In this document: positions 1-64,000 of the stretch, in pieces
Layout of the letters: every line of letters starts with the position of its first letter
Numbering within the stretch: the first letter of the stretch is position 1
Origin: Catenovulum maritimum
GTDB taxonomy: Bacteria; Pseudomonadota; Gammaproteobacteria; Enterobacterales; Alteromonadaceae
Length of the DNA: 64,000 nucleotides
Assembly (NCBI RefSeq): GCF_001050375.1
Contig: NZ_KQ130491.1
Coordinates: forward strand, 62,001 to 126,000
Direction of reading: 5' to 3'
Translations under genes and position numbers: made by a program
Notes under the pieces: generated by a model
Database searches by the model: none
What the model saw: the letters and a program-made list of their open reading frames with translations, nothing else
What the model was told of the DNA's origin: nothing

Positions 1-926
1 GGTTGTTGGTTTTTGTCCAAGACCACTAAAGCATTTATTTTTTTGCTTTCCATTAACTGTAATGCTTCAGCTGCCAATAGGTTGGGCTCAATAGTGGTTG
101 CACCTTTCGTCATAACGGCTTTGATTTCGGTGTCATGAATATCAACTTTTTTTGTCAGTACTCGGCGTAAGTCACCATCAGTGAAAATGCCCACTAAAGT
201 ATTATTGTCATCAACGACACTAACGAAACCCATACCTTTATTTGATATTTCAATTAAGGTATCAGCAATGTTTGCTGTTTGTTGGATAATTGGTACCTTG
301 TCTCCCGCATGCATTAAGTCGGATACTTTTAGGAGTAATTTTCTACCTAAATTACCCAAAGGGTGTGACACTGCAAAATCTTGAGCGCTAAATTTTCTTG
401 CTTCTAATAATGACACCGCAATTGCATCCCCCATAACTAAGGCTGCGGTTGTGCTCGCTGTCGGAGCTAAGCCAAGTGGGCAAGCTTCTTTATCAACAGC
501 GACTTTAATATGGATATCACTATATTGAGCTATATTGGATTCTGGGTTGCTGGTGATAGAAATGAGCTTGGCACCGATGCGTTTTATAACTGGTACTATA
601 GTTAGTATTTCTGTACTTTCCCCAGAATTGGATAAGGTTAGAATGATATCCTGCTCGCTAATCATGCCTAAGTCGCCATGGCAAGCTTCAGCTGGATGCA
701 CAAAAAATGCCGGAGAACCAGTGCTGGCTAAAGTCGCAGCTATTTTTCTACCTATATGACCTGATTTTCCGATCCCGATAACAACTATTTTTCCAGTGCA
801 GTTTAATAATAACTGACAAGCTTGATTAAACGAGGCATCTAAACTCTCGTTTAATTTTTCTACGGCTTGAATCTCGGTCGCAAATACTTTTTTTGCGGAC
901 AGAGTAAAATCTACACTTTGTGTCAT
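1..926 (-). CDS. kdsD: Arabinose-5-phosphate isomerase KdsD, C-terminus cut by window edge
   Basis: Converts ribulose-5-phosphate to arabinose-5-phosphate, the first step of Kdo synthesis for lipopolysaccharide, in the cytoplasm. I translated this frame by hand; about 308 codons lie in the window and E. coli KdsD has 328, so only the end is missing. The N-terminal SIS domain shows GIGKSGHIGRK near residue 51 and the block HPAEACHGDLGM, followed by LTLSNSGES; the second half falls where the CBS pair sits in this family. The ATG (926-924) overlaps the yrbG stop by four bases (ATGA), so the two genes are translationally coupled. The order yrbG-kdsD divergent from mlaF matches E. coli. The identification is firm. 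Confidence 0.95.
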   Translation of the reverse strand, partial: MTQSVDFTLSAKKVFATEIQAVEKLNESLDASFNQACQLLLNCTGKIVVIGIGKSGHIGRKIAATLASTGSPAFFVHPAEACHGDLGMISEQDIILTLSNSGESTEILTIVPVIKRIGAKLISITSNPESNIAQYSDIHIKVAVDKEACPLGLAPTASTTAALVMGDAIAVSLLEARKFSAQDFAVSHPLGNLGRKLLLKVSDLMHAGDKVPIIQQTANIADTLIEISNKGMGFVSVVDDNNTLVGIFTDGDLRRVLTKKVDIHDTEIKAVMTKGATTIEPNLLAAEALQLMESKKINALVVLDKNQQ

Positions 927-1903
927 GCCGATGTAGCCATTCCAAATAATAAATACTGGTACGCGATAAAGCTAAATAATAAAACGCCGCCTTCTACCCG
1001 ATTAATGCTTCTTGGGCCTTTAATACCAATTGCCATTAAAATGAGTAAAACCGTCACACCTAGCATAATCCAGCTATCTCTTGTGACTGCTGATGGGTCG
1101 ATAGCGCCAGGTGCAATTAATGCTGGGATACATAAAACCGCTAAGGCATTGAATATATTTGAGCCAACTATGCTACCAAGTGCTAAATCATCTTCATTTT
1201 TCAGAATACCCGCGATTGATGCTGCTAATTCGGGTAAAGATGTACCAATCGCAATTATGGTTAAACCGATAATGAGATCACTTAAACCGAAAAATTTAGC
1301 AATTTCTACCGCTGAACCAACTAAAAATTCAGAGCTAATGAGTAATAATGCTAAACCGACTACCAACCACATAATTGCCTTAGAAGTCGCTACACCTTCG
1401 GGTACATCGTCTGAGACTTCTTCATCGAATAAATCTTTCTCACCCGATTTAGCTTTAGCGACTGAAGAAACCGTTAAATAGCCGATGGTTAACACAAATA
1501 AAACCAACAAAGCTATGCCTTCCCAGCGTTCAAAATTAAGGTCATATAAGAAAAATACTGCAACGGAGGAGGTTGCTAAAATGATAGGTAACTCTCTACG
1601 AATGGTCATTGAACCAACGAGCATAGGTTTTAATAATGCGGTAAAGCCTAAAACTAGGGTGATGTTTGTAATGTTTGAACCAATAACATTGCCAATCGCT
1701 GTGTCTATTTTGCCATCAATTGATGCAGTCGCTGCAACCATCATTTCAGGGGCTGAAGAACCCATAGCGACAATAGTTAAGCCGATTATTAAAGGGGACA
1801 ATCCCAGATTTCTAGCGAAAGCCGCTGCACCAAATACAAATTTGTCTGCGCTCCATACAAGGGTAGCTAAGCTGACAAGGAGAATCAGGAGTTGTTCTAA
1901 CAT
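923..1903 (-). CDS. yrbG: Calcium/sodium antiporter, YrbG family
   Basis: Inner-membrane exchanger of the CaCA superfamily, 326 residues with about ten hydrophobic segments. The two inverted alpha repeats that bind the ion are visible: GSSAPEM near residue 48 with GSNITN near 75, and GTSLPEL near 220 with GSNIFN near 248. A hydrophilic acidic loop (LFDEEVSDD) around residues 157-170 separates the halves, as is usual for the family. It is first in an operon with kdsD (four-base overlap). The ion carried in vivo is not established even for E. coli YrbG, so the substrate is inferred from the family. Confidence 0.92.
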   Translation of the reverse strand: MLEQLLILLVSLATLVWSADKFVFGAAAFARNLGLSPLIIGLTIVAMGSSAPEMMVAATASIDGKIDTAIGNVIGSNITNITLVLGFTALLKPMLVGSMTIRRELPIILATSSVAVFFLYDLNFERWEGIALLVLFVLTIGYLTVSSVAKAKSGEKDLFDEEVSDDVPEGVATSKAIMWLVVGLALLLISSEFLVGSAVEIAKFFGLSDLIIGLTIIAIGTSLPELAASIAGILKNEDDLALGSIVGSNIFNALAVLCIPALIAPGAIDPSAVTRDSWIMLGVTVLLILMAIGIKGPRSINRVEGGVLLFSFIAYQYLLFGMATSA

Positions 1904-2127
1904 GTTATCCCTATTACTGAAAATTATTATTGGGTTTGTCTGGTCATTATACTCAATCGACTTGAATATGCGAGTAAAGCGATAGTCTGTTTAAGCAATA
2001 ATTAGTTGTTTGCGTAGTGAATCAAAATTTTATTAATTTAAAGCTGCAAATTAGTGCACAAATTGAACTTTTCTTGTTTTCAATTGTAAATAGAGAAGTA
2101 AATTTGTCTTTTTCCGAGGATGGATTC

Positions 2128-2136
2128 TGATAGAAT
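2128..2136 (+). promoter_or_regulatory. Candidate extended -10 promoter for the mla operon
   Basis: TGATAGAAT matches an extended -10 (TG, one base, then TAGAAT) 42 bases before the mlaF start, in the 274-base gap between the divergent yrbG and mlaF genes. No good -35 is seen at the usual spacing, which is tolerated in extended -10 promoters. Not confirmed. Confidence 0.35.
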
Positions 2137-2177
2137 ATATTATTACTCGCTTTAGGGTAGCTTTTTAGGGAATTGTA

Positions 2178-2990
2178 ATGTCATCTGAAGCATTTATAAA
2201 AATAGAAAATGTGACTTTTTCGCGTTCAGGCCGAACTATTTATGAAAATCTCTCTCTAGATATTCCAAAAGGAAAAGTGGTCGCTATTATGGGGCCTAGT
2301 GGAATTGGGAAAACAACCTTATTAAGGTTGATTGCTGGTCAGTTAATGCCTGATGCCGGTGATGTTGTGTTTAATGGGCTTTCTATTCCTAAGCTAAAGA
2401 GAAGTCAGCTATACGAAGCAAGAAAAAAAATGAGCATGCTGTTTCAGAGCGGCGCGCTATTTACCGAAATGTCAGTGTTTGATAACGTCGCTTTTCCGAT
2501 TCGAGAACACTGTAAATTACCTGACGATATAATCGAAAGCATGGTATTAATGAAGCTTAATTCAGTCGGTCTAAGGGGCGCTGCTCATTTAATGCCGAGT
2601 GAATTGTCTGGCGGTATGGCGAGAAGAGCTGCGCTAGCTAGATCAATCGCTTTAGATCCAGAACTCATCATGTACGATGAACCTTTTGTTGGACAAGACC
2701 CTATTTCAATGGGGGTTTTACTTAGGTTGATTCGTAATTTAAATGATGCTCTTGGACTAACTTCAGTCATAGTTTCGCATGATTTAGCTGAAGTTATGAG
2801 TATTGCTGATTATGCCTATATTATTGCAAATAAAACGGTAATTGGTGCGGGAACGCCTGCTCAATTAGCTAAGGATGATTCACCCCTGGTACATCAATTT
2901 ATGTCAGGAGAAGCGGATGGGCCAGTTCCTTTTCATTTTCCTGCCGAAACCATTTCAGACTGTATGACTAAGGTATTTAAATCATGTTAG
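2178..2990 (+). CDS. mlaF: Phospholipid ABC transporter ATPase MlaF
   Basis: Cytoplasmic ATPase of the MlaFEDB inner-membrane complex, which moves phospholipids between inner and outer membranes and keeps the outer leaflet asymmetric. Walker [10 protein letters not shown] is at residues 39-47, the ABC signature LSGGM at 143-147 and the Walker B/DEP block (IMYDEP) at 164-169. At 270 residues it has the usual length. It opens the operon mlaF-E-D-C-B-ibaG-murA and its last seven bases overlap mlaE, so translation is coupled. The start is the ATG preceded by AGGGAATTGTA. Confidence 0.96.
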
Positions 2991-3763
2991 ACGCGCTTGC
3001 CCGTCTAGGGAAAAATGGAATTTCATTTATATCAACCGTTGGACGCGCCGGACTTATGTTGTTTAATGCGTTGTGGAGCATGCCCAATGTAAATAAAAAT
3101 GCACCACTATTAGTTAAGCAGTTATATGTTGTTGGTGTTTTGTCTGGAGCTATTATCCTTGTGAGCGGCTTGTTTATTGGGATGGTTTTAGCGCTCCAAG
3201 GTTATACTATTTTAGTTGGTTATGGCGCTGAAAATAGTTTAGGCCCTATGGTTGCGCTTTCTCTACTCAGAGAGTTAGGCCCTGTGGTAACTGCTTTGTT
3301 ATTTGCTGGTAGAGCTGGTTCAGCTCTAACGGCTGAAATTGGTTTAATGAAAGCAACAGAACAATTAACTAGCATGGAAATGATGGCTGTTGATCCGCTT
3401 AGAAGGGTTATTGCACCAAGGTTTTGGGCGGGTTTTATTAGTATGCCTATTCTTGCTTTTATTTTTAGTGCAGTCGGGATTTTTGGTGGATATTTAGTCG
3501 GCGTTGAATGGCTAGGTGTCGATAGTGGAAATTTCTGGAGCGTAATGCAGGCTTCAGTTGATTTTAATAAGGATATTATGAACGGATTTGTTAAAAGCGT
3601 TGTTTTTGCAATTGTGGTGACTTGGATTGCTATTTTTAGAGGTTACGATTGTGTCCCAACGTCAGAAGGTATTAGCCAAGCGACAACTCAAACTGTGGTT
3701 CACTCGTCGTTAGCTGTACTAGGTTTAGATTTTATTTTAACCGCATTAATGTTTGGAGAATAA
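2984..3763 (+). CDS. mlaE: Phospholipid transporter permease MlaE
   Basis: Inner-membrane permease of the MlaFEDB complex, 259 residues with five or six hydrophobic segments. Conserved MlaE features include [16 protein letters not shown] near residue 97, the stretch after it with [11 protein letters not shown], and [11 protein letters not shown] in the second half. The start ATG lies inside the end of mlaF, and mlaD follows six bases after the stop, so this is one operon. Identification is firm from sequence and context. Confidence 0.95.
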
Positions 3764-3769
3764 TGCACA

Positions 3770-4240
3770 ATGAATAACCGAAAAATAGAAATTTTAGTCG
3801 GAGCTTTTATTGCAGTGGGAATTGCTGCAATTCTATTTTTAGCCTTAAAAGTTGCTAATAGTGGCTCAATGACAAGTGGTGAAACATACCAGCTATTGGC
3901 TAAGTTTGATAACATTGGTGGCTTAAAAGTTCGTTCTCCAGTTAAAGTGGGTGGTGTTGTTGTTGGCCGAGTCTCTGCAATTCAATTGCACCCTCAAGAG
4001 TATATTCCAGTCGTAACTATGGATATTTCAGTGGATTATCCTAATTTCCCAGATACCAGCACACTAAGTATTTTGACTGCGGGTTTATTGGGGGAGCAAT
4101 TTTTAGGATTAGAGCCTGGATTTATGATGGAAGGAATCGAAACCTTGGGTGATGGTGACTATATCCAAGATACAAAATCAGCATTGGTGCTTGAAGAGTT
4201 AATAGGCCAATTTTTATTTAGTCAAAGCGACGAAGATTAA
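3770..4240 (+). CDS. mlaD: MCE-domain lipid-binding protein MlaD
   Basis: Periplasmic lipid-channel subunit of the Mla complex, anchored in the inner membrane. A single membrane helix spans about residues 8-27, followed by one MCE domain from about 40 to 118 with the typical GGLKVRSPVKVGGVVVGRV block. At 156 residues it is slightly shorter than E. coli MlaD (183), with a reduced C-terminal tail. It forms a hexameric ring in E. coli; here this is inferred. It sits between mlaE and mlaC with short gaps. Confidence 0.95.
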   Translation: MNNRKIEILVGAFIAVGIAAILFLALKVANSGSMTSGETYQLLAKFDNIGGLKVRSPVKVGGVVVGRVSAIQLHPQEYIPVVTMDISVDYPNFPDTSTLSILTAGLLGEQFLGLEPGFMMEGIETLGDGDYIQDTKSALVLEELIGQFLFSQSDED

Positions 4241-4255
4241 GACAGGTTTCCCCTA

Positions 4256-4918
4256 ATGAAAAAAATACTAACCTCATTATTTGCATGTTTTGCATTACTT
4301 AGTTTCACATTTGGTGCGCAAGCTGACACAAATGCTCAGTTTAAGAATGATGACCCTTATGAGCTATTTAGGCTGGTTACCGAAAAAGCATTTCAACGTT
4401 TCAAGCAAGATTGGCCTAAAGTGGAGCAAGACCCTGAATTACTAAAAGTCATTATCAGAGAAGAGTTGTTACCCTATATAGATTACGAATATGCGTCATT
4501 TAAAGTATTAGGCAAGCACACGCGAGGCCCATCTAGAGATGAGTTAATGAAGTTTGTTGATGCATTTCGTGATTATATCGTAACTGTTTATGCTCAATTA
4601 TTTATTAATTACCGAAGTGAACAAACGATTATTGTTGAGCCATCAAATAGTAAAGAATTAGATAAAATAGTGGTCGTGAAAAGCAAAATAGTTGAACCTG
4701 GTCGACCAGATATTGCAGTTACTTTTAAGCTGATCAATCGTGGTAAAGGTTGGCAGGCATTTGATATGGAAGCTGAAGGCATTTCTGTATTAAGCACTAA
4801 ACGTAAAGAAATTGGCGATGCTATTTCTAGAATTGGCTTTAAAGCCGTTATTAACGACTTGATAGAGAAAGCCGATAAAAAATTAAACTTTAAATCAGAT
4901 GATAAGAATGTGTCATAA
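4256..4918 (+). CDS. mlaC: Periplasmic phospholipid shuttle MlaC
   Basis: Soluble periplasmic carrier that moves phospholipid between outer-membrane MlaA and the MlaFEDB complex. A signal peptide covers residues 1-23 (basic start, hydrophobic core, cleavage after AQA). The mature part has the family pattern, with an N-terminal DDPYELF region and a KVIVREEL-like KVIIREELLPYIDYEY block around residues 66-82. The length of 220 is typical (E. coli 211). The stop codon is immediately followed by the mlaB ATG. mlaA is not in this window. Confidence 0.94.
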   Translation: MKKILTSLFACFALLSFTFGAQADTNAQFKNDDPYELFRLVTEKAFQRFKQDWPKVEQDPELLKVIIREELLPYIDYEYASFKVLGKHTRGPSRDELMKFVDAFRDYIVTVYAQLFINYRSEQTIIVEPSNSKELDKIVVVKSKIVEPGRPDIAVTFKLINRGKGWQAFDMEAEGISVLSTKRKEIGDAISRIGFKAVINDLIEKADKKLNFKSDDKNVS

Positions 4919-5212
4919 ATGATTAAGTTAGAGGAAAAACAAAACAATCATCATTTTTGGCAGCTTAATGGTGAGTTAACTCGTTTTGATGATTTATCTA
5001 AATTTCCAGAGCTGCCTTGCCCTGACCAAGCGCAAGTAGATGTTTCTCTAGCCGATGTAACCAAAATTGATACGGCTGGATTAGCTTATTTATTAAAGTT
5101 GAAAATCACCTTAGCGGACAAAGGAATTTTAATTCGTTATTTTAATGGCTCGGATAGCTTTATAAACCTTGCTAAATTATGTGGCGTGGATGAATTATTA
5201 GGTATTAATTAA
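4919..5212 (+). CDS. mlaB: STAS-domain protein MlaB
   Basis: Small cytoplasmic STAS-domain subunit (97 residues) that binds MlaF and is needed for assembly and activity of the Mla transporter. The conserved STAS segment with a reactive-site threonine is visible as KIDTAGLAYLL around residues 49-59, where the D-T/S-x-G core lies. It begins on the base after the mlaC stop and ends three bases before ibaG, consistent with one transcript. The identification rests mainly on fold pattern and operon position. Confidence 0.9.
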   Translation: MIKLEEKQNNHHFWQLNGELTRFDDLSKFPELPCPDQAQVDVSLADVTKIDTAGLAYLLKLKITLADKGILIRYFNGSDSFINLAKLCGVDELLGIN

Positions 5213-5215
5213 ATT

Positions 5216-5470
5216 ATGAATTTAGATGAAATAAAGTCTCTATTAGCGGAAGCTATTGAGCACGAAGAGTTAACAGTTGAGCATGAAGACAACTATTACC
5301 TAGCAATCACAATCGTTTCGCCTTTGTTTGAAGGTTTACGCTCAGTTAAACGTCAACAAATGGTATACCAACCTCTAAATGCTATGATTGCTGATGGTAC
5401 AATCCATGCTGTAAAAATTAAGGCTTTTACCGCTGAAGAGTGGCGCATGCATAAAAAACTTAACTTTTAA
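5216..5470 (+). CDS. ibaG: BolA-family protein IbaG
   Basis: An 84-residue BolA-like protein. BolA proteins bind monothiol glutaredoxins and [2Fe-2S] clusters, and IbaG (YrbA) is linked to iron-sulfur handling and acid stress in E. coli. The family core VSPLFEGLRSVKRQQMVYQPL is present around residues 34-54. The E. coli order mlaB-ibaG-murA is kept. The role here is inferred from the family. Confidence 0.92.
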   Translation: MNLDEIKSLLAEAIEHEELTVEHEDNYYLAITIVSPLFEGLRSVKRQQMVYQPLNAMIADGTIHAVKIKAFTAEEWRMHKKLNF

Positions 5471-5478
5471 TCGATTAG

Positions 5479-6753
<1,275 letters not shown>

Positions 6754-6791
6754 CGCATAAGCTTGAAGTAAACAAAGTTGCAGAATTAGAT

Positions 6792-6816
6792 AAAAAGGCC
6801 GTTTAGGCCTTTTTTA
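6792..6816. terminator. Bidirectional terminator between murA and degS
   Basis: The stem AAAAAGGCC / GGCCTTTTT with a five-base loop has an A run on one side and a T run on the other. It can therefore end both murA (rightward) and degS (leftward), whose stop codon is 12 bases away. Confidence 0.85.
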
Positions 6817-6827
6817 ATACCTGAAAA

Positions 6828-7928
6828 TTAATTTGTGTGTAATAAAAATTGATTCGGTAATTCGAGAACTGTTACCGTCAGTGTCTTTCTTGCACCATTT
6901 CTAATAATAGTCACTGGCATTTTTACCCCAGGCTTGGTTTCAGCAATTAAATCGAGCGTTTTAGTCCGTCCACTGACCATTTCGCCATCAATCTCTATAA
7001 TGATGTCATTTATTTTAAATCCAGCTTGATCCGCAGGTCCGCCTGGTTCAACCATAGTGACGACGATAACAGGGGCAAGAGCACCATTTTTTGATTGAAT
7101 ATGTATTTCCTTACCTGAAATACCTAAATAACCTCGAACGACTCTACCGTCGGTCACTATTTTATTTAAAATGGTTAACGCGAGCTTAGCTGGAACCGCG
7201 AAGAAAATGCCTTGGGCTTGGTTATTCCTTCTTGCTGATGCATAGTTGAAAGAATTAATTCCAACTAAAAAACCATCGCTGTCGACTAGTGCTCCACCTG
7301 AATTGCCGTCATTAATTGCAGCGTCCATTTGGATAAAGTCAGCATAGTTTGAGCTTAAACCAGAACGTCCGGTCGCACTCACAATGCCTTGGGTTATAGT
7401 TTGACCTAGGTTGTATGGATTCCCAATCGCCAGTACTAAATCTCCAGCTTGTGAAGTTAAATTTGGATCGATTGGGGCGACAGGTAGATTTTCATTTTGT
7501 ACATATAAAACGGCTAAATCTGTATAGGGGTCACTTCCGATTAGCTGAGCTTCGAATTGCCGTCCATCTTGTAATGCGACTAGGATTTGCTCTGCATTTT
7601 TGACAACATGCTCAGCAGTTAAAATATAGCCATGAGAAGAGACAATTACACCCGAACCTAAAGTTCGAATTGCTCTTTTCCGATTATAAAACCTTTGGTC
7701 AATTTCAAAGCCTTGGGTATAGATGTTTACAACAGCAGGTGCAGCACGAGCGACTGCCTGAGCAAATGAAATCGGTTTTCTGTGTTTGATTTCATTGGCA
7801 AACATACTTTGCCACAGCTTGTTATTTTCCCTTATATCAGGAAACAAGCTGAACAAAATAACCACAATAATGAGCGTCATGGCTAAAGTATTAATAATAA
7901 ATTGCAAGTAACTAGCTGGTTTGCTCAT
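6828..7928 (-). CDS. degS: Site-1 serine endoprotease DegS (sigma-E pathway)
   Basis: Inner-membrane-anchored periplasmic protease that senses misfolded outer-membrane proteins and makes the first cut in RseA, releasing sigma E. A membrane anchor spans about residues 13-30. The trypsin-like domain shows the triad His107 (TAEHVV), Asp137 (TDLAV) and Ser210 (GNSGGA). One PDZ domain follows (about 262-350), with RGYLGI at its start. A single PDZ and an anchor instead of a cleaved signal separate it from the neighbouring DegQ. It lies downstream of degQ, as in E. coli, with a hairpin between. Confidence 0.94.
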   Translation of the reverse strand: MSKPASYLQFIINTLAMTLIIVVILFSLFPDIRENNKLWQSMFANEIKHRKPISFAQAVARAAPAVVNIYTQGFEIDQRFYNRKRAIRTLGSGVIVSSHGYILTAEHVVKNAEQILVALQDGRQFEAQLIGSDPYTDLAVLYVQNENLPVAPIDPNLTSQAGDLVLAIGNPYNLGQTITQGIVSATGRSGLSSNYADFIQMDAAINDGNSGGALVDSDGFLVGINSFNYASARRNNQAQGIFFAVPAKLALTILNKIVTDGRVVRGYLGISGKEIHIQSKNGALAPVIVVTMVEPGGPADQAGFKINDIIIEIDGEMVSGRTKTLDLIAETKPGVKMPVTIIRNGARKTLTVTVLELPNQFLLHTN

Positions 7929-7951
7929 AGTTATGTTTATTTTAGGTTAGA

Positions 7952-7986
7952 TAATACAAAACCAGCATAGCGCTGGTTTTGTATTA
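7952..7986 (-). terminator. Perfect 15-bp hairpin between degQ and degS
   Basis: TAATACAAAACCAGC pairs exactly with its complement around a five-base loop. Read leftward it follows the degQ stop and ends in a T-rich run (TTTTGTATTATC), so it probably terminates degQ or attenuates transcription into degS. Confidence 0.7.
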
Positions 7987-8012
7987 AGGGGTTAATATTG
8001 AGTGAGCTAAAC

Positions 8013-9380
8013 TTAACGTATAACTAAGTAAAGCTGGCTTCTGCCTCTAACAATATTCAAAGCAATGATATTGTCTTGGTTATCGTCAAATTTATCTCTC
8101 AGCTCAGCTAGGTTTGTCACTCTTTGGCGATTAACACCTATAATAACATCTCCCTCCTCTAAACCAATCGAAGTCGCAGGTGTTCTTGCATCTATTGATT
8201 TAACAATGACACCTTTTTGGTTATCTTGGGTTTCACCATTGGCTAATTTAGCACCTTGAAGTGCAGGGTGAATGTTTTCCGCAATCACATTCGCACCTTC
8301 AGATTCTCTAAGTTTGACTTTTATCGTCATCGACTCGCCATCACGGATAATACCTAACTTAACCGTATTACCTGCGCCTATAGTGCCAATTTTTGCTCTT
8401 AGCTCGTGGAAAGACGTTACTTTCTTATCGTTAATGCTAATGATAGCGTCACCTGGTTTTATCCCAGCTTCTTCTGCAGCTGTATCTTCGAATACCTGTC
8501 TAACAATCGCGCCTTGCGAAGTTGATAAGCCAAATGCCTTTGCTAATCCTGCATCTATATTGTCGCCAGAAATACCAAGTACACCACGCTTAATTTCACC
8601 AAATTCAACGATTTGGTCGACCAAGTTTTTCATCATATTGGAAGGAATAGCAAAACCAATACCGACGTTACCGCCTGCAGGGCCTAAAATAGCAGTGTTA
8701 ATACCGATTAACTCACCATTAAAATTAACTAAAGCACCACCTGAGTTACCACTGTTAATTGCCGCGTCTGTTTGAATAAAGTTTTCGTAATTTTCTATGC
8801 CTAATCCGCTGCGGCCTAATGCACTGATAATGCCTGAAGTTACTGTTTGGCCTATTGCAAATGGGTTACCAATCGCAATGGCAAAGTCTCCAACTCTCAA
8901 TTTATCCGAGTCAGCTAAAGGTAAAGCGGTTAGGTTATCTGCTTCTATTTGCAATAAAGCGATATCACTATCTGCATCTGAACCTAACTTTTTCGCTTCA
9001 AATTGACGACCATCTTTTAGCGTGATCATGATTTTATCTGTATCAGCTATTACATGGTGGTTGGTGACTATGTAGCCCTTATCTGCGTCAATGATGACAC
9101 CTGAACCAGCCGTTCTAAAAGGTTTTTCTTGGACATGCCCTTGACCACGTTGGCCAAAAAAGTGTCTGAATAGTTCAGGTACATTCTGTTGTTCTTTTTT
9201 CACTCCAGCAGCAGCTATATTAATAACGGCCGGTGTTGCCTTTTCTAGCATTGGCGCAAGTGTTGGCGTTGACTCTTTGTCACTATTACCAAACCAAGGT
9301 AAAGCTGCAAATGAATTAGCAGAGGCTAAAGTTAAGCATGCTGTTACAACAGATATTTTCGCAAGACGAGTTAGCTTCAC
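8013..9380 (-). CDS. degQ: Periplasmic serine endoprotease DegQ (HtrA family)
   Basis: HtrA-type protease and chaperone for damaged periplasmic proteins. A signal peptide covers roughly residues 1-26 (cleavage near SFA-A). The triad is His109 (TNHHVI), Asp139 (SDIALL) and Ser213 (GNSGGALV). Two PDZ domains follow, one from about 260 to 350 and one from about 365 to 455. The length of 455 matches DegQ and is shorter than DegP, which carries a longer LA loop. The LA-loop region here is short and glycine/glutamine-rich (residues 72-86). The tandem arrangement with degS also supports DegQ over DegP. Confidence 0.93.
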   Translation of the reverse strand: MKLTRLAKISVVTACLTLASANSFAALPWFGNSDKESTPTLAPMLEKATPAVINIAAAGVKKEQQNVPELFRHFFGQRGQGHVQEKPFRTAGSGVIIDADKGYIVTNHHVIADTDKIMITLKDGRQFEAKKLGSDADSDIALLQIEADNLTALPLADSDKLRVGDFAIAIGNPFAIGQTVTSGIISALGRSGLGIENYENFIQTDAAINSGNSGGALVNFNGELIGINTAILGPAGGNVGIGFAIPSNMMKNLVDQIVEFGEIKRGVLGISGDNIDAGLAKAFGLSTSQGAIVRQVFEDTAAEEAGIKPGDAIISINDKKVTSFHELRAKIGTIGAGNTVKLGIIRDGESMTIKVKLRESEGANVIAENIHPALQGAKLANGETQDNQKGVIVKSIDARTPATSIGLEEGDVIIGVNRQRVTNLAELRDKFDDNQDNIIALNIVRGRSQLYLVIR

Positions 9381-9476
9381 ATGAATCTCCTAAAATATAA
9401 GGCTAATAATTAGATATTTTAAATTGCTATCTAAATACCAAGTTAAAGACTTTGTATTTTAAAAAAAGTTCGTAAT

Positions 9477-9911
9477 TTATTTATTACTGGATTCAAATAA
9501 CCCCATTTTATCGGCTGAGTAATCTAATGGTTTTTCATCATTAATCGTTTTATGGGATTTAATTCTATCTTTATCTGATTCATTATTTTGTTGTAGTAAA
9601 TCAGAAACTTCAGCACTGAAATAAGGAATGTACTCTTTATGTTCTTTTTGAACTTCAGTCAATTTATTGAATTGTTGTTGAGACTCAGTCGCAGCTGCTT
9701 GAGCTTGCTGAGCAATGGATTGCATTGCGTTATTAACCGACTGCAAATATTGGTCAACATCTTGTTTAAAGTTTTGTTGGGCAGCTATGTGCTGTTCTAG
9801 TTGCTCCGTTAGCTGTTTGTTCTCACTATTTGAATTACCTAATACCTTGGTTAATCCAAAGCCAACGAGTGCGCCAACAACAAATATGCCTAAACCAATA
9901 ACCCATTCCAT
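9477..9911 (-). CDS. zapG: ZapG/YhcB-type inner-membrane division protein (DUF1043)
   Basis: A 144-residue protein with one N-terminal membrane helix (about residues 2-19, WVIGLGIFVVGALVGFG) followed by a glutamine-rich coiled-coil tail (about 28-95). This is the DUF1043 pattern. E. coli YhcB (ZapG) takes part in cell division and envelope growth and lies next to degQ and zapE, exactly as here. It is transcribed away from zapE. The function is from the family. Confidence 0.88.
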   Translation of the reverse strand: MEWVIGLGIFVVGALVGFGLTKVLGNSNSENKQLTEQLEQHIAAQQNFKQDVDQYLQSVNNAMQSIAQQAQAAATESQQQFNKLTEVQKEHKEYIPYFSAEVSDLLQQNNESDKDRIKSHKTINDEKPLDYSADKMGLFESSNK

Positions 9912-10021
9912 AAAACTACCTCTTATATTTATATTTTATCCACCAGTTTAAATTCATGGGGATAGTGTTTTTTACTAACCTTTGGTATCTTTTGTACATT
10001 AATTCTATAAATGTACCCTAG

Positions 10022-11125
10022 ATGACTACGCCTTTTATTCTATATCAACAAGACTTATCTGCGAATAAATTAGTCCCAGATCCAGCACAAGAAAATGCAA
10101 TCAGAAAGCTAGATAATTTACATCAAAACTTGGTTAATAGTTCAACCGTTCAGCAAAACTGGTTAGTTAAGTTTAAATATTTGTTTTCTCAAGCCAAAAA
10201 TCAAGCTCCAACAGGACTTTATTTTTGGGGCGGAGTTGGTCGAGGCAAAACATATATGATGGACTTGTTTTATCATAGCCTACCATTTGACAATAAAATG
10301 CGAATTCATTTTCATCGTTTTATGCATAGAGTGCATGATGAGCTCAAACATTATACTGGCGAAATTAACCCGTTAGAAAAAGTTGCTGATAAATTAGCTC
10401 AAGAAACGAAAGTGATTTGTTTCGATGAGTTTTTTGTTTCAGATATTACAGATGCCATGCTACTGGGTGGATTAATTCATGCACTATTTGAGCGAGGCAT
10501 CGTATTGGTCGCCACGTCAAACATTGAGCCAAGTGGTTTATATAAAAATGGTTTGCAACGCGCTAGATTCATTCCTGCAATTACCGCGATTGAAAATAAT
10601 TGCGAAGTCGTCAATGTGGATAGCGGCATCGATTACAGGCTCCGTACTTTGACTCAGGCTGAAATTTTTCATTTTCCAGCGGATAAAGAAGCTGATGAAA
10701 ATTTAATTAGCTACTTTAATCAACTCGCTAGTTCAGAAGATATTGAACAAAATATCTCGATTGAAATTGAAAATCGTATGATACCGGTAAGGTATATGAC
10801 CGAAGGTGTGATCTTAATTGAGTTTGATGCTTTGTGTAATGGACCTCGAAGCCAAAGTGATTATATTGAGATCAGCCGTTGTTATCATTCGGTTTTAGTC
10901 AGTAATGTATATCAAATGGGAGCAGGCAAAGATGACGTTGCAAGACGCTTTATAGCTATGGTTGATGAGTTTTATGAGCGCAAGGTCAAGTTAATCATCT
11001 CATCCGAGATCGCGATGGAAAAACTCTATACAGATGGTTTGCTTAACTTTGAATTTAAGCGTTGTTTAAGCCGCTTACAAGAGATGCAATCTCATGATTA
11101 CCTAGCAGAGCCACACCTAGCTTAA
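10022..11125 (+). CDS. zapE: Cell division ATPase ZapE
   Basis: AAA+-like ATPase (AFG1 family) that acts at the Z ring during division, especially under low oxygen or heat. Walker A GGVGRGKT is at 70-77 and Walker B ICFDEFFVSDITDAM near 138-152. At 367 residues it has the family length (E. coli 375). It is divergent from zapG, which is also a division gene in E. coli. The start follows a weak Shine-Dalgarno but agrees with the family N-terminus. Confidence 0.93.
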   Translation: MTTPFILYQQDLSANKLVPDPAQENAIRKLDNLHQNLVNSSTVQQNWLVKFKYLFSQAKNQAPTGLYFWGGVGRGKTYMMDLFYHSLPFDNKMRIHFHRFMHRVHDELKHYTGEINPLEKVADKLAQETKVICFDEFFVSDITDAMLLGGLIHALFERGIVLVATSNIEPSGLYKNGLQRARFIPAITAIENNCEVVNVDSGIDYRLRTLTQAEIFHFPADKEADENLISYFNQLASSEDIEQNISIEIENRMIPVRYMTEGVILIEFDALCNGPRSQSDYIEISRCYHSVLVSNVYQMGAGKDDVARRFIAMVDEFYERKVKLIISSEIAMEKLYTDGLLNFEFKRCLSRLQEMQSHDYLAEPHLA

Positions 11126-11166
11126 ATTTATTTGATTTTACAGGTGATCTTTTGCTCAACGTCCTA

Positions 11167-11172
11167 TATAAT
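11167..11172 (+). promoter_or_regulatory. -10 element of the rplM-rpsI promoter
   Basis: A consensus TATAAT lies 132 bases before the rplM ATG and is followed by a GC-rich stretch (GCGCGTCCCC), the kind of discriminator found in growth-rate-controlled promoters. No good -35 is seen at 16-18 bases upstream, so the exact promoter is uncertain. Confidence 0.5.
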
Positions 11173-11250
11173 GCGCGTCCCCACCCGATGTAGGCTTTAT
11201 TTATAAGGCCATTGTTAGATTCTCGAAGGGGTTTTTAGCATAAACAAGGG

Positions 11251-11266
11251 GAGGCTAAAAAGCCTC
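11251..11266 (+). promoter_or_regulatory. Hairpin in the rplM 5' leader
   Basis: GAGGCT-AAAA-AGCCTC forms a six-bp hairpin in the long leader of rplM. In E. coli the rplM-rpsI operon is repressed by L13 through its mRNA leader, so this leader is a candidate for similar autocontrol. The link is inferred. Confidence 0.4.
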
Positions 11267-11303
11267 TAAAACGTGGAATTTTTGTAATTTAGGTTATTTT
11301 AAA

Positions 11304-11732
11304 ATGAAAACTTTCTCTGCTAAGCCTGAGTCTGTTAAGCGCGATTGGTATGTTGTTGACGCTGACGGTAAAACTTTAGGCCGTATCGCAACTGAAATCG
11401 CTAGCCGTTTACGTGGTAAGCACAAGCCAGAATATACTCCTCATGTAGATACTGGTGACTACATCATCGTTATCAATGCTGAAAAAGTAGCGGTAACTGG
11501 TGCTAAACGTACTGATAAAATGTATTACGCTCACACTGGTTTCCCAGGTGGTTTAAAATCAATTACTTTTGATAAGTTACTTGATAAAAAACCAGAGATG
11601 ATCATCGAAAAAGCTGTTAAAGGTATGCTTCCAAAAGGTCCTTTAGGCCGTGAAATGTACCGTAAACTTAAAGTTTACGCAGGTACTGAACATAATCATC
11701 AAGCGCAACAGCCGCAAGTTCTGGACATCTAG
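11304..11732 (+). CDS. rplM: 50S ribosomal protein L13
   Basis: Large-subunit ribosomal protein, 142 residues as in E. coli. Typical blocks include [14 protein letters not shown] at the start, [12 protein letters not shown] and the [10 protein letters not shown] motif near 126-135. Strong codon bias is visible, as expected for a highly expressed gene. It is followed 11 bases later by rpsI, the universal pairing. Confidence 0.98.
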
Positions 11733-11743
11733 GGGAAATCACA

Positions 11744-12136
11744 ATGGCAGATTCACAATACTATGGTACTGGTCGTCGTAAAAGCTCTACAGCTCGTGTT
11801 TTCTTGAAAGCAGGTAGCGGCAACATTACTATCAACAAGCGTTCTTTAGAAGAATTCTTTGGTCGTCCAACAGCTCGTATGGTTGTTAAACAACCTTTAG
11901 AGTTAGTTGAAATGACAGAAAAGTTTGACTTAAACATCACTGTTTCTGGTGGTGGTATTACTGGTCAAGCTGGCGCAATCCGTCACGGCATCACTCGTGC
12001 ATTGATGGAATTTGACGAAACTTTACGTCCAGCACTACGTGCAGCGGGTTATGTTACTCGTGATGCTCGTCAAGTTGAACGTAAGAAAGTTGGTCTTAAG
12101 AAAGCTCGTAAGAAACCACAATTCTCAAAACGTTAA
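11744..12136 (+). CDS. rpsI: 30S ribosomal protein S9
   Basis: Small-subunit ribosomal protein of 130 residues. It starts with [16 protein letters not shown] and ends with the basic tail PQFSKR whose final arginine reaches the P-site t[18 protein letters not shown] near residues 68-82 is diagnostic. It is in an operon with rplM and is followed by a clear terminator. Confidence 0.98.
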
Positions 12137-12155
12137 TTCGTTTTTTCAGAATTGC

Positions 12156-12184
12156 AAAAACCCGGTTTTACCGGGTTTTTTTTT
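12156..12184 (+). terminator. Rho-independent terminator of rplM-rpsI
   Basis: AAAAACCCGG and CCGGGTTTTT form a strong GC stem around a short loop, followed by a run of nine Ts, 20 bases after the rpsI stop. Confidence 0.9.
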
Positions 12185-12298
12185 ACTTACATTTTATTTT
12201 GGATAACAAAATAGCAAATGCAGTAGTCAGGCTCTTTTATTGCAAATATCCCCATTTTGATTGAATTTATAGCAAAAATAGAGAGGAAACTTTGAGTT

Positions 12299-12312
12299 CT
12301 GATCTAAATCAA
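12299..12312 (+). promoter_or_regulatory. Candidate FNR/EtrA box upstream of petA
   Basis: CTGATCTAAATCAA matches the FNR consensus TTGAT-N4-ATCAA at nine of ten positions. It lies about 206 bases before petA, whose operon encodes an oxygen-linked respiratory complex, so redox control would make sense. No binding data. Confidence 0.4.
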
Positions 12313-12413
12313 AATTTTATCGACGAAAATTCAATGTTTTTCGGGGTTTTACGTGGCAGTCATTGGGTTTTTTTATTATCATTCGCTATATTTTTACCTT
12401 GTGCCAAATTTTG

Positions 12414-12429
12414 CTTACTTTAAAGTAAG
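12414..12429. promoter_or_regulatory. Perfect 16-bp palindrome upstream of petA
   Basis: CTTACTTTAAAGTAAG is identical to its reverse complement with no spacer, 88 bases before the petA start. It could be an operator for a dimeric regulator; the regulator is unknown. Confidence 0.35.
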
Positions 12430-12517
12430 AAATGTTAGCTAAAGCGTTAACTTTTTTACTTTAGAACTGAGTTATTTTGGTTACCCAATTTTAAAGTCTA
12501 GTCTCGGAGAAGATTGA

Positions 12518-13108
12518 ATGAGTAATGCGCCTGTTGATAACGGTCGCCGTCGCTTCTTAACCGTCGCAACTTCGGTTGTCGGTGGTGTGGGTGCTGTCGG
12601 AGCAGCTGTACCTTTCATCGCGTCCTGGAATCCTAGTGCAAAAGCTAAAGCAGCTGGTGCACCTGTAGAAGTGAACATTAGTAAACTTGAACCAGGCCAA
12701 ATGTTACGTGTTGAGTGGCGAGGAAAACCTGTGTGGGTTGTCCAGCGTACACCTGAAATGTTAGAAGAACTAACAACACATGACGACAAATTAAGAGATG
12801 CAAATTCAGAAGTTGAACAACAACCTGAATATGCGCAAAATAAATATCGTTCGATTAAACCTGAAGTGTTTCTTGCGGTTGGTATTTGTACTCACTTAGG
12901 TTGTTCGCCTCAGTATTTACCAGACTCTTTTTCTGCGCAAGTTGAAGGGGTTCCTTCTGGATTTTTCTGCCCTTGTCATGGCTCTAAATTTGATATGGCA
13001 GGTCGAGTTTTCCAAAGTGTACCAGCGCCAACAAACTTAGTTATCCCTCCACATAAATACTTAGACGAGAACACAATTCTTGTCGGTGATGATTCGGGAG
13101 CTGCTTAA
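12518..13108 (+). CDS. petA: Ubiquinol-cytochrome c reductase Rieske iron-sulfur subunit
   Basis: The [2Fe-2S] subunit of cytochrome bc1, which takes the first electron from ubiquinol on the periplasmic side. A Tat-like start (GRRRFL at 9-14) leads into the membrane helix (about 17-36), kept as an anchor. Cluster ligands are in CTHLGC (Cys124, His126, Cys129) and CPCHGS (Cys151, Cys153, His154). It is 196 residues, normal for proteobacteria. petB follows two bases after the stop, and petC overlaps petB. Confidence 0.97.
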   Translation: MSNAPVDNGRRRFLTVATSVVGGVGAVGAAVPFIASWNPSAKAKAAGAPVEVNISKLEPGQMLRVEWRGKPVWVVQRTPEMLEELTTHDDKLRDANSEVEQQPEYAQNKYRSIKPEVFLAVGICTHLGCSPQYLPDSFSAQVEGVPSGFFCPCHGSKFDMAGRVFQSVPAPTNLVIPPHKYLDENTILVGDDSGAA

Positions 13109-13110
13109 TC

Positions 13111-14379
13111 ATGTTTAAGAATTTATTAGATTGGATCGAATATCGAATCCCTATGATGCGTGTTGCAAATATGCACGCACTACAATACCCAGCACCAAAA
13201 AACATGAACTTCTGGTATGTTTTTGGTTTCCTTGCAACTATCGTATTAGTTAACCAAATCCTAACGGGTATCTGGTTAACCATGAACTATGTACCAAGTG
13301 CAGACGGCGCTTTTGCTTCTGTTGAGTACATAATGCGTGATGTTGATTACGGTTGGTTGCTAAGATATATGCATTCAACAGGTGCTTCTGCATTCTTCGT
13401 TGTTGTTTATCTGCATATGTTCCGTGGCATGATGTATGGTTCATATCAAAAACCTCGTGAATTGCTTTGGTTATTTGGTATGTTCATCTACTTAGCGCTA
13501 ATGGCAGAGGCTTTCATGGGTTACTTATTACCTTGGGGACAAATGTCTTACTGGGGTGCACAAGTAATTATCTCACTTTTCGGTGCAATTCCGGTTATTG
13601 GTGATGATTTAACTTTATGGATTCGTGGTGACTATGTTATCTCGGGTGCAACCCTAAACAGATTCTTTGCATTGCATGTAATCGCATTGCCATTGGTTAT
13701 TGTTATTTTGGTTTTCTTACACATAGTTGCTTTACATGAAGTCGGCTCTAACAACCCACAAGGTATTGATGTTAAACACCCTAAAGGTTCGTTAAAAGAA
13801 GAAGAAAAGACTAAGTTTAAGATCCATGAATACTATACATCTAAGAAAGATATCATAGATGACGTTGTGCCTTTCTTCCCGCACATAGTGTTAAAAGACC
13901 TTGTTGCTTTCAGCTTGTTCTGCATGGGTTGTTCGTATGTTATTTTCTTCAACCCTGAAGTAGGTGGTTTATTCTTAGAAGGTCCAAACTTTGAGCCGGC
14001 TAACCCACTTAAAACACCTGAGCATATTGCGCCAGTTTGGTACTTCACACCTTTCTACGCAATTTTACGTGCAGTTCCAGATAAGTTGTTAGGTGTACTG
14101 ACAATGTTTGGTGCAATTGTAATGCTTGCGTTATTACCATGGTTAGACCGTTGTAAAGTTCGTTCTGTTAAATACCGTAGCGGCCTACATAAAATTAACT
14201 TAGCTGTATTTGCTGTTGTATTCGTATTGTTAGGTTGGTTAGGCTTAAAGCCAGCTACACCTACATTTACGCTAATGTCACAAATCTCGACAGTTTTATA
14301 CTTTGGCTTCTTTGGTTTCTTATGGCTTTATAGTAAGAACGAACAAACTAAACCATTACCAGCGAGAATTACAAAATGA
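13111..14379 (+). CDS. petB: Cytochrome b subunit of the bc1 complex
   Basis: Membrane subunit carrying the two b haems and the quinol sites. At 422 residues with eight or more hydrophobic segments it is the full proteobacterial cytochrome b. Visible hallmarks are GWLLRYMHSTGASAFF with a haem-ligand histidine, GYLLPWGQMSYWG, and the Qo-site motif PVWYF near residue 310 in place of PEWY (here APVWYFTPFY). Proteobacterial proteins commonly carry P(E/V)W at this site. Its stop overlaps the petC start (ATGA), so translation is coupled. Confidence 0.97.
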   Translation: MFKNLLDWIEYRIPMMRVANMHALQYPAPKNMNFWYVFGFLATIVLVNQILTGIWLTMNYVPSADGAFASVEYIMRDVDYGWLLRYMHSTGASAFFVVVYLHMFRGMMYGSYQKPRELLWLFGMFIYLALMAEAFMGYLLPWGQMSYWGAQVIISLFGAIPVIGDDLTLWIRGDYVISGATLNRFFALHVIALPLVIVILVFLHIVALHEVGSNNPQGIDVKHPKGSLKEEEKTKFKIHEYYTSKKDIIDDVVPFFPHIVLKDLVAFSLFCMGCSYVIFFNPEVGGLFLEGPNFEPANPLKTPEHIAPVWYFTPFYAILRAVPDKLLGVLTMFGAIVMLALLPWLDRCKVRSVKYRSGLHKINLAVFAVVFVLLGWLGLKPATPTFTLMSQISTVLYFGFFGFLWLYSKNEQTKPLPARITK

Positions 14380-15116
14380 AGAAATTACTGATCGCATTAG
14401 TTGCTTTATTACCTAGTTTAGCTACGGCTGCAGGTGGTGGTTTTCAGTATCCGTTAGAAGAAGTAAAGATTGATCTTAAGGATCAACCTTCACTTCAACG
14501 TGGTGCTGCGTTATTCATGAACTACTGCTTAGGTTGTCACCAAATGCAGTACCAAAGATATCAGCGTACAGCTGAAGATTTAGGCATTCCATTAGATCTT
14601 GCAAAAGATAACTTAATTTTCTCTGACCAAAAAATTGGTGAGAAAATTACAAATGCTATGCCAGTTGCTGATGCAGCATCTTTCTTTGGTAAACAGCCAC
14701 CAGATTTAACTATGGTTGCTCGAGTTCGTAACCCAGACTGGATCTACACATATTTAAAAACTTTCTATGTTGACGAAAAGAAAACATTTAAAGTAAATAA
14801 TGCTGTATTTAAAGATGTTGGTATGCCACATGTTCTTGAAGGCCTACAAGGTACTCAAGAAGCTGAGATGGTGTACGATACAGTAGATGGTGAGAAAACT
14901 TTAGTCGGTATTAAACTAACTCAAAAAGAGCCTGGTACTTTAACACCAGCTGAATATGACCAAGCAATCACAGATTTGGTTAACTTTTTAGAATATGTTG
15001 GTGAGCCTTCTAAATTAGAATCTCACAAAATAGGTACTTGGGTATTGGTGTTCTTAGCCGTATTCTTCGTATTTATTTTCTTACTGAAGAAAGAATACTG
15101 GCGCGACGTACATTAA
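14376..15116 (+). CDS. petC: Cytochrome c1 subunit of the bc1 complex
   Basis: Haem-c subunit that passes electrons to soluble cytochrome c. A signal peptide ends near residue 18 (ATA). The single haem site CLGCH is at 51-55. A C-terminal helix (about 221-240) anchors the protein in the inner membrane, with the globular part in the periplasm. Its 246 residues match gammaproteobacterial c1. The start overlaps the petB stop, and a stem-loop follows. Confidence 0.96.
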   Translation: MKKLLIALVALLPSLATAAGGGFQYPLEEVKIDLKDQPSLQRGAALFMNYCLGCHQMQYQRYQRTAEDLGIPLDLAKDNLIFSDQKIGEKITNAMPVADAASFFGKQPPDLTMVARVRNPDWIYTYLKTFYVDEKKTFKVNNAVFKDVGMPHVLEGLQGTQEAEMVYDTVDGEKTLVGIKLTQKEPGTLTPAEYDQAITDLVNFLEYVGEPSKLESHKIGTWVLVFLAVFFVFIFLLKKEYWRDVH

Positions 15117-15144
15117 TTTGTACTGAACGCTGAGTGTTTTTACT

Positions 15145-15165
15145 AATGGGGGCTATGCCCCCATT
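15145..15165 (+). terminator. Stem-loop after petC
   Basis: AATGGGGGC pairs perfectly with GCCCCCATT around a three-base loop, 28 bases after the petC stop. The T run behind it is weak (TTGCTGTATTT), so termination may be partial, allowing some read-through into sspA. Confidence 0.65.
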
Positions 15166-15327
15166 TGCTGTATTTAGCGAATAATAAATAACTGACGTAA
15201 TTGAGTTGATTTGTTATTCTAGTTGCCTAACTTGGGCTTAAAACAATCTGAATAAGGTGTTTTAGTTGAAGAATAGGTTACTTATTGTTTTGGTTTAATA
15301 CCAAATTTTTGTTAGTTGGAGGAATTC

Positions 15328-15960
15328 ATGGCTGTAGCTGCCAATAAGCGTTCGATAATGATGTTATATGCAGATGAAACATCGTTACAGAGTCATCAAG
15401 TACGTATTGTTTTAGCGGAAAAAGGAATTAGCGTAGAAATCAAATACGTGGATCCAAACAACAAACCTGAAGAATTGTGGGAATTAAACCCATATGGTTC
15501 AATCCCAACTTTATTAGATCGTGAGCTAGTACTTTATCAAGCTGACATCATTATGGAATACTTAGATGAGCGTTTTCCTCATCCACCACTAATGCCTGTT
15601 TACCCAGTTGCACGTGGTTCAAGCCGTTTAATGATGCATAGAATTAAAACTGACTGGTACAAATTAGTTACTCAAATCGAATCTGGCACAGCAGAAGAAT
15701 GTACAGCTGCACGTGCAGAGCTACGTGAAGGTATTTTAGCTATCGCGCCTATTTTTGCAGAAACACCATTCTTTATGAGTGAAGAGTTCAGCTTAGTAGA
15801 CTGTGTACTTGCACCTTTATTATGGCGTTTACCTAAATTAGGTATTGAGTTAATTGGCCAGGGCAGTAAAGAAGTAAAAGAATACATGAATCGTGTATTT
15901 GAACGTGAATCTTTCCAAGCTTCTTTAACTGACGAAGAAAGAGAAATGCGAATTCGCTAA
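15328..15960 (+). CDS. sspA: Stringent starvation protein A
   Basis: RNA-polymerase-associated protein of the glutathione-S-transferase fold that shifts transcription in stationary phase and acid stress. The 210-residue product has the N-terminal thioredoxin-like half (about 10-85, with NPYGSIPTLLDREL) and the helical C-terminal half. The ATG at 15328 is chosen because a GGAGG sits 6-10 bases before it; an in-frame TTG at 15316 overlaps that ribosome site and is unlikely. The order petABC-sspA-sspB is common in gammaproteobacteria. Confidence 0.95.
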   Translation: MAVAANKRSIMMLYADETSLQSHQVRIVLAEKGISVEIKYVDPNNKPEELWELNPYGSIPTLLDRELVLYQADIIMEYLDERFPHPPLMPVYPVARGSSRLMMHRIKTDWYKLVTQIESGTAEECTAARAELREGILAIAPIFAETPFFMSEEFSLVDCVLAPLLWRLPKLGIELIGQGSKEVKEYMNRVFERESFQASLTDEEREMRIR

Positions 15961-15971
15961 GCGATTTTAAT

Positions 15972-16403
15972 ATGACTATGACTTCTTCAAAGCCTTACTT
16001 AATCCGTGCCATGTTTGATTGGATAATGGATAACGCCTGTACGCCTTACATCTTGGTTGATGCCACTTTTCCAGGTGTACAAGTACCATTTGAATATGTA
16101 AAAGATGGGCAAATAGTATTAAATATTGCGACGGGTGCGACGGGTAATTTATCGCTAGGCGACACTGAAATCGAGTTTAATGCACGCTTTGGTGGCACAC
16201 CAAGACACTTAATTGTTCCGCTTGCCGCAGTATTATTTATCTATGCTAAGGAAAACGGCGAAGGCATGCCATTTGCGCCAGAGCCAAAACCTGAAATAAC
16301 CCAACCAGAACCTATTGTTTCTGAAGTTGTTGATGGTAACAAGGACAAAGAAGACAAGCCTAAAAAATCGGCTAAAGTAAGTCACTTAAAGGTGATTAAA
16401 TAA
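15972..16403 (+). CDS. sspB: ClpXP adaptor SspB
   Basis: Adaptor that delivers ssrA-tagged proteins to the ClpXP protease. It has 143 residues. The folded substrate-binding domain covers about 1-105 (YLIRAMFDWIMDN near the start, and NARFGGTPRHLIVP), then comes a charged flexible linker. The extreme C-terminus HLKVIK resembles the ClpX-tethering peptide of E. coli SspB (LRVVK). It follows sspA by 11 bases, and a terminator follows. Confidence 0.95.
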   Translation: MTMTSSKPYLIRAMFDWIMDNACTPYILVDATFPGVQVPFEYVKDGQIVLNIATGATGNLSLGDTEIEFNARFGGTPRHLIVPLAAVLFIYAKENGEGMPFAPEPKPEITQPEPIVSEVVDGNKDKEDKPKKSAKVSHLKVIK

Positions 16404-16430
16404 AGCTTCAATATTTTTAATCACTTAATA

Positions 16431-16457
16431 AAAAAGCCGCTATTGCGGCTTTTTTTC
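16431..16457 (+). terminator. Rho-independent terminator of sspAB
   Basis: AAAAAGCCGC and GCGGCTTTTT pair around a four-base loop and are followed by more Ts, 27 bases after the sspB stop. Confidence 0.9.
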
Positions 16458-16504
16458 TTCTGTATTTTAGCTCTATAATGCCAATCCATCCTAATTATTG
16501 CTCA

Positions 16505-16608
16505 ATTTTACGGGTTAAAAAGCACGTAAACTGCGTTATGAATTTTGCTATTAGTTTACTAGTTGCGGCAACTCATGCCTTGTTAGCGCACTTTTTTCTA
16601 CGTAAAAT
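16505..16608. repeat. Imperfect inverted repeat of about 104 bp
   Basis: ATTTTACG at 16505 and CGTAAAAT at 16601 form the ends. The pairing continues inward imperfectly over about 25 bases (A-rich run then GCACG on the left, GCGCAC then T run on the right). Between sspB and hinT there is no gene, so this may be a small palindromic repeat element. Copy number cannot be judged from one window. Confidence 0.4.
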
Positions 16609-16644
16609 ATAGATCAACAATTTAGGTGAACTGGTATAACGATT

Positions 16645-16995
16645 CTATTGACTAACTATTGGCCCTAAAGGTTTACCAGCTAACATGTGTAAGTGGATAT
16701 GGAATACAACCTGACCTGCATGTTTATTACAGTTCATTAAAACCCGATAGCCATCTTCAGCAAATCCATGCTCGGCTGCTAATTTAGCGGCAACCGTATA
16801 TAAATGACCGACGACTTCTCTGTCTTCTGCTTGAATATCATTAATTGTCGCTATGCGTTTTTTTGGGATAATTAAGCAATGAAAAGGAGCTTGAGGCGCT
16901 ATATCTTTAAACGCGAGCGATATTTCATCTTCATATAAAATATCAGCCGGAATTTCTTTATTAATAATTTTATCGAAAATTGTTTCGTTACTCAT
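16645..16995 (-). CDS. hinT: HIT-family purine nucleoside phosphoramidase (HinT type)
   Basis: Cytoplasmic HIT-superfamily hydrolase acting on nucleoside phosphoramidates. It has 116 residues from the ATG at 16995, chosen because AGGTG lies just before it; an in-frame ATG at 17010 would add five unconserved residues. The catalytic triad of histidines HxHxH is at 99, 101 and 103, and the family start TIFDKIINKEIPA is clear. It stands alone between sspB and gor. Confidence 0.93.
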   Translation of the reverse strand: MSNETIFDKIINKEIPADILYEDEISLAFKDIAPQAPFHCLIIPKKRIATINDIQAEDREVVGHLYTVAAKLAAEHGFAEDGYRVLMNCNKHAGQVVFHIHLHMLAGKPLGPIVSQ

Positions 16996-17163
16996 GCTAC
17001 ACCTGTCCATTCGTATTCAATCGATTAAGTTAATCGGAATAATTAATTTGGTTTAAATGAAATATTTATCTAAGATTTAGGTACTTAATATTCAGCAACT
17101 TAGCATTCAAAGCTAGAATATAAGTTCTGAGTATAATCAGTTAACAACAAAACGGGAACATAC

Positions 17164-18510
17164 ATGACTCAACATTTTGATTTTCTTGCTATCGGTGGTG
17201 GTAGCGGCGGCATCGCGAGTGCCAACAGAGCAGCTAAATTAGGTAAAAAAGCCGCAGTAATCGAAGCAAAATATGTGGGCGGTACCTGTGTCAACGTTGG
17301 CTGCGTACCTAAAAAAGCCATGTGGTATGCCGGACAAATTGCAGATGCAATTAAATACGGTGAAGACTACGGCTTTGACACTCAAGTTCAGCAGCTTGAC
17401 TGGCAAAGATTAGTTGATAACCGTAATGCTTACATTTCTAGAATTCATGCATCCTACCAAAGAGGCTTCGACAACAATGGGGTGACTATCATTAATGGTT
17501 TTGCCAAATTTGTTGATGCTAAAACCGTAGAAGTAAATGGCGAAAAAATCACAGCCGACCACATAGTGATAGCAACAGGCGGTAGACCAGCTGTACCATC
17601 TTTGCCTGGTGCAGAGTATGGTATTACCTCTGACGGCTTCTTTGAATTAACCGAACAACCTAAAAAAGTAGCTGTGGTTGGTGCGGGTTATATTGCTGTT
17701 GAGTTAGCTGGTGTATTCCATGCGTTAGGAACTGATACTCATTTAGTGATTCGTAAAGATAAACCGTTAAGAGAGTTTGATACCTTATTAACTGACACTC
17801 TTGTTGAATGTATTGAAGCTGATGGGCCTAAGTTACATACACATTCGACACCGAGCGAAATTACTAAAGATTCCGCGGGTAAATTAACTCTAAAATTTGA
17901 ATCGGGTGAACAAATTTCAGATTTAGATGAAGTGGTATGGGCAATTGGTCGAGCGCCAGCAACCGATACTATCAATATCGAAAAAACAGGGATTAAACTA
18001 GATGAGCGTGGTTTTATCCCAACAGATGAATTCCAAAACACAGCTGTAGCTGGCATTTACGCCGTTGGAGATAACACAGGTCGTGCAGCGCTAACGCCAG
18101 TTGCAGTCGCAGCAGGCAGAAGACTTTGTGAACGTTTATTTAACGGTAAAACTAATCTTAAATTAGACTACGACAATATAGCGACTGTTGTGTTTAGTCA
18201 CCCGCCAATTGGTACGGTTGGCTTAACAGAGGCACAAGCAAGAGCGCAATATGGTGATGAAGTTAAAATATACCAATCACAATTTACGGCCTTATACCAA
18301 GCTATGACCAAACATAGACAACCAACCAGAATGAAATTGGTGTGTGTTGGCAAAGAAGAAAAAATTGTTGGAATACACTCAATTGGCTTTGGCTCGGATG
18401 AACTACTACAAGGCTTTGCTGTCGCCTTAAAAATGGGCGCCACCAAAGCAGATTTTGATGATACGGTGGCTATTCACCCAACCAGCGCCGAAGAATTTGT
18501 TACCATGTAG
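17164..18510 (+). CDS. gor: Glutathione-disulfide reductase
   Basis: FAD- and NADPH-dependent reduction of oxidised glutathione in the cytoplasm. The FAD site [10 protein letters not shown] is at 11-20 and the redox disulfide [13 protein letters not shown] uses Cys42 and Cys47. The NADPH fold is near residue 174 ([11 protein letters not shown]), with arginines in IRKDKPLRE suited to NADPH. The C-terminal HPTSAEE carries the catalytic His-Glu pair. At 448 residues it is close to E. coli Gor (450). Confidence 0.96.
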
Positions 18511-19004
18511 ATCAAACTCTGAGAAAGTTAAACTTTAATCAAAAGTTTTAGTTTGTTGGGGGCTCGCCTTGGCCTCCAACAATTAGAGCCTATCGATATC
18601 ACACCCCATAATGGTTTGGTGTAAAGCCAGGCAACCATGTCCATCACATAATATTGAGTTGGTCCAAGCTCCACGTTTCAATCCAAACACTCCTCATTCC
18701 AAGAAAAATGTCTCCCTAGAATAAAGTTTTAAGTCTTTGTTAATAATTACAATGCTTTAGCTTAATTATTATCTTGAGTTCAGGTTAATTTAAAATCAAA
18801 GCTTGTTATGTTGATTGGCGTTTTATGTAGAAATATTATTGTTTTTTCTTAAATAGGGTAGCAATTTCACTAGGTCGGAACCTTATCTTTAATGAGTTTA
18901 TTGTATTTTTGATGTGTAGCAGGTTAAAGCTTGTGGCATATGAAACAAGATATTACTTACGAACAAATAAAAAGAGCCCAATATAAAATTGAGAAACCAT
19001 TAAT
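18511..19004. other. Gap between gor and the polysaccharide locus
   Basis: No gene is supported here. A hairpin at 18553-18582 (TTGTTGGGGGC / GCCTCCAACAA) follows gor and may help termination, though it lacks a T run. A segment around 18590-18720 is less AT-rich and reads on the minus strand as about 36 open codons without a convincing start; I do not recognise it. The rest is AT-rich and presumably holds the promoter of the next gene. Confidence 0.4.
18553..18582 (+). terminator. Hairpin downstream of gor
   Basis: An 11-base stem with one mismatch and an eight-base loop, 43 bases after the gor stop. No T run follows, so this is a weak terminator call. Confidence 0.4.
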
Positions 19005-20777
19005 ATGAAAATGAAATTAATATATATGATGCTATGCGTTTCGTCCGTGCTTGGTTTATCCGCTTGCTCTGTTGATACTATTGACTTAAAAGCACCACAA
19101 GAAACGGTAGACGAACCCGGTACAGGCAACGAGACCGACACGGGGAATGATATTCCACCATCGGATATTAGAGTTGAACTTGACCTAACAGATAGCCAAA
19201 ACACGCTTGGTGAAATGCGTGATATGTGGCTTGTTGCAAATCGAATTTCGCCAACGACAGGCGGTAATGTCCGTCCTGGTTTAAAAATAAATACAGTTCG
19301 TATGATAGGTGGAATTAAGAAAAATGAAAATGGTGTCAATGTACCCGACTTAGAATTTGATACCGCTTTTTATGATGAAACACTGGGCGATTATGTTTAT
19401 GATTTTTCTCCCTTAATTGATCGAATTAACAAAATTCGTAACCGTGGAACTGATATTCACCAAATCGTGTTAGACCAGCCACCATGGGCTTTCCAGCGAG
19501 GCTATACCTTTATACCTGAAGGGCAAAAAGATAATGTTAACTTTAGAGAAAATGAGCGAATCTCAATCTATGGCAACTCATTACCACCATATGATAAAGC
19601 GGAATATGCAGAGTATATTGAAGCCTTAATGACCAAGTTGATAGACGAATATGGTAAAGACGAGGTGAAAACCTGGCGCTTTAGAGTTGGCTCTGAAATA
19701 GAAACACCAGATCACTGGTTTGGCACAGAGGCTGATTTTGTCGAACATTTTGCCAATACAGAAGGTGCTGTTCGTAAGGTATTACCAGAAGCTATTTTTG
19801 GGGTGCATACTCGACCACCTTCATTTATTTATAAAAGCGGAACAGTGACTAATTATAAAAGCGAAGTCATCAAGTCGTTTGCTAATGCCATCATTGAATA
19901 TGCTGATCAGAACAATATCCGCATCGACTTTTGGGGTATATCAGATTATCCAATTATTACCTCGGAAAAAACCAGACATCCAAAAGATAAATATGAAGAA
20001 TTATTTGCACAATTAGTAGAGCATCCTAAATGGAAAGACTATACCGTATTAGATCTTGAAGAATTCTCAATCATTTCTAAAATCGGAAGCGGCTACTTAA
20101 TAACTTCAGATACAGCGCAAGCTGACACATTATTGATAGCTATGACGGATGAGCTGCATAAAAAGGGGATTGACCAAATTTTCCAATGGGGACAAAGAAA
20201 AGCAGAGCATGAAGATTTTCGCACTAAAGCTTTAGCTGATATGGCTGGTAAAGTTCGCTATCCAGCTAGTCTAATCAGCACAGGCAATGCCAATCCTGAT
20301 GACATTGGCGTTATCGTCGCGACTAACTCACCTCAAACAGACTTGGATATTTTATTATATAACTACAACCCAGCAGACCTAGAAGCAGAAAGCACGCCAG
20401 AAATTTTGACCTCAATAAAAATGGATGTGCCAGTGGGCAGCGTATTTTCATACCGTAAAAGATTGTTGAGCAAAGAAAATAAAAAATTCCAAGTCTTTAT
20501 GGAAGAACCAGGCGCAGATGATTACCTAATTAAAAACAAAGGCAGTGGGTTTAATAAATACGGTAATGGCTCTGGTGGTGTTACTTCAAATGTTTTAACC
20601 GCTGAAGGTCAACTTGCTTTTGAACAATATGTATTTACTAACACAAGTGAATGGACAGACTGGCAACAAATTGTGACTGTTTCTGCTGGTAATGGCGAAG
20701 CCGGATCTGTAATGCATATCGAATCTAAATTGCCTTTATTTTCATATGAAAAAATCGAAGTCAAAAAACTTAACTAA
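19005..20777 (+). CDS. Lipoprotein glycoside hydrolase, clan GH-A, GH39-like
   Basis: Predicted outer-membrane lipoprotein (lipobox LGLSAC, Cys21, Ser at +2) of 590 residues. A Thr/Asp/Gly-rich linker (about 36-55) leads to a domain that reads like a TIM-barrel hydrolase. WRFRVGSE near 224-231 resembles the acid/base strand of GH39 (xWNEPN), and VLDLEEF near 348-354 resembles the nucleophile strand, giving candidate catalytic residues Glu231 and Glu352 or Glu353. A beta-rich C-terminal part follows from about residue 420. GH39-like enzymes occur in ulvan loci of marine bacteria, and the neighbours (PL24/25-like, GH78, GH105, sulfatase) fit that. The usual Asn before the acid/base Glu is Ser here. 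The family assignment is tentative. Confidence 0.6.
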   Translation: MKMKLIYMMLCVSSVLGLSACSVDTIDLKAPQETVDEPGTGNETDTGNDIPPSDIRVELDLTDSQNTLGEMRDMWLVANRISPTTGGNVRPGLKINTVRMIGGIKKNENGVNVPDLEFDTAFYDETLGDYVYDFSPLIDRINKIRNRGTDIHQIVLDQPPWAFQRGYTFIPEGQKDNVNFRENERISIYGNSLPPYDKAEYAEYIEALMTKLIDEYGKDEVKTWRFRVGSEIETPDHWFGTEADFVEHFANTEGAVRKVLPEAIFGVHTRPPSFIYKSGTVTNYKSEVIKSFANAIIEYADQNNIRIDFWGISDYPIITSEKTRHPKDKYEELFAQLVEHPKWKDYTVLDLEEFSIISKIGSGYLITSDTAQADTLLIAMTDELHKKGIDQIFQWGQRKAEHEDFRTKALADMAGKVRYPASLISTGNANPDDIGVIVATNSPQTDLDILLYNYNPADLEAESTPEILTSIKMDVPVGSVFSYRKRLLSKENKKFQVFMEEPGADDYLIKNKGSGFNKYGNGSGGVTSNVLTAEGQLAFEQYVFTNTSEWTDWQQIVTVSAGNGEAGSVMHIESKLPLFSYEKIEVKKLN

Positions 20778-20839
20778 TACCGAGTTAGGTATTATTTCGA
20801 TGAAAGCCTACACGAATTAAGCTTAAGTTTGATTAAAAT

Positions 20840-20862
20840 ACCGATCTGGAATTCAGATCGGT
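20840..20862 (+). terminator. Terminator after the GH39-like gene
   Basis: ACCGATCTG and CAGATCGGT form a perfect nine-bp stem with a five-base loop, followed by CTTATTCGATTT. It lies about 60 bases after the stop. Confidence 0.7.
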
Positions 20863-21089
20863 CTTATTCGATTTCACCCCCTGCTTAGGATTTAACCTCA
20901 AATATAAGCGGCCTATATGTCTAGCTAAAACTCACCTTTACAATTCTATCTTGCTAGAACAGCCATTATTTCGATAGTTTTTCCATTTTAGGGTATCAAT
21001 TTTAGGGTTTAGAGCCTCTTCTTATATATGTCTGAAACCTGATTCAGCATAGCTATGCTTTAACATAAGCGAGATACAAGAGAACCTTT
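20863..21089. other. Gap before the PL24/25-like gene
   Basis: Non-coding by eye. It should hold the promoter of the next gene, because a terminator closes the previous one. No regulator site was recognised. Confidence 0.3.
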
Positions 21090-22667
21090 ATGAAACTGGT
21101 TATTGATAACTATAAAAAAATACAACAAATGACTTTGTCCTTGATCGCAGCAAGTTTTTTAGTTTGGTTTAGTGGTAATAGCACTGCAGCTATTAAACTT
21201 GAACACGAAATTAAAGTGACAGATCAAGCCTTGTTTTTTGATGGCGTGAAAAAAAGCGTACCTCAAGCTAGAACCCAAGCTTATATCGAAGGGCAAAAAT
21301 ATAACTATGCCTACGGAAATGCGATAGCGCCTCATGGCGATGCGATTAAAGTTTATAAAAACTATGTATTTATGACATGGTATCGAGGGGGAATTTTAGA
21401 TCGGCATGTCATGCTCACTCGCTATAATACTTTAACAGGGAAAAGCGTAACGATTGAATTTCCGCATCAACATACAGGATTTGAAGGGCGTTGGTGGGTT
21501 GGTGAAACTCATAACACGATTGCGGTGGCGATAAGCCCAAAAGATGAAACTATCCATCTACTTTATGATATGCACGCCTACCGAGAAAACACAGACACAG
21601 GTGGTAATGGCGACATCCGAAAAGACTATTTTCGTTATTCATACAGCCTTGCTGGGGCCGCTAGTGTCACGGATAACAATTTTACCTTAACGCAATTCGT
21701 AAAAGATACTAGTGTGAATAGTGAAGGCGCTACTGATTACAAACACCTGACCATGACAGGCATTGAAGACCATGGCCAATTTTCACGTTTAACTTATCCA
21801 ACCTTTTTTACTAGCCATGATGGCGACTTATTTTTACACATGCGACAAGGTAGTTCGCACGATGGTCGTGTTGTATTTAACAAGTATCTAGCTGAACAGG
21901 GTAAATGGAGTCATTTTAAAAGCTTTAATGTATTGGGCGCTGGCAAAAAAGGCGAGATTAAGAATTGGAGCATCTACGGCAAAATGAAATATGCCGATGG
22001 CAAGATCCGAATTGGCTTTCAAAGACGTTTTAACTTACCCGATCGTTTTAGAGCGCAAGATGGGATGTTTTATGCGTACTCTGACGATCCGAGTGGTGAA
22101 ACTCAGTGGAAAAACTATAAAGGTGAAGCAATCACAATGCCGCTAGTGAAAGCGGATGAAGCTTTAGTGATGAGACCCGGCGACTTATTACCGGATGCGA
22201 CCGCTAAAGATCAAGTCAGTATTACTGGTGGTTTCGACTGGACGGTAACTGAGAATGGCGATTTGCACTTGATTGGTCAAACTAATGAGTGGGTAAATAA
22301 AAAGGTTATTAAAAAAGTTTATTCCCATACTTACCAAAAAGCTGGAGTTGGTGAATTAATAACGACGACTGATTTCCCACCCGCATCACAGCTGTATACC
22401 GCAGGCGAGAATATTTACATTATTGGTTTAGAGCAAGGCCGACCATTTGTTGAGCAAGCAAAAGGTGGCACCAATGATTTCACCCGTGTTTACTATGCAC
22501 CAGTTGGTAGTCAATCTTTCCAGAAGGGGATAGTCCACATACATGACGGAAAATTATATTACTACCTGTTAGAAAAAGGCGGTGCAGGAGATAAGCGAAC
22601 GACCTACTTACAAATCATTAATTTAGATATTGATTCTAAGTCATATTTCAAGAAAATCAAGCAATGA
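21090..22667 (+). CDS. BNR-4 beta-propeller, PL24/PL25-like ulvan lyase
   Basis: A 525-residue exported protein with a long signal sequence (hydrophobic stretch about 13-34, cleavage near STAA). The fold is that of the BNR-4 group, a seven-bladed propeller that includes ulvan lyases PL24 and PL25. These beta-eliminate the bond between rhamnose-3-sulfate and a uronic acid. Two histidines spaced 21 residues apart, His141 (GETHNTIAVAIS) and His162 (LLYDMHAY), and the later Tyr236 (LTYPTF) and Arg252 (HMRQGSS) sit where lyase catalytic residues are expected. The spacing fits PL24 slightly better as I recall it. The neighbouring GH105 would take its unsaturated products. An inactive or different-substrate BNR-4 member cannot be excluded. 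Confidence 0.7.
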   Translation: MKLVIDNYKKIQQMTLSLIAASFLVWFSGNSTAAIKLEHEIKVTDQALFFDGVKKSVPQARTQAYIEGQKYNYAYGNAIAPHGDAIKVYKNYVFMTWYRGGILDRHVMLTRYNTLTGKSVTIEFPHQHTGFEGRWWVGETHNTIAVAISPKDETIHLLYDMHAYRENTDTGGNGDIRKDYFRYSYSLAGAASVTDNNFTLTQFVKDTSVNSEGATDYKHLTMTGIEDHGQFSRLTYPTFFTSHDGDLFLHMRQGSSHDGRVVFNKYLAEQGKWSHFKSFNVLGAGKKGEIKNWSIYGKMKYADGKIRIGFQRRFNLPDRFRAQDGMFYAYSDDPSGETQWKNYKGEAITMPLVKADEALVMRPGDLLPDATAKDQVSITGGFDWTVTENGDLHLIGQTNEWVNKKVIKKVYSHTYQKAGVGELITTTDFPPASQLYTAGENIYIIGLEQGRPFVEQAKGGTNDFTRVYYAPVGSQSFQKGIVHIHDGKLYYYLLEKGGAGDKRTTYLQIINLDIDSKSYFKKIKQ

Positions 22668-22931
22668 ATAAGCATTTTAGGTTGGCGTAAATGGCGATTA
22701 CTTGACTCAAAAATAATTCGAAACTGTCAGTTTGGCCGAGAAATATCTATAAGTGTTTACCAGTGTGTCGAAGAAAACCCCAGCTGGGGATTCATTACAA
22801 GCGCGTCAAGAATTAAGTAAATAGAGGTTAGCTGAGTCGTATTTGTTCTCTAAATCATGGCAAGTAAATCTATCTCTATTCGAAATATAACAACTGCGAT
22901 TTAAAAACATATGAAGCGAGTTTAAAGGTAA

Positions 22932-25805
22932 ATGAAAAAAAATATCCTCTTTATTGTCTTGTGTAGTGCCTTATCTGCGTGTGCAGAGCAGGCTGCTATG
23001 TCTTCGAAAAGTTTATCAGAACCATTAGCTACAAAGGTGTCAGCAACACAACAGCAAGCTGCATCTAATTTATTGGTCGAAGGACACCCCAAACCGTTAA
23101 ATGTACATCGCCTGACGCCACGATTATCTTGGCATGCCAACGTGCAACAGCAAGCTGCTTATCAAATTCAAGCTGCTTCCAGTACAGAGCAATTGCTTAG
23201 CGGCCAAGCTGATTTATGGGATAGCGGTAAAGTATTACAACGACGTTCGCTTAACATTTCTTACCAAGGCAAGCCATTAACAACCAACCAAAATATTTAT
23301 TGGCGCGTTCGTGTGTGGGCAAAAGGTAGCCAAGTAGCACAGCAATGGAGTGATATACAGCATTGGCAAATGGGGTTATTAACTAACAGCGACTGGCAGG
23401 CAAAGTGGCTGCAAGTACAAAATCCTGTAACCACAGCTTTAACTCCAGAAGTAAAACAATGGATCAAGTTCGCTGGTACAACCGAATCTGTAGAGGGTGG
23501 TCACTTAACTCGTGCTGTACAGCAGCTAGAAAAACAAGCGACAGCGAGCTTGTTTCGACACCAGTTTAGAATTGATAAAGTGATAGCGTCAGCTAAATTA
23601 CATAGCACGGCTGGCGGTTATTATGAAATCTTCGTCAATGGTCGACAAGTTAAAGATAGGCTACTCGATCCCGGTCAAACCGATTTTGATAAACGTATTT
23701 TGTACAACAGTGATGATGTCAGCGCTTTGCTTGAAAATGGCAATAACAGTATTGCGGTGCATTTAGGCAGTGGTTGGTATAATGAAGAAATCGCATTTTC
23801 GGGCCCTAAAAGAAAACTAAGCTATGGCCAGCCGACCTTTATCGCACAGCTGGATGTGACTTTTACCGATGGCAGTACACAACAAATTATCACTAATGAA
23901 GAGTGGCGCAGCCATCCATCCGCAATCGTTAAAGAAGGGATTTTTAGTGGTGAATTTTACGATGCCAATCAAGCCGTACCAGACTGGAATGCTATCAACA
24001 AGCCAGCTAATTATGCTGATTGGCAACCAGTTAAAGTATTACAACAATGGCCGACTGAAGTATTAGAACCTCAATTATTACCACCCGTTCGCGCCCAACA
24101 AAGCATTAAACCAGTCAAAATACTCAACCCAAAACCAGATGTTTGGGTATTCGATTTTGGCCAGAACTTTACTGGTATCCCAACTTTAGATCTCGCGGTG
24201 CTAAATTTAACCGCTAAACAGGCTGTTTATTTACGTTACGCTGAATGGGCCGATAGTGCGGGAAATATTAGCCAATTGAGCTCAGGTGGTTGGGCGACTA
24301 AATTAAATGCGGTGGATGCTTATCTTGCCAGTGCCACACCTCAAAATTTTAGTTCAGAGCCTTCAGCAACCAAAAACAATTGGACGGCTAAATTTACTTG
24401 GCGTGGTTTTCGCTACGTTGAAATAACCGGGCTAAAAAATCCACCAAATTTAGACGTGATTTCTGCAAGGTTAGTGCGCAGCGATGTTAAGCGAGTTGGT
24501 CATTTTGAAAGTTCAGATCCGCTACTCAATCGTATTCACCAAACCGCATTGTGGAGTTATGAAAGTAATTTGATTAGCTTACCGCTGGATTGTCCTAACC
24601 GAGAAAAAGCAGGCTGGACAGGTGATGCCCATGCCACCTTAATTACCGGCAATTACAATTTCAACATGGATACCTTTTGGCAAAAGTATTTAGGCGATTT
24701 TAAAACCGCTCGTCACATTGCTCCTGCCGTTGTACCAGGTAAACGCACTACAGGGAAAAAATTAGACTGGGCAGTAGCTGAGGTTTTTATTGCTTGGGAG
24801 CATTACCGCCATCATGGTGATCAGCAATTATTAGCAGAGCAATATCAAAGTTTGCTTGAATATATGGATTTTGGCGAAAGTCAGCTATCTAATTATTTGC
24901 TAAAAAAAGGTTATGGAGATTGGTGTGATCCTGTTGTTGCACCCGGCACTCCAAGGGTTAAAGGTAGAGGCGTCCCACAACACACAAGTACTACAGTGAC
25001 CAGCAGTGCTTTATTTGCTCGCGCGGCCGATTTGATGTCACGTATTGCTAAAACATTGGCTAAACCTGCAGATGAACAGCGCTTTGCTCGCTTGTTTGAA
25101 AATATTCGCAGCCACTTTCATCAAATCTTATTTAATGAAAAAACAGGGCATTACGGTAGCCAAACCGCAGATGCAATGGCGCTAAGGTTTAACCTAACGC
25201 CTGAGCATTTAAAACAAGGCGTCGCAGATGCCTTAAACCATGATGTCAGCGAAACTTGGCGTGGTCACTCCTCTGTTGGAGCATTAGGGCAAACATGGCT
25301 TTACCGTGCGTTAAGTGACTATGGTCATGCAGATACTGCATTTCATATATTTAAAGCAAAAGGTTACCCAGGTTTTTCTTATCTATTTGATGAGATTAAC
25401 GGCACTACTTTATGGGAACGAAAAGGTTCTTTTGACCCTGCATTAGGGAAAGCACCAGACCGCTCACTTAATCACCCATTTCATGGTGGCTACGACGGCT
25501 GGTTTTACGAAGGTTTAGGTGGCATACGACCTTTAGACAATAGTGTTGGCTATCAAGACTTTGCATTAGCACCTGTGTTTCCTAAAGCGCTTTCAGCTGT
25601 ATCTGTTAGCCATGTTACTGGTTATGGCGAAATCAAAAGTGAATGGCAGCGCTACGGGGATCTGATCCATTGGCAGGTTTCAATCCCACAAAATAGCACT
25701 GCAGAAATAACCTTGCCTGGGGGTAAGCGCCAACTTTACCTCGGGGGGCAGTATAGTTTTGAAATTAAGCTTGCAGATGAATCGCCAGATTCAAAAGGCA
25801 TATAA
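22932..25805 (+). CDS. GH78 alpha-L-rhamnosidase lipoprotein, copy 1
   Basis: Releases terminal alpha-L-rhamnose, probably from ulvan oligosaccharides. It has 957 residues with a lipobox LSAC (Cys17, Ala at +2, so outer-membrane type). Domain order is typical: N-terminal beta domains (about 60-400), then the (alpha/alpha)6 barrel from about 520. The general-acid motif reads CPNREKAGWTGD near 553-564, the short form of the family motif, and TTLWERKG near 826 carries the second conserved Glu. NHPFHGGYDGWFYEGLGG matches the family end. The start is preceded by AAAGG. It is followed 67 bases later by a second GH78. Confidence 0.92.
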   Translation: MKKNILFIVLCSALSACAEQAAMSSKSLSEPLATKVSATQQQAASNLLVEGHPKPLNVHRLTPRLSWHANVQQQAAYQIQAASSTEQLLSGQADLWDSGKVLQRRSLNISYQGKPLTTNQNIYWRVRVWAKGSQVAQQWSDIQHWQMGLLTNSDWQAKWLQVQNPVTTALTPEVKQWIKFAGTTESVEGGHLTRAVQQLEKQATASLFRHQFRIDKVIASAKLHSTAGGYYEIFVNGRQVKDRLLDPGQTDFDKRILYNSDDVSALLENGNNSIAVHLGSGWYNEEIAFSGPKRKLSYGQPTFIAQLDVTFTDGSTQQIITNEEWRSHPSAIVKEGIFSGEFYDANQAVPDWNAINKPANYADWQPVKVLQQWPTEVLEPQLLPPVRAQQSIKPVKILNPKPDVWVFDFGQNFTGIPTLDLAVLNLTAKQAVYLRYAEWADSAGNISQLSSGGWATKLNAVDAYLASATPQNFSSEPSATKNNWTAKFTWRGFRYVEITGLKNPPNLDVISARLVRSDVKRVGHFESSDPLLNRIHQTALWSYESNLISLPLDCPNREKAGWTGDAHATLITGNYNFNMDTFWQKYLGDFKTARHIAPAVVPGKRTTGKKLDWAVAEVFIAWEHYRHHGDQQLLAEQYQSLLEYMDFGESQLSNYLLKKGYGDWCDPVVAPGTPRVKGRGVPQHTSTTVTSSALFARAADLMSRIAKTLAKPADEQRFARLFENIRSHFHQILFNEKTGHYGSQTADAMALRFNLTPEHLKQGVADALNHDVSETWRGHSSVGALGQTWLYRALSDYGHADTAFHIFKAKGYPGFSYLFDEINGTTLWERKGSFDPALGKAPDRSLNHPFHGGYDGWFYEGLGGIRPLDNSVGYQDFALAPVFPKALSAVSVSHVTGYGEIKSEWQRYGDLIHWQVSIPQNSTAEITLPGGKRQLYLGGQYSFEIKLADESPDSKGI

Positions 25806-25872
25806 AAATATATAGAGGCCGATATTCAGCATAGGTATTGGCGCTCTTAAAGTATAAATGATGGAGTTATTC

Positions 25873-28746
25873 ATGTTTGTTAGTTTTAGTGAGTTTAGAT
25901 TTACTCTCAATCAGTTTAGCCGCATAGGCTTGTTTACTTGTCTATTATTGTTAATATCGGCCTGTACTCATATATCGGCTCAACAGGTAAAATTGTCAGC
26001 GCCAATAAAATTGACGGTCGGTGAAGGTTTTGTAAACCCGATCGGTTATTACGAGCAAGTCCCGCGTTTTTCTTGGCAGATCGCGGCTGATGCAAATTCG
26101 CAGTTACAACAAGCCTATCAAATTCAAGTTGCATCTTCTTTAGCCCGACTTGCAAATGCGGATGCCGATTTATGGGATAGCCAAAAACAGCTATCGTCAG
26201 CAACCTCTTGGATAAAATATCAGGGCAAGGCGTTATCATCTCGTCAGCAAATTTTTTGGCGGGTACGTATTTGGGATGAACAAGCGCAAATATCAAAATG
26301 GAGTGAAGCTGCGTCAATTGAATTAGGCTTATTAGCTAATGAAGATTGGCAAGGGCAGTGGATACGTCATCCAGAAACAGGTGAAATGCAGGCGTTTGAT
26401 CATAAAAATAAACAGTTTAAAAATAAGTTATATCGCCCGCAATATTTAACAACCCAATTTATTGCGACTAACAAAACTAGCGATAAAAAAAGTACAGCTG
26501 AAATTAAACAAGCGCGCTTATATATTACCGCCAAAGGCGTTTTTAATGCCTATATTAATGGTCAAAAGGTCTCCGAAGATGTGATGCCCCCAGGCTGGAC
26601 GCCATATTTACAACGAATTGAAACCTTAACCTATGATGTTACCGCGTTATTGAATGAGGGCGAAAACGTATTAGCGGCGACAGTTGCTGAAGGCTGGTAC
26701 ACAGGACGAATTTTGTGGCCTGTACCGCGTGAAGTAAAACCTTCTGCATTATTAGCTCAATTGGAAATTCAATATACAGATGGCAGTCGCCAAACTGTGG
26801 TTACAGATCGCAACTGGCAAGTCACAGTTAATGGCCCTATTCGCGCTGCGGGTAACTATGATGGTGAAACTTACGATGCGAATTATGAAATGCCGGGCTG
26901 GAATAAGCTTGGCTTTAATCATGATGAAAGTTGGAAGCCAGTGATTAGCGAAGCACTTGAGCCACAAGTGGTACTAGCACCCAAACGTCATCATGCTTCT
27001 GCGGTGAAATTAACCTTACCTGCAATTAGCATTGTGGATGTAGCTAACCCAGAGCCTGGTGTGGTGGTTTTTGATATGGGGCAAAATATGTTGGGCGTGC
27101 CAGAGCTTAATATTCCGGTGCTGGCTAACCAAAAAGTGAAAATACGCTTTGCTGAAGCATTACAAAAAAACACCTTCTATACCAAAAATATGCGCAGCGC
27201 GATTGCGACAGATTATTACACCCCCGCGCAATCTGGCGTGATTAATTATGTACCTACTTTCACCTTTCACGGTTACCGATTTGTTGAAATATCAGGTTTT
27301 GACCAATCAAAAACACCGGATTTAAGCTGGCTGAAAGGGCGAGTTTTACATTCTAATTTTGACGTAAATGCTAACTTTAAAAGCTCACACGCTAAATTGA
27401 ATAAATTGGCTGAAAACGTAGTCTGGGGATTACGAGGTAACTTTTTAGATATCCCAACTGATTGCCCGCAGCGTGATGAGCGTTTGGGGTGGACAGGTGA
27501 CGCTCAAGTGTTTGCTGCGCCATCTATGTATATGGCGGATGTTTATGGTTTTTGGGCTGCTTGGTTACAAACAGTACGCGAAGAGCAAGCGGATGATGGT
27601 CGCATCCCTAATTTTATTCCCACCAAAGAAAGTAAACATGGTCGTGGTTCTTCATCTGGTTGGGGCGATGCTGCTGTCATTATTCCGTGGGAGCTTTATT
27701 TATTAACTGGCGATGCGCAGATTCTCAAAGAAAACTACGACATGATGCAAAAGTGGTTAGCTTTTCATCAAGAAAAAGTGAAAGATGATCTGTCAACTAT
27801 GGGCGGTTTTGCAGATTGGTTACAACCACATCCTAAAGCCAAAGAAGGTAGCCAAGCGCGTCGCGGAGATACTTCGATTGAGTTAATTTCTACCGCGTAT
27901 TATGCACATTCGTTAGATTATATTGCTAAAGCCGCTCAAGTATTAGGTCGTGACGCAGACGCTGCTAGTTACACGGCTAGTTTCAATAGGGCTAAAGTTG
28001 CATTTCGTAAAGCCTATTATGATGAGCAAACTAAGGTGATTGGTGCCGCCAGCCAAACCAGTTATTTATTACCACTGGCTTTTGGTTTGTTTGATGGCGT
28101 TGATGTCACTAATGCCCAGCAACATTTACTTGCGACAATAGCTTCGGCAGATCATCATTTACGTACAGGCTTTTTAGGCACACCGCTATTGGCTCCTGTA
28201 TTACAGGATATGGGCCGTAGTGATGTAATGTACGACTTATTGTTTAAAGAAACTTACCCTTCATGGTTTTATTCTATAAACAATGGTGCAACCACAACCT
28301 GGGAGCGTTGGAATTCTTATTCGTTAAAAGACGGCTTTAGTAAAGCATCAATGAACTCGCTTAACCATTACGCTTATGGTGCAGTGGCCAAATGGTTTTA
28401 TGAAGGCATTTTAGGCATTAAGTCTGCGGGTGTTGGTTTTAACGAGATTAATATTGAACCACAATTTAATCAGCGTTTAACCCAAGCTAGCGGCAGCTAT
28501 AAAACACCGCAAGGTGAAGTAGCAGTTGAGTGGTCAATTGCACAAGGTCAACTTGATATGCAGGTGACTATCCCTAAAAACACTTTAGCTAACTTTATTT
28601 TGCCGCAAGTGCAAGCTGGCACCTTAATCATTAACGGTGAATCTGTCAGTAATCAAAAGGATGCTATTGATAAGGGTTTAACAAAGAATATGTTGATTAA
28701 GCAAGCACCAGGTGCTTATCGTATTACAGGTCGTATTTCACTTTAG
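25873..28746 (+). CDS. GH78 alpha-L-rhamnosidase lipoprotein, copy 2
   Basis: Second alpha-L-rhamnosidase, 957 residues from the ATG at 25873. That start is chosen because GGAG lies seven bases before it; an upstream ATG pair at 25858 lacks such a site. Lipobox LISAC is near residue 31. The classic acid motif CPQRDERLGWTGD is near residues 530-542 and ATTTWERW near 808. The barrel motif differs from copy 1 (QRDERLGW against NREKAGW), so the two are old paralogues, probably with different linkage or product size. The short spacing suggests cotranscription. A bidirectional terminator follows. Confidence 0.93.
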   Translation: MFVSFSEFRFTLNQFSRIGLFTCLLLLISACTHISAQQVKLSAPIKLTVGEGFVNPIGYYEQVPRFSWQIAADANSQLQQAYQIQVASSLARLANADADLWDSQKQLSSATSWIKYQGKALSSRQQIFWRVRIWDEQAQISKWSEAASIELGLLANEDWQGQWIRHPETGEMQAFDHKNKQFKNKLYRPQYLTTQFIATNKTSDKKSTAEIKQARLYITAKGVFNAYINGQKVSEDVMPPGWTPYLQRIETLTYDVTALLNEGENVLAATVAEGWYTGRILWPVPREVKPSALLAQLEIQYTDGSRQTVVTDRNWQVTVNGPIRAAGNYDGETYDANYEMPGWNKLGFNHDESWKPVISEALEPQVVLAPKRHHASAVKLTLPAISIVDVANPEPGVVVFDMGQNMLGVPELNIPVLANQKVKIRFAEALQKNTFYTKNMRSAIATDYYTPAQSGVINYVPTFTFHGYRFVEISGFDQSKTPDLSWLKGRVLHSNFDVNANFKSSHAKLNKLAENVVWGLRGNFLDIPTDCPQRDERLGWTGDAQVFAAPSMYMADVYGFWAAWLQTVREEQADDGRIPNFIPTKESKHGRGSSSGWGDAAVIIPWELYLLTGDAQILKENYDMMQKWLAFHQEKVKDDLSTMGGFADWLQPHPKAKEGSQARRGDTSIELISTAYYAHSLDYIAKAAQVLGRDADAASYTASFNRAKVAFRKAYYDEQTKVIGAASQTSYLLPLAFGLFDGVDVTNAQQHLLATIASADHHLRTGFLGTPLLAPVLQDMGRSDVMYDLLFKETYPSWFYSINNGATTTWERWNSYSLKDGFSKASMNSLNHYAYGAVAKWFYEGILGIKSAGVGFNEINIEPQFNQRLTQASGSYKTPQGEVAVEWSIAQGQLDMQVTIPKNTLANFILPQVQAGTLIINGESVSNQKDAIDKGLTKNMLIKQAPGAYRITGRISL

Positions 28747-28761
28747 TACTAATTAAGCTTC

Positions 28762-28816
28762 AATGAAACACAGGTGTTGCTACTGATAAAATAGTTAACA
28801 CCTGTTTCATTTTTTC
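28762..28816. terminator. Bidirectional terminator between GH78 and GH105
   Basis: AATGAAACACAGGTGTT and AACACCTGTTTCATT pair over 15 bp with one two-base bulge, and a T run follows. It sits between convergent genes and can serve both. Confidence 0.8.
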
Positions 28817-28877
28817 TCAGCTGTTCTAAGCGAGGTAAGTGCATATGTACAGACCGAGCCAACTAGGTTAGCGCCTG

Positions 28878-30158
28878 CTACATTCTTCCTTTTTGTTCCT
28901 TCGCTAACATAAAATCATAAATTTCAGAGCCAGCTAATAGGTAAGCTCCCACACCATAGATTTGCGAATCATCTTTACTGACTTGCCCAGGCGCTGCGCC
29001 AATGGCTTGCACCCAACCTAACTTGCCATCAGGGTGTACAGCAGAATTGAGTAATTGCCAGCCTTTGGCTGTAGTTTCCAAGTATTCACTTTCAGCAAGT
29101 AATCCGTTATTTAAGCCCCAGGCAAACCCGAAAGTAAATAAAGCGGTACCACTGGTTTCTGGTAACGGGCTTTTTTCATGGGCTAATAACGACATTGCCC
29201 ATGAACCATCGTGTTTTTGCAGTGATTTTAGCTTCCTTGCCATGTCCACAAACACTTTTTCATAGACAGCTCGACGCGGATCATTTTTATCTATATATTC
29301 CATAGCGCGCGCTAAACCAGCAAATACCCAACCTGTGCCACGAGCCCAAAAAATCTGCTCACCAAAGTCTCCTTTTTTATCTTTAAAACGACTATCTCGG
29401 TAAAACAGCTTGTAGTTTTCATCGTAAAGGTAATCGATAGTCGCCTGCATTTCTTTGTGTGCATAATCGGCATACTTTGGATCACCAGTGGCTTTTGTTA
29501 ATGCAAACCAGCTAGGTGGTGCCATAAACAGCGCATCAGCCCAGCACCAACGCGTCTGACAGGCATGAATTTTATGGCCGTCATCAACAATTAATTCACG
29601 CGTGAGTTCTAAATCAACAGTGTAGTTGGCTGCAATAACGTCATCAAAGGCCTTTTGGGTTGCCGCCAGAATTTTCGGATCTTGCTGTTGATGGTTGTAA
29701 TACCAAATATAGGTATCGGCAATTAACTGGTCATCGCCATAGTAAGGGATAGGCCCTAATTGCCAATCCCACTCATTACCCTTGTAACCGATCCAACGTT
29801 TGTAGGTTGGATTAGCTGAGCGCTCTGCTAAGTTTTTTAAACCGGTATAAAACACAGCTTGTACCCAACGTTTGGCCTCCAATGACTCATCACGTTTAAA
29901 CTGAATATAAGCCAATGAATCTAAGCGTGGCAGCTGCCAATTCGCGACTTTTTCGATATCAGATAACACTTGCTCGCTTGACGGAAAAGCTGGTTGCGCT
30001 TGCACATTTTCAGCTACTGCAGCTCCTCCCTGAGTTTTTTGGCTAATAGACGCGTTTTCTGCCCCACAAGCTGACAGCAATAAGGCTGCAGAAAAACAAG
30101 TAAGTTTTGAATAAAACTGATATTTAGAGGTGAATTTTTTTAGACCAAAGGTGATCAC
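28878..30158 (-). CDS. GH105 unsaturated uronyl hydrolase lipoprotein
   Basis: Removes the 4,5-unsaturated uronic acid left at the non-reducing end after lyase cleavage. It has 426 residues with lipobox LLSAC (Cys31, Gly at +2). The (alpha/alpha)6 family pattern is clear: RWCWADALFMAPP carries Asp208, in the place of the catalytic Asp of YteR, and GEQIFWARGTGWVFAGLARA is the family core near 271-290. The start is a GTG with GGAG at good spacing (GGAGCATACCT before it). It runs opposite to the GH78 genes but belongs to the same pathway. Confidence 0.92.
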   Translation of the reverse strand: MITFGLKKFTSKYQFYSKLTCFSAALLLSACGAENASISQKTQGGAAVAENVQAQPAFPSSEQVLSDIEKVANWQLPRLDSLAYIQFKRDESLEAKRWVQAVFYTGLKNLAERSANPTYKRWIGYKGNEWDWQLGPIPYYGDDQLIADTYIWYYNHQQQDPKILAATQKAFDDVIAANYTVDLELTRELIVDDGHKIHACQTRWCWADALFMAPPSWFALTKATGDPKYADYAHKEMQATIDYLYDENYKLFYRDSRFKDKKGDFGEQIFWARGTGWVFAGLARAMEYIDKNDPRRAVYEKVFVDMARKLKSLQKHDGSWAMSLLAHEKSPLPETSGTALFTFGFAWGLNNGLLAESEYLETTAKGWQLLNSAVHPDGKLGWVQAIGAAPGQVSKDDSQIYGVGAYLLAGSEIYDFMLAKEQKGRM

Positions 30159-30464
30159 AGGTATGCTCCATTCGTATTACTGTAATTAACGATAAGTTAA
30201 CTCTTATAAGCCGTGCGCAACTGACCTAAACGCACAACACAAGTAAAAAAAATAAATTTCTAGTTTTATGCAGAATAGGCTCAAAATTTGGATATTTGAT
30301 ACCAATCTTAGGAGATATTTTTAGCTTTTATACAAAATCACACTTTATTACCTGAAAAACTCACAAGAAATAATATTAGTAAGAGTTTGCAAAAAGTGGT
30401 TTCATCAGTCGCTCGTGTAGCACGACTGATGCAAAGTTAAGGTATTGATTATTAAGCGTAGGGG
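30159..30464. other. Gap between sulfatase 3' end and GH105 start
   Basis: No gene is seen. The right side should contain the GH105 promoter. The left side has a hairpin (30403-30431) that may end the sulfatase transcript. Confidence 0.35.
30403..30431 (-). terminator. Stem-loop after the sulfatase gene
   Basis: CATCAGT...CGTG and CACG-ACTGATG pair over eleven bases with a four-base bulge. Read leftward it lies about 34 bases after the sulfatase stop. The T run is weak. Confidence 0.55.
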
Positions 30465-31991
30465 TTAATAATTTTTGGAATCAGCATTTACAAAGTTGGT
30501 TTTTTTATTGCCATCAAAAGCACGTTGTTTAACCGTATTATTACGCTCAGCTTCATATTGATCTATGTAAGCATCTGTTTTTTGTCTTAGCTGGTTTAAA
30601 ATATTTTCATGTTGGGCAGAAGTCGCTAAGTTGGTTGCTTCATTGGGATCATTTTTTAAATCATAAAGTTGTTCATGTTTATCTCGGTAGTAACGAACAT
30701 ATTTCCAATCCTCGGTTCTTACCCCAACCGTTGGGGGTATTTTGAAGACTTTAGGCGAGAATAAATGCTCAAAAAAGAATTCGCTGCGCCATTCTGGTGT
30801 TTCACCTGCCATAATAGGTTTGAGAGATTTACCCTGATAACGCTTAGATAATTCGATACCTGCTAAATCTAAAATAGTCGGTGCAATGTCGATATTTAAC
30901 GCAATTTCTTCCCGCACTTGTGCTTTGCGATTACGCGGATCAAAAATGATGAGTGGTACACGTAAATCTTCATCCCAACCAAACCATTTCCCAGCCAATT
31001 GACGGTTGTTTAATGAGTAACCATTATCACCGGTATAAATAATAATGGTGTTTTCAGCCATACCGGCTTCAACTAACTTGTCGTAAAGCATACCAACACC
31101 GCGGTCTACCGCACTGACAGCACGATAATGACGCTTAACCATTTTTTGATACAAGGCTTGGGTTTTATAACGATACTGCCAGCGCTCTCGGCCAAGCGAT
31201 GTTTTTAAAAAGTCAGGCAATACTTCAAAATCTGCTGCCGACGATAATGGCGCAGGTGGTATAGTTATGTCGTTGTAATACTCGTCAAATTCAGCAGGGT
31301 AGTGGTATTGATCTACTTTATCTGGGTCAAGGGCATGGGGATTCCAAAAACTAACTGATAACGACCAAGGCTGTCCACTACCTTTATTTTGCTCGATAAA
31401 GTCTTTGGCAAGCTCAACAAAGTGGTAGGTTTGTGGACGCTCAACACCCTTGTGGATGTCGGTTTTTTTCATTTTTGAACGTTTAAAATAGTCAAAACGC
31501 TGCTCGATATTGCCCGAGGTTTCAACACCAAATTTACCAACAAAGCCGGTTGTATAACCGTGTTGCTTTAATACCACAGGGTAGGTAATCGTCATATCTT
31601 CTTCAGATACAGGAGGACGGTGAAACGAATAATCGCTAGTGCGTTCGGTTAATCCAGTTAAAATACTAGCGCGACTAGCACCACAAATAGGTGTAGTAAC
31701 AAACGCCTTTTTGAAGAGCACGCCTTGATCGGCCAATTTATCTAGTGTTGGCGTTTTTACTATTGGGTGGTATTTACCAATTAAGTCCCACCTATGATCA
31801 TCAGCTAAAATAAATAAAATGTTTGGCCGTTGTTGTTCTTGCTGGTTCGATACTAGATTTTTAGTGTCTTTATCCGTTAACTGGCAGGCTGATGTTAGTA
31901 CGCTGGCGGACAATAATAAACCTAGTTTTATCCTGTAGGATTTATGACTTTCTTTAAACTGAGTCGTTATTTTTGTAAAAATATTATCCAT
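30465..31991 (-). CDS. S1-family sulfatase lipoprotein (formylglycine type)
   Basis: Hydrolyses a sulfate ester, here probably on rhamnose of ulvan fragments. It has 508 residues with a lipobox LTSAC (Cys36, Gln at +2). Metal-binding Asp64-Asp65 are in ILADDHRW. The active-site Cys103 lies in CGASR, a variant of the C-x-(P/A)-x-R motif, and must be turned to formylglycine by a maturase not found in this window. YTGDNGY near residue 314 supplies the other metal ligands. It is the last gene of the leftward operon that begins with the DUF1553 gene, eight bases after the b561 gene. The S1 subfamily cannot be fixed by eye. Confidence 0.9.
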   Translation of the reverse strand: MDNIFTKITTQFKESHKSYRIKLGLLLSASVLTSACQLTDKDTKNLVSNQQEQQRPNILFILADDHRWDLIGKYHPIVKTPTLDKLADQGVLFKKAFVTTPICGASRASILTGLTERTSDYSFHRPPVSEEDMTITYPVVLKQHGYTTGFVGKFGVETSGNIEQRFDYFKRSKMKKTDIHKGVERPQTYHFVELAKDFIEQNKGSGQPWSLSVSFWNPHALDPDKVDQYHYPAEFDEYYNDITIPPAPLSSAADFEVLPDFLKTSLGRERWQYRYKTQALYQKMVKRHYRAVSAVDRGVGMLYDKLVEAGMAENTIIIYTGDNGYSLNNRQLAGKWFGWDEDLRVPLIIFDPRNRKAQVREEIALNIDIAPTILDLAGIELSKRYQGKSLKPIMAGETPEWRSEFFFEHLFSPKVFKIPPTVGVRTEDWKYVRYYRDKHEQLYDLKNDPNEATNLATSAQHENILNQLRQKTDAYIDQYEAERNNTVKQRAFDGNKKTNFVNADSKNY

Positions 31992-31999
31992 TTTAACCC

Positions 32000-32647
32000 T
32001 TATTTAAATAACCAATATGAAAAAACGCCCGCAATTAACATAAAAATAATGCCTAAGCTAAAAGGGGCAAAATACAGTGGTGTATCTGGCGTTTTTGTCA
32101 GCTGTTTTTTACCCGTTAATAGGGTTTTTATTAAGTTGTCTTTTTTCACCAATACATAAAAAAATACCGCGACTAAGTGCAGCCAAATAATCGCTAATAA
32201 AATGTCAAAGTTAATGCCATGTAATTGGGTAAGCGTGTCTGACATATCTTTTGAAACATAATCTGAAAGGGCGCCACTAAAGCCTAAATCGTTATTGCTA
32301 AACAGTCCTGAAATCACTTGAAAACCAATCACCAAGATCATGATGATAATCATCCAGCCACCAGCGGGGTTATGACCAACTTCGTGATGTACTTGTAAGC
32401 GTAATGACTGTTTTAAATAACGAAATGCAACAATCGGATGGACGATAAAGTGCTTAAAACGAGCTGTACTTGAACCGAACAAGCCCCAACACACCCTAAA
32501 TACCAATAGGGCAATTAAGCAATGACCAAAAATTTCGTGTAAATCTATTAGTCTGTTTTCAATGGTGTACCAAGCAGCGAAAATGTTTAAAACAAGTGCC
32601 CAGTGAAAAAATCGTGTTGCTCCGTCCCAAATTTTTACTTTTTTCAT
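32000..32647 (-). CDS. Cytochrome b561-type di-haem membrane protein
   Basis: A 215-residue integral membrane protein of the b-type cytochrome group that includes the hydrogenase cytochrome b subunit. It starts with DGATRFFHWALVLN, where the histidine is a typical haem ligand. Further histidines lie at the ends of later helices (HEIFGHCLIALLVFRVCWGLFG, and IIWLHLVAVFFYVLVKKD). Four main helices and one extra C-terminal helix are seen. It lies five bases after the cytochrome c-LRR gene and eight before the sulfatase, so it is probably the quinone-linked electron partner of the periplasmic cytochromes upstream. That role is inferred. Confidence 0.8.
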   Translation of the reverse strand: MKKVKIWDGATRFFHWALVLNIFAAWYTIENRLIDLHEIFGHCLIALLVFRVCWGLFGSSTARFKHFIVHPIVAFRYLKQSLRLQVHHEVGHNPAGGWMIIIMILVIGFQVISGLFSNNDLGFSGALSDYVSKDMSDTLTQLHGINFDILLAIIWLHLVAVFFYVLVKKDNLIKTLLTGKKQLTKTPDTPLYFAPFSLGIIFMLIAGVFSYWLFK

Positions 32648-32652
32648 ATCAC

Positions 32653-33600
32653 TTAACCTTGTTTTACTTTTATAAGTTCGATTGCTTGCTGAGAAAATAG
32701 CATTGCAAGATTTTCATCGACTAATGCTTCATCAAGCACAAGCGTTTTCAGTGCTGGAAGCTTTGCAAGTTGACTGATTTTTGATTGGCTAATATGAGTA
32801 CCTTGTATTTGCAGCTTGGTTAAATTTTTCATAGCTAAAACCTGTTCGATAGCAGCATCAGATATTTGGCTATTGGCTAAATTGGCTTCGATTAATACCG
32901 GCGCTAGGGCTTGGCTAAAGTGGGTGAGCATTTGATCATCAAAATGGTTTTTCATTGCGAAAGCATCGAGCACTAATAAATGTGAGGTACGCGCTTGATA
33001 GTGCAATACATGAGGATATTGTGTTTGTAATTCTGCTACCTGTTTTTTATAGGCTAAGCGTTTTTCTTCGATTTTTTGCCAGTCAATATCATAAAATTTA
33101 ATCACTTTTGCTTTTGCTGGCGCTTCAGGAAAATCATCTTCGGTTAAGTTTCCTGAGCCACCTTTTGATAACCATAACTCAATTAAGGCTAATTCATCTT
33201 CGGTATGACGCTCTCGACCAAATGGCGGCATCGCCATGCGATCTGTTGCCGGTAACTTCATGCGTTCAAGTAATAAATTATTTTCAGCGAGTGTTAAATC
33301 AGCACCACTTTTACCGGAAAAGGTTAACTGGCGAAAACTGTCTAAACGCAATTGTCCTTTTGCTTTATTGTCATCGTGACAAGCGGCACAATATTTTTCC
33401 ATAATAGGATCAATGCGGCTATTGTAAAAAGAGTCTTGCTTAGCCACTAATACAGGGCTTAAGCCTAATTGCTCTTTGATGCTTTGTACCCAAGCCGGTT
33501 TACTTTGAATATATAAGTAAAGCCAAATTAAGCTTAATAAAGCTACCAGCCAAAAATAGCTTTTAGCGCTGAGCTTTTGTTCAGGCGTTTTGAAATTCAT
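32653..33600 (-). CDS. Membrane-anchored cytochrome c with leucine-rich repeats (left trio)
   Basis: A 315-residue protein with an N-terminal membrane helix (about 14-30) and then a planctomycete-type cytochrome domain (PSCyt1-like). CAACHDD holds one haem near residue 71, followed by KGQLRLDS and, later, MAMPPFGRERHTEDE and IELWLSKGG, the usual end of this domain. The C-terminal third has leucine-rich repeats (LTKLQIQGTHIS, LKTLVLDEALVD), which suggests protein or glycan contacts. It is third in a trio after the DUF1553 and DUF1501 genes. The biological role is unknown. Confidence 0.78.
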   Translation of the reverse strand: MNFKTPEQKLSAKSYFWLVALLSLIWLYLYIQSKPAWVQSIKEQLGLSPVLVAKQDSFYNSRIDPIMEKYCAACHDDNKAKGQLRLDSFRQLTFSGKSGADLTLAENNLLLERMKLPATDRMAMPPFGRERHTEDELALIELWLSKGGSGNLTEDDFPEAPAKAKVIKFYDIDWQKIEEKRLAYKKQVAELQTQYPHVLHYQARTSHLLVLDAFAMKNHFDDQMLTHFSQALAPVLIEANLANSQISDAAIEQVLAMKNLTKLQIQGTHISQSKISQLAKLPALKTLVLDEALVDENLAMLFSQQAIELIKVKQG

Positions 33601-33617
33601 CTTTGTTTTAAACCTCT

Positions 33618-35150
33618 TTACGCCAAAATCTGGGAAATAATTTGAGGATGTTCAACCCCAGTTAATCGCTGATTTAATCCTTGGAAGCGATAATTTAAAT
33701 CGTAATGATTAAAGCCCAGTAAATATAAAATGGTGGCGTGTAAGTCGGCTATTTCAACTTTGTCGTTAACCACTTCATAACCAAGTTCGTCAGTTTCTCC
33801 ATGAGTGTATCCACCTTTTACGCCGCCTCCTGCCATCCACATGGTAAAGGCATCTGTGTGATGATCTCGGCCGGCAAAAAGCATGTCTTGTCCGGCTCTG
33901 TTTTCGCGCATTGGTGTGCGACCAAATTCGCCGCCCCAAATAACTAAAGTATCTTCGAGCATGCCGCGCTGTTTTAAATCTTCTAATAAGGCAGCCATTG
34001 GGCGATCAATATCTTTACACTTATTACGTATGCCAAGGTCAACTGAACCGGCTTCTCCTACGCCATGATGATCCCAAGCATAATCAAATAATTGAATGTA
34101 ACGCACGCCCCGTTCAGCCAGTCTTCTGGCGATAACACAGTTGTTGGCAAAACTTGCTTTACCAACTTCAGCACCGTAATTTTCTAATGTGGTTTCTGAT
34201 TCTTTGCTAATGTCGAAGGCATCAGATGCTTCTAGTTGCATGCGGTACGCCATTTCATATTGCGAAGTCCGCGTCAGGGTTTCTGGATCACCAACTGTGT
34301 TATAACTTTGCTGATTAAGATCGGCAATGGCATCAAGAATGCGGCGACGAAGCGGTCGGCTTACTTCTTTTGGATTACTTAAATAAAGCACGGGATCGCC
34401 TTGTTTTCGGCATTCCACCCCTTGGTAAACACTTGGTAAAAAGCCAGAACCCCAAAGCTGTTTACCGCCATCTGGGGCATTTTTACCTGAGGTTAGCGCG
34501 ATAAATCCGGGTAAGTTTTGGTTCATTGTACCTAATGCATAGGTGGCCCAAGCGCCAATAGATGGTTTGCCGGATAAAGCTGAACCTGTATGCATTAACA
34601 CTTGCGCGGGAGCATGGTTAAACTGATCGGTTTTCATCGATTTTATGAAACAAATATCATCAGCATGTTTGGCTAAATGCGGTAATCTGTCTGATATCCA
34701 AGCACCTGATTGACCATGTTGTTTAAATGGAAATTGCGGGCCTAATAACTTAGGTGTGCCGGAAATAAACGCAAATTGTTTACCTTCTAAAAACGATTGT
34801 GGTGTGTCTCTACCATCATATTTTTCTAATTCCGGTTTATAGTCAAACATCTCTAATTGACTCGGGCCGCCCACCATATGCATATAGATAACCCGTTTTG
34901 CTTTCGCGGCATATTGGGGTGGCAGGGGAGATAAAGGAGCATCCATAGGACGGGTGAAGTCTAAGGTTTGCCCAGCCGCCGTTGCTTGATTGGCAAACAT
35001 AGAGCCTAAAGCGGCACCGCCAAGCATATAACCTGATTTCTTCAGAAAATCTCGACGTTTTAATTGCGCCATTTCCTGTTGCAATATTTTATCAATTTGA
35101 GCGCTTCGAGTGCTTGCAGATTGAACATTAGAATTAAATAAATTTTTCAT
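33618..35150 (-). CDS. DUF1501 protein with Tat signal (left trio)
   Basis: A 510-residue exported protein. The N-terminus carries a twin-arginine motif (KRRDFLKK near 32-39) followed by a Gly/Ala-rich hydrophobic stretch, so it is probably folded with a cofactor before export. The rest is the DUF1501 family: YMHMVGGPSQLEMFD near 88-102, TLVIWGGEFGRTPM near 395-408 and GRDHHTDAFTMWMAGGG. These His/Asp/Glu sites resemble the metal sites of the alkaline-phosphatase/sulfatase clan, to which the family belongs as I recall it. It starts four bases after the DUF1553 stop. No activity is known to me. Confidence 0.82.
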   Translation of the reverse strand: MKNLFNSNVQSASTRSAQIDKILQQEMAQLKRRDFLKKSGYMLGGAALGSMFANQATAAGQTLDFTRPMDAPLSPLPPQYAAKAKRVIYMHMVGGPSQLEMFDYKPELEKYDGRDTPQSFLEGKQFAFISGTPKLLGPQFPFKQHGQSGAWISDRLPHLAKHADDICFIKSMKTDQFNHAPAQVLMHTGSALSGKPSIGAWATYALGTMNQNLPGFIALTSGKNAPDGGKQLWGSGFLPSVYQGVECRKQGDPVLYLSNPKEVSRPLRRRILDAIADLNQQSYNTVGDPETLTRTSQYEMAYRMQLEASDAFDISKESETTLENYGAEVGKASFANNCVIARRLAERGVRYIQLFDYAWDHHGVGEAGSVDLGIRNKCKDIDRPMAALLEDLKQRGMLEDTLVIWGGEFGRTPMRENRAGQDMLFAGRDHHTDAFTMWMAGGGVKGGYTHGETDELGYEVVNDKVEIADLHATILYLLGFNHYDLNYRFQGLNQRLTGVEHPQIISQILA

Positions 35151-35154
35151 GATC

Positions 35155-38100
35155 TTACCTTGTTAATGCATCGTCGAGATTGAGTAAAATTGAGCCCATT
35201 GCCGTCCAGGTTGATGCTTGTGCATCATCACCCGATAGCCCATCAAGTTGAATTTGTTCTGATACTTTTTGCAGGGCAAATGTTAGGCTCTGTACTTCTT
35301 TTTCTTTTGGTAAGCGAGAGACAACACGTTTAAAGCCAAAGCGAATTGCTTGTTTATCATCACTTGTTTTGGCTTGGGTCATCATCAGTTTACCGAGTGC
35401 TTGTGCAGCCTCGTGATAAACCGGATCATTTAAGGTCACTAAAGCTTGTAACGGCGTGTTGGTGGGTAAACGGCGCTGGTGGCTAATTTCACGTGTTTCC
35501 ATATCAAAGGTTAAAAAGCTTGGATACATAAAGGCACGTTTAACAAAGGTATAAATTGCGCGGCGATAGCGATTTTCATCGGTGGCATCTTCCCACCAAT
35601 GTAGCCAACGACCTTTATGCCCCCAAATACCTTCTGGTTGTGGTGGCATAACCGGCACACCGCCAATTTTATTAACGATTAAGTCACTGGCAACTAAAGC
35701 TTGGTCGCGAACCATTTCTGCTGACAAACGTTGTCTTGGCCCACGTGAAAACCATTTATTTAATGGGTCGAGTTCGTAGCGTTCAGCCTGAACGGTAGCG
35801 TCTTGTTGATAGGCATGGCTCATTACCATGAGTTTTAAAATGGCTTTTGTATCCCATTTAAAATCGTTTTGAAATTTAAGGGCTAGCCAATCTAAAAGCT
35901 CAGGATGATTCGGTAAACTGCCCGCGCCACCAAAATCTTCTAAGGTTTCAACAAGGCCAATACCAAATAATCTGTGCCATAAACGATTGATCGCAACGCG
36001 AGCGGTTAAAGGTTGCTCTGGTTTAAAAAACCATTGTGCTAAGCCCAAGCGATTTTGTTGTTGGTTAAATTCAGGAAATATCGCTGGCGTATTTGGCGTT
36101 AATAAATCGCCGACTTTATTGGTCATATTGCCGCGGTCAAATTTAGCAATAGCACGCTTATCCCAGTCGTCTTGCTCTAACATTACTGGCATGAGGTAAC
36201 CGTCGATAGCCTTAAGTTGTTTTTTTAACTTGCCATATTCCTCAATATTGGCGGTGCGGTTATCGCTGTTTGCATATTGTGACCAGCCATCAAAATTGGT
36301 TGTTTCTATACGTACGCGGTGCAAGCGAGTTTGTAAGCTATCAACGCGAATGCCTTTTTGCATTTGTTCAACTTCTACTTCGATTTTTTCACCTGGTTTA
36401 AGCGTCAGTGGCTCAGCTAATACAGCAACACTCCAACGAGGTAAATAGAGTCGATGAGCAAACCAACCGACACCTTTACCTGTTTCTAAGCCGCTATCTT
36501 CTTTGTTATTGAGTTCACTTAGCTTACTTCGCGCGGATAATTGATTATCCATCACTTCGGTGCTGTTCGACATGTGAGTTTTAATGGTAAGTTGTTGTTT
36601 GCTGCCGTCAGGTGTGACTAGATAAAATTTTACGTCGTCGGCCTGAAAATGAGGCTCAGGTGTATGACGAGCTTTTTCTGGGTTTTGTGGTATCGCATTT
36701 AAACGGATCGCGGAAATAGATTTTTCTTGCTGAGCTGCCGCACTTATAAAGTGATAATAAAGGCGTAATTCATATTTTCCGGCATCGAAATATTCGCCAT
36801 TTACAGTTTTAAATGTTCTGATTTTTTGATTGTTATCTGCCAGTTCTTTTAATCGCGCATTACCTACTTTAATTAAGGTTAAATGATATTTGCTTGGCGG
36901 TTTGCCTTCTTCAACTAACTTGGCATTAGAGTCTTCCATTTTTTTAACAAAAGCGGCTAAACCTCGGTATTCATCACCTAGAGCACTTTCAATAGTAAGT
37001 TGTTGCCAAGGAGATGACTGCTCAGTTTGTTTCGATAACTCAACCGCTTGCTTGGCTTCATGTTCGCGTATTTTGGTAAGCTGTTCTTGTAGTTCAAATG
37101 CGAGTTGCTTCTCATCGTCTTTTTTTGCGTATTTATATAAGGGATCATATTCGCGGTAATCAGCGTCTTTACTGGTATTAAAGAAGTCAAGTGATGCATA
37201 ATATTCATGGTGTTCAATTGGGTCGTAAGGATGGGAATGACACTGCACGCAATTCATGGTCATGGCATTGAGTACTGACCAAGTGGTGGCATTTCGGTCC
37301 ATGACAGCGACCATACGAAATTCTTCATCATCAGTTCCTCCTTCACTATTAGTTGGGGTTTGACGATGAAATCCGGTGGCGAGAATATTTTTTAAACTGC
37401 GATTTGGCATTAAATCACCACCGAGTTGTTCGATCATAAATTGATCATAAGGCTGGTTCGCATTCAGGGCTTCAATCACCCATTGTTTATAAGGCCAGCT
37501 GTCACGCTCTTCATCGCGGGTATAACCATGGCTATCGGCGTATCGAGATAAGTCCATCCACATGGCTGCCCAGCGCTCGCCATAACGGGGGGACGCGAGT
37601 AAACGGTCAACTTGTTTTTCATAAGCATTCGCACTGTTATCCGCTAAAAAGTCATCAATTTCTTGCGGTGTTGGTGGTAAGCCAGTTAAATCAAATGATA
37701 AGCGACGTAATAAGGTCTGTTTGTTTGCTATTGGCATTAATGACAAACCATTAGCGGCTAAGTTAGCCTCCAAAAAAGCGTCAATGTCATTATTGATGAC
37801 TTGTTTATTTTCAACCTCTGGCACCGTTTGTGGGCTCGGGGGAATAAACGCCCAATGTTCTTGCCAGTTTGCGCCTTGTGCTATCCAATCTCGTAAAAGT
37901 TGAATTTCATGATCCGGTAATTTAGCGCCTTTATAAGGCATACGAATGTTCGGGTCGTCAGATTCAACACGGGCGATTAATTCTGAAGCATCAGGATCAC
38001 CCGGTACTATGGTTAACCTGCCAGAGTGACCACGGCCAAGGGCTTCTTCTCGATATATAAAAGAAACATTGGCTTGTTTACTGACCCCGCCATGGCAACC

Positions 38101-38262
38101 TGTACAGCTTTTATTAAGAATAGGGCGAATGTCGTGGTTGAATGAGATCAACTTACTGGTTTGTTTCTCTTGCTGTTGTTCGCAAGCCGATAATAAGCTG
38201 GTGATTGCAATCAAACAAAAAGCTAACTTAAATGACGATGCCTTTGTATTTTTTATAATCAT
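35155..38262 (-). CDS. PSCyt1-DUF1549-DUF1553 multidomain lipoprotein (left trio)
   Basis: A 1035-residue predicted lipoprotein (LLSAC, Cys27, Glu at +2). Domains in order: a PSCyt1 cytochrome with CTGCH at 53-57 and MPYKGAKLPDHE; DUF1549 (about 155-365) with LRRLSFDLTGLPPTP, RYGERWAAMWMDLSRYADS and a second haem-like motif CVQCHSHPYDP near 339; a variable middle part rich in beta sequence; and DUF1553 (about 740-1000) with ARVAINRLWHRLFG, RLSAEMVRDQALV and TPLQALVTLND. This architecture is typical of Planctomycetes and Verrucomicrobia, where its function is unknown. It heads the operon DUF1553-DUF1501-cytC/LRR-b561-sulfatase. Confidence 0.85.
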   Translation of the reverse strand: MIIKNTKASSFKLAFCLIAITSLLSACEQQQEKQTSKLISFNHDIRPILNKSCTGCHGGVSKQANVSFIYREEALGRGHSGRLTIVPGDPDASELIARVESDDPNIRMPYKGAKLPDHEIQLLRDWIAQGANWQEHWAFIPPSPQTVPEVENKQVINNDIDAFLEANLAANGLSLMPIANKQTLLRRLSFDLTGLPPTPQEIDDFLADNSANAYEKQVDRLLASPRYGERWAAMWMDLSRYADSHGYTRDEERDSWPYKQWVIEALNANQPYDQFMIEQLGGDLMPNRSLKNILATGFHRQTPTNSEGGTDDEEFRMVAVMDRNATTWSVLNAMTMNCVQCHSHPYDPIEHHEYYASLDFFNTSKDADYREYDPLYKYAKKDDEKQLAFELQEQLTKIREHEAKQAVELSKQTEQSSPWQQLTIESALGDEYRGLAAFVKKMEDSNAKLVEEGKPPSKYHLTLIKVGNARLKELADNNQKIRTFKTVNGEYFDAGKYELRLYYHFISAAAQQEKSISAIRLNAIPQNPEKARHTPEPHFQADDVKFYLVTPDGSKQQLTIKTHMSNSTEVMDNQLSARSKLSELNNKEDSGLETGKGVGWFAHRLYLPRWSVAVLAEPLTLKPGEKIEVEVEQMQKGIRVDSLQTRLHRVRIETTNFDGWSQYANSDNRTANIEEYGKLKKQLKAIDGYLMPVMLEQDDWDKRAIAKFDRGNMTNKVGDLLTPNTPAIFPEFNQQQNRLGLAQWFFKPEQPLTARVAINRLWHRLFGIGLVETLEDFGGAGSLPNHPELLDWLALKFQNDFKWDTKAILKLMVMSHAYQQDATVQAERYELDPLNKWFSRGPRQRLSAEMVRDQALVASDLIVNKIGGVPVMPPQPEGIWGHKGRWLHWWEDATDENRYRRAIYTFVKRAFMYPSFLTFDMETREISHQRRLPTNTPLQALVTLNDPVYHEAAQALGKLMMTQAKTSDDKQAIRFGFKRVVSRLPKEKEVQSLTFALQKVSEQIQLDGLSGDDAQASTWTAMGSILLNLDDALTR

Positions 38263-38309
38263 TAGGTGTACCAGAAACTAACAGGTTATTTTGTTAATAG
38301 ATTAATATT

Positions 38310-38358
38310 AAGCACTTATCTCTATGTATTTTCTATTTGTGCCTTGAGATAAGTGCTT
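38310..38358 (-). terminator. Stem-loop between the propeller gene and the DUF1553 gene
   Basis: AAGCACTTATCTC and GAGATAAGTGCTT pair perfectly over 13 bp with a 23-base loop, just after the NHL-protein stop in the leftward direction. It probably separates that gene from the DUF1553 operon. No strong T run. Confidence 0.6.
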
Positions 38359-38374
38359 GTATTCAAACTGTCGT

Positions 38375-39445
38375 TTATTTATGACCTTGACGAGATAAAT
38401 CGAAACGGACAATTCGACCCCATTTATTCCATTCGGTAATAAATAGATCGCCATTGTGATCAAAGGTAATACCGTGCGGTGCTGTTAAACGGCCTCTTTG
38501 CCATTGCTCTGGTTTTGTTCTGTTGGTGTTAATTTCGGCTTTGGTATCGTTAGTACCTAAGGTTTTAACGGTTTTTCCAGCTTTATTGATTAAGCTAACT
38601 CGACCACTAATTTCAGCAACGGCAGCTATATCACCAAAAAAATCAACTGCACTTGGGCGGCGCAAATTTGTTGCGTAATCACCGATAAGCTCACCATTAA
38701 GGTCCATATGAACTAAACGACCATTGACGCGATCGGTACAGATTAAGCGATTAGGCGCAAATCTAGGGTCAATATGAATTTTATGGCAGTTACGAAATTT
38801 ATAAGGCGCGTCTTTTCCACCAAAGGTTTTTAGATAATTACCGCTTGCATCAAATTTGTGAATGTAATCTAAGCTATAACCGTCGACAACATACATATTA
38901 TCCTTTGCATCTACCGCTATCGCGGTGAGTTTCATAGGGGGCTTGAGTCTGTTTCTTCTATCTAGACCACTAGCGTGATATTGCTTAGGTACAGCTTTGA
39001 CTGCATCAATATTCATTACTATTTTGCCGTCTAAACTCATTTTAATTAAGCGCATGCCATTTAAACGAGCGCCATAAATGTACTCTTGATCAGTATTGTC
39101 AGCATGGATAACAAAACCATGAAAATCAGCCGGTGCGTTCGGGACTTGGCCAAGGAAATTGCCCGCACGAGAGAATTTTTTAATACCACCTTGTTTGTTC
39201 CCATCTTCCATAATGCTGACATAAAATGTGCCATCAGCGGCAACATCAATCTCACCATGTGATGTGCCAATTAGCATGCTGCCATCCGCTAAATGGACCC
39301 AGTGATTTGAACTTTTGTAATCAAAATTAGAGTGTCTATTATCATGATTTGAGTGGGCTGATACGATATTAGTACAGAATGCGCAACTAAAGATTAGCGT
39401 TTTAATTGAGTGTTTAAGTTTAACTATCGGGCTGTTCATAAGCAT
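38375..39445 (-). CDS. Exported NHL-type six-bladed beta-propeller
   Basis: A 356-residue protein with a signal peptide (hydrophobic core about 16-28, cleavage near VSA-HS). The mature part consists of repeats of the form D-x-x-G-x-(L/M)-Y/F-V, for example VDAKDNMYVVDGYS, and ends in HGITFDHNGDLFITEWN near 327-343, typical of NHL/SMP-30-like propellers. Such proteins bind ligands or act as lactonases and lyases; no catalytic set can be picked out. It lies upstream of, and in the same direction as, the cytochrome/DUF operon, with a hairpin between, so a shared purpose is likely but not shown. Confidence 0.7.
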   Translation of the reverse strand: MLMNSPIVKLKHSIKTLIFSCAFCTNIVSAHSNHDNRHSNFDYKSSNHWVHLADGSMLIGTSHGEIDVAADGTFYVSIMEDGNKQGGIKKFSRAGNFLGQVPNAPADFHGFVIHADNTDQEYIYGARLNGMRLIKMSLDGKIVMNIDAVKAVPKQYHASGLDRRNRLKPPMKLTAIAVDAKDNMYVVDGYSLDYIHKFDASGNYLKTFGGKDAPYKFRNCHKIHIDPRFAPNRLICTDRVNGRLVHMDLNGELIGDYATNLRRPSAVDFFGDIAAVAEISGRVSLINKAGKTVKTLGTNDTKAEINTNRTKPEQWQRGRLTAPHGITFDHNGDLFITEWNKWGRIVRFDLSRQGHK

Positions 39446-39795
39446 AATATTTCTTTATTTTTGTTAATGTATAAGCATTTTCTAAGCACTATTTCTGCTA
39501 AAAGAATTTGCTACTTGTGTATACATAGAAGAGGCGGGGAAAGTGTAAATTGCTACCCTTTAGGTACAAAAATTACAGAATATTTTTTGATACAGAAAAA
39601 TTAATTTAAGTTAACAAGACTAAAACAATAGAAGGGGGGGTTATTGCAAGTTTAAAATGCAGCTAGTAATAGAGTCTGTTGAATCGTAAAAAAGCTATCG
39701 CAGGGGGTAAATTTTCTTCATCTAAATCAGATGGAATATAAGCTGGTTAAATATAAACCAGCTTAAGTGGAGTAATTTAGCAGTGTTAGTTAACC
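39446..39795. other. Gap between propeller gene and cytochrome b562-like gene
   Basis: No gene is supported. The right end holds a stem-loop (39739-39765) that fits a terminator of the b562-like gene. The left part should contain the promoter of the propeller gene. A run of eight Gs sits near 39633. Confidence 0.35.
39739..39765 (-). terminator. Stem-loop after the cytochrome b562-like gene
   Basis: TAAGCTGGTT pairs perfectly with AACCAGCTTA around a seven-base loop, about 30 bases after the stop in the leftward direction. No clear T run. Confidence 0.5.
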
Positions 39796-40221
39796 TTAAT
39801 CACATTTCATTTTAAAAGCTCTATGGCCTTGCTTGTTTATTTTACCTATTTGCTTTGCTAAGTCTTTGCGAGTTTTATCATCTTTTGCACTCGCTAATTC
39901 TTTCGCTACAGAGGCTAGTTTTTTCATACCTTCTTGGTATTTTGTAAATTGTGCTTTTTGTTTTGGGTTTAACTGCTTAGTTTCAGATATTTTTAGCGGG
40001 ATATAATCAATCGACTTTTCTGCTAGGCTTTCTAACTTACCGGCTAATTGAGCTATTTCATCAGCTTGCCCTTTTGCCAGAGCAGGCTTTAATGACTTCA
40101 TAGTTTTTTTCATATCACCCATAATCTCAGCTAAAGGTGTTTCTCCACATTTTGCGCTTGCTGCATAGCTAGTTGGCACCATGGCTAGGGTTAATAAACT
40201 TGCTAATAAAACTCTTTTCAT
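39796..40221 (-). CDS. Cytochrome b562-like periplasmic protein
   Basis: A small exported helical protein of 141 residues. The ATG at 40221 is chosen because GGGGA lies just before it; an in-frame ATG at 40233 would add four residues. The signal peptide ends near residue 20 (SYA). The mature part is a Lys/Ala-rich four-helix pattern. Met34 in helix one (EIMGDMKKT) and a histidine eight residues from the end (GHRAFKMKCD) sit like the Met7/His102 haem ligands of E. coli cytochrome b562. Two cysteines near the termini (Cys25 and the penultimate residue) could form a disulfide absent from E. coli b562. Haem binding is inferred. It is divergent from the right trio. Confidence 0.65.
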   Translation of the reverse strand: MKRVLLASLLTLAMVPTSYAASAKCGETPLAEIMGDMKKTMKSLKPALAKGQADEIAQLAGKLESLAEKSIDYIPLKISETKQLNPKQKAQFTKYQEGMKKLASVAKELASAKDDKTRKDLAKQIGKINKQGHRAFKMKCD

Positions 40222-40646
40222 TTTGATCCCCAATTTTTATTTAAATCGTTTTTATCATTGTATTGTCATTTTATAACTAACTCGGTGTCAATCGTAAGTA
40301 AATTTATTGTAAGTTTTAGCGACAATTACTCTAGTTGAAGATTTTTAGGCGTAAAAACTTGTCATTTGATTATAAATGTTTTTATTAAAGTAACTTAGCC
40401 GACTTTAAATATTAATTTTTACTTTATTGTAAGTTATTGAATTATAATTGCAATTTTTCATCTGTTAGCTTTTTTATTTATTTGTTTAGTGAAGTAAAAG
40501 GTACTGCTTAATTCAATCATAAACAATCATTCCATATGTGAAGGTTAGCCAATTGTAAATATAAGGTTAAGCTTGTTTTTGTCTGATTTTTTTATGATAA
40601 GATTTTGCCAATAGATATCGATATAAAGTTTTTATTGAGGCTTTTT
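40222..40646. other. Divergent promoter region of the right trio
   Basis: A very AT-rich gap with no supported gene. A 13-base direct repeat, TTTATTGTAAGTT, occurs at 40303-40315 and 40433-40445, and could be a regulator site serving the divergent genes. No promoter is called. Confidence 0.35.
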
Positions 40647-42761
40647 ATGATTAAGAAAAAATTAATTCAACACAGCGCTCGCTTGTCTAAGATATTTGCC
40701 TTGTGCTGTCTTGTGCAACTTGGCCAATTACATGCTCAAGTTCACGCAACATCCGCTCAAAATGAAGCACGTCAGATTGATGCATTAATTGAGAAGGCTC
40801 TGGTTAAAAATAATTTAATCCGTAACCCTCTTACGGACGATTATACTTTTGTGCGTCGGATATATTTAGATATTGCGGGTCGAATTCCAACCTATAACGA
40901 GTTGCAAACTTTTATCACTCGTTCTGATGTTAATAAGCGAAGCGAATTAATCAGTGAGTTATTAAATTCAGAAGCTTATGTAAGCCATTTTTATAATTAT
41001 TGGGAAGATATCTTAAGAATCCAATCAAGAGGGCGGCGTACTTTTATGGTCTCTTACCAAGATTGGATTAAGCAGTCGCTTAAAGATAATAAACCTTATG
41101 ACCAAATGGTGCGAGAGCTGATATTGGCTGATGGCTATACTTGGGATAACCCTGCGGCTGGATTTTATTTAAGAGATGAAGGCATGCCATTGGATCATAT
41201 GTCTAATACGATTCAAGTGTTTTTGGGGACACGAATGCAATGCGCCCAATGTCATGATCATCCTTTTGATAAATGGACGCAAAAAGAATACTTTCATTTA
41301 GCGGCTTATACTTCAGATGTTGACTCTGGAGGTCGTCGCTATAACAATTCTGAGGCTTTTAAGTCGCTGAGAAACGCTTTCGCGGCTGAGAAAAAGCAGT
41401 TAATTAAGCAAGATAAAAACAACAAAAAAGTAAAGCTATCTGCTTCGCCTGCTGAACGTAGAGTATTACGTGATTTATTTCAGCCCCTCGCAACCAGCGT
41501 ACGGATCAAACCAAGCGAGCAAAAATTACCATATGATTATGCTTATAAAGACGCAAACCCTAATCAAGTTGTTGAACCCCATGCTCCATTTGGAGATTCA
41601 GCCAGTGTTTCGTTATGGCAGGATAAACGAGAGGTTTACGCAAATTGGCTGACTTCGGCTGATAATCCAAGATTTACCAAGGTAATTGCTAACCGATTAT
41701 GGAAAAAAGTCATGGGGCTTGGGTTAATCGAGCCTTCAGATAATTTAACCGACCATACTGTGCCTTCTAATCCTGAGTTGATGAGTTATTTAGAAAACCT
41801 AGTCGTTGATTCTGGCTTTGATCTTAAGTATGTATTAAGCGTTTTATTTAATAGTCGCACTTATCAAAGCGAAGTTTATGCAGGCGATGTGCTACCCGGA
41901 TATAAATATTATTACCCTGGTCCATTATTAACTCGTATGTCTGCAGAGCAGCTTTGGGATTCTATTTTGACCTTAGCTGTTGAAGATTTAGATAGCCTTA
42001 AAGATGATTACAGAACAGAGTTTTTCCGTAACAAAGAAAAAGAGTTAGAGGCACATGTGCATAATGTGAATCAGCTTTCTGGCCGAGAGTTACTGGCGAT
42101 AGTTAAACAAGCAGGGCAAAGAGAAAAGCAGTTAATTGCTCAGGAAAAACAGTTGCAACAAGCTTTAAAGCAGGCAACGGATAAAAAAGAGAAATCTAAA
42201 CTTAGAAAAGCATACAACAAGTTAAGGAACGAGAAACGAAATGCTTTAACTGCCGCTTTAAGTGAAGCTGCAGGTGCAAAAGCGGCTGATGTTTACACCA
42301 CAGATATGGCTATGGCAGATAATCTAGTCGATGAAGCTGCTAAGCGAAATAAAGGAAAACGAAAAGGTAAAAAGGCGTTTTGGGAAAACTTGGTGAGGGC
42401 ATCAGAAATTGTCTCCCCAGCGCCCGCTGGACATTTTTTACATGAGTTTGGTCAATCAAGAAGAGAGTTAATTGAAAATTCTCATCAACAGGCGTCCATA
42501 CCGCAAGCTTTGTCTTTGTTGAATGGTTACTTGGTTACTGTGATTCAAGATAAAAATGCGCCTTTAACGAAGACGTTAAAGGCAAATTCAGAGTTAAAAA
42601 CACAAATCGATAGCTTATTCTTGAGCATGTATGCACGCTTGCCTACTCAAGCTGAGCAAGCGCTATTTAGCGAACAGTTGAACGTTAATAATAGATACAA
42701 AGCTTACCGCCAAGTCATATTAGCTATGCTGAACTCAAATGAATTTAGGTTTATTCAATAA
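40647..42761 (+). CDS. DUF1549-DUF1553 exported protein (right trio)
   Basis: A 704-residue protein. The ATG at 40647 is chosen because GAGG lies seven bases before it and a signal peptide follows (MIKKK, then a hydrophobic core about 16-30, cleavage near HAQ). An in-frame TTG at 40605 has no such support. DUF1549 covers about 40-240 with RRIYLDIAGRIPTYNE and the haem-like CAQCHDHPFDKW near 198. DUF1553 covers about 320-680 with TKVIANRLWKKVMG, RMSAEQLWDSIL and a lysine-rich coiled-coil insert (about 480-560). Unlike the left homologue it lacks the N-terminal PSCyt1 cytochrome and is not a lipoprotein. DUF1501 and cytochrome c-LRR genes follow. Confidence 0.83.
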   Translation: MIKKKLIQHSARLSKIFALCCLVQLGQLHAQVHATSAQNEARQIDALIEKALVKNNLIRNPLTDDYTFVRRIYLDIAGRIPTYNELQTFITRSDVNKRSELISELLNSEAYVSHFYNYWEDILRIQSRGRRTFMVSYQDWIKQSLKDNKPYDQMVRELILADGYTWDNPAAGFYLRDEGMPLDHMSNTIQVFLGTRMQCAQCHDHPFDKWTQKEYFHLAAYTSDVDSGGRRYNNSEAFKSLRNAFAAEKKQLIKQDKNNKKVKLSASPAERRVLRDLFQPLATSVRIKPSEQKLPYDYAYKDANPNQVVEPHAPFGDSASVSLWQDKREVYANWLTSADNPRFTKVIANRLWKKVMGLGLIEPSDNLTDHTVPSNPELMSYLENLVVDSGFDLKYVLSVLFNSRTYQSEVYAGDVLPGYKYYYPGPLLTRMSAEQLWDSILTLAVEDLDSLKDDYRTEFFRNKEKELEAHVHNVNQLSGRELLAIVKQAGQREKQLIAQEKQLQQALKQATDKKEKSKLRKAYNKLRNEKRNALTAALSEAAGAKAADVYTTDMAMADNLVDEAAKRNKGKRKGKKAFWENLVRASEIVSPAPAGHFLHEFGQSRRELIENSHQQASIPQALSLLNGYLVTVIQDKNAPLTKTLKANSELKTQIDSLFLSMYARLPTQAEQALFSEQLNVNNRYKAYRQVILAMLNSNEFRFIQ

Positions 42762-42770
42762 GGTGTCATT

Positions 42771-44066
42771 ATGAAAAATTTACTTAAACAAGCATCTGAA
42801 CTAGATAGACGTCAGTTTATATTGAATACGGCTAAATCATTGCTGGGCGTGAGTTGTGCAAGTTCTTTGTTGGCTAAGCCTAGTTTTGCTCAGTCGACTT
42901 CGTCCATTTATTCTGGGCCTCAAGCTAAAAATGTTATCTATCTTTATATGTCGGGTGGTATGAGCCATTTGGACACTTTTGATTTAAAGCAAGGGCGCCC
43001 TGAGCAAGGACCAGTCAAAGGCATTAAAACCAATGTTGTTGGCACTCGGCTGAGTGAAAACTTACCTCAACTCGCTAAGCATATGAATAAAATGGCAGTG
43101 ATCAATTCTATGTTCTCAAATCAAGGAGCGCATGAAGAGGGACGCTATTTTATGCACTCTAGTTATACCAAAAGAGGCACAATTCAGCATCCCGGATTAG
43201 GCTCTTGGTTAATGAAATATGATGGCAACCATAATCCTAATTTACCTGGTGTGGTTCATATTGGGAGTGTAAACCCCGGGAGCACACAAGGCTTTTTAGA
43301 GCAAAAATATGCTCCTTTGTTAATTGGCGATCCTGAAGCTGGTTTGCAGCATTCAAAAATACATAAATTGTTTACTGAAAAAGAGTTTGCCAATACTCAG
43401 AGCTTACGTCAAAAATTAGATCAGGCTTTTTCTGCTAAGTATCAGCAGCGTAAAGTGTCCTCGTATTCGGAAGCATATGATGACGCACTTAGGCTAATGA
43501 AAAGTGATGACTTGGATGCTTTTAAAGTCGAAAGTGAAGCACAAAGCACTCGTGATGCCTATGGCAAAAACTCATTTGGTCAAGGCTGTTTGCTAGCGAG
43601 ACGCTTAATTGAAAGAGATGTCAGGTTTGTTGAAGTGACTTTAGGGGGGTGGGATACGCATACTAATAATTTTGAGCGAGTAGCAGAAAATTCTCGTATT
43701 TTAGATCAAGCTATGGCTGCGCTATTGGGCGATTTAGAACAAAGAGGTATGTTAGAAGAAACCCTAGTTGTGTTAACTACTGAGTTTGGTCGAACCCCTA
43801 AGATTAATCAAAATGAAGGTCGAGATCATAATCCAACTGCGTTTTCTAGTGTGCTTGTTGGTGGCGGAATTCAAGGTGGTCGTTTTTATGGTAAAAGTGA
43901 CGAAATTGGAAAAAGTGTCGCAGATAAGCGAGTTACAGTGCCAGATTTTAATGCGACAATTGCTTACGCATTAGGTTTGCCAATTTATGACACTATTTAT
44001 AGCCCTACTGGAAGGCCGTTTCATATTGCCGATAAAGGGCAACCTATTCTTGAGTTATTTAGTTAA
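42771..44066 (+). CDS. DUF1501 protein (right trio)
   Basis: A 431-residue exported protein nine bases after the DUF1553 gene. The start has a twin-arginine-like motif (DRRQFIL near 13-19) and a hydrophobic stretch ending near SFAQ. Family blocks are YLYMSGGMSHLDTFD near 57-71, GGWDTHTNNFERV near 290, TLVVLTTEFGRTP and GRDHNPTAFSSVLVGGG near 345-361. These match the positions of similar His/Asp residues in the left DUF1501 protein. Function unknown; it probably works with the adjacent cytochromes. Confidence 0.83.
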   Translation: MKNLLKQASELDRRQFILNTAKSLLGVSCASSLLAKPSFAQSTSSIYSGPQAKNVIYLYMSGGMSHLDTFDLKQGRPEQGPVKGIKTNVVGTRLSENLPQLAKHMNKMAVINSMFSNQGAHEEGRYFMHSSYTKRGTIQHPGLGSWLMKYDGNHNPNLPGVVHIGSVNPGSTQGFLEQKYAPLLIGDPEAGLQHSKIHKLFTEKEFANTQSLRQKLDQAFSAKYQQRKVSSYSEAYDDALRLMKSDDLDAFKVESEAQSTRDAYGKNSFGQGCLLARRLIERDVRFVEVTLGGWDTHTNNFERVAENSRILDQAMAALLGDLEQRGMLEETLVVLTTEFGRTPKINQNEGRDHNPTAFSSVLVGGGIQGGRFYGKSDEIGKSVADKRVTVPDFNATIAYALGLPIYDTIYSPTGRPFHIADKGQPILELFS

Positions 44067-44077
44067 AGAGGTACAAA

Positions 44078-45046
44078 ATGAAATTTAAGTCTTATTTATT
44101 TACAGTGCCAAGTTTATTACTGAGCCTTGCTGGTTATTCAGGCGCGGTATTTTCAGCGCAAAAACTTACATTTTCGCAAGATATCTTGCCTATTTTTGAA
44201 GCTAAATGCCTTAAATGCCATAGTGATGAAAAGCAAAAAGGTGAGCTTAGGTTAGACACTAAAGAATGGATTTTAAAAGGTGGAGAATCAGGGGATGTAT
44301 TAATCCCATTTAAGCCAGAATACAGCGATGTGTATGTCTTAGCTGCGTTACCGGATTACGATCCTGATTATATGCCTTCTAAAGGTAAGGGGTTAACACC
44401 AGCAGAATTAGAAACGTTAAGAAGTTGGATCCAACAAGGCGCTCAATTTGAAGTGGAAAGCGCCGAAACGGCAGCTGAAGCGTCTATGGATATGACTATA
44501 CAACAAGCTCACCCAACCCAAACTGAAGTGAAATCTCAGGTGAAGATTAAGCAAGTTAGTTATCAACTTAAGCCCAATGAAAAAGCTGCAATTGAGCAAC
44601 TAAAACAATTGGGAGTAAAAGTCGATCATGTGCATTATGACCAGTCAAAATATGAATTAATATTGTCGTACGCTAAATTGAATGATGATAACTTTCCGCA
44701 GCAAAGTTTAATAAAATTAGCCGATAGATTAACTAAAATTGATTTTGCAAGGTTGCCAATTGGCGATGCGAGTTTAGCTAGTCTGACTAAACTTAGTAAA
44801 CTTAGCTATTTAGATCTGCGCCAAACAAAAATTACTGACAAAGGATTAGCTCATTTAAATGACTTACCCCAGTTGGAATACTTAAACCTTTACGGCACAA
44901 GTATTTCCGATCACGGCTTGGCTAAATTGAATAACTTAACCCAACTAAAATCGATTTATTTAACAAATACTAGAGTGACTCAACAAGGTATAAAGAAGCT
45001 AGTACAACGTTACCCAAATTTAAAAGTGAGTTATATCGCGAGTTAA
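44078..45046 (+). CDS. Cytochrome c with leucine-rich repeats (right trio)
   Basis: A 322-residue exported protein with a signal peptide ending near SAQ (about 28). A planctomycete-type cytochrome domain covers about 30-130: CLKCHSD near 44-50 binds the haem, followed by KGELRLDT, YMPSKGKGLTPAE and LRSWIQQGAQFE. A linker is followed by three clear leucine-rich repeats (LSYLDLRQTKIT, LEYLNLYGTSIS, LKSIYLTNTRVT). This is the same two-part design as the left trio, here with more repeats and a cleaved signal rather than an anchor. No transcription terminator was found after it. Confidence 0.8.
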   Translation: MKFKSYLFTVPSLLLSLAGYSGAVFSAQKLTFSQDILPIFEAKCLKCHSDEKQKGELRLDTKEWILKGGESGDVLIPFKPEYSDVYVLAALPDYDPDYMPSKGKGLTPAELETLRSWIQQGAQFEVESAETAAEASMDMTIQQAHPTQTEVKSQVKIKQVSYQLKPNEKAAIEQLKQLGVKVDHVHYDQSKYELILSYAKLNDDNFPQQSLIKLADRLTKIDFARLPIGDASLASLTKLSKLSYLDLRQTKITDKGLAHLNDLPQLEYLNLYGTSISDHGLAKLNNLTQLKSIYLTNTRVTQQGIKKLVQRYPNLKVSYIAS

Positions 45047-45096
45047 ACTCGTATTTTATCTGGGTCGCATAAATGAAATCGGCTCAGATTTTGAGT

Positions 45097-45699
45097 TTAT
45101 TCGGGTGGATCTATTTTATTGTGGCTTGAGTTATTTACTCTAAACCAACCTGCAATACTCTGCCTAGGTCGCGTTGCAGGTAGCACTTGATGTGGAAACT
45201 CTTCACTTAAAAATATCACTAAAGTACCCAGTTTAGGTTGAACTCTAATGATTTCTTCCTGATGATTTTCTGGATTGTAGATAACAAGTTCACCGCCTGC
45301 ATTTTCAGGCCATTCTGGATTTAAGTAATAAACGGTTGAAAGCATGCGATTTGCTTGGCCGTGAAATGCATCTAAATGGGTTTTATAAAATGCGCCAATC
45401 GGATAATGAGCAAAGTGGCTTTCATAGCTAAATAAGCCAAGAAACAGCTGCTTGTTTAACTCCAGCCTTAAGTTTTCCATTTGCTCTACCCATAAAGTTT
45501 CTGCGGGCGATTCTTTATTTATCCATTTAATTGCGTCACTTCTGATGCTTTGGTTAAGTTGATGATCTTGCGCACGGCCAATATTTGCTTGTCGGTAATC
45601 TATGTTAGAACTTGTTACTTCAGCAAGTAAACTTTGCGCTATTTCATCTGGCAATGCATTTTCTAATACACAATAGCCGTCTTGGCGTAAGTCCTTCAT
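45097..45699 (-). CDS. 2-oxoglutarate/Fe(II)-dependent oxygenase
   Basis: A prolyl-4-hydroxylase-like dioxygenase of about 200 residues. The iron ligands are HLD (His/Asp near 111-113) and the later His in FPHQVLPA, and the 2-oxoglutarate arginine lies in RQSIAGWFR near the end. YYLNPEWPENAGGELVIY is the usual core. I chose the ATG at 45699; a GTG at 45717 would add six residues, and neither has a good ribosome site. It is convergent with the right trio. The substrate is unknown; PiuC-like and protein-hydroxylating members have the same core. Confidence 0.8.
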   Translation of the reverse strand: MKDLRQDGYCVLENALPDEIAQSLLAEVTSSNIDYRQANIGRAQDHQLNQSIRSDAIKWINKESPAETLWVEQMENLRLELNKQLFLGLFSYESHFAHYPIGAFYKTHLDAFHGQANRMLSTVYYLNPEWPENAGGELVIYNPENHQEEIIRVQPKLGTLVIFLSEEFPHQVLPATRPRQSIAGWFRVNNSSHNKIDPPE

Positions 45700-45952
45700 G
45701 ATTTTTTCAAACTGCACGGGTAACTACCTAGGTTGCAAATATTTAGGCTTAATATTTTAGCTGGAAAGTGACGTAAACTAAGCTTTTTTTCATTAAAAAT
45801 TTAAAATGATTAAAAATAAATCGATTTATCTTGTTAAATGACTTTAGCTTCTGAGCTGCCAATGATAAACTACGCCGCCCGAAATTTATGGGGCTAAAGG
45901 AGTTATTTTGGTCGCAAAAATAGCTCATCATTTATTTTATTGGAGTAATAGT

Positions 45953-46561
45953 ATGTCTACTATCGAGATTCAAGCAAGTTCGCGTAGCGATTTAGGGAAA
46001 GGTGCGAGCCGCCGCCTACGTCACGCGGAAAAAATTCCAGCTGTATTATACGGCGGTGGTGAAGATGCAGTTTCATTAGAAATTGAACACAGAATCGTTT
46101 TTAAAGCTCAAGAGCAAGAAAGCTTCTACTCTCAAGTTTTAAACCTAGTTGTTGACGGTAAAGCAACTGACGTTATCGTTAAAGATATGCAACGTCACCC
46201 GTTCAAGCCAAAAGTTATGCACGTTGATTTCCAACGCGTTGTAGCTGGTCAATCTTTACACACTACTGTTGGTATTCACTTCGTAAACGAAGAAGCGGCA
46301 GCTAAGAAAGGTGGCGTTGTAGCACACCACATTTCTGAAATTGAAATCGCTTGTGAGCCAAAAGATTTACCTGAGTTCATCGAAGTTGATGTTGCTGGTT
46401 TAGAAGTTGGTCAAACTCTTCACCTTTCTGACATTAAATTCCCTGCTGGCGTAACTTCTGTTGAGTTAGCTAAAGGTGAATCTCATGACGGTGCTGTAGT
46501 AACACTTGATAAGCCTAAAGTTGATTCGTCTGACGACGCTGAAGAATCTGAAGAAGCTTAA
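45953..46561 (+). CDS. rplY: 50S ribosomal protein L25, long Ctc form
   Basis: 5S-rRNA-binding ribosomal protein with the C-terminal Ctc extension, 202 residues. The L25 domain covers about 1-95 ([21 protein letters not shown]-type start, [24 protein letters not shown] region). The beta-rich TL5 domain follows to about 185, and the tail is acidic. The ATG at 45953 with TGGAG before it matches the family start. An in-frame TTG at 45908 with a strong AAGGAG would add 15 unconserved residues. pth and ychF follow in the same direction, the usual order. Confidence 0.94.
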
Positions 46562-46582
46562 TATTGGGTTAATACTTGACAC

Positions 46583-47170
46583 ATGTCTGAGTTAACTCAA
46601 TTAATCGTGGGCCTGGGTAATCCAGGTCCCGAATATGCCAAAACAAGGCATAATGCGGGCGAATGGTATGTACGCGAACTCGCAGATAGATACAACGCAC
46701 CGTTAAAATTAGATAGCAAATATTCTGGCTTTACTGCCAACATTCAAATCAATGGTCACGATGTTCGGTTACTTATTCCGGTAACTTTTATGAATAAGAG
46801 TGGGCAATCAATTTCTGCATTAAGTAATTTCTTTAAAATTCCCCCAGAGCAAATTTTAGTCGCACATGACGAGATGGATATATCTCCTGGTATTGCCAAG
46901 TTTAAGCGCGGCGGTGGCCACGGCGGACATAATGGTTTGCGTGATACGATAAGCCGTCTGGGAAATAATAAAGAATTTTTACGTTTACGTATCGGCATAG
47001 GTCATCCTGGACACAGAGATAAAGTGACAGGGCATGTATTAGGCAAAGCGCCTTCGGCAGAACAAGAATTAATTGATGCTGCAATTGATGAAGCAGTAAG
47101 ATGCACAGAAGTTTGGTTTAAGGACGGTTATACTAAAGCCGTTAGTCGATTACATAGTTTTAAGGCATAG
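46583..47170 (+). CDS. pth: Peptidyl-tRNA hydrolase
   Basis: Recycles peptidyl-tRNA released from stalled ribosomes. It has 195 residues. [18 protein letters not shown] is at 9-26 with the catalytic His23. FMNKSGQS and VAHDEMDI carry the other active-site residues, and [12 protein letters not shown] is diagnostic. It lies 21 bases after rplY and 10 before ychF, consistent with one operon. Confidence 0.97.
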
Positions 47171-47180
47171 GACAACTATT

Positions 47181-48272
47181 ATGGGTTTTAAATGTGGCAT
47201 AGTTGGTTTACCAAATGTAGGTAAATCTACTTTATTCAACGCGTTAACCAAAGCAGGTATTGAAGCTGCAAACTTTCCATTTTGTACAATAGAGCCTAAT
47301 ACTGGTGTTGTACCTGTGCCAGATCCTCGTTTAGATGCGTTAGCTAAAATTGTTAACCCGCAACGCATTCTACCAACGACAATGGAATTTGTTGATATTG
47401 CCGGCTTAGTAGCAGGTGCATCTAAAGGTGAAGGTTTAGGTAATAAATTTTTAACTAATATACGTGAAACCGATGCGATTGGTCATGTGGTTCGTTGTTT
47501 TGAAAATGACAACATAGTCCACGTTTCAGGTAAAGTTAACCCTGCTGACGATATAGATACGATTAATACTGAATTAGTTTTATCTGATATGGATACAGCA
47601 GAAAAAGCAATTTTCCGTAATGCGAAGAAAGCTAAAGGCGGCGACAAAACTGCTAAGCAAGAATTAGAAGTCCTTGAAAAAATTAAGCCATTCTTAGATG
47701 AAGGCCAAATGCTTCGCTCTATTGAATTAGACGCAGAAGAGCTAGCGATTATTGCACCACTTAACTTCTTAACGATTAAACCAACTATGTACATTGCCAA
47801 TGTAAATGATGATGGTTTTGAAAATAACCCATATTTAGATCAGGTTCGTGAAATAGCCAAAGGTCAAAATGCCGTGGTTGTACCTGTATGTGCTGAGATT
47901 GAATCTGAGTTATCAGAATTAGACGATGAAGACAGAGATGAATTCATGGCTGATCTAGGCTTAGAAGAGCCGGGTTTAAATCGAGTGATTCGAGCGGGTT
48001 ATGAATTATTGAACCTACAAACATATTTCACTGCGGGTGTTAAGGAAGTTAGAGCTTGGACAATTAAAGTTAATTCAACTGCACCGCAAGCTGCAGGTAA
48101 GATTCATACTGATTTTGAAAAAGGCTTTATCCGAGCAGAAACTATCGCATATGATGATTATATTGAACATCAAGGCGAGCAGGGCGCTAAAAACGCAGGT
48201 AAGAGCCGAAAAGAAGGTAAAGACTATATAGTTAAAGACGGCGACGTCATGCATTTCTTATTTAACGTATAG
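47181..48272 (+). CDS. ychF: Ribosome-binding ATPase YchF
   Basis: Obg-family P-loop protein that prefers ATP over GTP and binds ribosomes; linked to oxidative-stress control. It has 363 residues. The P-loop GLPNVGKST is at 9-17, the switch region [18 protein letters not shown] near 72-89, and the C-terminal TGS domain begins at about 278. It is the last gene of rplY-pth-ychF, with a terminator after it. Confidence 0.97.
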
Positions 48273-48288
48273 TTATTTTACCTACTCT

Positions 48289-48318
48289 AAAAAAACCGCC
48301 TGCTGGCGGTTTTTTTGT
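48289..48318 (+). terminator. Rho-independent terminator of ychF
   Basis: AAAAAACCGCC and GGCGGTTTTTT pair around a four-base loop, then more Ts; it begins 17 bases after the stop. Confidence 0.9.
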
Positions 48319-48874
48319 TTTTGGCATTTATTACTTAGCAGGCGGTGAAATACAGTTCTCCGGCTTAACGCTATTTTTTCAAAATATTAGGCTAGAACCA
48401 ATAATATCCAGCTCCAGCAGCATCCTAGTCAGGATAACGATTAATAATAAAGCCTTTTTATAAGCATAGCTGTTGCGCCTGCTATTTAATTATGGCCAAA
48501 GTTAGAGCTAAACTAAGAGGTTAATCTGCAGAAATGTAGGTGTAAGCTTTAAGGTTACTTATTTTATACCTGATACTGAGAGATTGATTTCGTAGCTGTT
48601 TGGATAATTTAGTGGCGGCAGACGAAAGTAGAATAATCGAATTCACTTGAATCAGATAAATTTATAAATCAATTAAATAAAAATCGAGCACATTTAGTTA
48701 AACCTTAAATTTAAATTCAATTTATGAAAAACAATTGTGGCTTTCGTTTTCGCTTGTGAGTATATTAATAAAAGCTTAATACGCTTGTTTTGATTGCTTT
48801 TTATACAGAAATAGTTTGTTTTTTCGCTGAATAAATAAAAACGAAAAAAAGCTTAAATTTCTTTGAAAAAAAGG
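48319..48874. other. Gap between ychF and the tRNA operon
   Basis: I see no gene here. TGCAGAAATGTAGG at 48527-48540 and AGAGCTAAA at 48504-48512 resemble short parts of the inverted-repeat element at 49487-49752, so this could be the remains of a related copy, but the match is too short to be sure. The last 100 bases are very AT-rich and lead into the tRNA promoter. Confidence 0.3.
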
Positions 48875-48903
48875 TTGACGGCACAGGGTCATATCAGCAT
48901 AAT
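48875..48903 (+). promoter_or_regulatory. Promoter of the tRNA operon
   Basis: TTGACG (48875-48880), a 17-base spacer and CATAAT (48898-48903) form a near-consensus sigma-70 promoter. The bases after it (ACGCGCC) are a GC-rich discriminator, the mark of stringent control at stable-RNA promoters. An A/T-rich stretch upstream could act as an UP element. Confidence 0.85.
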
Positions 48904-48931
48904 ACGCGCCACTCGCTGAGGCGAGATTGTT

Positions 48932-49008
48932 GGCTACGTAGCTCAGCTGGTTAGAGCACATCACTCATAATGATGGGGTCCCCTGTTCAAATCAGGGCGT
49001 AGCCACCA
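48932..49008 (+). tRNA. tRNA-Met (CAT), elongator
   Basis: A 77-base cloverleaf with encoded CCA. The anticodon CAT is at 48966-48968 in loop CTCATAA. The sequence up to the anticodon arm is nearly the same as E. coli metT, which supports elongator Met over initiator or the Ile2 type. Confidence 0.95.
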
Positions 49009-49015
49009 ATAAAAT

Positions 49016-49100
<85 letters not shown>

Positions 49101-49115
49101 TTGTTTAAAAAATGT

Positions 49116-49190
49116 TGGGATATCGCCAAGCGGTAAGGCACCGGGTTTTGATCTCGGCATTCCCAGGTTCAAATCCTGGTATCCCAGCCA
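49116..49190 (+). tRNA. tRNA-Gln (TTG), copy 1
   Basis: A 75-base tRNA with encoded CCA, anticodon TTG at 49148-49150. It starts with T paired to A in the acceptor stem, as in E. coli tRNA-Gln. Confidence 0.95.
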
Positions 49191-49221
49191 TTTTTTAACA
49201 ATTCAAATATGCTTTCCTTGT

Positions 49222-49296
49222 TGGGATATCGCCAAGCGGTAAGGCACCGGGTTTTGATCTCGGCATTCCCAGGTTCAAATCCTGGTATCCCAGCCA
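49222..49296 (+). tRNA. tRNA-Gln (TTG), copy 2
   Basis: Identical to copy 1 over its full length, 106 bases downstream (anticodon 49254-49256). The met-leu-gln-gln order recalls the E. coli metT-leuW-gln operon. No strong terminator is visible after it. Confidence 0.95.
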
Positions 49297-49486
49297 TCAT
49301 ATTTCTCATCTTGTTTTATCACCTTACAATTTAATATTTCACTTTTTTTATTTACTTACTCTTATAACTTATAATTCGCTTTAGCTATTTATTTTTCGTT
49401 TCCCATACTTCTATTTTATCTTCTTTAATCGTTAACACTCACAGATAATATTTTGCAGTCATATCGTCAGCTATCTAAAGTTTCTA
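49297..49486. other. AT-rich stretch after the tRNA operon
   Basis: Contains no gene, clear terminator or repeat that I can see. The next feature is the inverted-repeat element. Confidence 0.3.
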
Positions 49487-49752
49487 TAGAGCTAAATCAA
49501 TATAAATTGCGAGTATCAGAGCCATCACAGACAGTTCAATTCAAGGCGTATCATTGCAGGAATGTAGGCACCTTTCAAAATGATACAACACAGAAGTGAG
49601 CTGTCTGTGAGGCTCCTGAAAGGCTGGGCTAAAAGCCATTTATTCTGCGTTAAGTTGGCTTGGCATAGAACCACTATGCCTGTGCCAACTTGCCTTGCCT
49701 TAATGGCTTTTATCTCCAGCTGATTATCGCTATTTATATTGATTTAGCTCTA
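49487..49752. repeat. Nested inverted-repeat element of about 266 bp
   Basis: Outer arms of about 33 bases (49487-49519 and 49720-49752) pair with few mismatches, including AGAGCTAAATCAATATAAAT against its complement. Inside are two further hairpin domains. The first is GAGCC..CACAGACAG (49519-49534) with CTGTCTGTGAGGCTC (49601-49615), enclosing GTATCATT/AATGATAC. The second is TAAAAGCCATT with AATGGCTTTTA, enclosing AAGTTGGC/GCCAACTT and GGCATAG/CTATGCC. The whole folds as a three-way junction. It has no credible gene. It may be a non-autonomous mobile element (MITE-like) or a structured RNA. Confidence 0.7.
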
Positions 49753-49917
49753 CATACCGAGCAAATAGCCTCAGGAAGCCTTAATAAAGGTTTGTGTGTA
49801 ACTTGGATATCTCGGCTTGAAATTGGATTTAAGCTTGAAGTAGGCGAGCCTAGGCTGTTTTCAGCTGCTTTAAGATTTAATTTGGATTAATTTTTAACAG
49901 ACTAATTCTAATAGGCA

Positions 49918-49950
49918 AAAAAAATGGGTGAATCATTTCACCCATTTTTA
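49918..49950 (-). terminator. Terminator of hslVU
   Basis: AAAATGGGTGAA and TTCACCCATTTT pair perfectly around a short loop with A and T runs on either side. It is about 45 bases past the hslU stop in the leftward direction. Confidence 0.85.
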
Positions 49951-49993
49951 TCAGCTTAGTTTGGTGTATAGCTTCAATTCGATGTATACAGAA

Positions 49994-51328
49994 TTATAGA
50001 ATAAATCTAGATAGATCTTCATCTTCAACTAAGTCGTTCAGGAACTTGCTAACATAATCAGCATCAACCGTAATGCTTTGTCCAGACATTTCAGAGGCAT
50101 CGTAAGATACTTCTTCCATCAGTTTTTCCATTACAGTATGTAAACGACGTGCCCCTATGTTTTCGGTCTTTTCGTTGACTCTAAAGGCTGCGTTAGCAAT
50201 TTTCTCTATACCATCTTGACTGAAATCAACGCTGACGCCTTCTGTTGCCATCAGAGCTTTGTATTGCTCTGTTAAAGAGGCATTAGGCTCAGTTAAAATT
50301 CGTACGAAGTCATGAGCGGTTAGAGCTTCTAATTCAACTCGAATTGGTAAACGACCTTGAAGTTCAGGGATTAGATCGGATGGCTTGGCCATTTGGAAAG
50401 CACCAGATGCGATAAATAGAATGTGATCGGTTTTAACCATACCATGTTTAGTCGTTACAGTAGATCCTTCCACTAATGGAAGTAAATCGCGCTGAACACC
50501 TTCGCGTGATACATCTGGACCGCTAGATTCGCCGCGTTTACAGATTTTATCTATCTCATCGATAAATACGATACCATTTTGTTCTAAGGTTTCTATTGCT
50601 TGTTCTTTTAATTCTTCTTGATTTACAAGTCGACCAGCTTCTTCTTCAACCAATAATTTGTAAGCTTCTTTCACTTTCATTTTACGCGTTTTTTTAGCGC
50701 TGTTGCCTGATAAGTTTTGGAACATGCCTTGTAATTGGTTGGTCATTTCTTCCATCCCAGGTGGTGCCATAATTTCGACTCCAACCTGAGGCGCTGCTAC
50801 GTCTATTTCTATCTCTTTATCGTCGAGTGTACCTTCACGTAATTTCTTACGGAAAATTTGACGCGTGTTAGAGCCCGTATCTTGTGGCTCTTCTTCACCG
50901 AACATAGCTTGAGGTTTAGGTAGTAGGGCATCTAAAATGCGCTCTTCTGCTGCTTCTTCTGCTCTATGTTTAACTTTAACTGTCGCTTGTTCACGTGTCA
51001 TTTTGATAGAGATATCAGCTAGATCACGTATGATAGTTTCAACTTCTTTGCCAACATAGCCCACTTCGGTAAATTTAGTTGCTTCTACCTTGATAAATGG
51101 CGCATTCGCTAGCTTAGCTAATCTACGTGCAATTTCCGTTTTACCTACCCCTGTTGGACCTATCATTAAGATATTTTTTGGGGTCACTTCTTGACGAAGA
51201 TCTGGATCTAACTGCATTCGACGCCAGCGATTACGTAAAGCAATCGCCACAGCTCGCTTTGCTTTATCTTGACCTATTATGTGGCTATTTAATTCGTGTA
51301 CAATCTCTTTTGGGGTCATTTCCGACAT
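49994..51328 (-). CDS. hslU: HslU ATPase of the HslVU protease
   Basis: AAA+ unfoldase that feeds proteins to the HslV peptidase. It has 444 residues. Walker A GPTGVGKT is at 57-64, the pore loop GYVG at 90-93, Walker B IVFIDEID near 253-260, and the sensor block [15 protein letters not shown] near 385-400. The inserted I domain lies between. It is five bases after hslV. HslVU is heat-induced in E. coli, but I saw no sigma-32 promoter upstream of hslV here. Confidence 0.97.
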
Positions 51329-51333
51329 AATAG

Positions 51334-51864
51334 TTAACCTTTAGTGCTAAGTTCTTCAATAGTTTGATTGCCATTGGTGAAAACGCAAATATCACCAGCA
51401 ATTTTTAAGCTTTTTTCGACGATTGATCTGGCATCAAGCTCGGTATTTTCTAGCAAACCTGTCGCAGCTGCTTGCGCAAATGGGCCGCCTGAGCCAATTG
51501 CGATTAAATCGTATTCTGGCTGAATCACATCACCGTTGCCGGTTATGATTAATGAGGCTGTGTGATCGGCTACCGCGAGTAAAGCTTCAAGTTTTCTAAG
51601 TGCTCTGTCACTACGCCAGTCTTTTGCTAGTTCAACAGCGGCTTTAGTTAAATTGCCTTGGTGCATTTCAAGTTTGGTTTCAAAGCGCTCAAATAAAGTG
51701 AAAGCATCGGCTGTGCCGCCTGCAAAACCCGCGATTACTTTGTTGTGGTATAGGCGGCGTACTTTTTTTGCATTGCCTTTCATTACAGTGTTGCCAAGTG
51801 ATACCTGACCATCGCCACCAATAACAACAGTATCGCCACGACGTACGGAAACTATCGTAGTCAT
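51334..51864 (-). CDS. hslV: HslV peptidase of the HslVU protease
   Basis: Proteasome-like threonine peptidase, 176 residues. After removal of Met1 the nucleophile is Thr at the start of [25 protein letters not shown] near 17-31 and [11 protein letters not shown] near 124-134 are family blocks. AGAGG lies before the start. It is cotranscribed with hslU. Confidence 0.97.
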
Positions 51865-51924
51865 TAAAAATTCCTCTTAATTGAAACTTTAAGAAATATC
51901 AGAGCAAATAACAATTTGATGATA

Positions 51925-51949
51925 TTTGCCGTAGTACAACTACGGCAAA
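51925..51949. terminator. Hairpin between ftsN-like gene and hslV
   Basis: TTTGCCGTAG and CTACGGCAAA pair perfectly around a five-base loop. It lies about 60 bases after the ftsN-like stop and about 60 before hslV. It could terminate the upstream gene, though no T run follows in the leftward direction. Confidence 0.5.
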
Positions 51950-52011
51950 AAAGTTTGGAAACAAAAGATTTAAAGTAGATATTTAGAATAATGGGTCTAG
52001 TTGATTAAAAA

Positions 52012-52554
52012 TCAAGTCCAACCCCAAATTTGGCAGGTGTAGATTTTAGAGCGTTTTAATTTGTGCTTATCGGCTTCCGCTTGACGCTTAGTGTCGTATG
52101 GGCCTAATACGACTCGATACCAATCGCCATTAGAGCCAGTTGTTTTTCGCACATTCGCAACTAAGCCTGCAAATGCAATTTGTGCTTTCATGGATTCAGC
52201 TTGCTCAAGCTTACGGAAAGAAGCACATTGCATTTGATATTTTTTGTTAGATTTTACTTTTTCAGGGACTTCTACTTCGATTGTTTTATTTTCAAGCGCT
52301 TTAACATAGTCCCATTTTTCTTCTGGTAAAGGCGGAAGGGGTTTTTCTTTCGCTTTATCTTTAACTACTTTTACTTCAACTTCAGGCGCACTGCCTTGAA
52401 TAGAAATTAAAAAGTAGGCGAAGCCACCAATTAAACACAGTGTAAATAAACCTAGAAACAATAACTTGTTAGAGCGTTTAGGCGCAGGTTCTACCACCTC
52501 TGCTTTTTTGCCCCTAGTGGGAGGTTTACCTTTTTTGACGTAGTCTCTTGCCAT
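52012..52554 (-). CDS. ftsN: FtsN-like SPOR-domain division protein
   Basis: A bitopic inner-membrane protein of 180 residues. A basic cytoplasmic tail (1-29, KKGKPPTRGKK) precedes a membrane helix (about 30-50), a Lys/Glu/Pro-rich periplasmic linker, and a C-terminal SPOR domain (about 105-180, with YQMQCASFRKLEQAESM and WYRVVLGPY) that binds denuded peptidoglycan at the septum. It lies between priA and hslV, the place of ftsN in E. coli. It is shorter than E. coli FtsN (319), mainly in the linker. The role is inferred from design and position. Confidence 0.85.
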   Translation of the reverse strand: MARDYVKKGKPPTRGKKAEVVEPAPKRSNKLLFLGLFTLCLIGGFAYFLISIQGSAPEVEVKVVKDKAKEKPLPPLPEEKWDYVKALENKTIEVEVPEKVKSNKKYQMQCASFRKLEQAESMKAQIAFAGLVANVRKTTGSNGDWYRVVLGPYDTKRQAEADKHKLKRSKIYTCQIWGWT

Positions 52555-52710
52555 TTTTTAGCCTGTATTTTTTGTGGTGTGTATAGATAACCCGTAATTA
52601 GCTAATTTTTATCTAGAGTTCAGGTTAAATATTTAAAAGCTAGCGATATTCTATTCATCTTCACGATAGGTGCAAACGATAGTTTTAAAATTATGAGTTT
52701 ATTCTTTGGT

Positions 52711-54891
52711 TTAATTAAATTCCTGTGGGTCGATATCGACCGTCCAGCGAACTTGTTGGCTAAATTGGTTTTGTTCAAGGCTGATAACAAGCTGAGAAAT
52801 AGCGGCATTTAACATACTTCTTTTATCAGACTGGAATACCAGTAAATACCTGAATCTTCCTGCTCTTTTTTCTTTCGGTGCTGGCATAGCCGCAAATAAT
52901 TCCACATTAGTATAATGCTTGACGATATGCTGATTGAACAGGTGCTCTATTTGCTGTGAAGCTTGCTGTACCTTCTCCAGCATTTGGGCTTCTAATCTAA
53001 TAATGGTCCAATATTGGTAAGGTGGCAGCATCATTTGTTTTCTTTCTTCCAGCAATTTTGTTTGCAGTTTTTGGTAGCCTTGAGTGATAAGGGTTTGAAT
53101 ATAGCTGTGATCGGGAAAATGCGTTTGTAAAATAACCTGGCCTGCTTTTTCAGAACGTCCAGCTCTGCCTGCCACCTGTACTAAAAGTTGAGCCATGCGC
53201 TCTGCTGCTCGGTAATCTGCACTGTATAAAGCACTATCGAGATTGACCACAACAGTTAAGGTTAAATTGGGGAAATGGTGGCCTTTAGCCAGCATTTGGG
53301 TACCAACCAATAATTGATGCTTACCTTCTGCAACCGCAGCTAATTTATTTTCTAATTCGCCTTTTCGTCTAACACTGTCGCGGTCTATTCTAATTGCATT
53401 AGCTTCTGGAAAGGTTTCATTGAGCCAATCAAAAACTTGCTCGGTTCCTATCCCGACATCAACGATTTGGGTAGAGCCGCAGTCATGGCATTGATGCGGT
53501 GGTGGTGCTGCTTCTCCACAATGATGGCAAACAATTTGTCTTAGCGCTTTATGGAAAGTGAAGTGGTTATCGCATCTTTCGCATTTACATACCCAGCCAC
53601 ATTCGTGACATATTAATGCTGGAGAGTAGCCGCGGCGATTTAAAAATACCAGTACTTGATTATTGTTACTCAGATGATGTTTTATCGCTTCAATTGTGCC
53701 ATAACATAGTCCAGCTTTGAGTGGTTGATGCTTAATATCTAAAACTTCTATTTTTGGCACTTTAGTTGCAGTGGCTCTTTGAGTTAACTTTAGGTGTTTA
53801 TATTTATTTTGCTTGGCATTTAGCACTGTCTCTAAAGCAGGTGTTGCACTACCAAGTATCACCTTACATTTGTTATCGGCTGCGCGTTTTACCGCGACAT
53901 CTCTAGCGTTGTATCTTAGACCATCCAGCTGTTTGTATGAGGCATCGTGCTCTTCATCTAAAATAATCAGTCCTAAATCAGGGGCTGGAACCATAACTGC
54001 GGAACGAGTGCCAACTATGACACGAGCTACTCCCATTTGACTTTTAAGCCAAGCATTATGGCGTTCACTATCGTTAAGCTCAGAATGGAGCGCGACAATT
54101 TCGCAGTTAAACCTCGCTTGAAAGCGCTGAAGTGTTTGCGGAGTTAGGCCTATTTCAGGGACGAGTATTAAAACTTGTTGGCCGTTTTGCAGTACGTCAG
54201 CCATAAGTCGCATATAAACTTCTGTCTTACCACTGCCAGTAACACCTTCAAGTAAAAAGGTAGCGAAACCTTGCACAGCTCTAAATTCCTTTATAGCTAT
54301 GTTTTGCTCTTCGGTTAAGCTGACTTCTGGGGTGGTAATTTTTACTGGTTTACGTTCGCTATAATCGATTTCAGCGGGCTGTATAGCTCCACGTTTTTCT
54401 AAAAAATTAATGATTTGCTTAGAAAATCCATCCTGTTTTAATAAACTTTCACTAGTTGGCCCGTTTTGGCTTAAAAATTGGTGCATGGCAAACTGTTGTT
54501 TAGCTTTGGTAGGAACCGGATCGGCATGTTCGACGGTTTGCCAGATAGTTTCAGCCAGTAGTTTAGCAGGCTTCCCTTCTTTTAATCTTTTGGGAAGTAA
54601 GTTAACAAATACTTCACCAGGTGGGCAGAGGTAGTAATTCACCATCCAATGCTTCATTTTCATTAATTCGGCTGAAAATAAAGCTTGCCGATCGAGTACT
54701 TCTATTATTGGCTTTATCTTATTGTTATCAAAATCACTGGTTTCAGTTAAATCGATAACTATGCCGACTACTTTATTCCGGCCAAATGGTACTAACACTC
54801 GACAACCAATTTGCGGTTGAGTGTCCGGTTGTATTTTGTAATCAAATAGGCGGCGTAAAGGCACCGCTAATGCAACACGTGCAAAAGCCAC
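52711..54891 (-). CDS. priA: Primosomal helicase PriA
   Basis: DEAH-type 3'-5' helicase that reloads the replisome at stalled forks. It has 726 residues. An N-terminal DNA-binding part comes first (1-110), then Walker A GVTGSGKT at 216-223 and the DEEHD box near 315. The zinc region has paired Cys motifs from CHECGWVCKCERC (about 425) to CHDCGS. Motif VAGRAGR near 590 completes the helicase set. It is divergent from rpmE, as in E. coli. Confidence 0.96.
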   Translation of the reverse strand: MAFARVALAVPLRRLFDYKIQPDTQPQIGCRVLVPFGRNKVVGIVIDLTETSDFDNNKIKPIIEVLDRQALFSAELMKMKHWMVNYYLCPPGEVFVNLLPKRLKEGKPAKLLAETIWQTVEHADPVPTKAKQQFAMHQFLSQNGPTSESLLKQDGFSKQIINFLEKRGAIQPAEIDYSERKPVKITTPEVSLTEEQNIAIKEFRAVQGFATFLLEGVTGSGKTEVYMRLMADVLQNGQQVLILVPEIGLTPQTLQRFQARFNCEIVALHSELNDSERHNAWLKSQMGVARVIVGTRSAVMVPAPDLGLIILDEEHDASYKQLDGLRYNARDVAVKRAADNKCKVILGSATPALETVLNAKQNKYKHLKLTQRATATKVPKIEVLDIKHQPLKAGLCYGTIEAIKHHLSNNNQVLVFLNRRGYSPALICHECGWVCKCERCDNHFTFHKALRQIVCHHCGEAAPPPHQCHDCGSTQIVDVGIGTEQVFDWLNETFPEANAIRIDRDSVRRKGELENKLAAVAEGKHQLLVGTQMLAKGHHFPNLTLTVVVNLDSALYSADYRAAERMAQLLVQVAGRAGRSEKAGQVILQTHFPDHSYIQTLITQGYQKLQTKLLEERKQMMLPPYQYWTIIRLEAQMLEKVQQASQQIEHLFNQHIVKHYTNVELFAAMPAPKEKRAGRFRYLLVFQSDKRSMLNAAISQLVISLEQNQFSQQVRWTVDIDPQEFN

Positions 54892-55168
54892 AGCATACTC
54901 TTATAAAGGAAAACAGAACCACTTATTTTAGGCTTTTAATTTTGCGGTACAAGCGCTTAATTCGTTTTAATGATTTGGCTGCGAGTTAGCTTTAAATTTT
55001 CTATCGCCAACTCGCAGTATTGGTTAAATAATAACTTGTAACTTTATTCGCTTTGACATATCATTCGCCGCCAATTTCCCTTGTGGAATTTTTATTAACT
55101 GCGCATCGTATTCCGCGATTCTAAATATCGGCGTGATTGGCGATGCGGCCTAACTGAGGTAACCCCCA

Positions 55169-55381
55169 ATGAAAGCAGATATCCATCCGCAGTATGCAGA
55201 TATTAAAGCAACTTGTTCTTGTGGCAATGTAATTGAAACAAAATCAACAGTTGGTAAAGATTTATACCTAGACGTATGTTCAGCTTGTCACCCATTCTAC
55301 ACAGGTAAGCAACGTAACGTTGATACTGGTGGTCGTATTGACAAGTTCAAGAAACGTTTCAACGTTCTTGGTAAAAAATAA
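55169..55381 (+). CDS. rpmE: 50S ribosomal protein L31, zinc form
   Basis: A 70-residue L31 that keeps the zinc ligands Cys16, Cys18 (CSC), Cys37 and Cys40 (CSAC), so it is the zinc-containing type rather than the zinc-free YkgM type. FYTGKQ near 43-48 is diagnostic. A terminator follows. Confidence 0.96.
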
Positions 55382-55438
55382 GACTGAATTTTCAGTTGAG
55401 CAAGCTTACGGCTTGCAACTTAAAATTTATGCCTTAAG

Positions 55439-55470
55439 AATCCGCAGTTTGAAAAAACTGCGGATTTTTT
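55439..55470 (+). terminator. Rho-independent terminator of rpmE
   Basis: AATCCGCAGTTT and AAACTGCGGATT form a 12-bp stem with a short A-rich loop, then a T run. A smaller hairpin (CAAGC/GCTTG) lies about 30 bases before it. Confidence 0.88.
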
Positions 55471-55608
55471 CGTTTTATAAGCTACTGTTAATAGCAGAGT
55501 TAAATATATTCTGTTGTTAATAGGTTAAAACTTTACAATTCGTTTGATGCGCGGCAAACTGCGTTTAATATTTTTTATTTTTGTTAAGGGATGTATTAGG
55601 AAACTAAT

Positions 55609-56079
55609 ATGAATGTAGAATTCGTTAACCCATTTTTATCCTCGCTAATTAATGTAATTAGCACTATGGCAATGCTTGAACTTAAGCCTTTAAAGCCAAG
55701 ATTAAAAAAAGATGAAGTCGCTCGAGGCGACGTTTCAGGTTTGATCGGTATGGTAGGTGCGCAAACTAAAGGTTCTTTATCTATTTCTTTTGACGAAAGT
55801 TTAGCGCTTGAAATTATGCAGAGAATGTTAGGTGAGAGACCGGACGGCATCAATGAAGAAGTAACTGATATGGTAGGTGAAATTACTAATATGGTTACTG
55901 GTGGTGCTAAAAAGCTACTAGGCGAAAAAGGTTATGAGTTTGATATGGCTACACCTATGGTTGTATCAGGTAAAGGGCACACAATTGCACACAAATCTGA
56001 AGGTAGCATAGTGATTATGCCTTTTGAAGCTGAAGCTGGAAAAGCTCACATTGAGATTTGCTTTGATAAAATAGACTAA
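55609..56079 (+). CDS. cheX: CheX-like chemotaxis phosphatase
   Basis: A 156-residue protein of the CheC/CheX/FliY family, which dephosphorylates CheY-P. The conserved E-x-x-N pair of the active helix is seen in VGEITNMVTGGAKKLL near 88-103. The repeated beta-alpha pattern and the GSLSISFDESLALEIM stretch near 65 fit CheX. It is encoded apart from the main chemotaxis genes, seven bases before yjbQ and near a chemoreceptor. The CheX role is from family resemblance. Confidence 0.82.
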   Translation: MNVEFVNPFLSSLINVISTMAMLELKPLKPRLKKDEVARGDVSGLIGMVGAQTKGSLSISFDESLALEIMQRMLGERPDGINEEVTDMVGEITNMVTGGAKKLLGEKGYEFDMATPMVVSGKGHTIAHKSEGSIVIMPFEAEAGKAHIEICFDKID

Positions 56080-56085
56080 ACGCTA

Positions 56086-56505
56086 ATGTGGCAACAAAAA
56101 AAAATAAACTTAAAAGCTCGTAGGCGTGGATTTCATCTGGTAACAGAGGAAATATTAAGCGCTTTACCAGAATTACAACAATATAATATAGGTTTATGTC
56201 ATTTACAGTTGCAGCATACCTCAGCCAGCCTTTCCTTAAACGAAAATGCCGACCCGAGTGTTCGTAGCGATTTTGAATCCCACATAAATCATATGGTACC
56301 GGAAGATCAACCTTATTATATACACACATATGAAGGTCCGGACGATATGCCTGCCCATATTAAATCTAGTTTATTCGGGACTAGTTTAACCCTACCTATT
56401 TCATCCGGAATGTTTGGTTTAGGCATATGGCAAGGAATTTACTTAGGTGAACATAGAAATCACGCAAGTAGTAGAAGTATCTTGGTAACAATACAAGGGG
56501 AATAA
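56086..56505 (+). CDS. yjbQ: YjbQ/UPF0047 family protein
   Basis: A 139-residue member of the YjbQ family. The conserved histidine and acidic blocks are clear: [21 protein letters not shown] near 44-64, [12 protein letters not shown], and the end [13 protein letters not shown] with GIWQGIYL before it. Some members have weak thiamine-phosphate synthase activity, but the main cellular role is unsettled. It starts six bases after cheX. Confidence 0.92.
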
Positions 56506-56671
56506 TTTGATTAATATTATTTATTAGGCTAATTAATAATATTAACGCTACACTGTGTTTGTGTTAAATGAATTAATCAAATTTTAAAGATGTGAAGCTT
56601 ATTGCCGATATGTTTGTTACCAAGTAGAGTCATTAATAATTAAGCTTTAGCTGTAAGGGGATTAGATAAAT

Positions 56672-58171
56672 ATGCAATCAATTTTAAATTCGATAGCCAA
56701 AAAAGTGCTACTTGGATTATTGGCAGTGAACATAGTTGTTTTAGGCTCTGCTGCCGTCCTAACCATGCAGTTAGAATCAAGTGATGAAATTGCGCGGTAT
56801 GAAGCGAGTAAATCGTCAATTATTGAGCAGCTTCAAGTTATCTTACAAGATCCTATCTTCTCTTATGATTACCCACTGATTCAAAATATTATTAACGCTT
56901 ATGTACCAGAGCCTATCATTGCACAGATCAAAATTACCGATCATCGTGATAAGCCTATGGGGGAAACTAAGCTAAAACAAGATATTGAGCTTGAAGGCCA
57001 GCCTATTTGGCATGAAGTTAAAGACGGCGAAGGTAATTTACTTGGTAAAATTAGAATTAGTTTTTCTCGCTCTTCTATTGATGCCAGGTTAACAACTCAA
57101 GCGACTCAAAAGTGGATTTCGGTGCTTATTTCTTTAGTTGCACTGAGTATCATTTTAATCTTTTTGATCACCAAATTAGTGGTTACGCCGCTAAACAACG
57201 TAAATCAAGTTTTAGCTGATATTGCTCGAGGTGGCGGTGATTTAACACAACGTATTCCTGCGACTACGACTGATGAAATTGGTTCTTTAGCTAAAAACTT
57301 TAATAACTTTATAGAAAAAATTCAGTCCATTATTAAAGATGTTGCAGGCGGTGCTGCTGGGTTAAGTGGTTTATCTGGCTCTATTAGTTCGGTTTGTCAT
57401 AAGACAACCATGAACACTCACGAGCAAAAAGAGCAAACGGAACAATCTTTAAACTTCCTTAAACAATTATCTGACGCGACAGGTGAAATTGCTAAAAACA
57501 CCGAGTTAACGGCTTCAAGTACAACAGAAGCTTTCGACTTGGCTGCTGAAAGTCGCAACTCTGTAGAAGCAAACTTATCGCACGTACAGCAATTAAACGA
57601 CGAATTAGAAAATAATGCGCGCGTTGCATCTGAGTTGAAAACTGCCAGTGAAAATATCGGTGGCGTATTAGATGTTATTAAAGGTATTGCCGAGCAAACG
57701 AATTTACTTGCGTTGAATGCTGCTATCGAAGCGGCACGAGCGGGTGAAACGGGTCGAGGCTTTGCGGTTGTTGCGGATGAAGTTCGTTCACTGGCGAGCA
57801 AAACGCGCCAATCAACGGAAGAAATTGAAACGATTATCGACTCATTGCAAAGTAAAGCGGATGATTCATTTAAAGCTTCTCATAAGAGTAAAGAGTTAGT
57901 GACAGAAGCAATCGAATCAACTCATAAAACGGTTGATTCTTTTACCACTATTTCCAACCAAATGAGCGGCATCAACGATATGATTATTCAAATTGCGAGT
58001 GCAACTGAAGAGCAATCTTTATTAACTCGCGAAGTCAGTCAGGGTATGGAACACTTGCTCGATGGTGCGACTCGCTTAGCGGCAGAAACCAATGAACTAG
58101 AGCATAACACTGAATCTATGATTGAAGTTGAGCAGCAATTATCGCAGCAGATTAAACAATTTAAATATTAA
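56672..58171 (+). CDS. Methyl-accepting chemotaxis protein
   Basis: A 499-residue transmembrane chemoreceptor. The first membrane helix is at about 11-30, the periplasmic sensor about 31-150, the second helix about 151-172, then a HAMP linker ([20 protein letters not shown]) and the signalling coiled coil. The signalling tip [19 protein letters not shown] is near 339-357. No C-terminal pentapeptide for CheR docking is seen. The ligand cannot be told from the sequence. A terminator follows. Confidence 0.94.
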
Positions 58172-58187
58172 ATCTAGATTAATGACA

Positions 58188-58216
58188 TAAAAGGCAAGCT
58201 TCGGCTTGCCTTTTTT
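58188..58216 (+). terminator. Rho-independent terminator of the chemoreceptor gene
   Basis: AAAAGGCAAGC and GCTTGCCTTTTTT pair around a five-base loop, about 17 bases after the stop. Confidence 0.9.
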
Positions 58217-58303
58217 ATTTGTTTTGCTTTTAATGCTTGGAAATTCTAGTTGAATCATAGAACATATCACCTAATTGAAAGAAAGTAAGATTTTGAGGAC
58301 AAA

Positions 58304-59308
58304 ATGACTAAACCAGTAGTATTGAGTGGCGCGCAGCCTAGCGGTGAATTAACCATTGGTAATTATATGGGCGCATTACGCCAATGGGATAAGATGCAGT
58401 CAGATCATGACTGTTTATTTTCATTAGTTGATTTGCATGCCATTACAGTAAGGCAAGAACCAGAAAAATTGAGAAATGCTTGTTTAGATGGCCTAGCTTT
58501 ATACCTAGCTTGTGGAATTGACCCAAACAAAAGCTCTATTTTTATTCAATCTCATGTTCCTCAACACTCTCAATTAGCCTGGATTTTGAATTGTTATACT
58601 CAAATGGGTGAATTGAATCGAATGACTCAATTTAAAGATAAATCAGCTAAAAATGAGAACAACATTAACGCAGGTTTGTTTACTTACCCTATCTTAATGG
58701 CGGCAGATATTTTGCTTTATCAAGCTGATAAAGTACCAGTTGGTCATGATCAAAAGCAGCATTTAGAATTGAGCCGTGATATCGCGACACGATTTAATAA
58801 TATTTACGGTGATGTATTTAAGATCCCAGATCCTTATATCCCAGAAACTGGCGCTCGAGTCATGAGCTTGTTAGAGCCGACCAAAAAAATGTCTAAATCG
58901 GATGCTAACCCTGGCAATTTTATTGGTTTATTAGAAGAGCCGAAAAAAATCACCAAAAAAATTAAACGTGCGGTAACTGACTCAGACGAGCAAGCTCGCA
59001 TTTATTTTGATGTGGATGAAAAACCAGGTGTTTCTAATTTATTAAGTTTATTGTCTTGTGCGACAGGTAAAAGCGTTGAAGCATTAGTACCTGAATACGA
59101 AGATAAAATGTATGGCCATTTAAAAGGTGATGTGGCAGAAGCTGTTGTTGCCTTGTTAGAGCCAATACAAACACGCTTTAAAGCACTTAGAAGCGAGCAA
59201 ACAGAGTTAAATCGTATTATGGCTGAAGGCGCTGAAAAAGCTTCTGCAAGAGCTCAAGAGACCATCAATAAAGTTTATGACGCAGTAGGCTTTATTGCTA
59301 AACCATAA
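58304..59308 (+). CDS. trpS: Tryptophanyl-tRNA synthetase
   Basis: Class I synthetase, 334 residues as in E. coli. The HIGH-type motif is seen as TIGNYMGAL near 17-25, and the KMSKS motif as KKMSKSD near 193-199. GDDQ-like specificity blocks and [16 protein letters not shown] near 147-162 are typical. It has its own upstream gap with GAGGACAA before the ATG. Confidence 0.97.
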
Positions 59309-59326
59309 TGGTTTAAACCATGTGTT

Positions 59327-59353
59327 ATGCTGCTTACTTTTGCTAAGCAGCAT
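59327..59353 (+). terminator. Terminator of trpS
   Basis: ATGCTGCTTA pairs perfectly with TAAGCAGCAT around a seven-base loop, followed by GCTTTATTGTTTTT. Confidence 0.75.
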
Positions 59354-59486
59354 GCTTTATTGTTTTTGTATTAGCTAAGATAGTTTTTCCTTTTAGCTCT
59401 ATAAACAAAGATAAACGCAACCCAGTTTGCGATACGGCCAGTTTGAGCTACATTTTAAAGTATTCTTTTATAAATAGTTGTGGCAA

Positions 59487-60782
59487 ATGATTCGGATGAA
59501 TAAGTTCATCAAGCTAGCAATAGCAACCTGCATTATATTCAGTCATTCGTCGAACCTATATGCGCGCGATAAATTGGATATTAAGGGGTTTTTAACTATA
59601 GCGGGTTATCATTCTTCTAATGATAATTTGGGTTTTCAGCCGCATTTATCTTCGTCTGACGTGGGTTATAAAGGCGATGATGAATATCTGACTTTGAGTA
59701 AAGTCGGTTTGCAATTGAATTATCAGCTGAGCACTCAGTTTGAACTTGTTGGACAAATCGTTGCTCAAAAAGAAGTGGTGGTTGATAATTCTGACAGAAT
59801 TAAGATAGCGACTTTAAACTATTCACCAACTTCCTCTTTATTATTTCGAATAGGACGTTTTGCACCTAGAACCTACTTATTAAGTGATAGTCGCTTAATT
59901 GGCTATTCTAATAATGAAGTAATACCTAATCATGACTTTTATGCTCAGCTTCCTCTGTCTTATGTCAATGGGGCAGACCTAACCTATAACTTTGGTTTAT
60001 CCGATGGTGTAGGTACAGCTAGCATTTTTACTGGCCGAACCGAAGTCAATATCAATGCAACTGATGGCAATACTTTGAATTCTAAATTTAAGAATTTACT
60101 TGGTTTTAATTTAGAGTATCAAACAAATAACTGGCTTTATCGTTTCGGGTATACTCAATCTCAGCTTGCAAATAGTTGGGAGCAAGTGGATACAGCGATT
60201 CAGTTTTTAACTTTAGTTTCACAAGATTATCCAAGTCCACTGGTGAGTTGGACTGAAGGTAAGGAGTTTGTTGAGGCATATCGAGTTAAAGATAAGTGGT
60301 TTCGCTATAAAACCCTTGCCGTTCAGTATGATAATTCTATTTGGCGAGTCCGAGCTGAAATCGGTGATTTAGCTGCAGATTCCAGTAATATCCCAAAAAA
60401 TAAAAATGCTTATGTGAGTTTTTCTAGAACATTTGATCAGTTCACGCCATTTTTAACTTTATCGGCAATTAAAACTAGCTCACCTAGAACTTTTTCTAAA
60501 CCAGATGAGGGGTTAGTGCAATTTCTTTCCGCTCAATCAAATCAAAATTTAGCATTTGGATTGCAACAAGTTTTTCAATTTGCCGAAACCTCTGCTTATA
60601 ATCAAAAGAGTATTAGTCTAGGTGTTCGTTATGATTTCGCTTTAAGGCAAGATATAAAACTACAGTTTGAGCGCAAGCATGTTGAGGCCATTGGTTCTAA
60701 CTTATGGGTGGTAAAAGATTTCAGTAAAATAAAAGATGAATACGTCAGCTTAATCATGTTTAGCTATGATAGGGTATTTTAA
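59487..60782 (+). CDS. Outer-membrane beta-barrel protein, porin-like
   Basis: A 431-residue exported protein with a signal peptide (hydrophobic core within IKLAIATCIIFS, cleavage near LYA-RD). The mature part alternates polar and hydrophobic residues in many short strands and ends in an aromatic residue (SYDRVF), the mark of outer-membrane barrels. No specific porin family was recognised. The start is uncertain among GTG 59478, ATG 59487 and ATG 59496; none has a good ribosome site. It is two bases before the PstS-like gene, so the pair is probably cotranscribed. Confidence 0.7.
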   Translation: MIRMNKFIKLAIATCIIFSHSSNLYARDKLDIKGFLTIAGYHSSNDNLGFQPHLSSSDVGYKGDDEYLTLSKVGLQLNYQLSTQFELVGQIVAQKEVVVDNSDRIKIATLNYSPTSSLLFRIGRFAPRTYLLSDSRLIGYSNNEVIPNHDFYAQLPLSYVNGADLTYNFGLSDGVGTASIFTGRTEVNINATDGNTLNSKFKNLLGFNLEYQTNNWLYRFGYTQSQLANSWEQVDTAIQFLTLVSQDYPSPLVSWTEGKEFVEAYRVKDKWFRYKTLAVQYDNSIWRVRAEIGDLAADSSNIPKNKNAYVSFSRTFDQFTPFLTLSAIKTSSPRTFSKPDEGLVQFLSAQSNQNLAFGLQQVFQFAETSAYNQKSISLGVRYDFALRQDIKLQFERKHVEAIGSNLWVVKDFSKIKDEYVSLIMFSYDRVF

Positions 60783-60784
60783 AA

Positions 60785-61207
60785 ATGAATATCCGAATAT
60801 TGATTGGCCTGATTTGTTTTGTTTTCAGCAGTGTGGCAAGTGCTGAAATCTTGGTGATAGTAAATAAAAATAACCCTATCTCAAGCATGAGTAAGCAGGA
60901 AATAATTTACATATATACAGGGCGTTTGATGGCTTTCTCAAATGGAGAACAAGCCCAGCCAATTGATTTATATGATGGCTCTCAAGAAAAAGCTACATTT
61001 TATAAAATTACGACAGGCAAGCGTTTATCTCAAATTAATAGCTATTGGGCTAAGCTCTCTTTTACGGGAAGATTAAAGCCTCCTTTGGCCTTAGAAACAC
61101 AACAAGCGGCCGTAGAGTATGTTGTGAATAATGCTAATGCGATAGCTTATATTGATGAGAAATACCTGACAGATGACGTCAAGGTCGTGTTCCGGCTAGA
61201 TAGTTAA
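60785..61207 (+). CDS. Small PstS-like periplasmic protein
   Basis: A 140-residue exported protein (signal peptide 1-20, cleavage near ASA-EI). It resembles one lobe of the phosphate-binding PBP-like domain: ILVIVNKNNPISSMSKQEIIYIYTGR near the start, and VNNANAIAYIDEKYL near 117-131, matching the G-x-I-G-Y pattern of that family. At about half the PstS length it is probably not a complete ABC binding protein. Such short proteins often sit next to a beta-barrel or a sensor gene. The ligand is unknown. Confidence 0.75.
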   Translation: MNIRILIGLICFVFSSVASAEILVIVNKNNPISSMSKQEIIYIYTGRLMAFSNGEQAQPIDLYDGSQEKATFYKITTGKRLSQINSYWAKLSFTGRLKPPLALETQQAAVEYVVNNANAIAYIDEKYLTDDVKVVFRLDS

Positions 61208-61230
61208 AAGACTAGGCGTAAATTAATTAA

Positions 61231-61872
61231 GTGCTTTTTCTCACCACGCTATATTTTCGACCTAGTTTGTTTTTTAAACAGCTTGAGATTTGTTCTCGTC
61301 CCCTTTATCTCATTATTGCCAGCTGGGCATATGGCATATTTCATACACTAGATCGCATTGACCGTCACTTACTAAAAGAAAGTTTAAATCGACCATGGCC
61401 AGGTTGGGAGTTATTTGAGCCTGTGGTGAATATGTCTTGGCTAAATTTTTGGATTGTTTTATTGGTTATTGGGGCACCTGCTGGCGTCGTAGCTTATTTT
61501 TTAGGTGGCTGGTGGTACAAAATCAGGCTTAAATGGGCTGGTGCAAAGCAAGTAGAAACGCACACCGCGAGATATTTACATATTTATAGCCAGCTTGTGA
61601 TGTCTTTACCCACGTTATTACTGGTGTTGATCCAATCTTTATTTTATGACAATTATCGTCAAGCTTGGCAAACCGATGTTATTTGGTTTGCTTTATTCTC
61701 TGCTTTTCCTTTCTGGTCTTGTTTTACTAGTTATTATGCAGCTAGCCGCATTTGCCAATTAAAACGTAAGGCTGCGTTGTTTTGGTTAGTTTATGCGCCT
61801 TCTATTATGTATATTTTAGCTTATCTTGGTTACTGGCAGTTGCTACAGCATTTTGCTGAAACTGCCAGTTAG
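61231..61872 (+). CDS. Yip1-like multi-pass membrane protein
   Basis: A 213-residue protein with about five hydrophobic segments and the Yip1-type opening (FLTTLYFRPSLFFKQL, a cytoplasmic amphipathic segment before the first helix). The start is a GTG, the only possible one because a stop codon is immediately upstream in frame. It is convergent with the histidine kinase. Function is unknown. Confidence 0.65.
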   Translation: MLFLTTLYFRPSLFFKQLEICSRPLYLIIASWAYGIFHTLDRIDRHLLKESLNRPWPGWELFEPVVNMSWLNFWIVLLVIGAPAGVVAYFLGGWWYKIRLKWAGAKQVETHTARYLHIYSQLVMSLPTLLLVLIQSLFYDNYRQAWQTDVIWFALFSAFPFWSCFTSYYAASRICQLKRKAALFWLVYAPSIMYILAYLGYWQLLQHFAETAS

Positions 61873-61895
61873 CTGTATCCATCGCTTAAGTAAAT

Positions 61896-63359
61896 TTAGG
61901 TTAATTTAGCAAATGGTAAAAGAAAGCTGAATTGACTACCTTTGCCTTGTTCACTTTTTACTTCAACTCGGCTCATATGCATATCCAATAAATGTTTCAC
62001 AATTGAAAGGCCTAAACCTGCATTTTTGATACTAGAGCTAGTGTTCGTTGCTTGAAATTTTGCATCGAAAATCTGGTTTAACTCGTCATCCGGAATGCCT
62101 TTACCATTGTCTTTTATGCTGAGCTCAATACTTTCAGGTTGTGGCGAAATGACGACTTTTACTTCACCCGTCTCTTCAGTATGACGGATTGCGTTATCGA
62201 TTAAGTTCACTAATATTCGCTCTAGCTTGCTTATGTCCGCGTTTGCAATTATGCCCGAATTTGGACTTTCTACAGATAAACTAACACCACGTTGCTCCGC
62301 CTGATAACGTAATCTTTGGATCACATCATAGGCAAGCTCAACCACATTGACCGCTTCGGGTATAAATTTAATATCACCGCTTTCTAATCTAGCTAACTCA
62401 AATAATTGGTCAACTAGTTGGCTAATCTGGTTACCGTTTTTAAGCGCTATTTCGATTAATTCCGGTGACCGCTTTTCTTCTGGTGAAATTAACCAAGTCT
62501 CCAAGTAACCATTGAGTGCGGTAAGTGGTGTTCTGAAGTCGTGAGAGATGTGGGATAACAACTCTCTTCTCAGTTGTTCTGTGGTTTTAATTTTTGCTAG
62601 CTGATCATTGATATGTTGAGCTGCCGAGACAAAGCTGGTTTCAAGATCATGTATTTCTTTGGATGCTAACAGGCCTTGATGCTCGGTTTTCAAGTTGGTG
62701 AAATCATTCGCCACATATTCTAAGCTTCTTTCACTTAGTTTTTTTAGCGGCTTAGTTATGACATTTACCGCAAGCATTAGAGCGATTAAACCAAAGATGA
62801 TCGCAGAGCCGAGTATTAGGGCGCCATCTTTTAAGACTTTACTACTGTTAAGGATTGCTTCTGCGCTATCACGTTTTTGACCACCAATAATGACATATAA
62901 ATATCCGGCTAGACTGCCATCTGCTTTATGAATTTCAGACGCAGAGAAAATTTTATGTGTACCTGGTGTTCTTGGATCGTCACCATAAAGCGGAAAACTG
63001 GCTGTGTTTAAGTATTGTTTTATCGGTGATAAATCGATTTTGCTTAATTTTACAACACCTTCAGGCGCGGAGTAAGCGAGTATATTTCCTAGGGTATCTA
63101 CGGCATAAAACTCCCATTCTGGGCCAAGTAGCATTTGAGTATGGAAGGCCGATTTTAATTTCTCTTTTTTGATTATACCTTGGTTTAAATTGATATCATC
63201 GTGCACTATATGCGCAGCTAAATCTCTATGTAAACTTTGCTCTACTTCATCAGCAAATTGTTCGCTACTATGAAAGTACCACTGAAAAAGGCCGAAAGCG
63301 GCGATTAAAAAAAGTGCCCCTATGATAATGGCAAGCTGGCTTGAAAGTGAACGAAACAT
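61896..63359 (-). CDS. Two-component sensor histidine kinase
   Basis: A 487-residue inner-membrane kinase. The first membrane helix is at about 8-27, a periplasmic sensor at about 28-178 and a second helix at about 180-200. A HAMP-like linker (PLKKLSERS) and a coiled coil follow, then the phospho-acceptor block SHISHDFRTPLTAL (His near 272). ATP-site motifs are NLIDNAIRHT (N box), IKDNGKGIP (G1) and GLGLSIVKHL (G2). It follows the response-regulator gene by 62 bases. The signal sensed is unknown. Confidence 0.93.
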   Translation of the reverse strand: MFRSLSSQLAIIIGALFLIAAFGLFQWYFHSSEQFADEVEQSLHRDLAAHIVHDDINLNQGIIKKEKLKSAFHTQMLLGPEWEFYAVDTLGNILAYSAPEGVVKLSKIDLSPIKQYLNTASFPLYGDDPRTPGTHKIFSASEIHKADGSLAGYLYVIIGGQKRDSAEAILNSSKVLKDGALILGSAIIFGLIALMLAVNVITKPLKKLSERSLEYVANDFTNLKTEHQGLLASKEIHDLETSFVSAAQHINDQLAKIKTTEQLRRELLSHISHDFRTPLTALNGYLETWLISPEEKRSPELIEIALKNGNQISQLVDQLFELARLESGDIKFIPEAVNVVELAYDVIQRLRYQAEQRGVSLSVESPNSGIIANADISKLERILVNLIDNAIRHTEETGEVKVVISPQPESIELSIKDNGKGIPDDELNQIFDAKFQATNTSSSIKNAGLGLSIVKHLLDMHMSRVEVKSEQGKGSQFSFLLPFAKLT

Positions 63360-63421
63360 GGGATTACCTTACTGAGTTTAATTTGATTCTTCTTGTCCCG
63401 AATTCAGGTCTACTACAAGGT

Positions 63422-64000
63422 TTAGCCTGAAAATTTATAACCTACACCCCAAACTGTTTTCAGCCATTTTGGGTTAGCTGGATCTGGCTCTAATTTGGCA
63501 CGGATTCGGTTTACAGTTGAATTGACTGTATGAGCAGACCCTTCATGCCGAAAGCCCCATATTTCATCGAGTAAATGCTCTCGACTAAATACGCGCTTAG
63601 GTTGCTGAGCTAGAAAATAAAGCAATTCAAATTCTTTTGCTGTGGTTTCTATTTGCTCGTTATTCAAACTCACTTGATATAAATTCGCATCTATTGATAA
63701 GCCATCAAAACTAAGGACTGCTTTTGTTTCAGTATCTTCATTTTGTTTTTGCTGAGTCCGCCTAAGATGTGCTTTCACTCTTGCTTGTAACTCTAATACC
63801 GAAAATGGTTTAGTTAAGTAATCATCTGCACCATTCTCTAACCCTGTGACTATATCGAGTTCAGAGGATTTAGCCGTTAACATGATTATCGGAATATCAG
63901 GTTGTAACTTTCTCAAACGTTTACATAGCGTTAAGCCATCTGTGCCGGGCAACATAATGTCGAGTATTGCTAAATCATATGCTTGATTGAGCTGGCGATA
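63422..64000 (-). CDS. OmpR/PhoB-type response regulator, 5' end beyond window
   Basis: The start lies past the window end; 192 codons are visible. The reading frame is open to 64000 and runs through YDLAILDIMLPGTDG, whose Asp (codon 63961-63959) is the phospho-acceptor. The conserved Lys is in YLTKPFS, and the C-terminal winged helix covers the last 100 residues (EFELLYFLAQQPKRVFSRE, then TVWGVGYKFSG). An apparent start at 63955 is internal and must not be used. It forms a two-component pair with the kinase downstream. Confidence 0.94.
   Translation of the reverse strand, partial: YRQLNQAYDLAILDIMLPGTDGLTLCKRLRKLQPDIPIIMLTAKSSELDIVTGLENGADDYLTKPFSVLELQARVKAHLRRTQQKQNEDTETKAVLSFDGLSIDANLYQVSLNNEQIETTAKEFELLYFLAQQPKRVFSREHLLDEIWGFRHEGSAHTVNSTVNRIRAKLEPDPANPKWLKTVWGVGYKFSG

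Follow-up and report, generated by a model that had tools for sequence, protein, structure and literature searches.

A gammaproteobacterial MITE family carrying an inverted pair of conserved, covarying hairpin modules

REPINs, the repeats of the REPIN/RAYT system, are inverted pairs of strand-specific hairpins that occur at high copy number. In attC sites, variable stems are combined with short fixed boxes on a folded single strand, and the R boxes pair with each other. As for elements bounded by TA, ERIC (also IRU, RU-1 or MITEEc1) has TA termini and duplicates its target (PMC2229807, Table 1). Repeats of the RUP/IS630-Spn1 type have terminal inverted repeats (TIRs) and a TA target, and movement in trans by the IS630 transposase is proposed for them in an excerpt of the same source. 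According to an excerpt of PMC6267812, MITEPlu5 of Photorhabdus, which is related to ERIC, resembles CCC-type IS630 ends. The element described here lies in a stretch of 64,000 nucleotides of Catenovulum maritimum (contig NZ_KQ130491.1), hereafter the window. Like ERIC, it is small, gene-free and strongly folded, and it has TA termini. Its parts, together with a second element of the window, are given below; R1 and R2 are covariance models of the hairpin module.

49487..49752, no strand: whole element, made up of 264 bp and the duplicated TA, recognised by its arms, its fold and 11 near-full genome copies
49487..49519, plus strand: left TIR, TA at 49487-49488
49520..49616, plus strand: module 1 (hairpin), CAAGGC at 49542-49547 and AACAC at 49587-49591; R1 92.8 bits, R2 92.9 bits
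49617..49621, no strand: linker TGAAA, 5 nt, flanked by CC and GG, at the mini-hairpin position
49622..49719, minus strand: module 2 (hairpin, inverted), CAAGGC at 49697-49692 and AACGC at 49651-49647 on the minus strand; R1 93.1 bits, R2 89.7 bits
49720..49752, minus strand: right TIR, TA at 49751-49752
16474..16638, minus strand: single-module element of the same superfamily, older, module at 16508-16604; R1 54.3 bits, E 5.9e-11

A preliminary description of the locus had proposed a 266-bp nested inverted repeat without a gene, either MITE-like or a three-way-junction RNA. The structure is real. Two arms of 33 nt each (91% complementary) enclose two hairpins, and the fold of positions 49470-49770 reaches -131.6 kcal/mol. 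Shuffled versions average -73.7 (sd 5.3), which gives z = -11.0, and none of 100 matched the observed stability. The element contains no credible gene, the only overlapping frame being a mechanical 66-aa ORF at 49690-49890. In an Rfam search of the window, only tRNA reached the gathering threshold, and the lone match at E<=1, to mir-72, is not credible (16.6 bits against a threshold of 60). Four tRNA genes precede the element, with 190 bases between the last of them and its start. The tRNA genes had been regarded as a landing region, an idea that the other copies do not support: a tRNA gene lies within 1.5 kb of none of the 11 (ten near-full copies and one of 231 bp). Upstream, two identical tRNA-Gln genes (49116-49190 and 49222-49296) lie within a 79-bp perfect direct repeat with a spacing of 106, which looks like a recent duplication.

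Other places in the window were compared as well. The element at 16474-16638 has diverged, TA-ended arms, and its outer limits were set by eye. Pieces of similar sequence had been noted at 48504-48540. They do share 10 bp exactly with the TIR start and 13 of 14 positions with a loop, but the likeness is at chance level (best E 0.11) and the covariance model detects no module there, and the reading of this place as an element relic was rejected. For 14-mers resembling the TIR with at most two mismatches, about 1.15 are expected in the window and one was seen outside the element. Directly after the ychF-like gene, an inverted repeat joins 48320-48344 and 48476-48500 (25 nt, 80%, 131 nt between the arms). 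No module was detected in it by covariance model, and its fold z is only -2.0.

The genome of C. maritimum (4.5 Mb, 47 contigs) holds 11 near-full copies, 97-100% identical to the window element and 95.5-99.3% identical to one another, as well as many fragments. The element is not a single-copy sequence, and it has homologues, with whole-element matches at E<=1e-5 in 11 of 60 genomes, the own genome included. The exact 19-base element end occurs in 31 stretches of named genomes, 26 of them Catenovulum. Outside chromosomal sequences, the window element had one plasmid match, on a Pseudoalteromonas megaplasmid (71.8%), and one class-wide element had none; the phage search gave no match for either. 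The flanks differ between copies. TA stands at both ends in 10 of the 11 near-full copies, and the exception (L004) lacks one T at one end. Around 22 Catenovulum copies, the neighbouring frames are convergent in nine cases, co-directional in ten and divergent in three, as judged by a rough ORF calling that missed both interrupted genes. The 16-bp end TAGAGCTAAATCAATA also occurs alone many times in the own genome, with no partner in reach, for instance at L033 3289, L037 3000 and L040 3028, all on the minus strand.

The two interrupted genes provide the evidence for target choice. Queries were built from twenty flank pairs, each joined through one TA, and run against the own genome and six further Catenovulum genomes. 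For the copy interrupting a DUF3465 gene, the empty site was found in a relative (G007) as a gap-free match of 390 bp (79.7%) with a single TA. In another genome (G005), a copy interrupts a DoxX gene whose reading frame runs through the site without a stop if a single TA is retained. Taken together, the empty site and the open frame indicate that the element inserts at TA, the target-site duplication asked about in the preliminary description. On this evidence the insert is either 264 bp with TA duplicated or, just as well, an element ending in TA that was placed beside one. Among the remaining joined queries, the matches that crossed or touched a junction were all weaker (e.g., 71% with gaps in G006), so the case for TA is carried by two sites. 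At 49487-49752 itself no empty site was found: seven Catenovulum genomes have the hslU of this locus at 72-77% identity, but no tRNA gene adjoins it there, and there is no synteny with the relatives at this site. With its multiple copies, TIRs, TA at both ends and two interrupted genes, the window element is almost certainly a non-autonomous mobile element (MITE), as the first reading had supposed.

The middle of the element proved to be its conserved part. Both hairpins are inverted versions of one module of about 98 nt. In an alignment of 24 modules, AAGGC and AAC are invariant and their neighbours nearly so, the stems are variable, and CAAGGC and AACGC form a fixed internal loop. Both sides are altered with the pair kept in some sequences for 28 of the 29 predicted pairs, and 92.4% of the cells pair in the right register. 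The covariation score amounts to 0.935; shuffles give 0.237, and none of 500 comes up to the observed value. Sliding the structure along the alignment gave at most 0.227; this control leans in the structure's favour, because the structure was derived from the same sequences, but the gap is still large. The junction shape is conserved, and a small CCC/GGG hairpin forms an extra arm in many members. The three-way junction of the preliminary description was correct in shape; the structure may act as RNA or as single-stranded DNA. Rfam 15 holds no credible match for the module, and no published description of it was found in titles and abstracts, among which few subscription journals were covered.

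The module is widespread. Of 60 genomes in the wider group, 39 have R1 matches (E<=0.01, at most 69 candidates scored per genome); the own genome is among them and has 66. Class-wide, R2, built from 150 of 159 matches (E<=1e-4, 11 candidates scored per genome), detected the module in 120 of 369 genomes, again with the own genome included, and in 96 of 272 sampled genera. The loci inspected share a plan: a TA-bounded arm of about 33 bp, a module, a CC-NNNNN-GG linker, an inverted module and a second arm. A few loci have a single module. The arm starts vary across the class (TATACC, TAATACC, TAGTACTCC, TAGTGT and others). Among 47 distinct elements, 46 were measurable and 44 of these have well-paired arms; an automatic rule placed TA at or near the outer edge in 34 of the 44, at most one base off in 28. 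The linker is 4-6 nt long in 57 inverted module pairs, and 5 nt in 46 of them. In 55 of the 57 pairs, module and partner were assigned to separate sequence clusters; the pair is therefore old and not a fresh duplication. In some genomes of other families, superfamily elements stand side by side (L254 1188-1597, L258 1501-1859). A 47-nt hairpin-like insert was seen inside the module 2 loop of one element (L069 1501-1813, G001), and a module with extra length similar to this insert in another (L238 441-585, G005). The covarying module with its fixed internal loop, conserved across much of the class, is what is new here.

The modules also show a strand preference. After removal at 85% identity, 93 of 105 modules were left, and in module orientation they contain 138 G.U against 16 A.C, counted in an alignment of related sequences made by a covariance model that prefers G.U. 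The class-wide subset (53 of the 93) gave 88 against 11, and no A.C-rich column left out along the register was found. In elements oriented by their linker, the G.U:A.C counts are 38:3 and 50:9, each module read on its own strand. The TIR arms have no excess (10 G.U and 10 A.C distinct events). An excess in the modules that is absent from the arms suggests that each module has been selected to fold single-stranded on its own strand. Module 2 of the Catenovulum family, counted on the plus strand in the structure of the plus-strand fold, has 14 G.U against 8 A.C, which is the wrong direction. As for the linker, 30 of 48 distinct sequences contain C(UNCG)G when read on one strand and C(GNA)G when read on the opposite strand. 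Loops of the UNCG type in RNA and of the GNA type in DNA are exceptionally stable.

Reduced copies exist too. Nine short copies (34-74 bp) keep at most a few module bases. Two others (158 and 159 bp), each with one module, come from two species and have an identical breakpoint. The flanks of these eleven do not align with one another and represent unrelated places. The alternatives are that the ends alone are enough for movement or that slippage at hairpins has repeatedly removed the same piece.

The search for the mobiliser centred on transposases and on partners with the same ends. A partner insertion sequence with the same ends is usual, but not obligatory, for the label MITE. In seven Catenovulum genomes (the own one minus some small contigs), inspection by eye found no matching inverted ends 0.8-4 kb apart; one pair of ends at 0.76 kb consists of two copies around an assembly gap. 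No autonomous partner was seen in the Catenovulum end lists or the exact 19-mer search. The genes shared by the neighbourhoods of 58 loci were mostly translations of the element plus one loosely similar family, and no transposase was recognised among them. No IS630 transposase (PF13358) was found in the eight Catenovulum genomes; in the wider set, 9 of 60 genomes have one. Across the class it is unrelated to the modules (33 of 120 module-bearing against 61 of 249 other genomes, p 0.53, uncorrected for genome size and relatedness), and IS630 was rejected as the mobiliser on both counts. Y1_Tnp is enriched (98 of 120 module-bearing against 143 of 249 other genomes, raw p 4e-6, likewise uncorrected) and has one copy in the own genome; 22 of the 120 module-bearing genomes have no match to it.

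The explanation that we consider probable is a MITE whose movement in trans relied on a TA-specific transposase and whose modules are kept for folding as a single strand. The transposase would have Tc1/IS630-like chemistry and is not visible in this genome. Each module would be retained since it works when folded as a single strand, with CAAGGC 5' and AACGC 3'. The likeliest reason for its conservation may be a structure-specific contact between a host or transposition factor and the CAAGGC/AACGC internal loop, a contact that could involve either nascent RNA or exposed single-stranded DNA. Owing to the inversion, the module that comes first is a correctly read one on either strand, and likewise in a transcript entering from either side. 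Several points weigh against this explanation. No transposase with matching ends turned up, and the strand counts come from a model that prefers G.U and run the wrong way in module 2 of the Catenovulum family. Palindromes can also be maintained by template switching without any function, copies with one module or none stand at unrelated places, and only two empty sites are clean.

The strongest alternative is an ordinary IS630-derived MITE whose interior is left over and stays palindromic only through template switching or gene conversion, with modules devoid of function. The TA target and the deletion derivatives agree with it, as do the TATACCC ends of sister elements alongside the likeness of the ERIC-related MITEPlu5 to CCC-type IS630 ends reported in the excerpt of PMC6267812. 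This origin is nevertheless unlikely: fixed CAAGGC/AACGC boxes and a constant linker geometry in 96 of 272 genera are unexpected for left-over sequence, and PF13358 was detected in none of the Catenovulum genomes and is not associated with the modules in the 369 genomes of the class.

Still less probable is a REPIN-like route, in which a Y1 (HUH) transposase mobilises hairpins of folded single-stranded DNA in inverted pairs and puts them beside TA with no true duplication. The inverted pair of strand-specific hairpins fits this route, a TA-ended element beside TA would look the same as a TA duplication, and the Y1_Tnp enrichment and the copy in the own genome point the same way. The enrichment is, however, the uncorrected one given above, close to a fifth of the module-bearing genomes do without a Y1_Tnp match, and conserved TIRs with TA ends are unlike REPINs. 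Hardly tenable is a structured RNA gene, itself non-mobile, that spread by genomic duplications. The strong covariation and the linker loop, of UNCG type on one strand in 30 of 48 distinct linkers, speak for it; against it stand flanks that are unrelated to each other, TA at the ends, modules on opposite strands, the insertions within two genes and the empty site at the DUF3465 gene, which contradicts it.

Returning to the MITE with modules kept for folding, the findings bear on how such repeats are seen. MITEs are usually viewed as transposon ends around a middle without meaning, whereas in this element it is the middle that is conserved. Its geometry and internal-loop motif persist over many gammaproteobacterial genera, and the stems and ends vary. 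With the search model, the questions of what moves ERIC-type repeats and why their folding is kept become testable, and annotators gain a model for repeats outside the coverage of Rfam.

The closest comparison is with ERIC. Sister elements with a core 70-73% identical to the window element have TATACC or TATACCC ends. In three of them (L065, L070, L075), one end is identical to an E. coli ERIC end at 24 of 28 positions and to the consensus at 25 of 28; the other sister ends listed reach 16-23 of 28 against the E. coli copy. By comparison, the best 28-mer of the window has 18 of 28, and 15 window 28-mers with the same first bases have at most 17. ERIC is 127 bp long with an ERIC core, in contrast to the 266 bp and two modules of the window element. 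The ends of the latter (TAGAGCTAAATCAATA) also differ from ERIC ends, the TATACCC type being present in sisters and not in the window element. Neither R1 nor R2 detects a module in the E. coli ERIC copy, and membership in the ERIC family was rejected by both models. ERIC does hold CAAGCG and AACGCAG in module order, a likeness noticed after the fact and shared by 243 of 100,000 random sequences. In its way of working the window element resembles an ERIC-type MITE, and its sisters have end types in common with ERIC, but it is not classed as ERIC. A bolder proposal is that CAAGGC/AACGC is a class-wide single-strand motif, carried as an inverted pair on mobile elements with different ends and recognised as RNA or single-stranded DNA by a putative conserved factor, and that ERIC is a reduced, single-module descendant of the same stock. 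We regard it as tentative, with the balance tilting somewhat against it.

The other known systems each share some features with the element. Like RUP, it has a TA target and TIRs, and it differs in its interior, a conserved module pair, and in that no PF13358 match was found in the eight Catenovulum genomes. With attC sites, the module has in common its variable stems and short fixed boxes; judged on attC features by description, it differs in that CAAGGC and AACGC do not pair with each other except for one G-C, and in the TA-ended inverted arms. With REPINs, module elements share the inverted pair of strand-specific hairpins and the high copy number; they are set apart by modules of about 98 nt, TA-ended arms of about 33 bp and the 22 of 120 module-bearing genomes that have no Y1_Tnp match.
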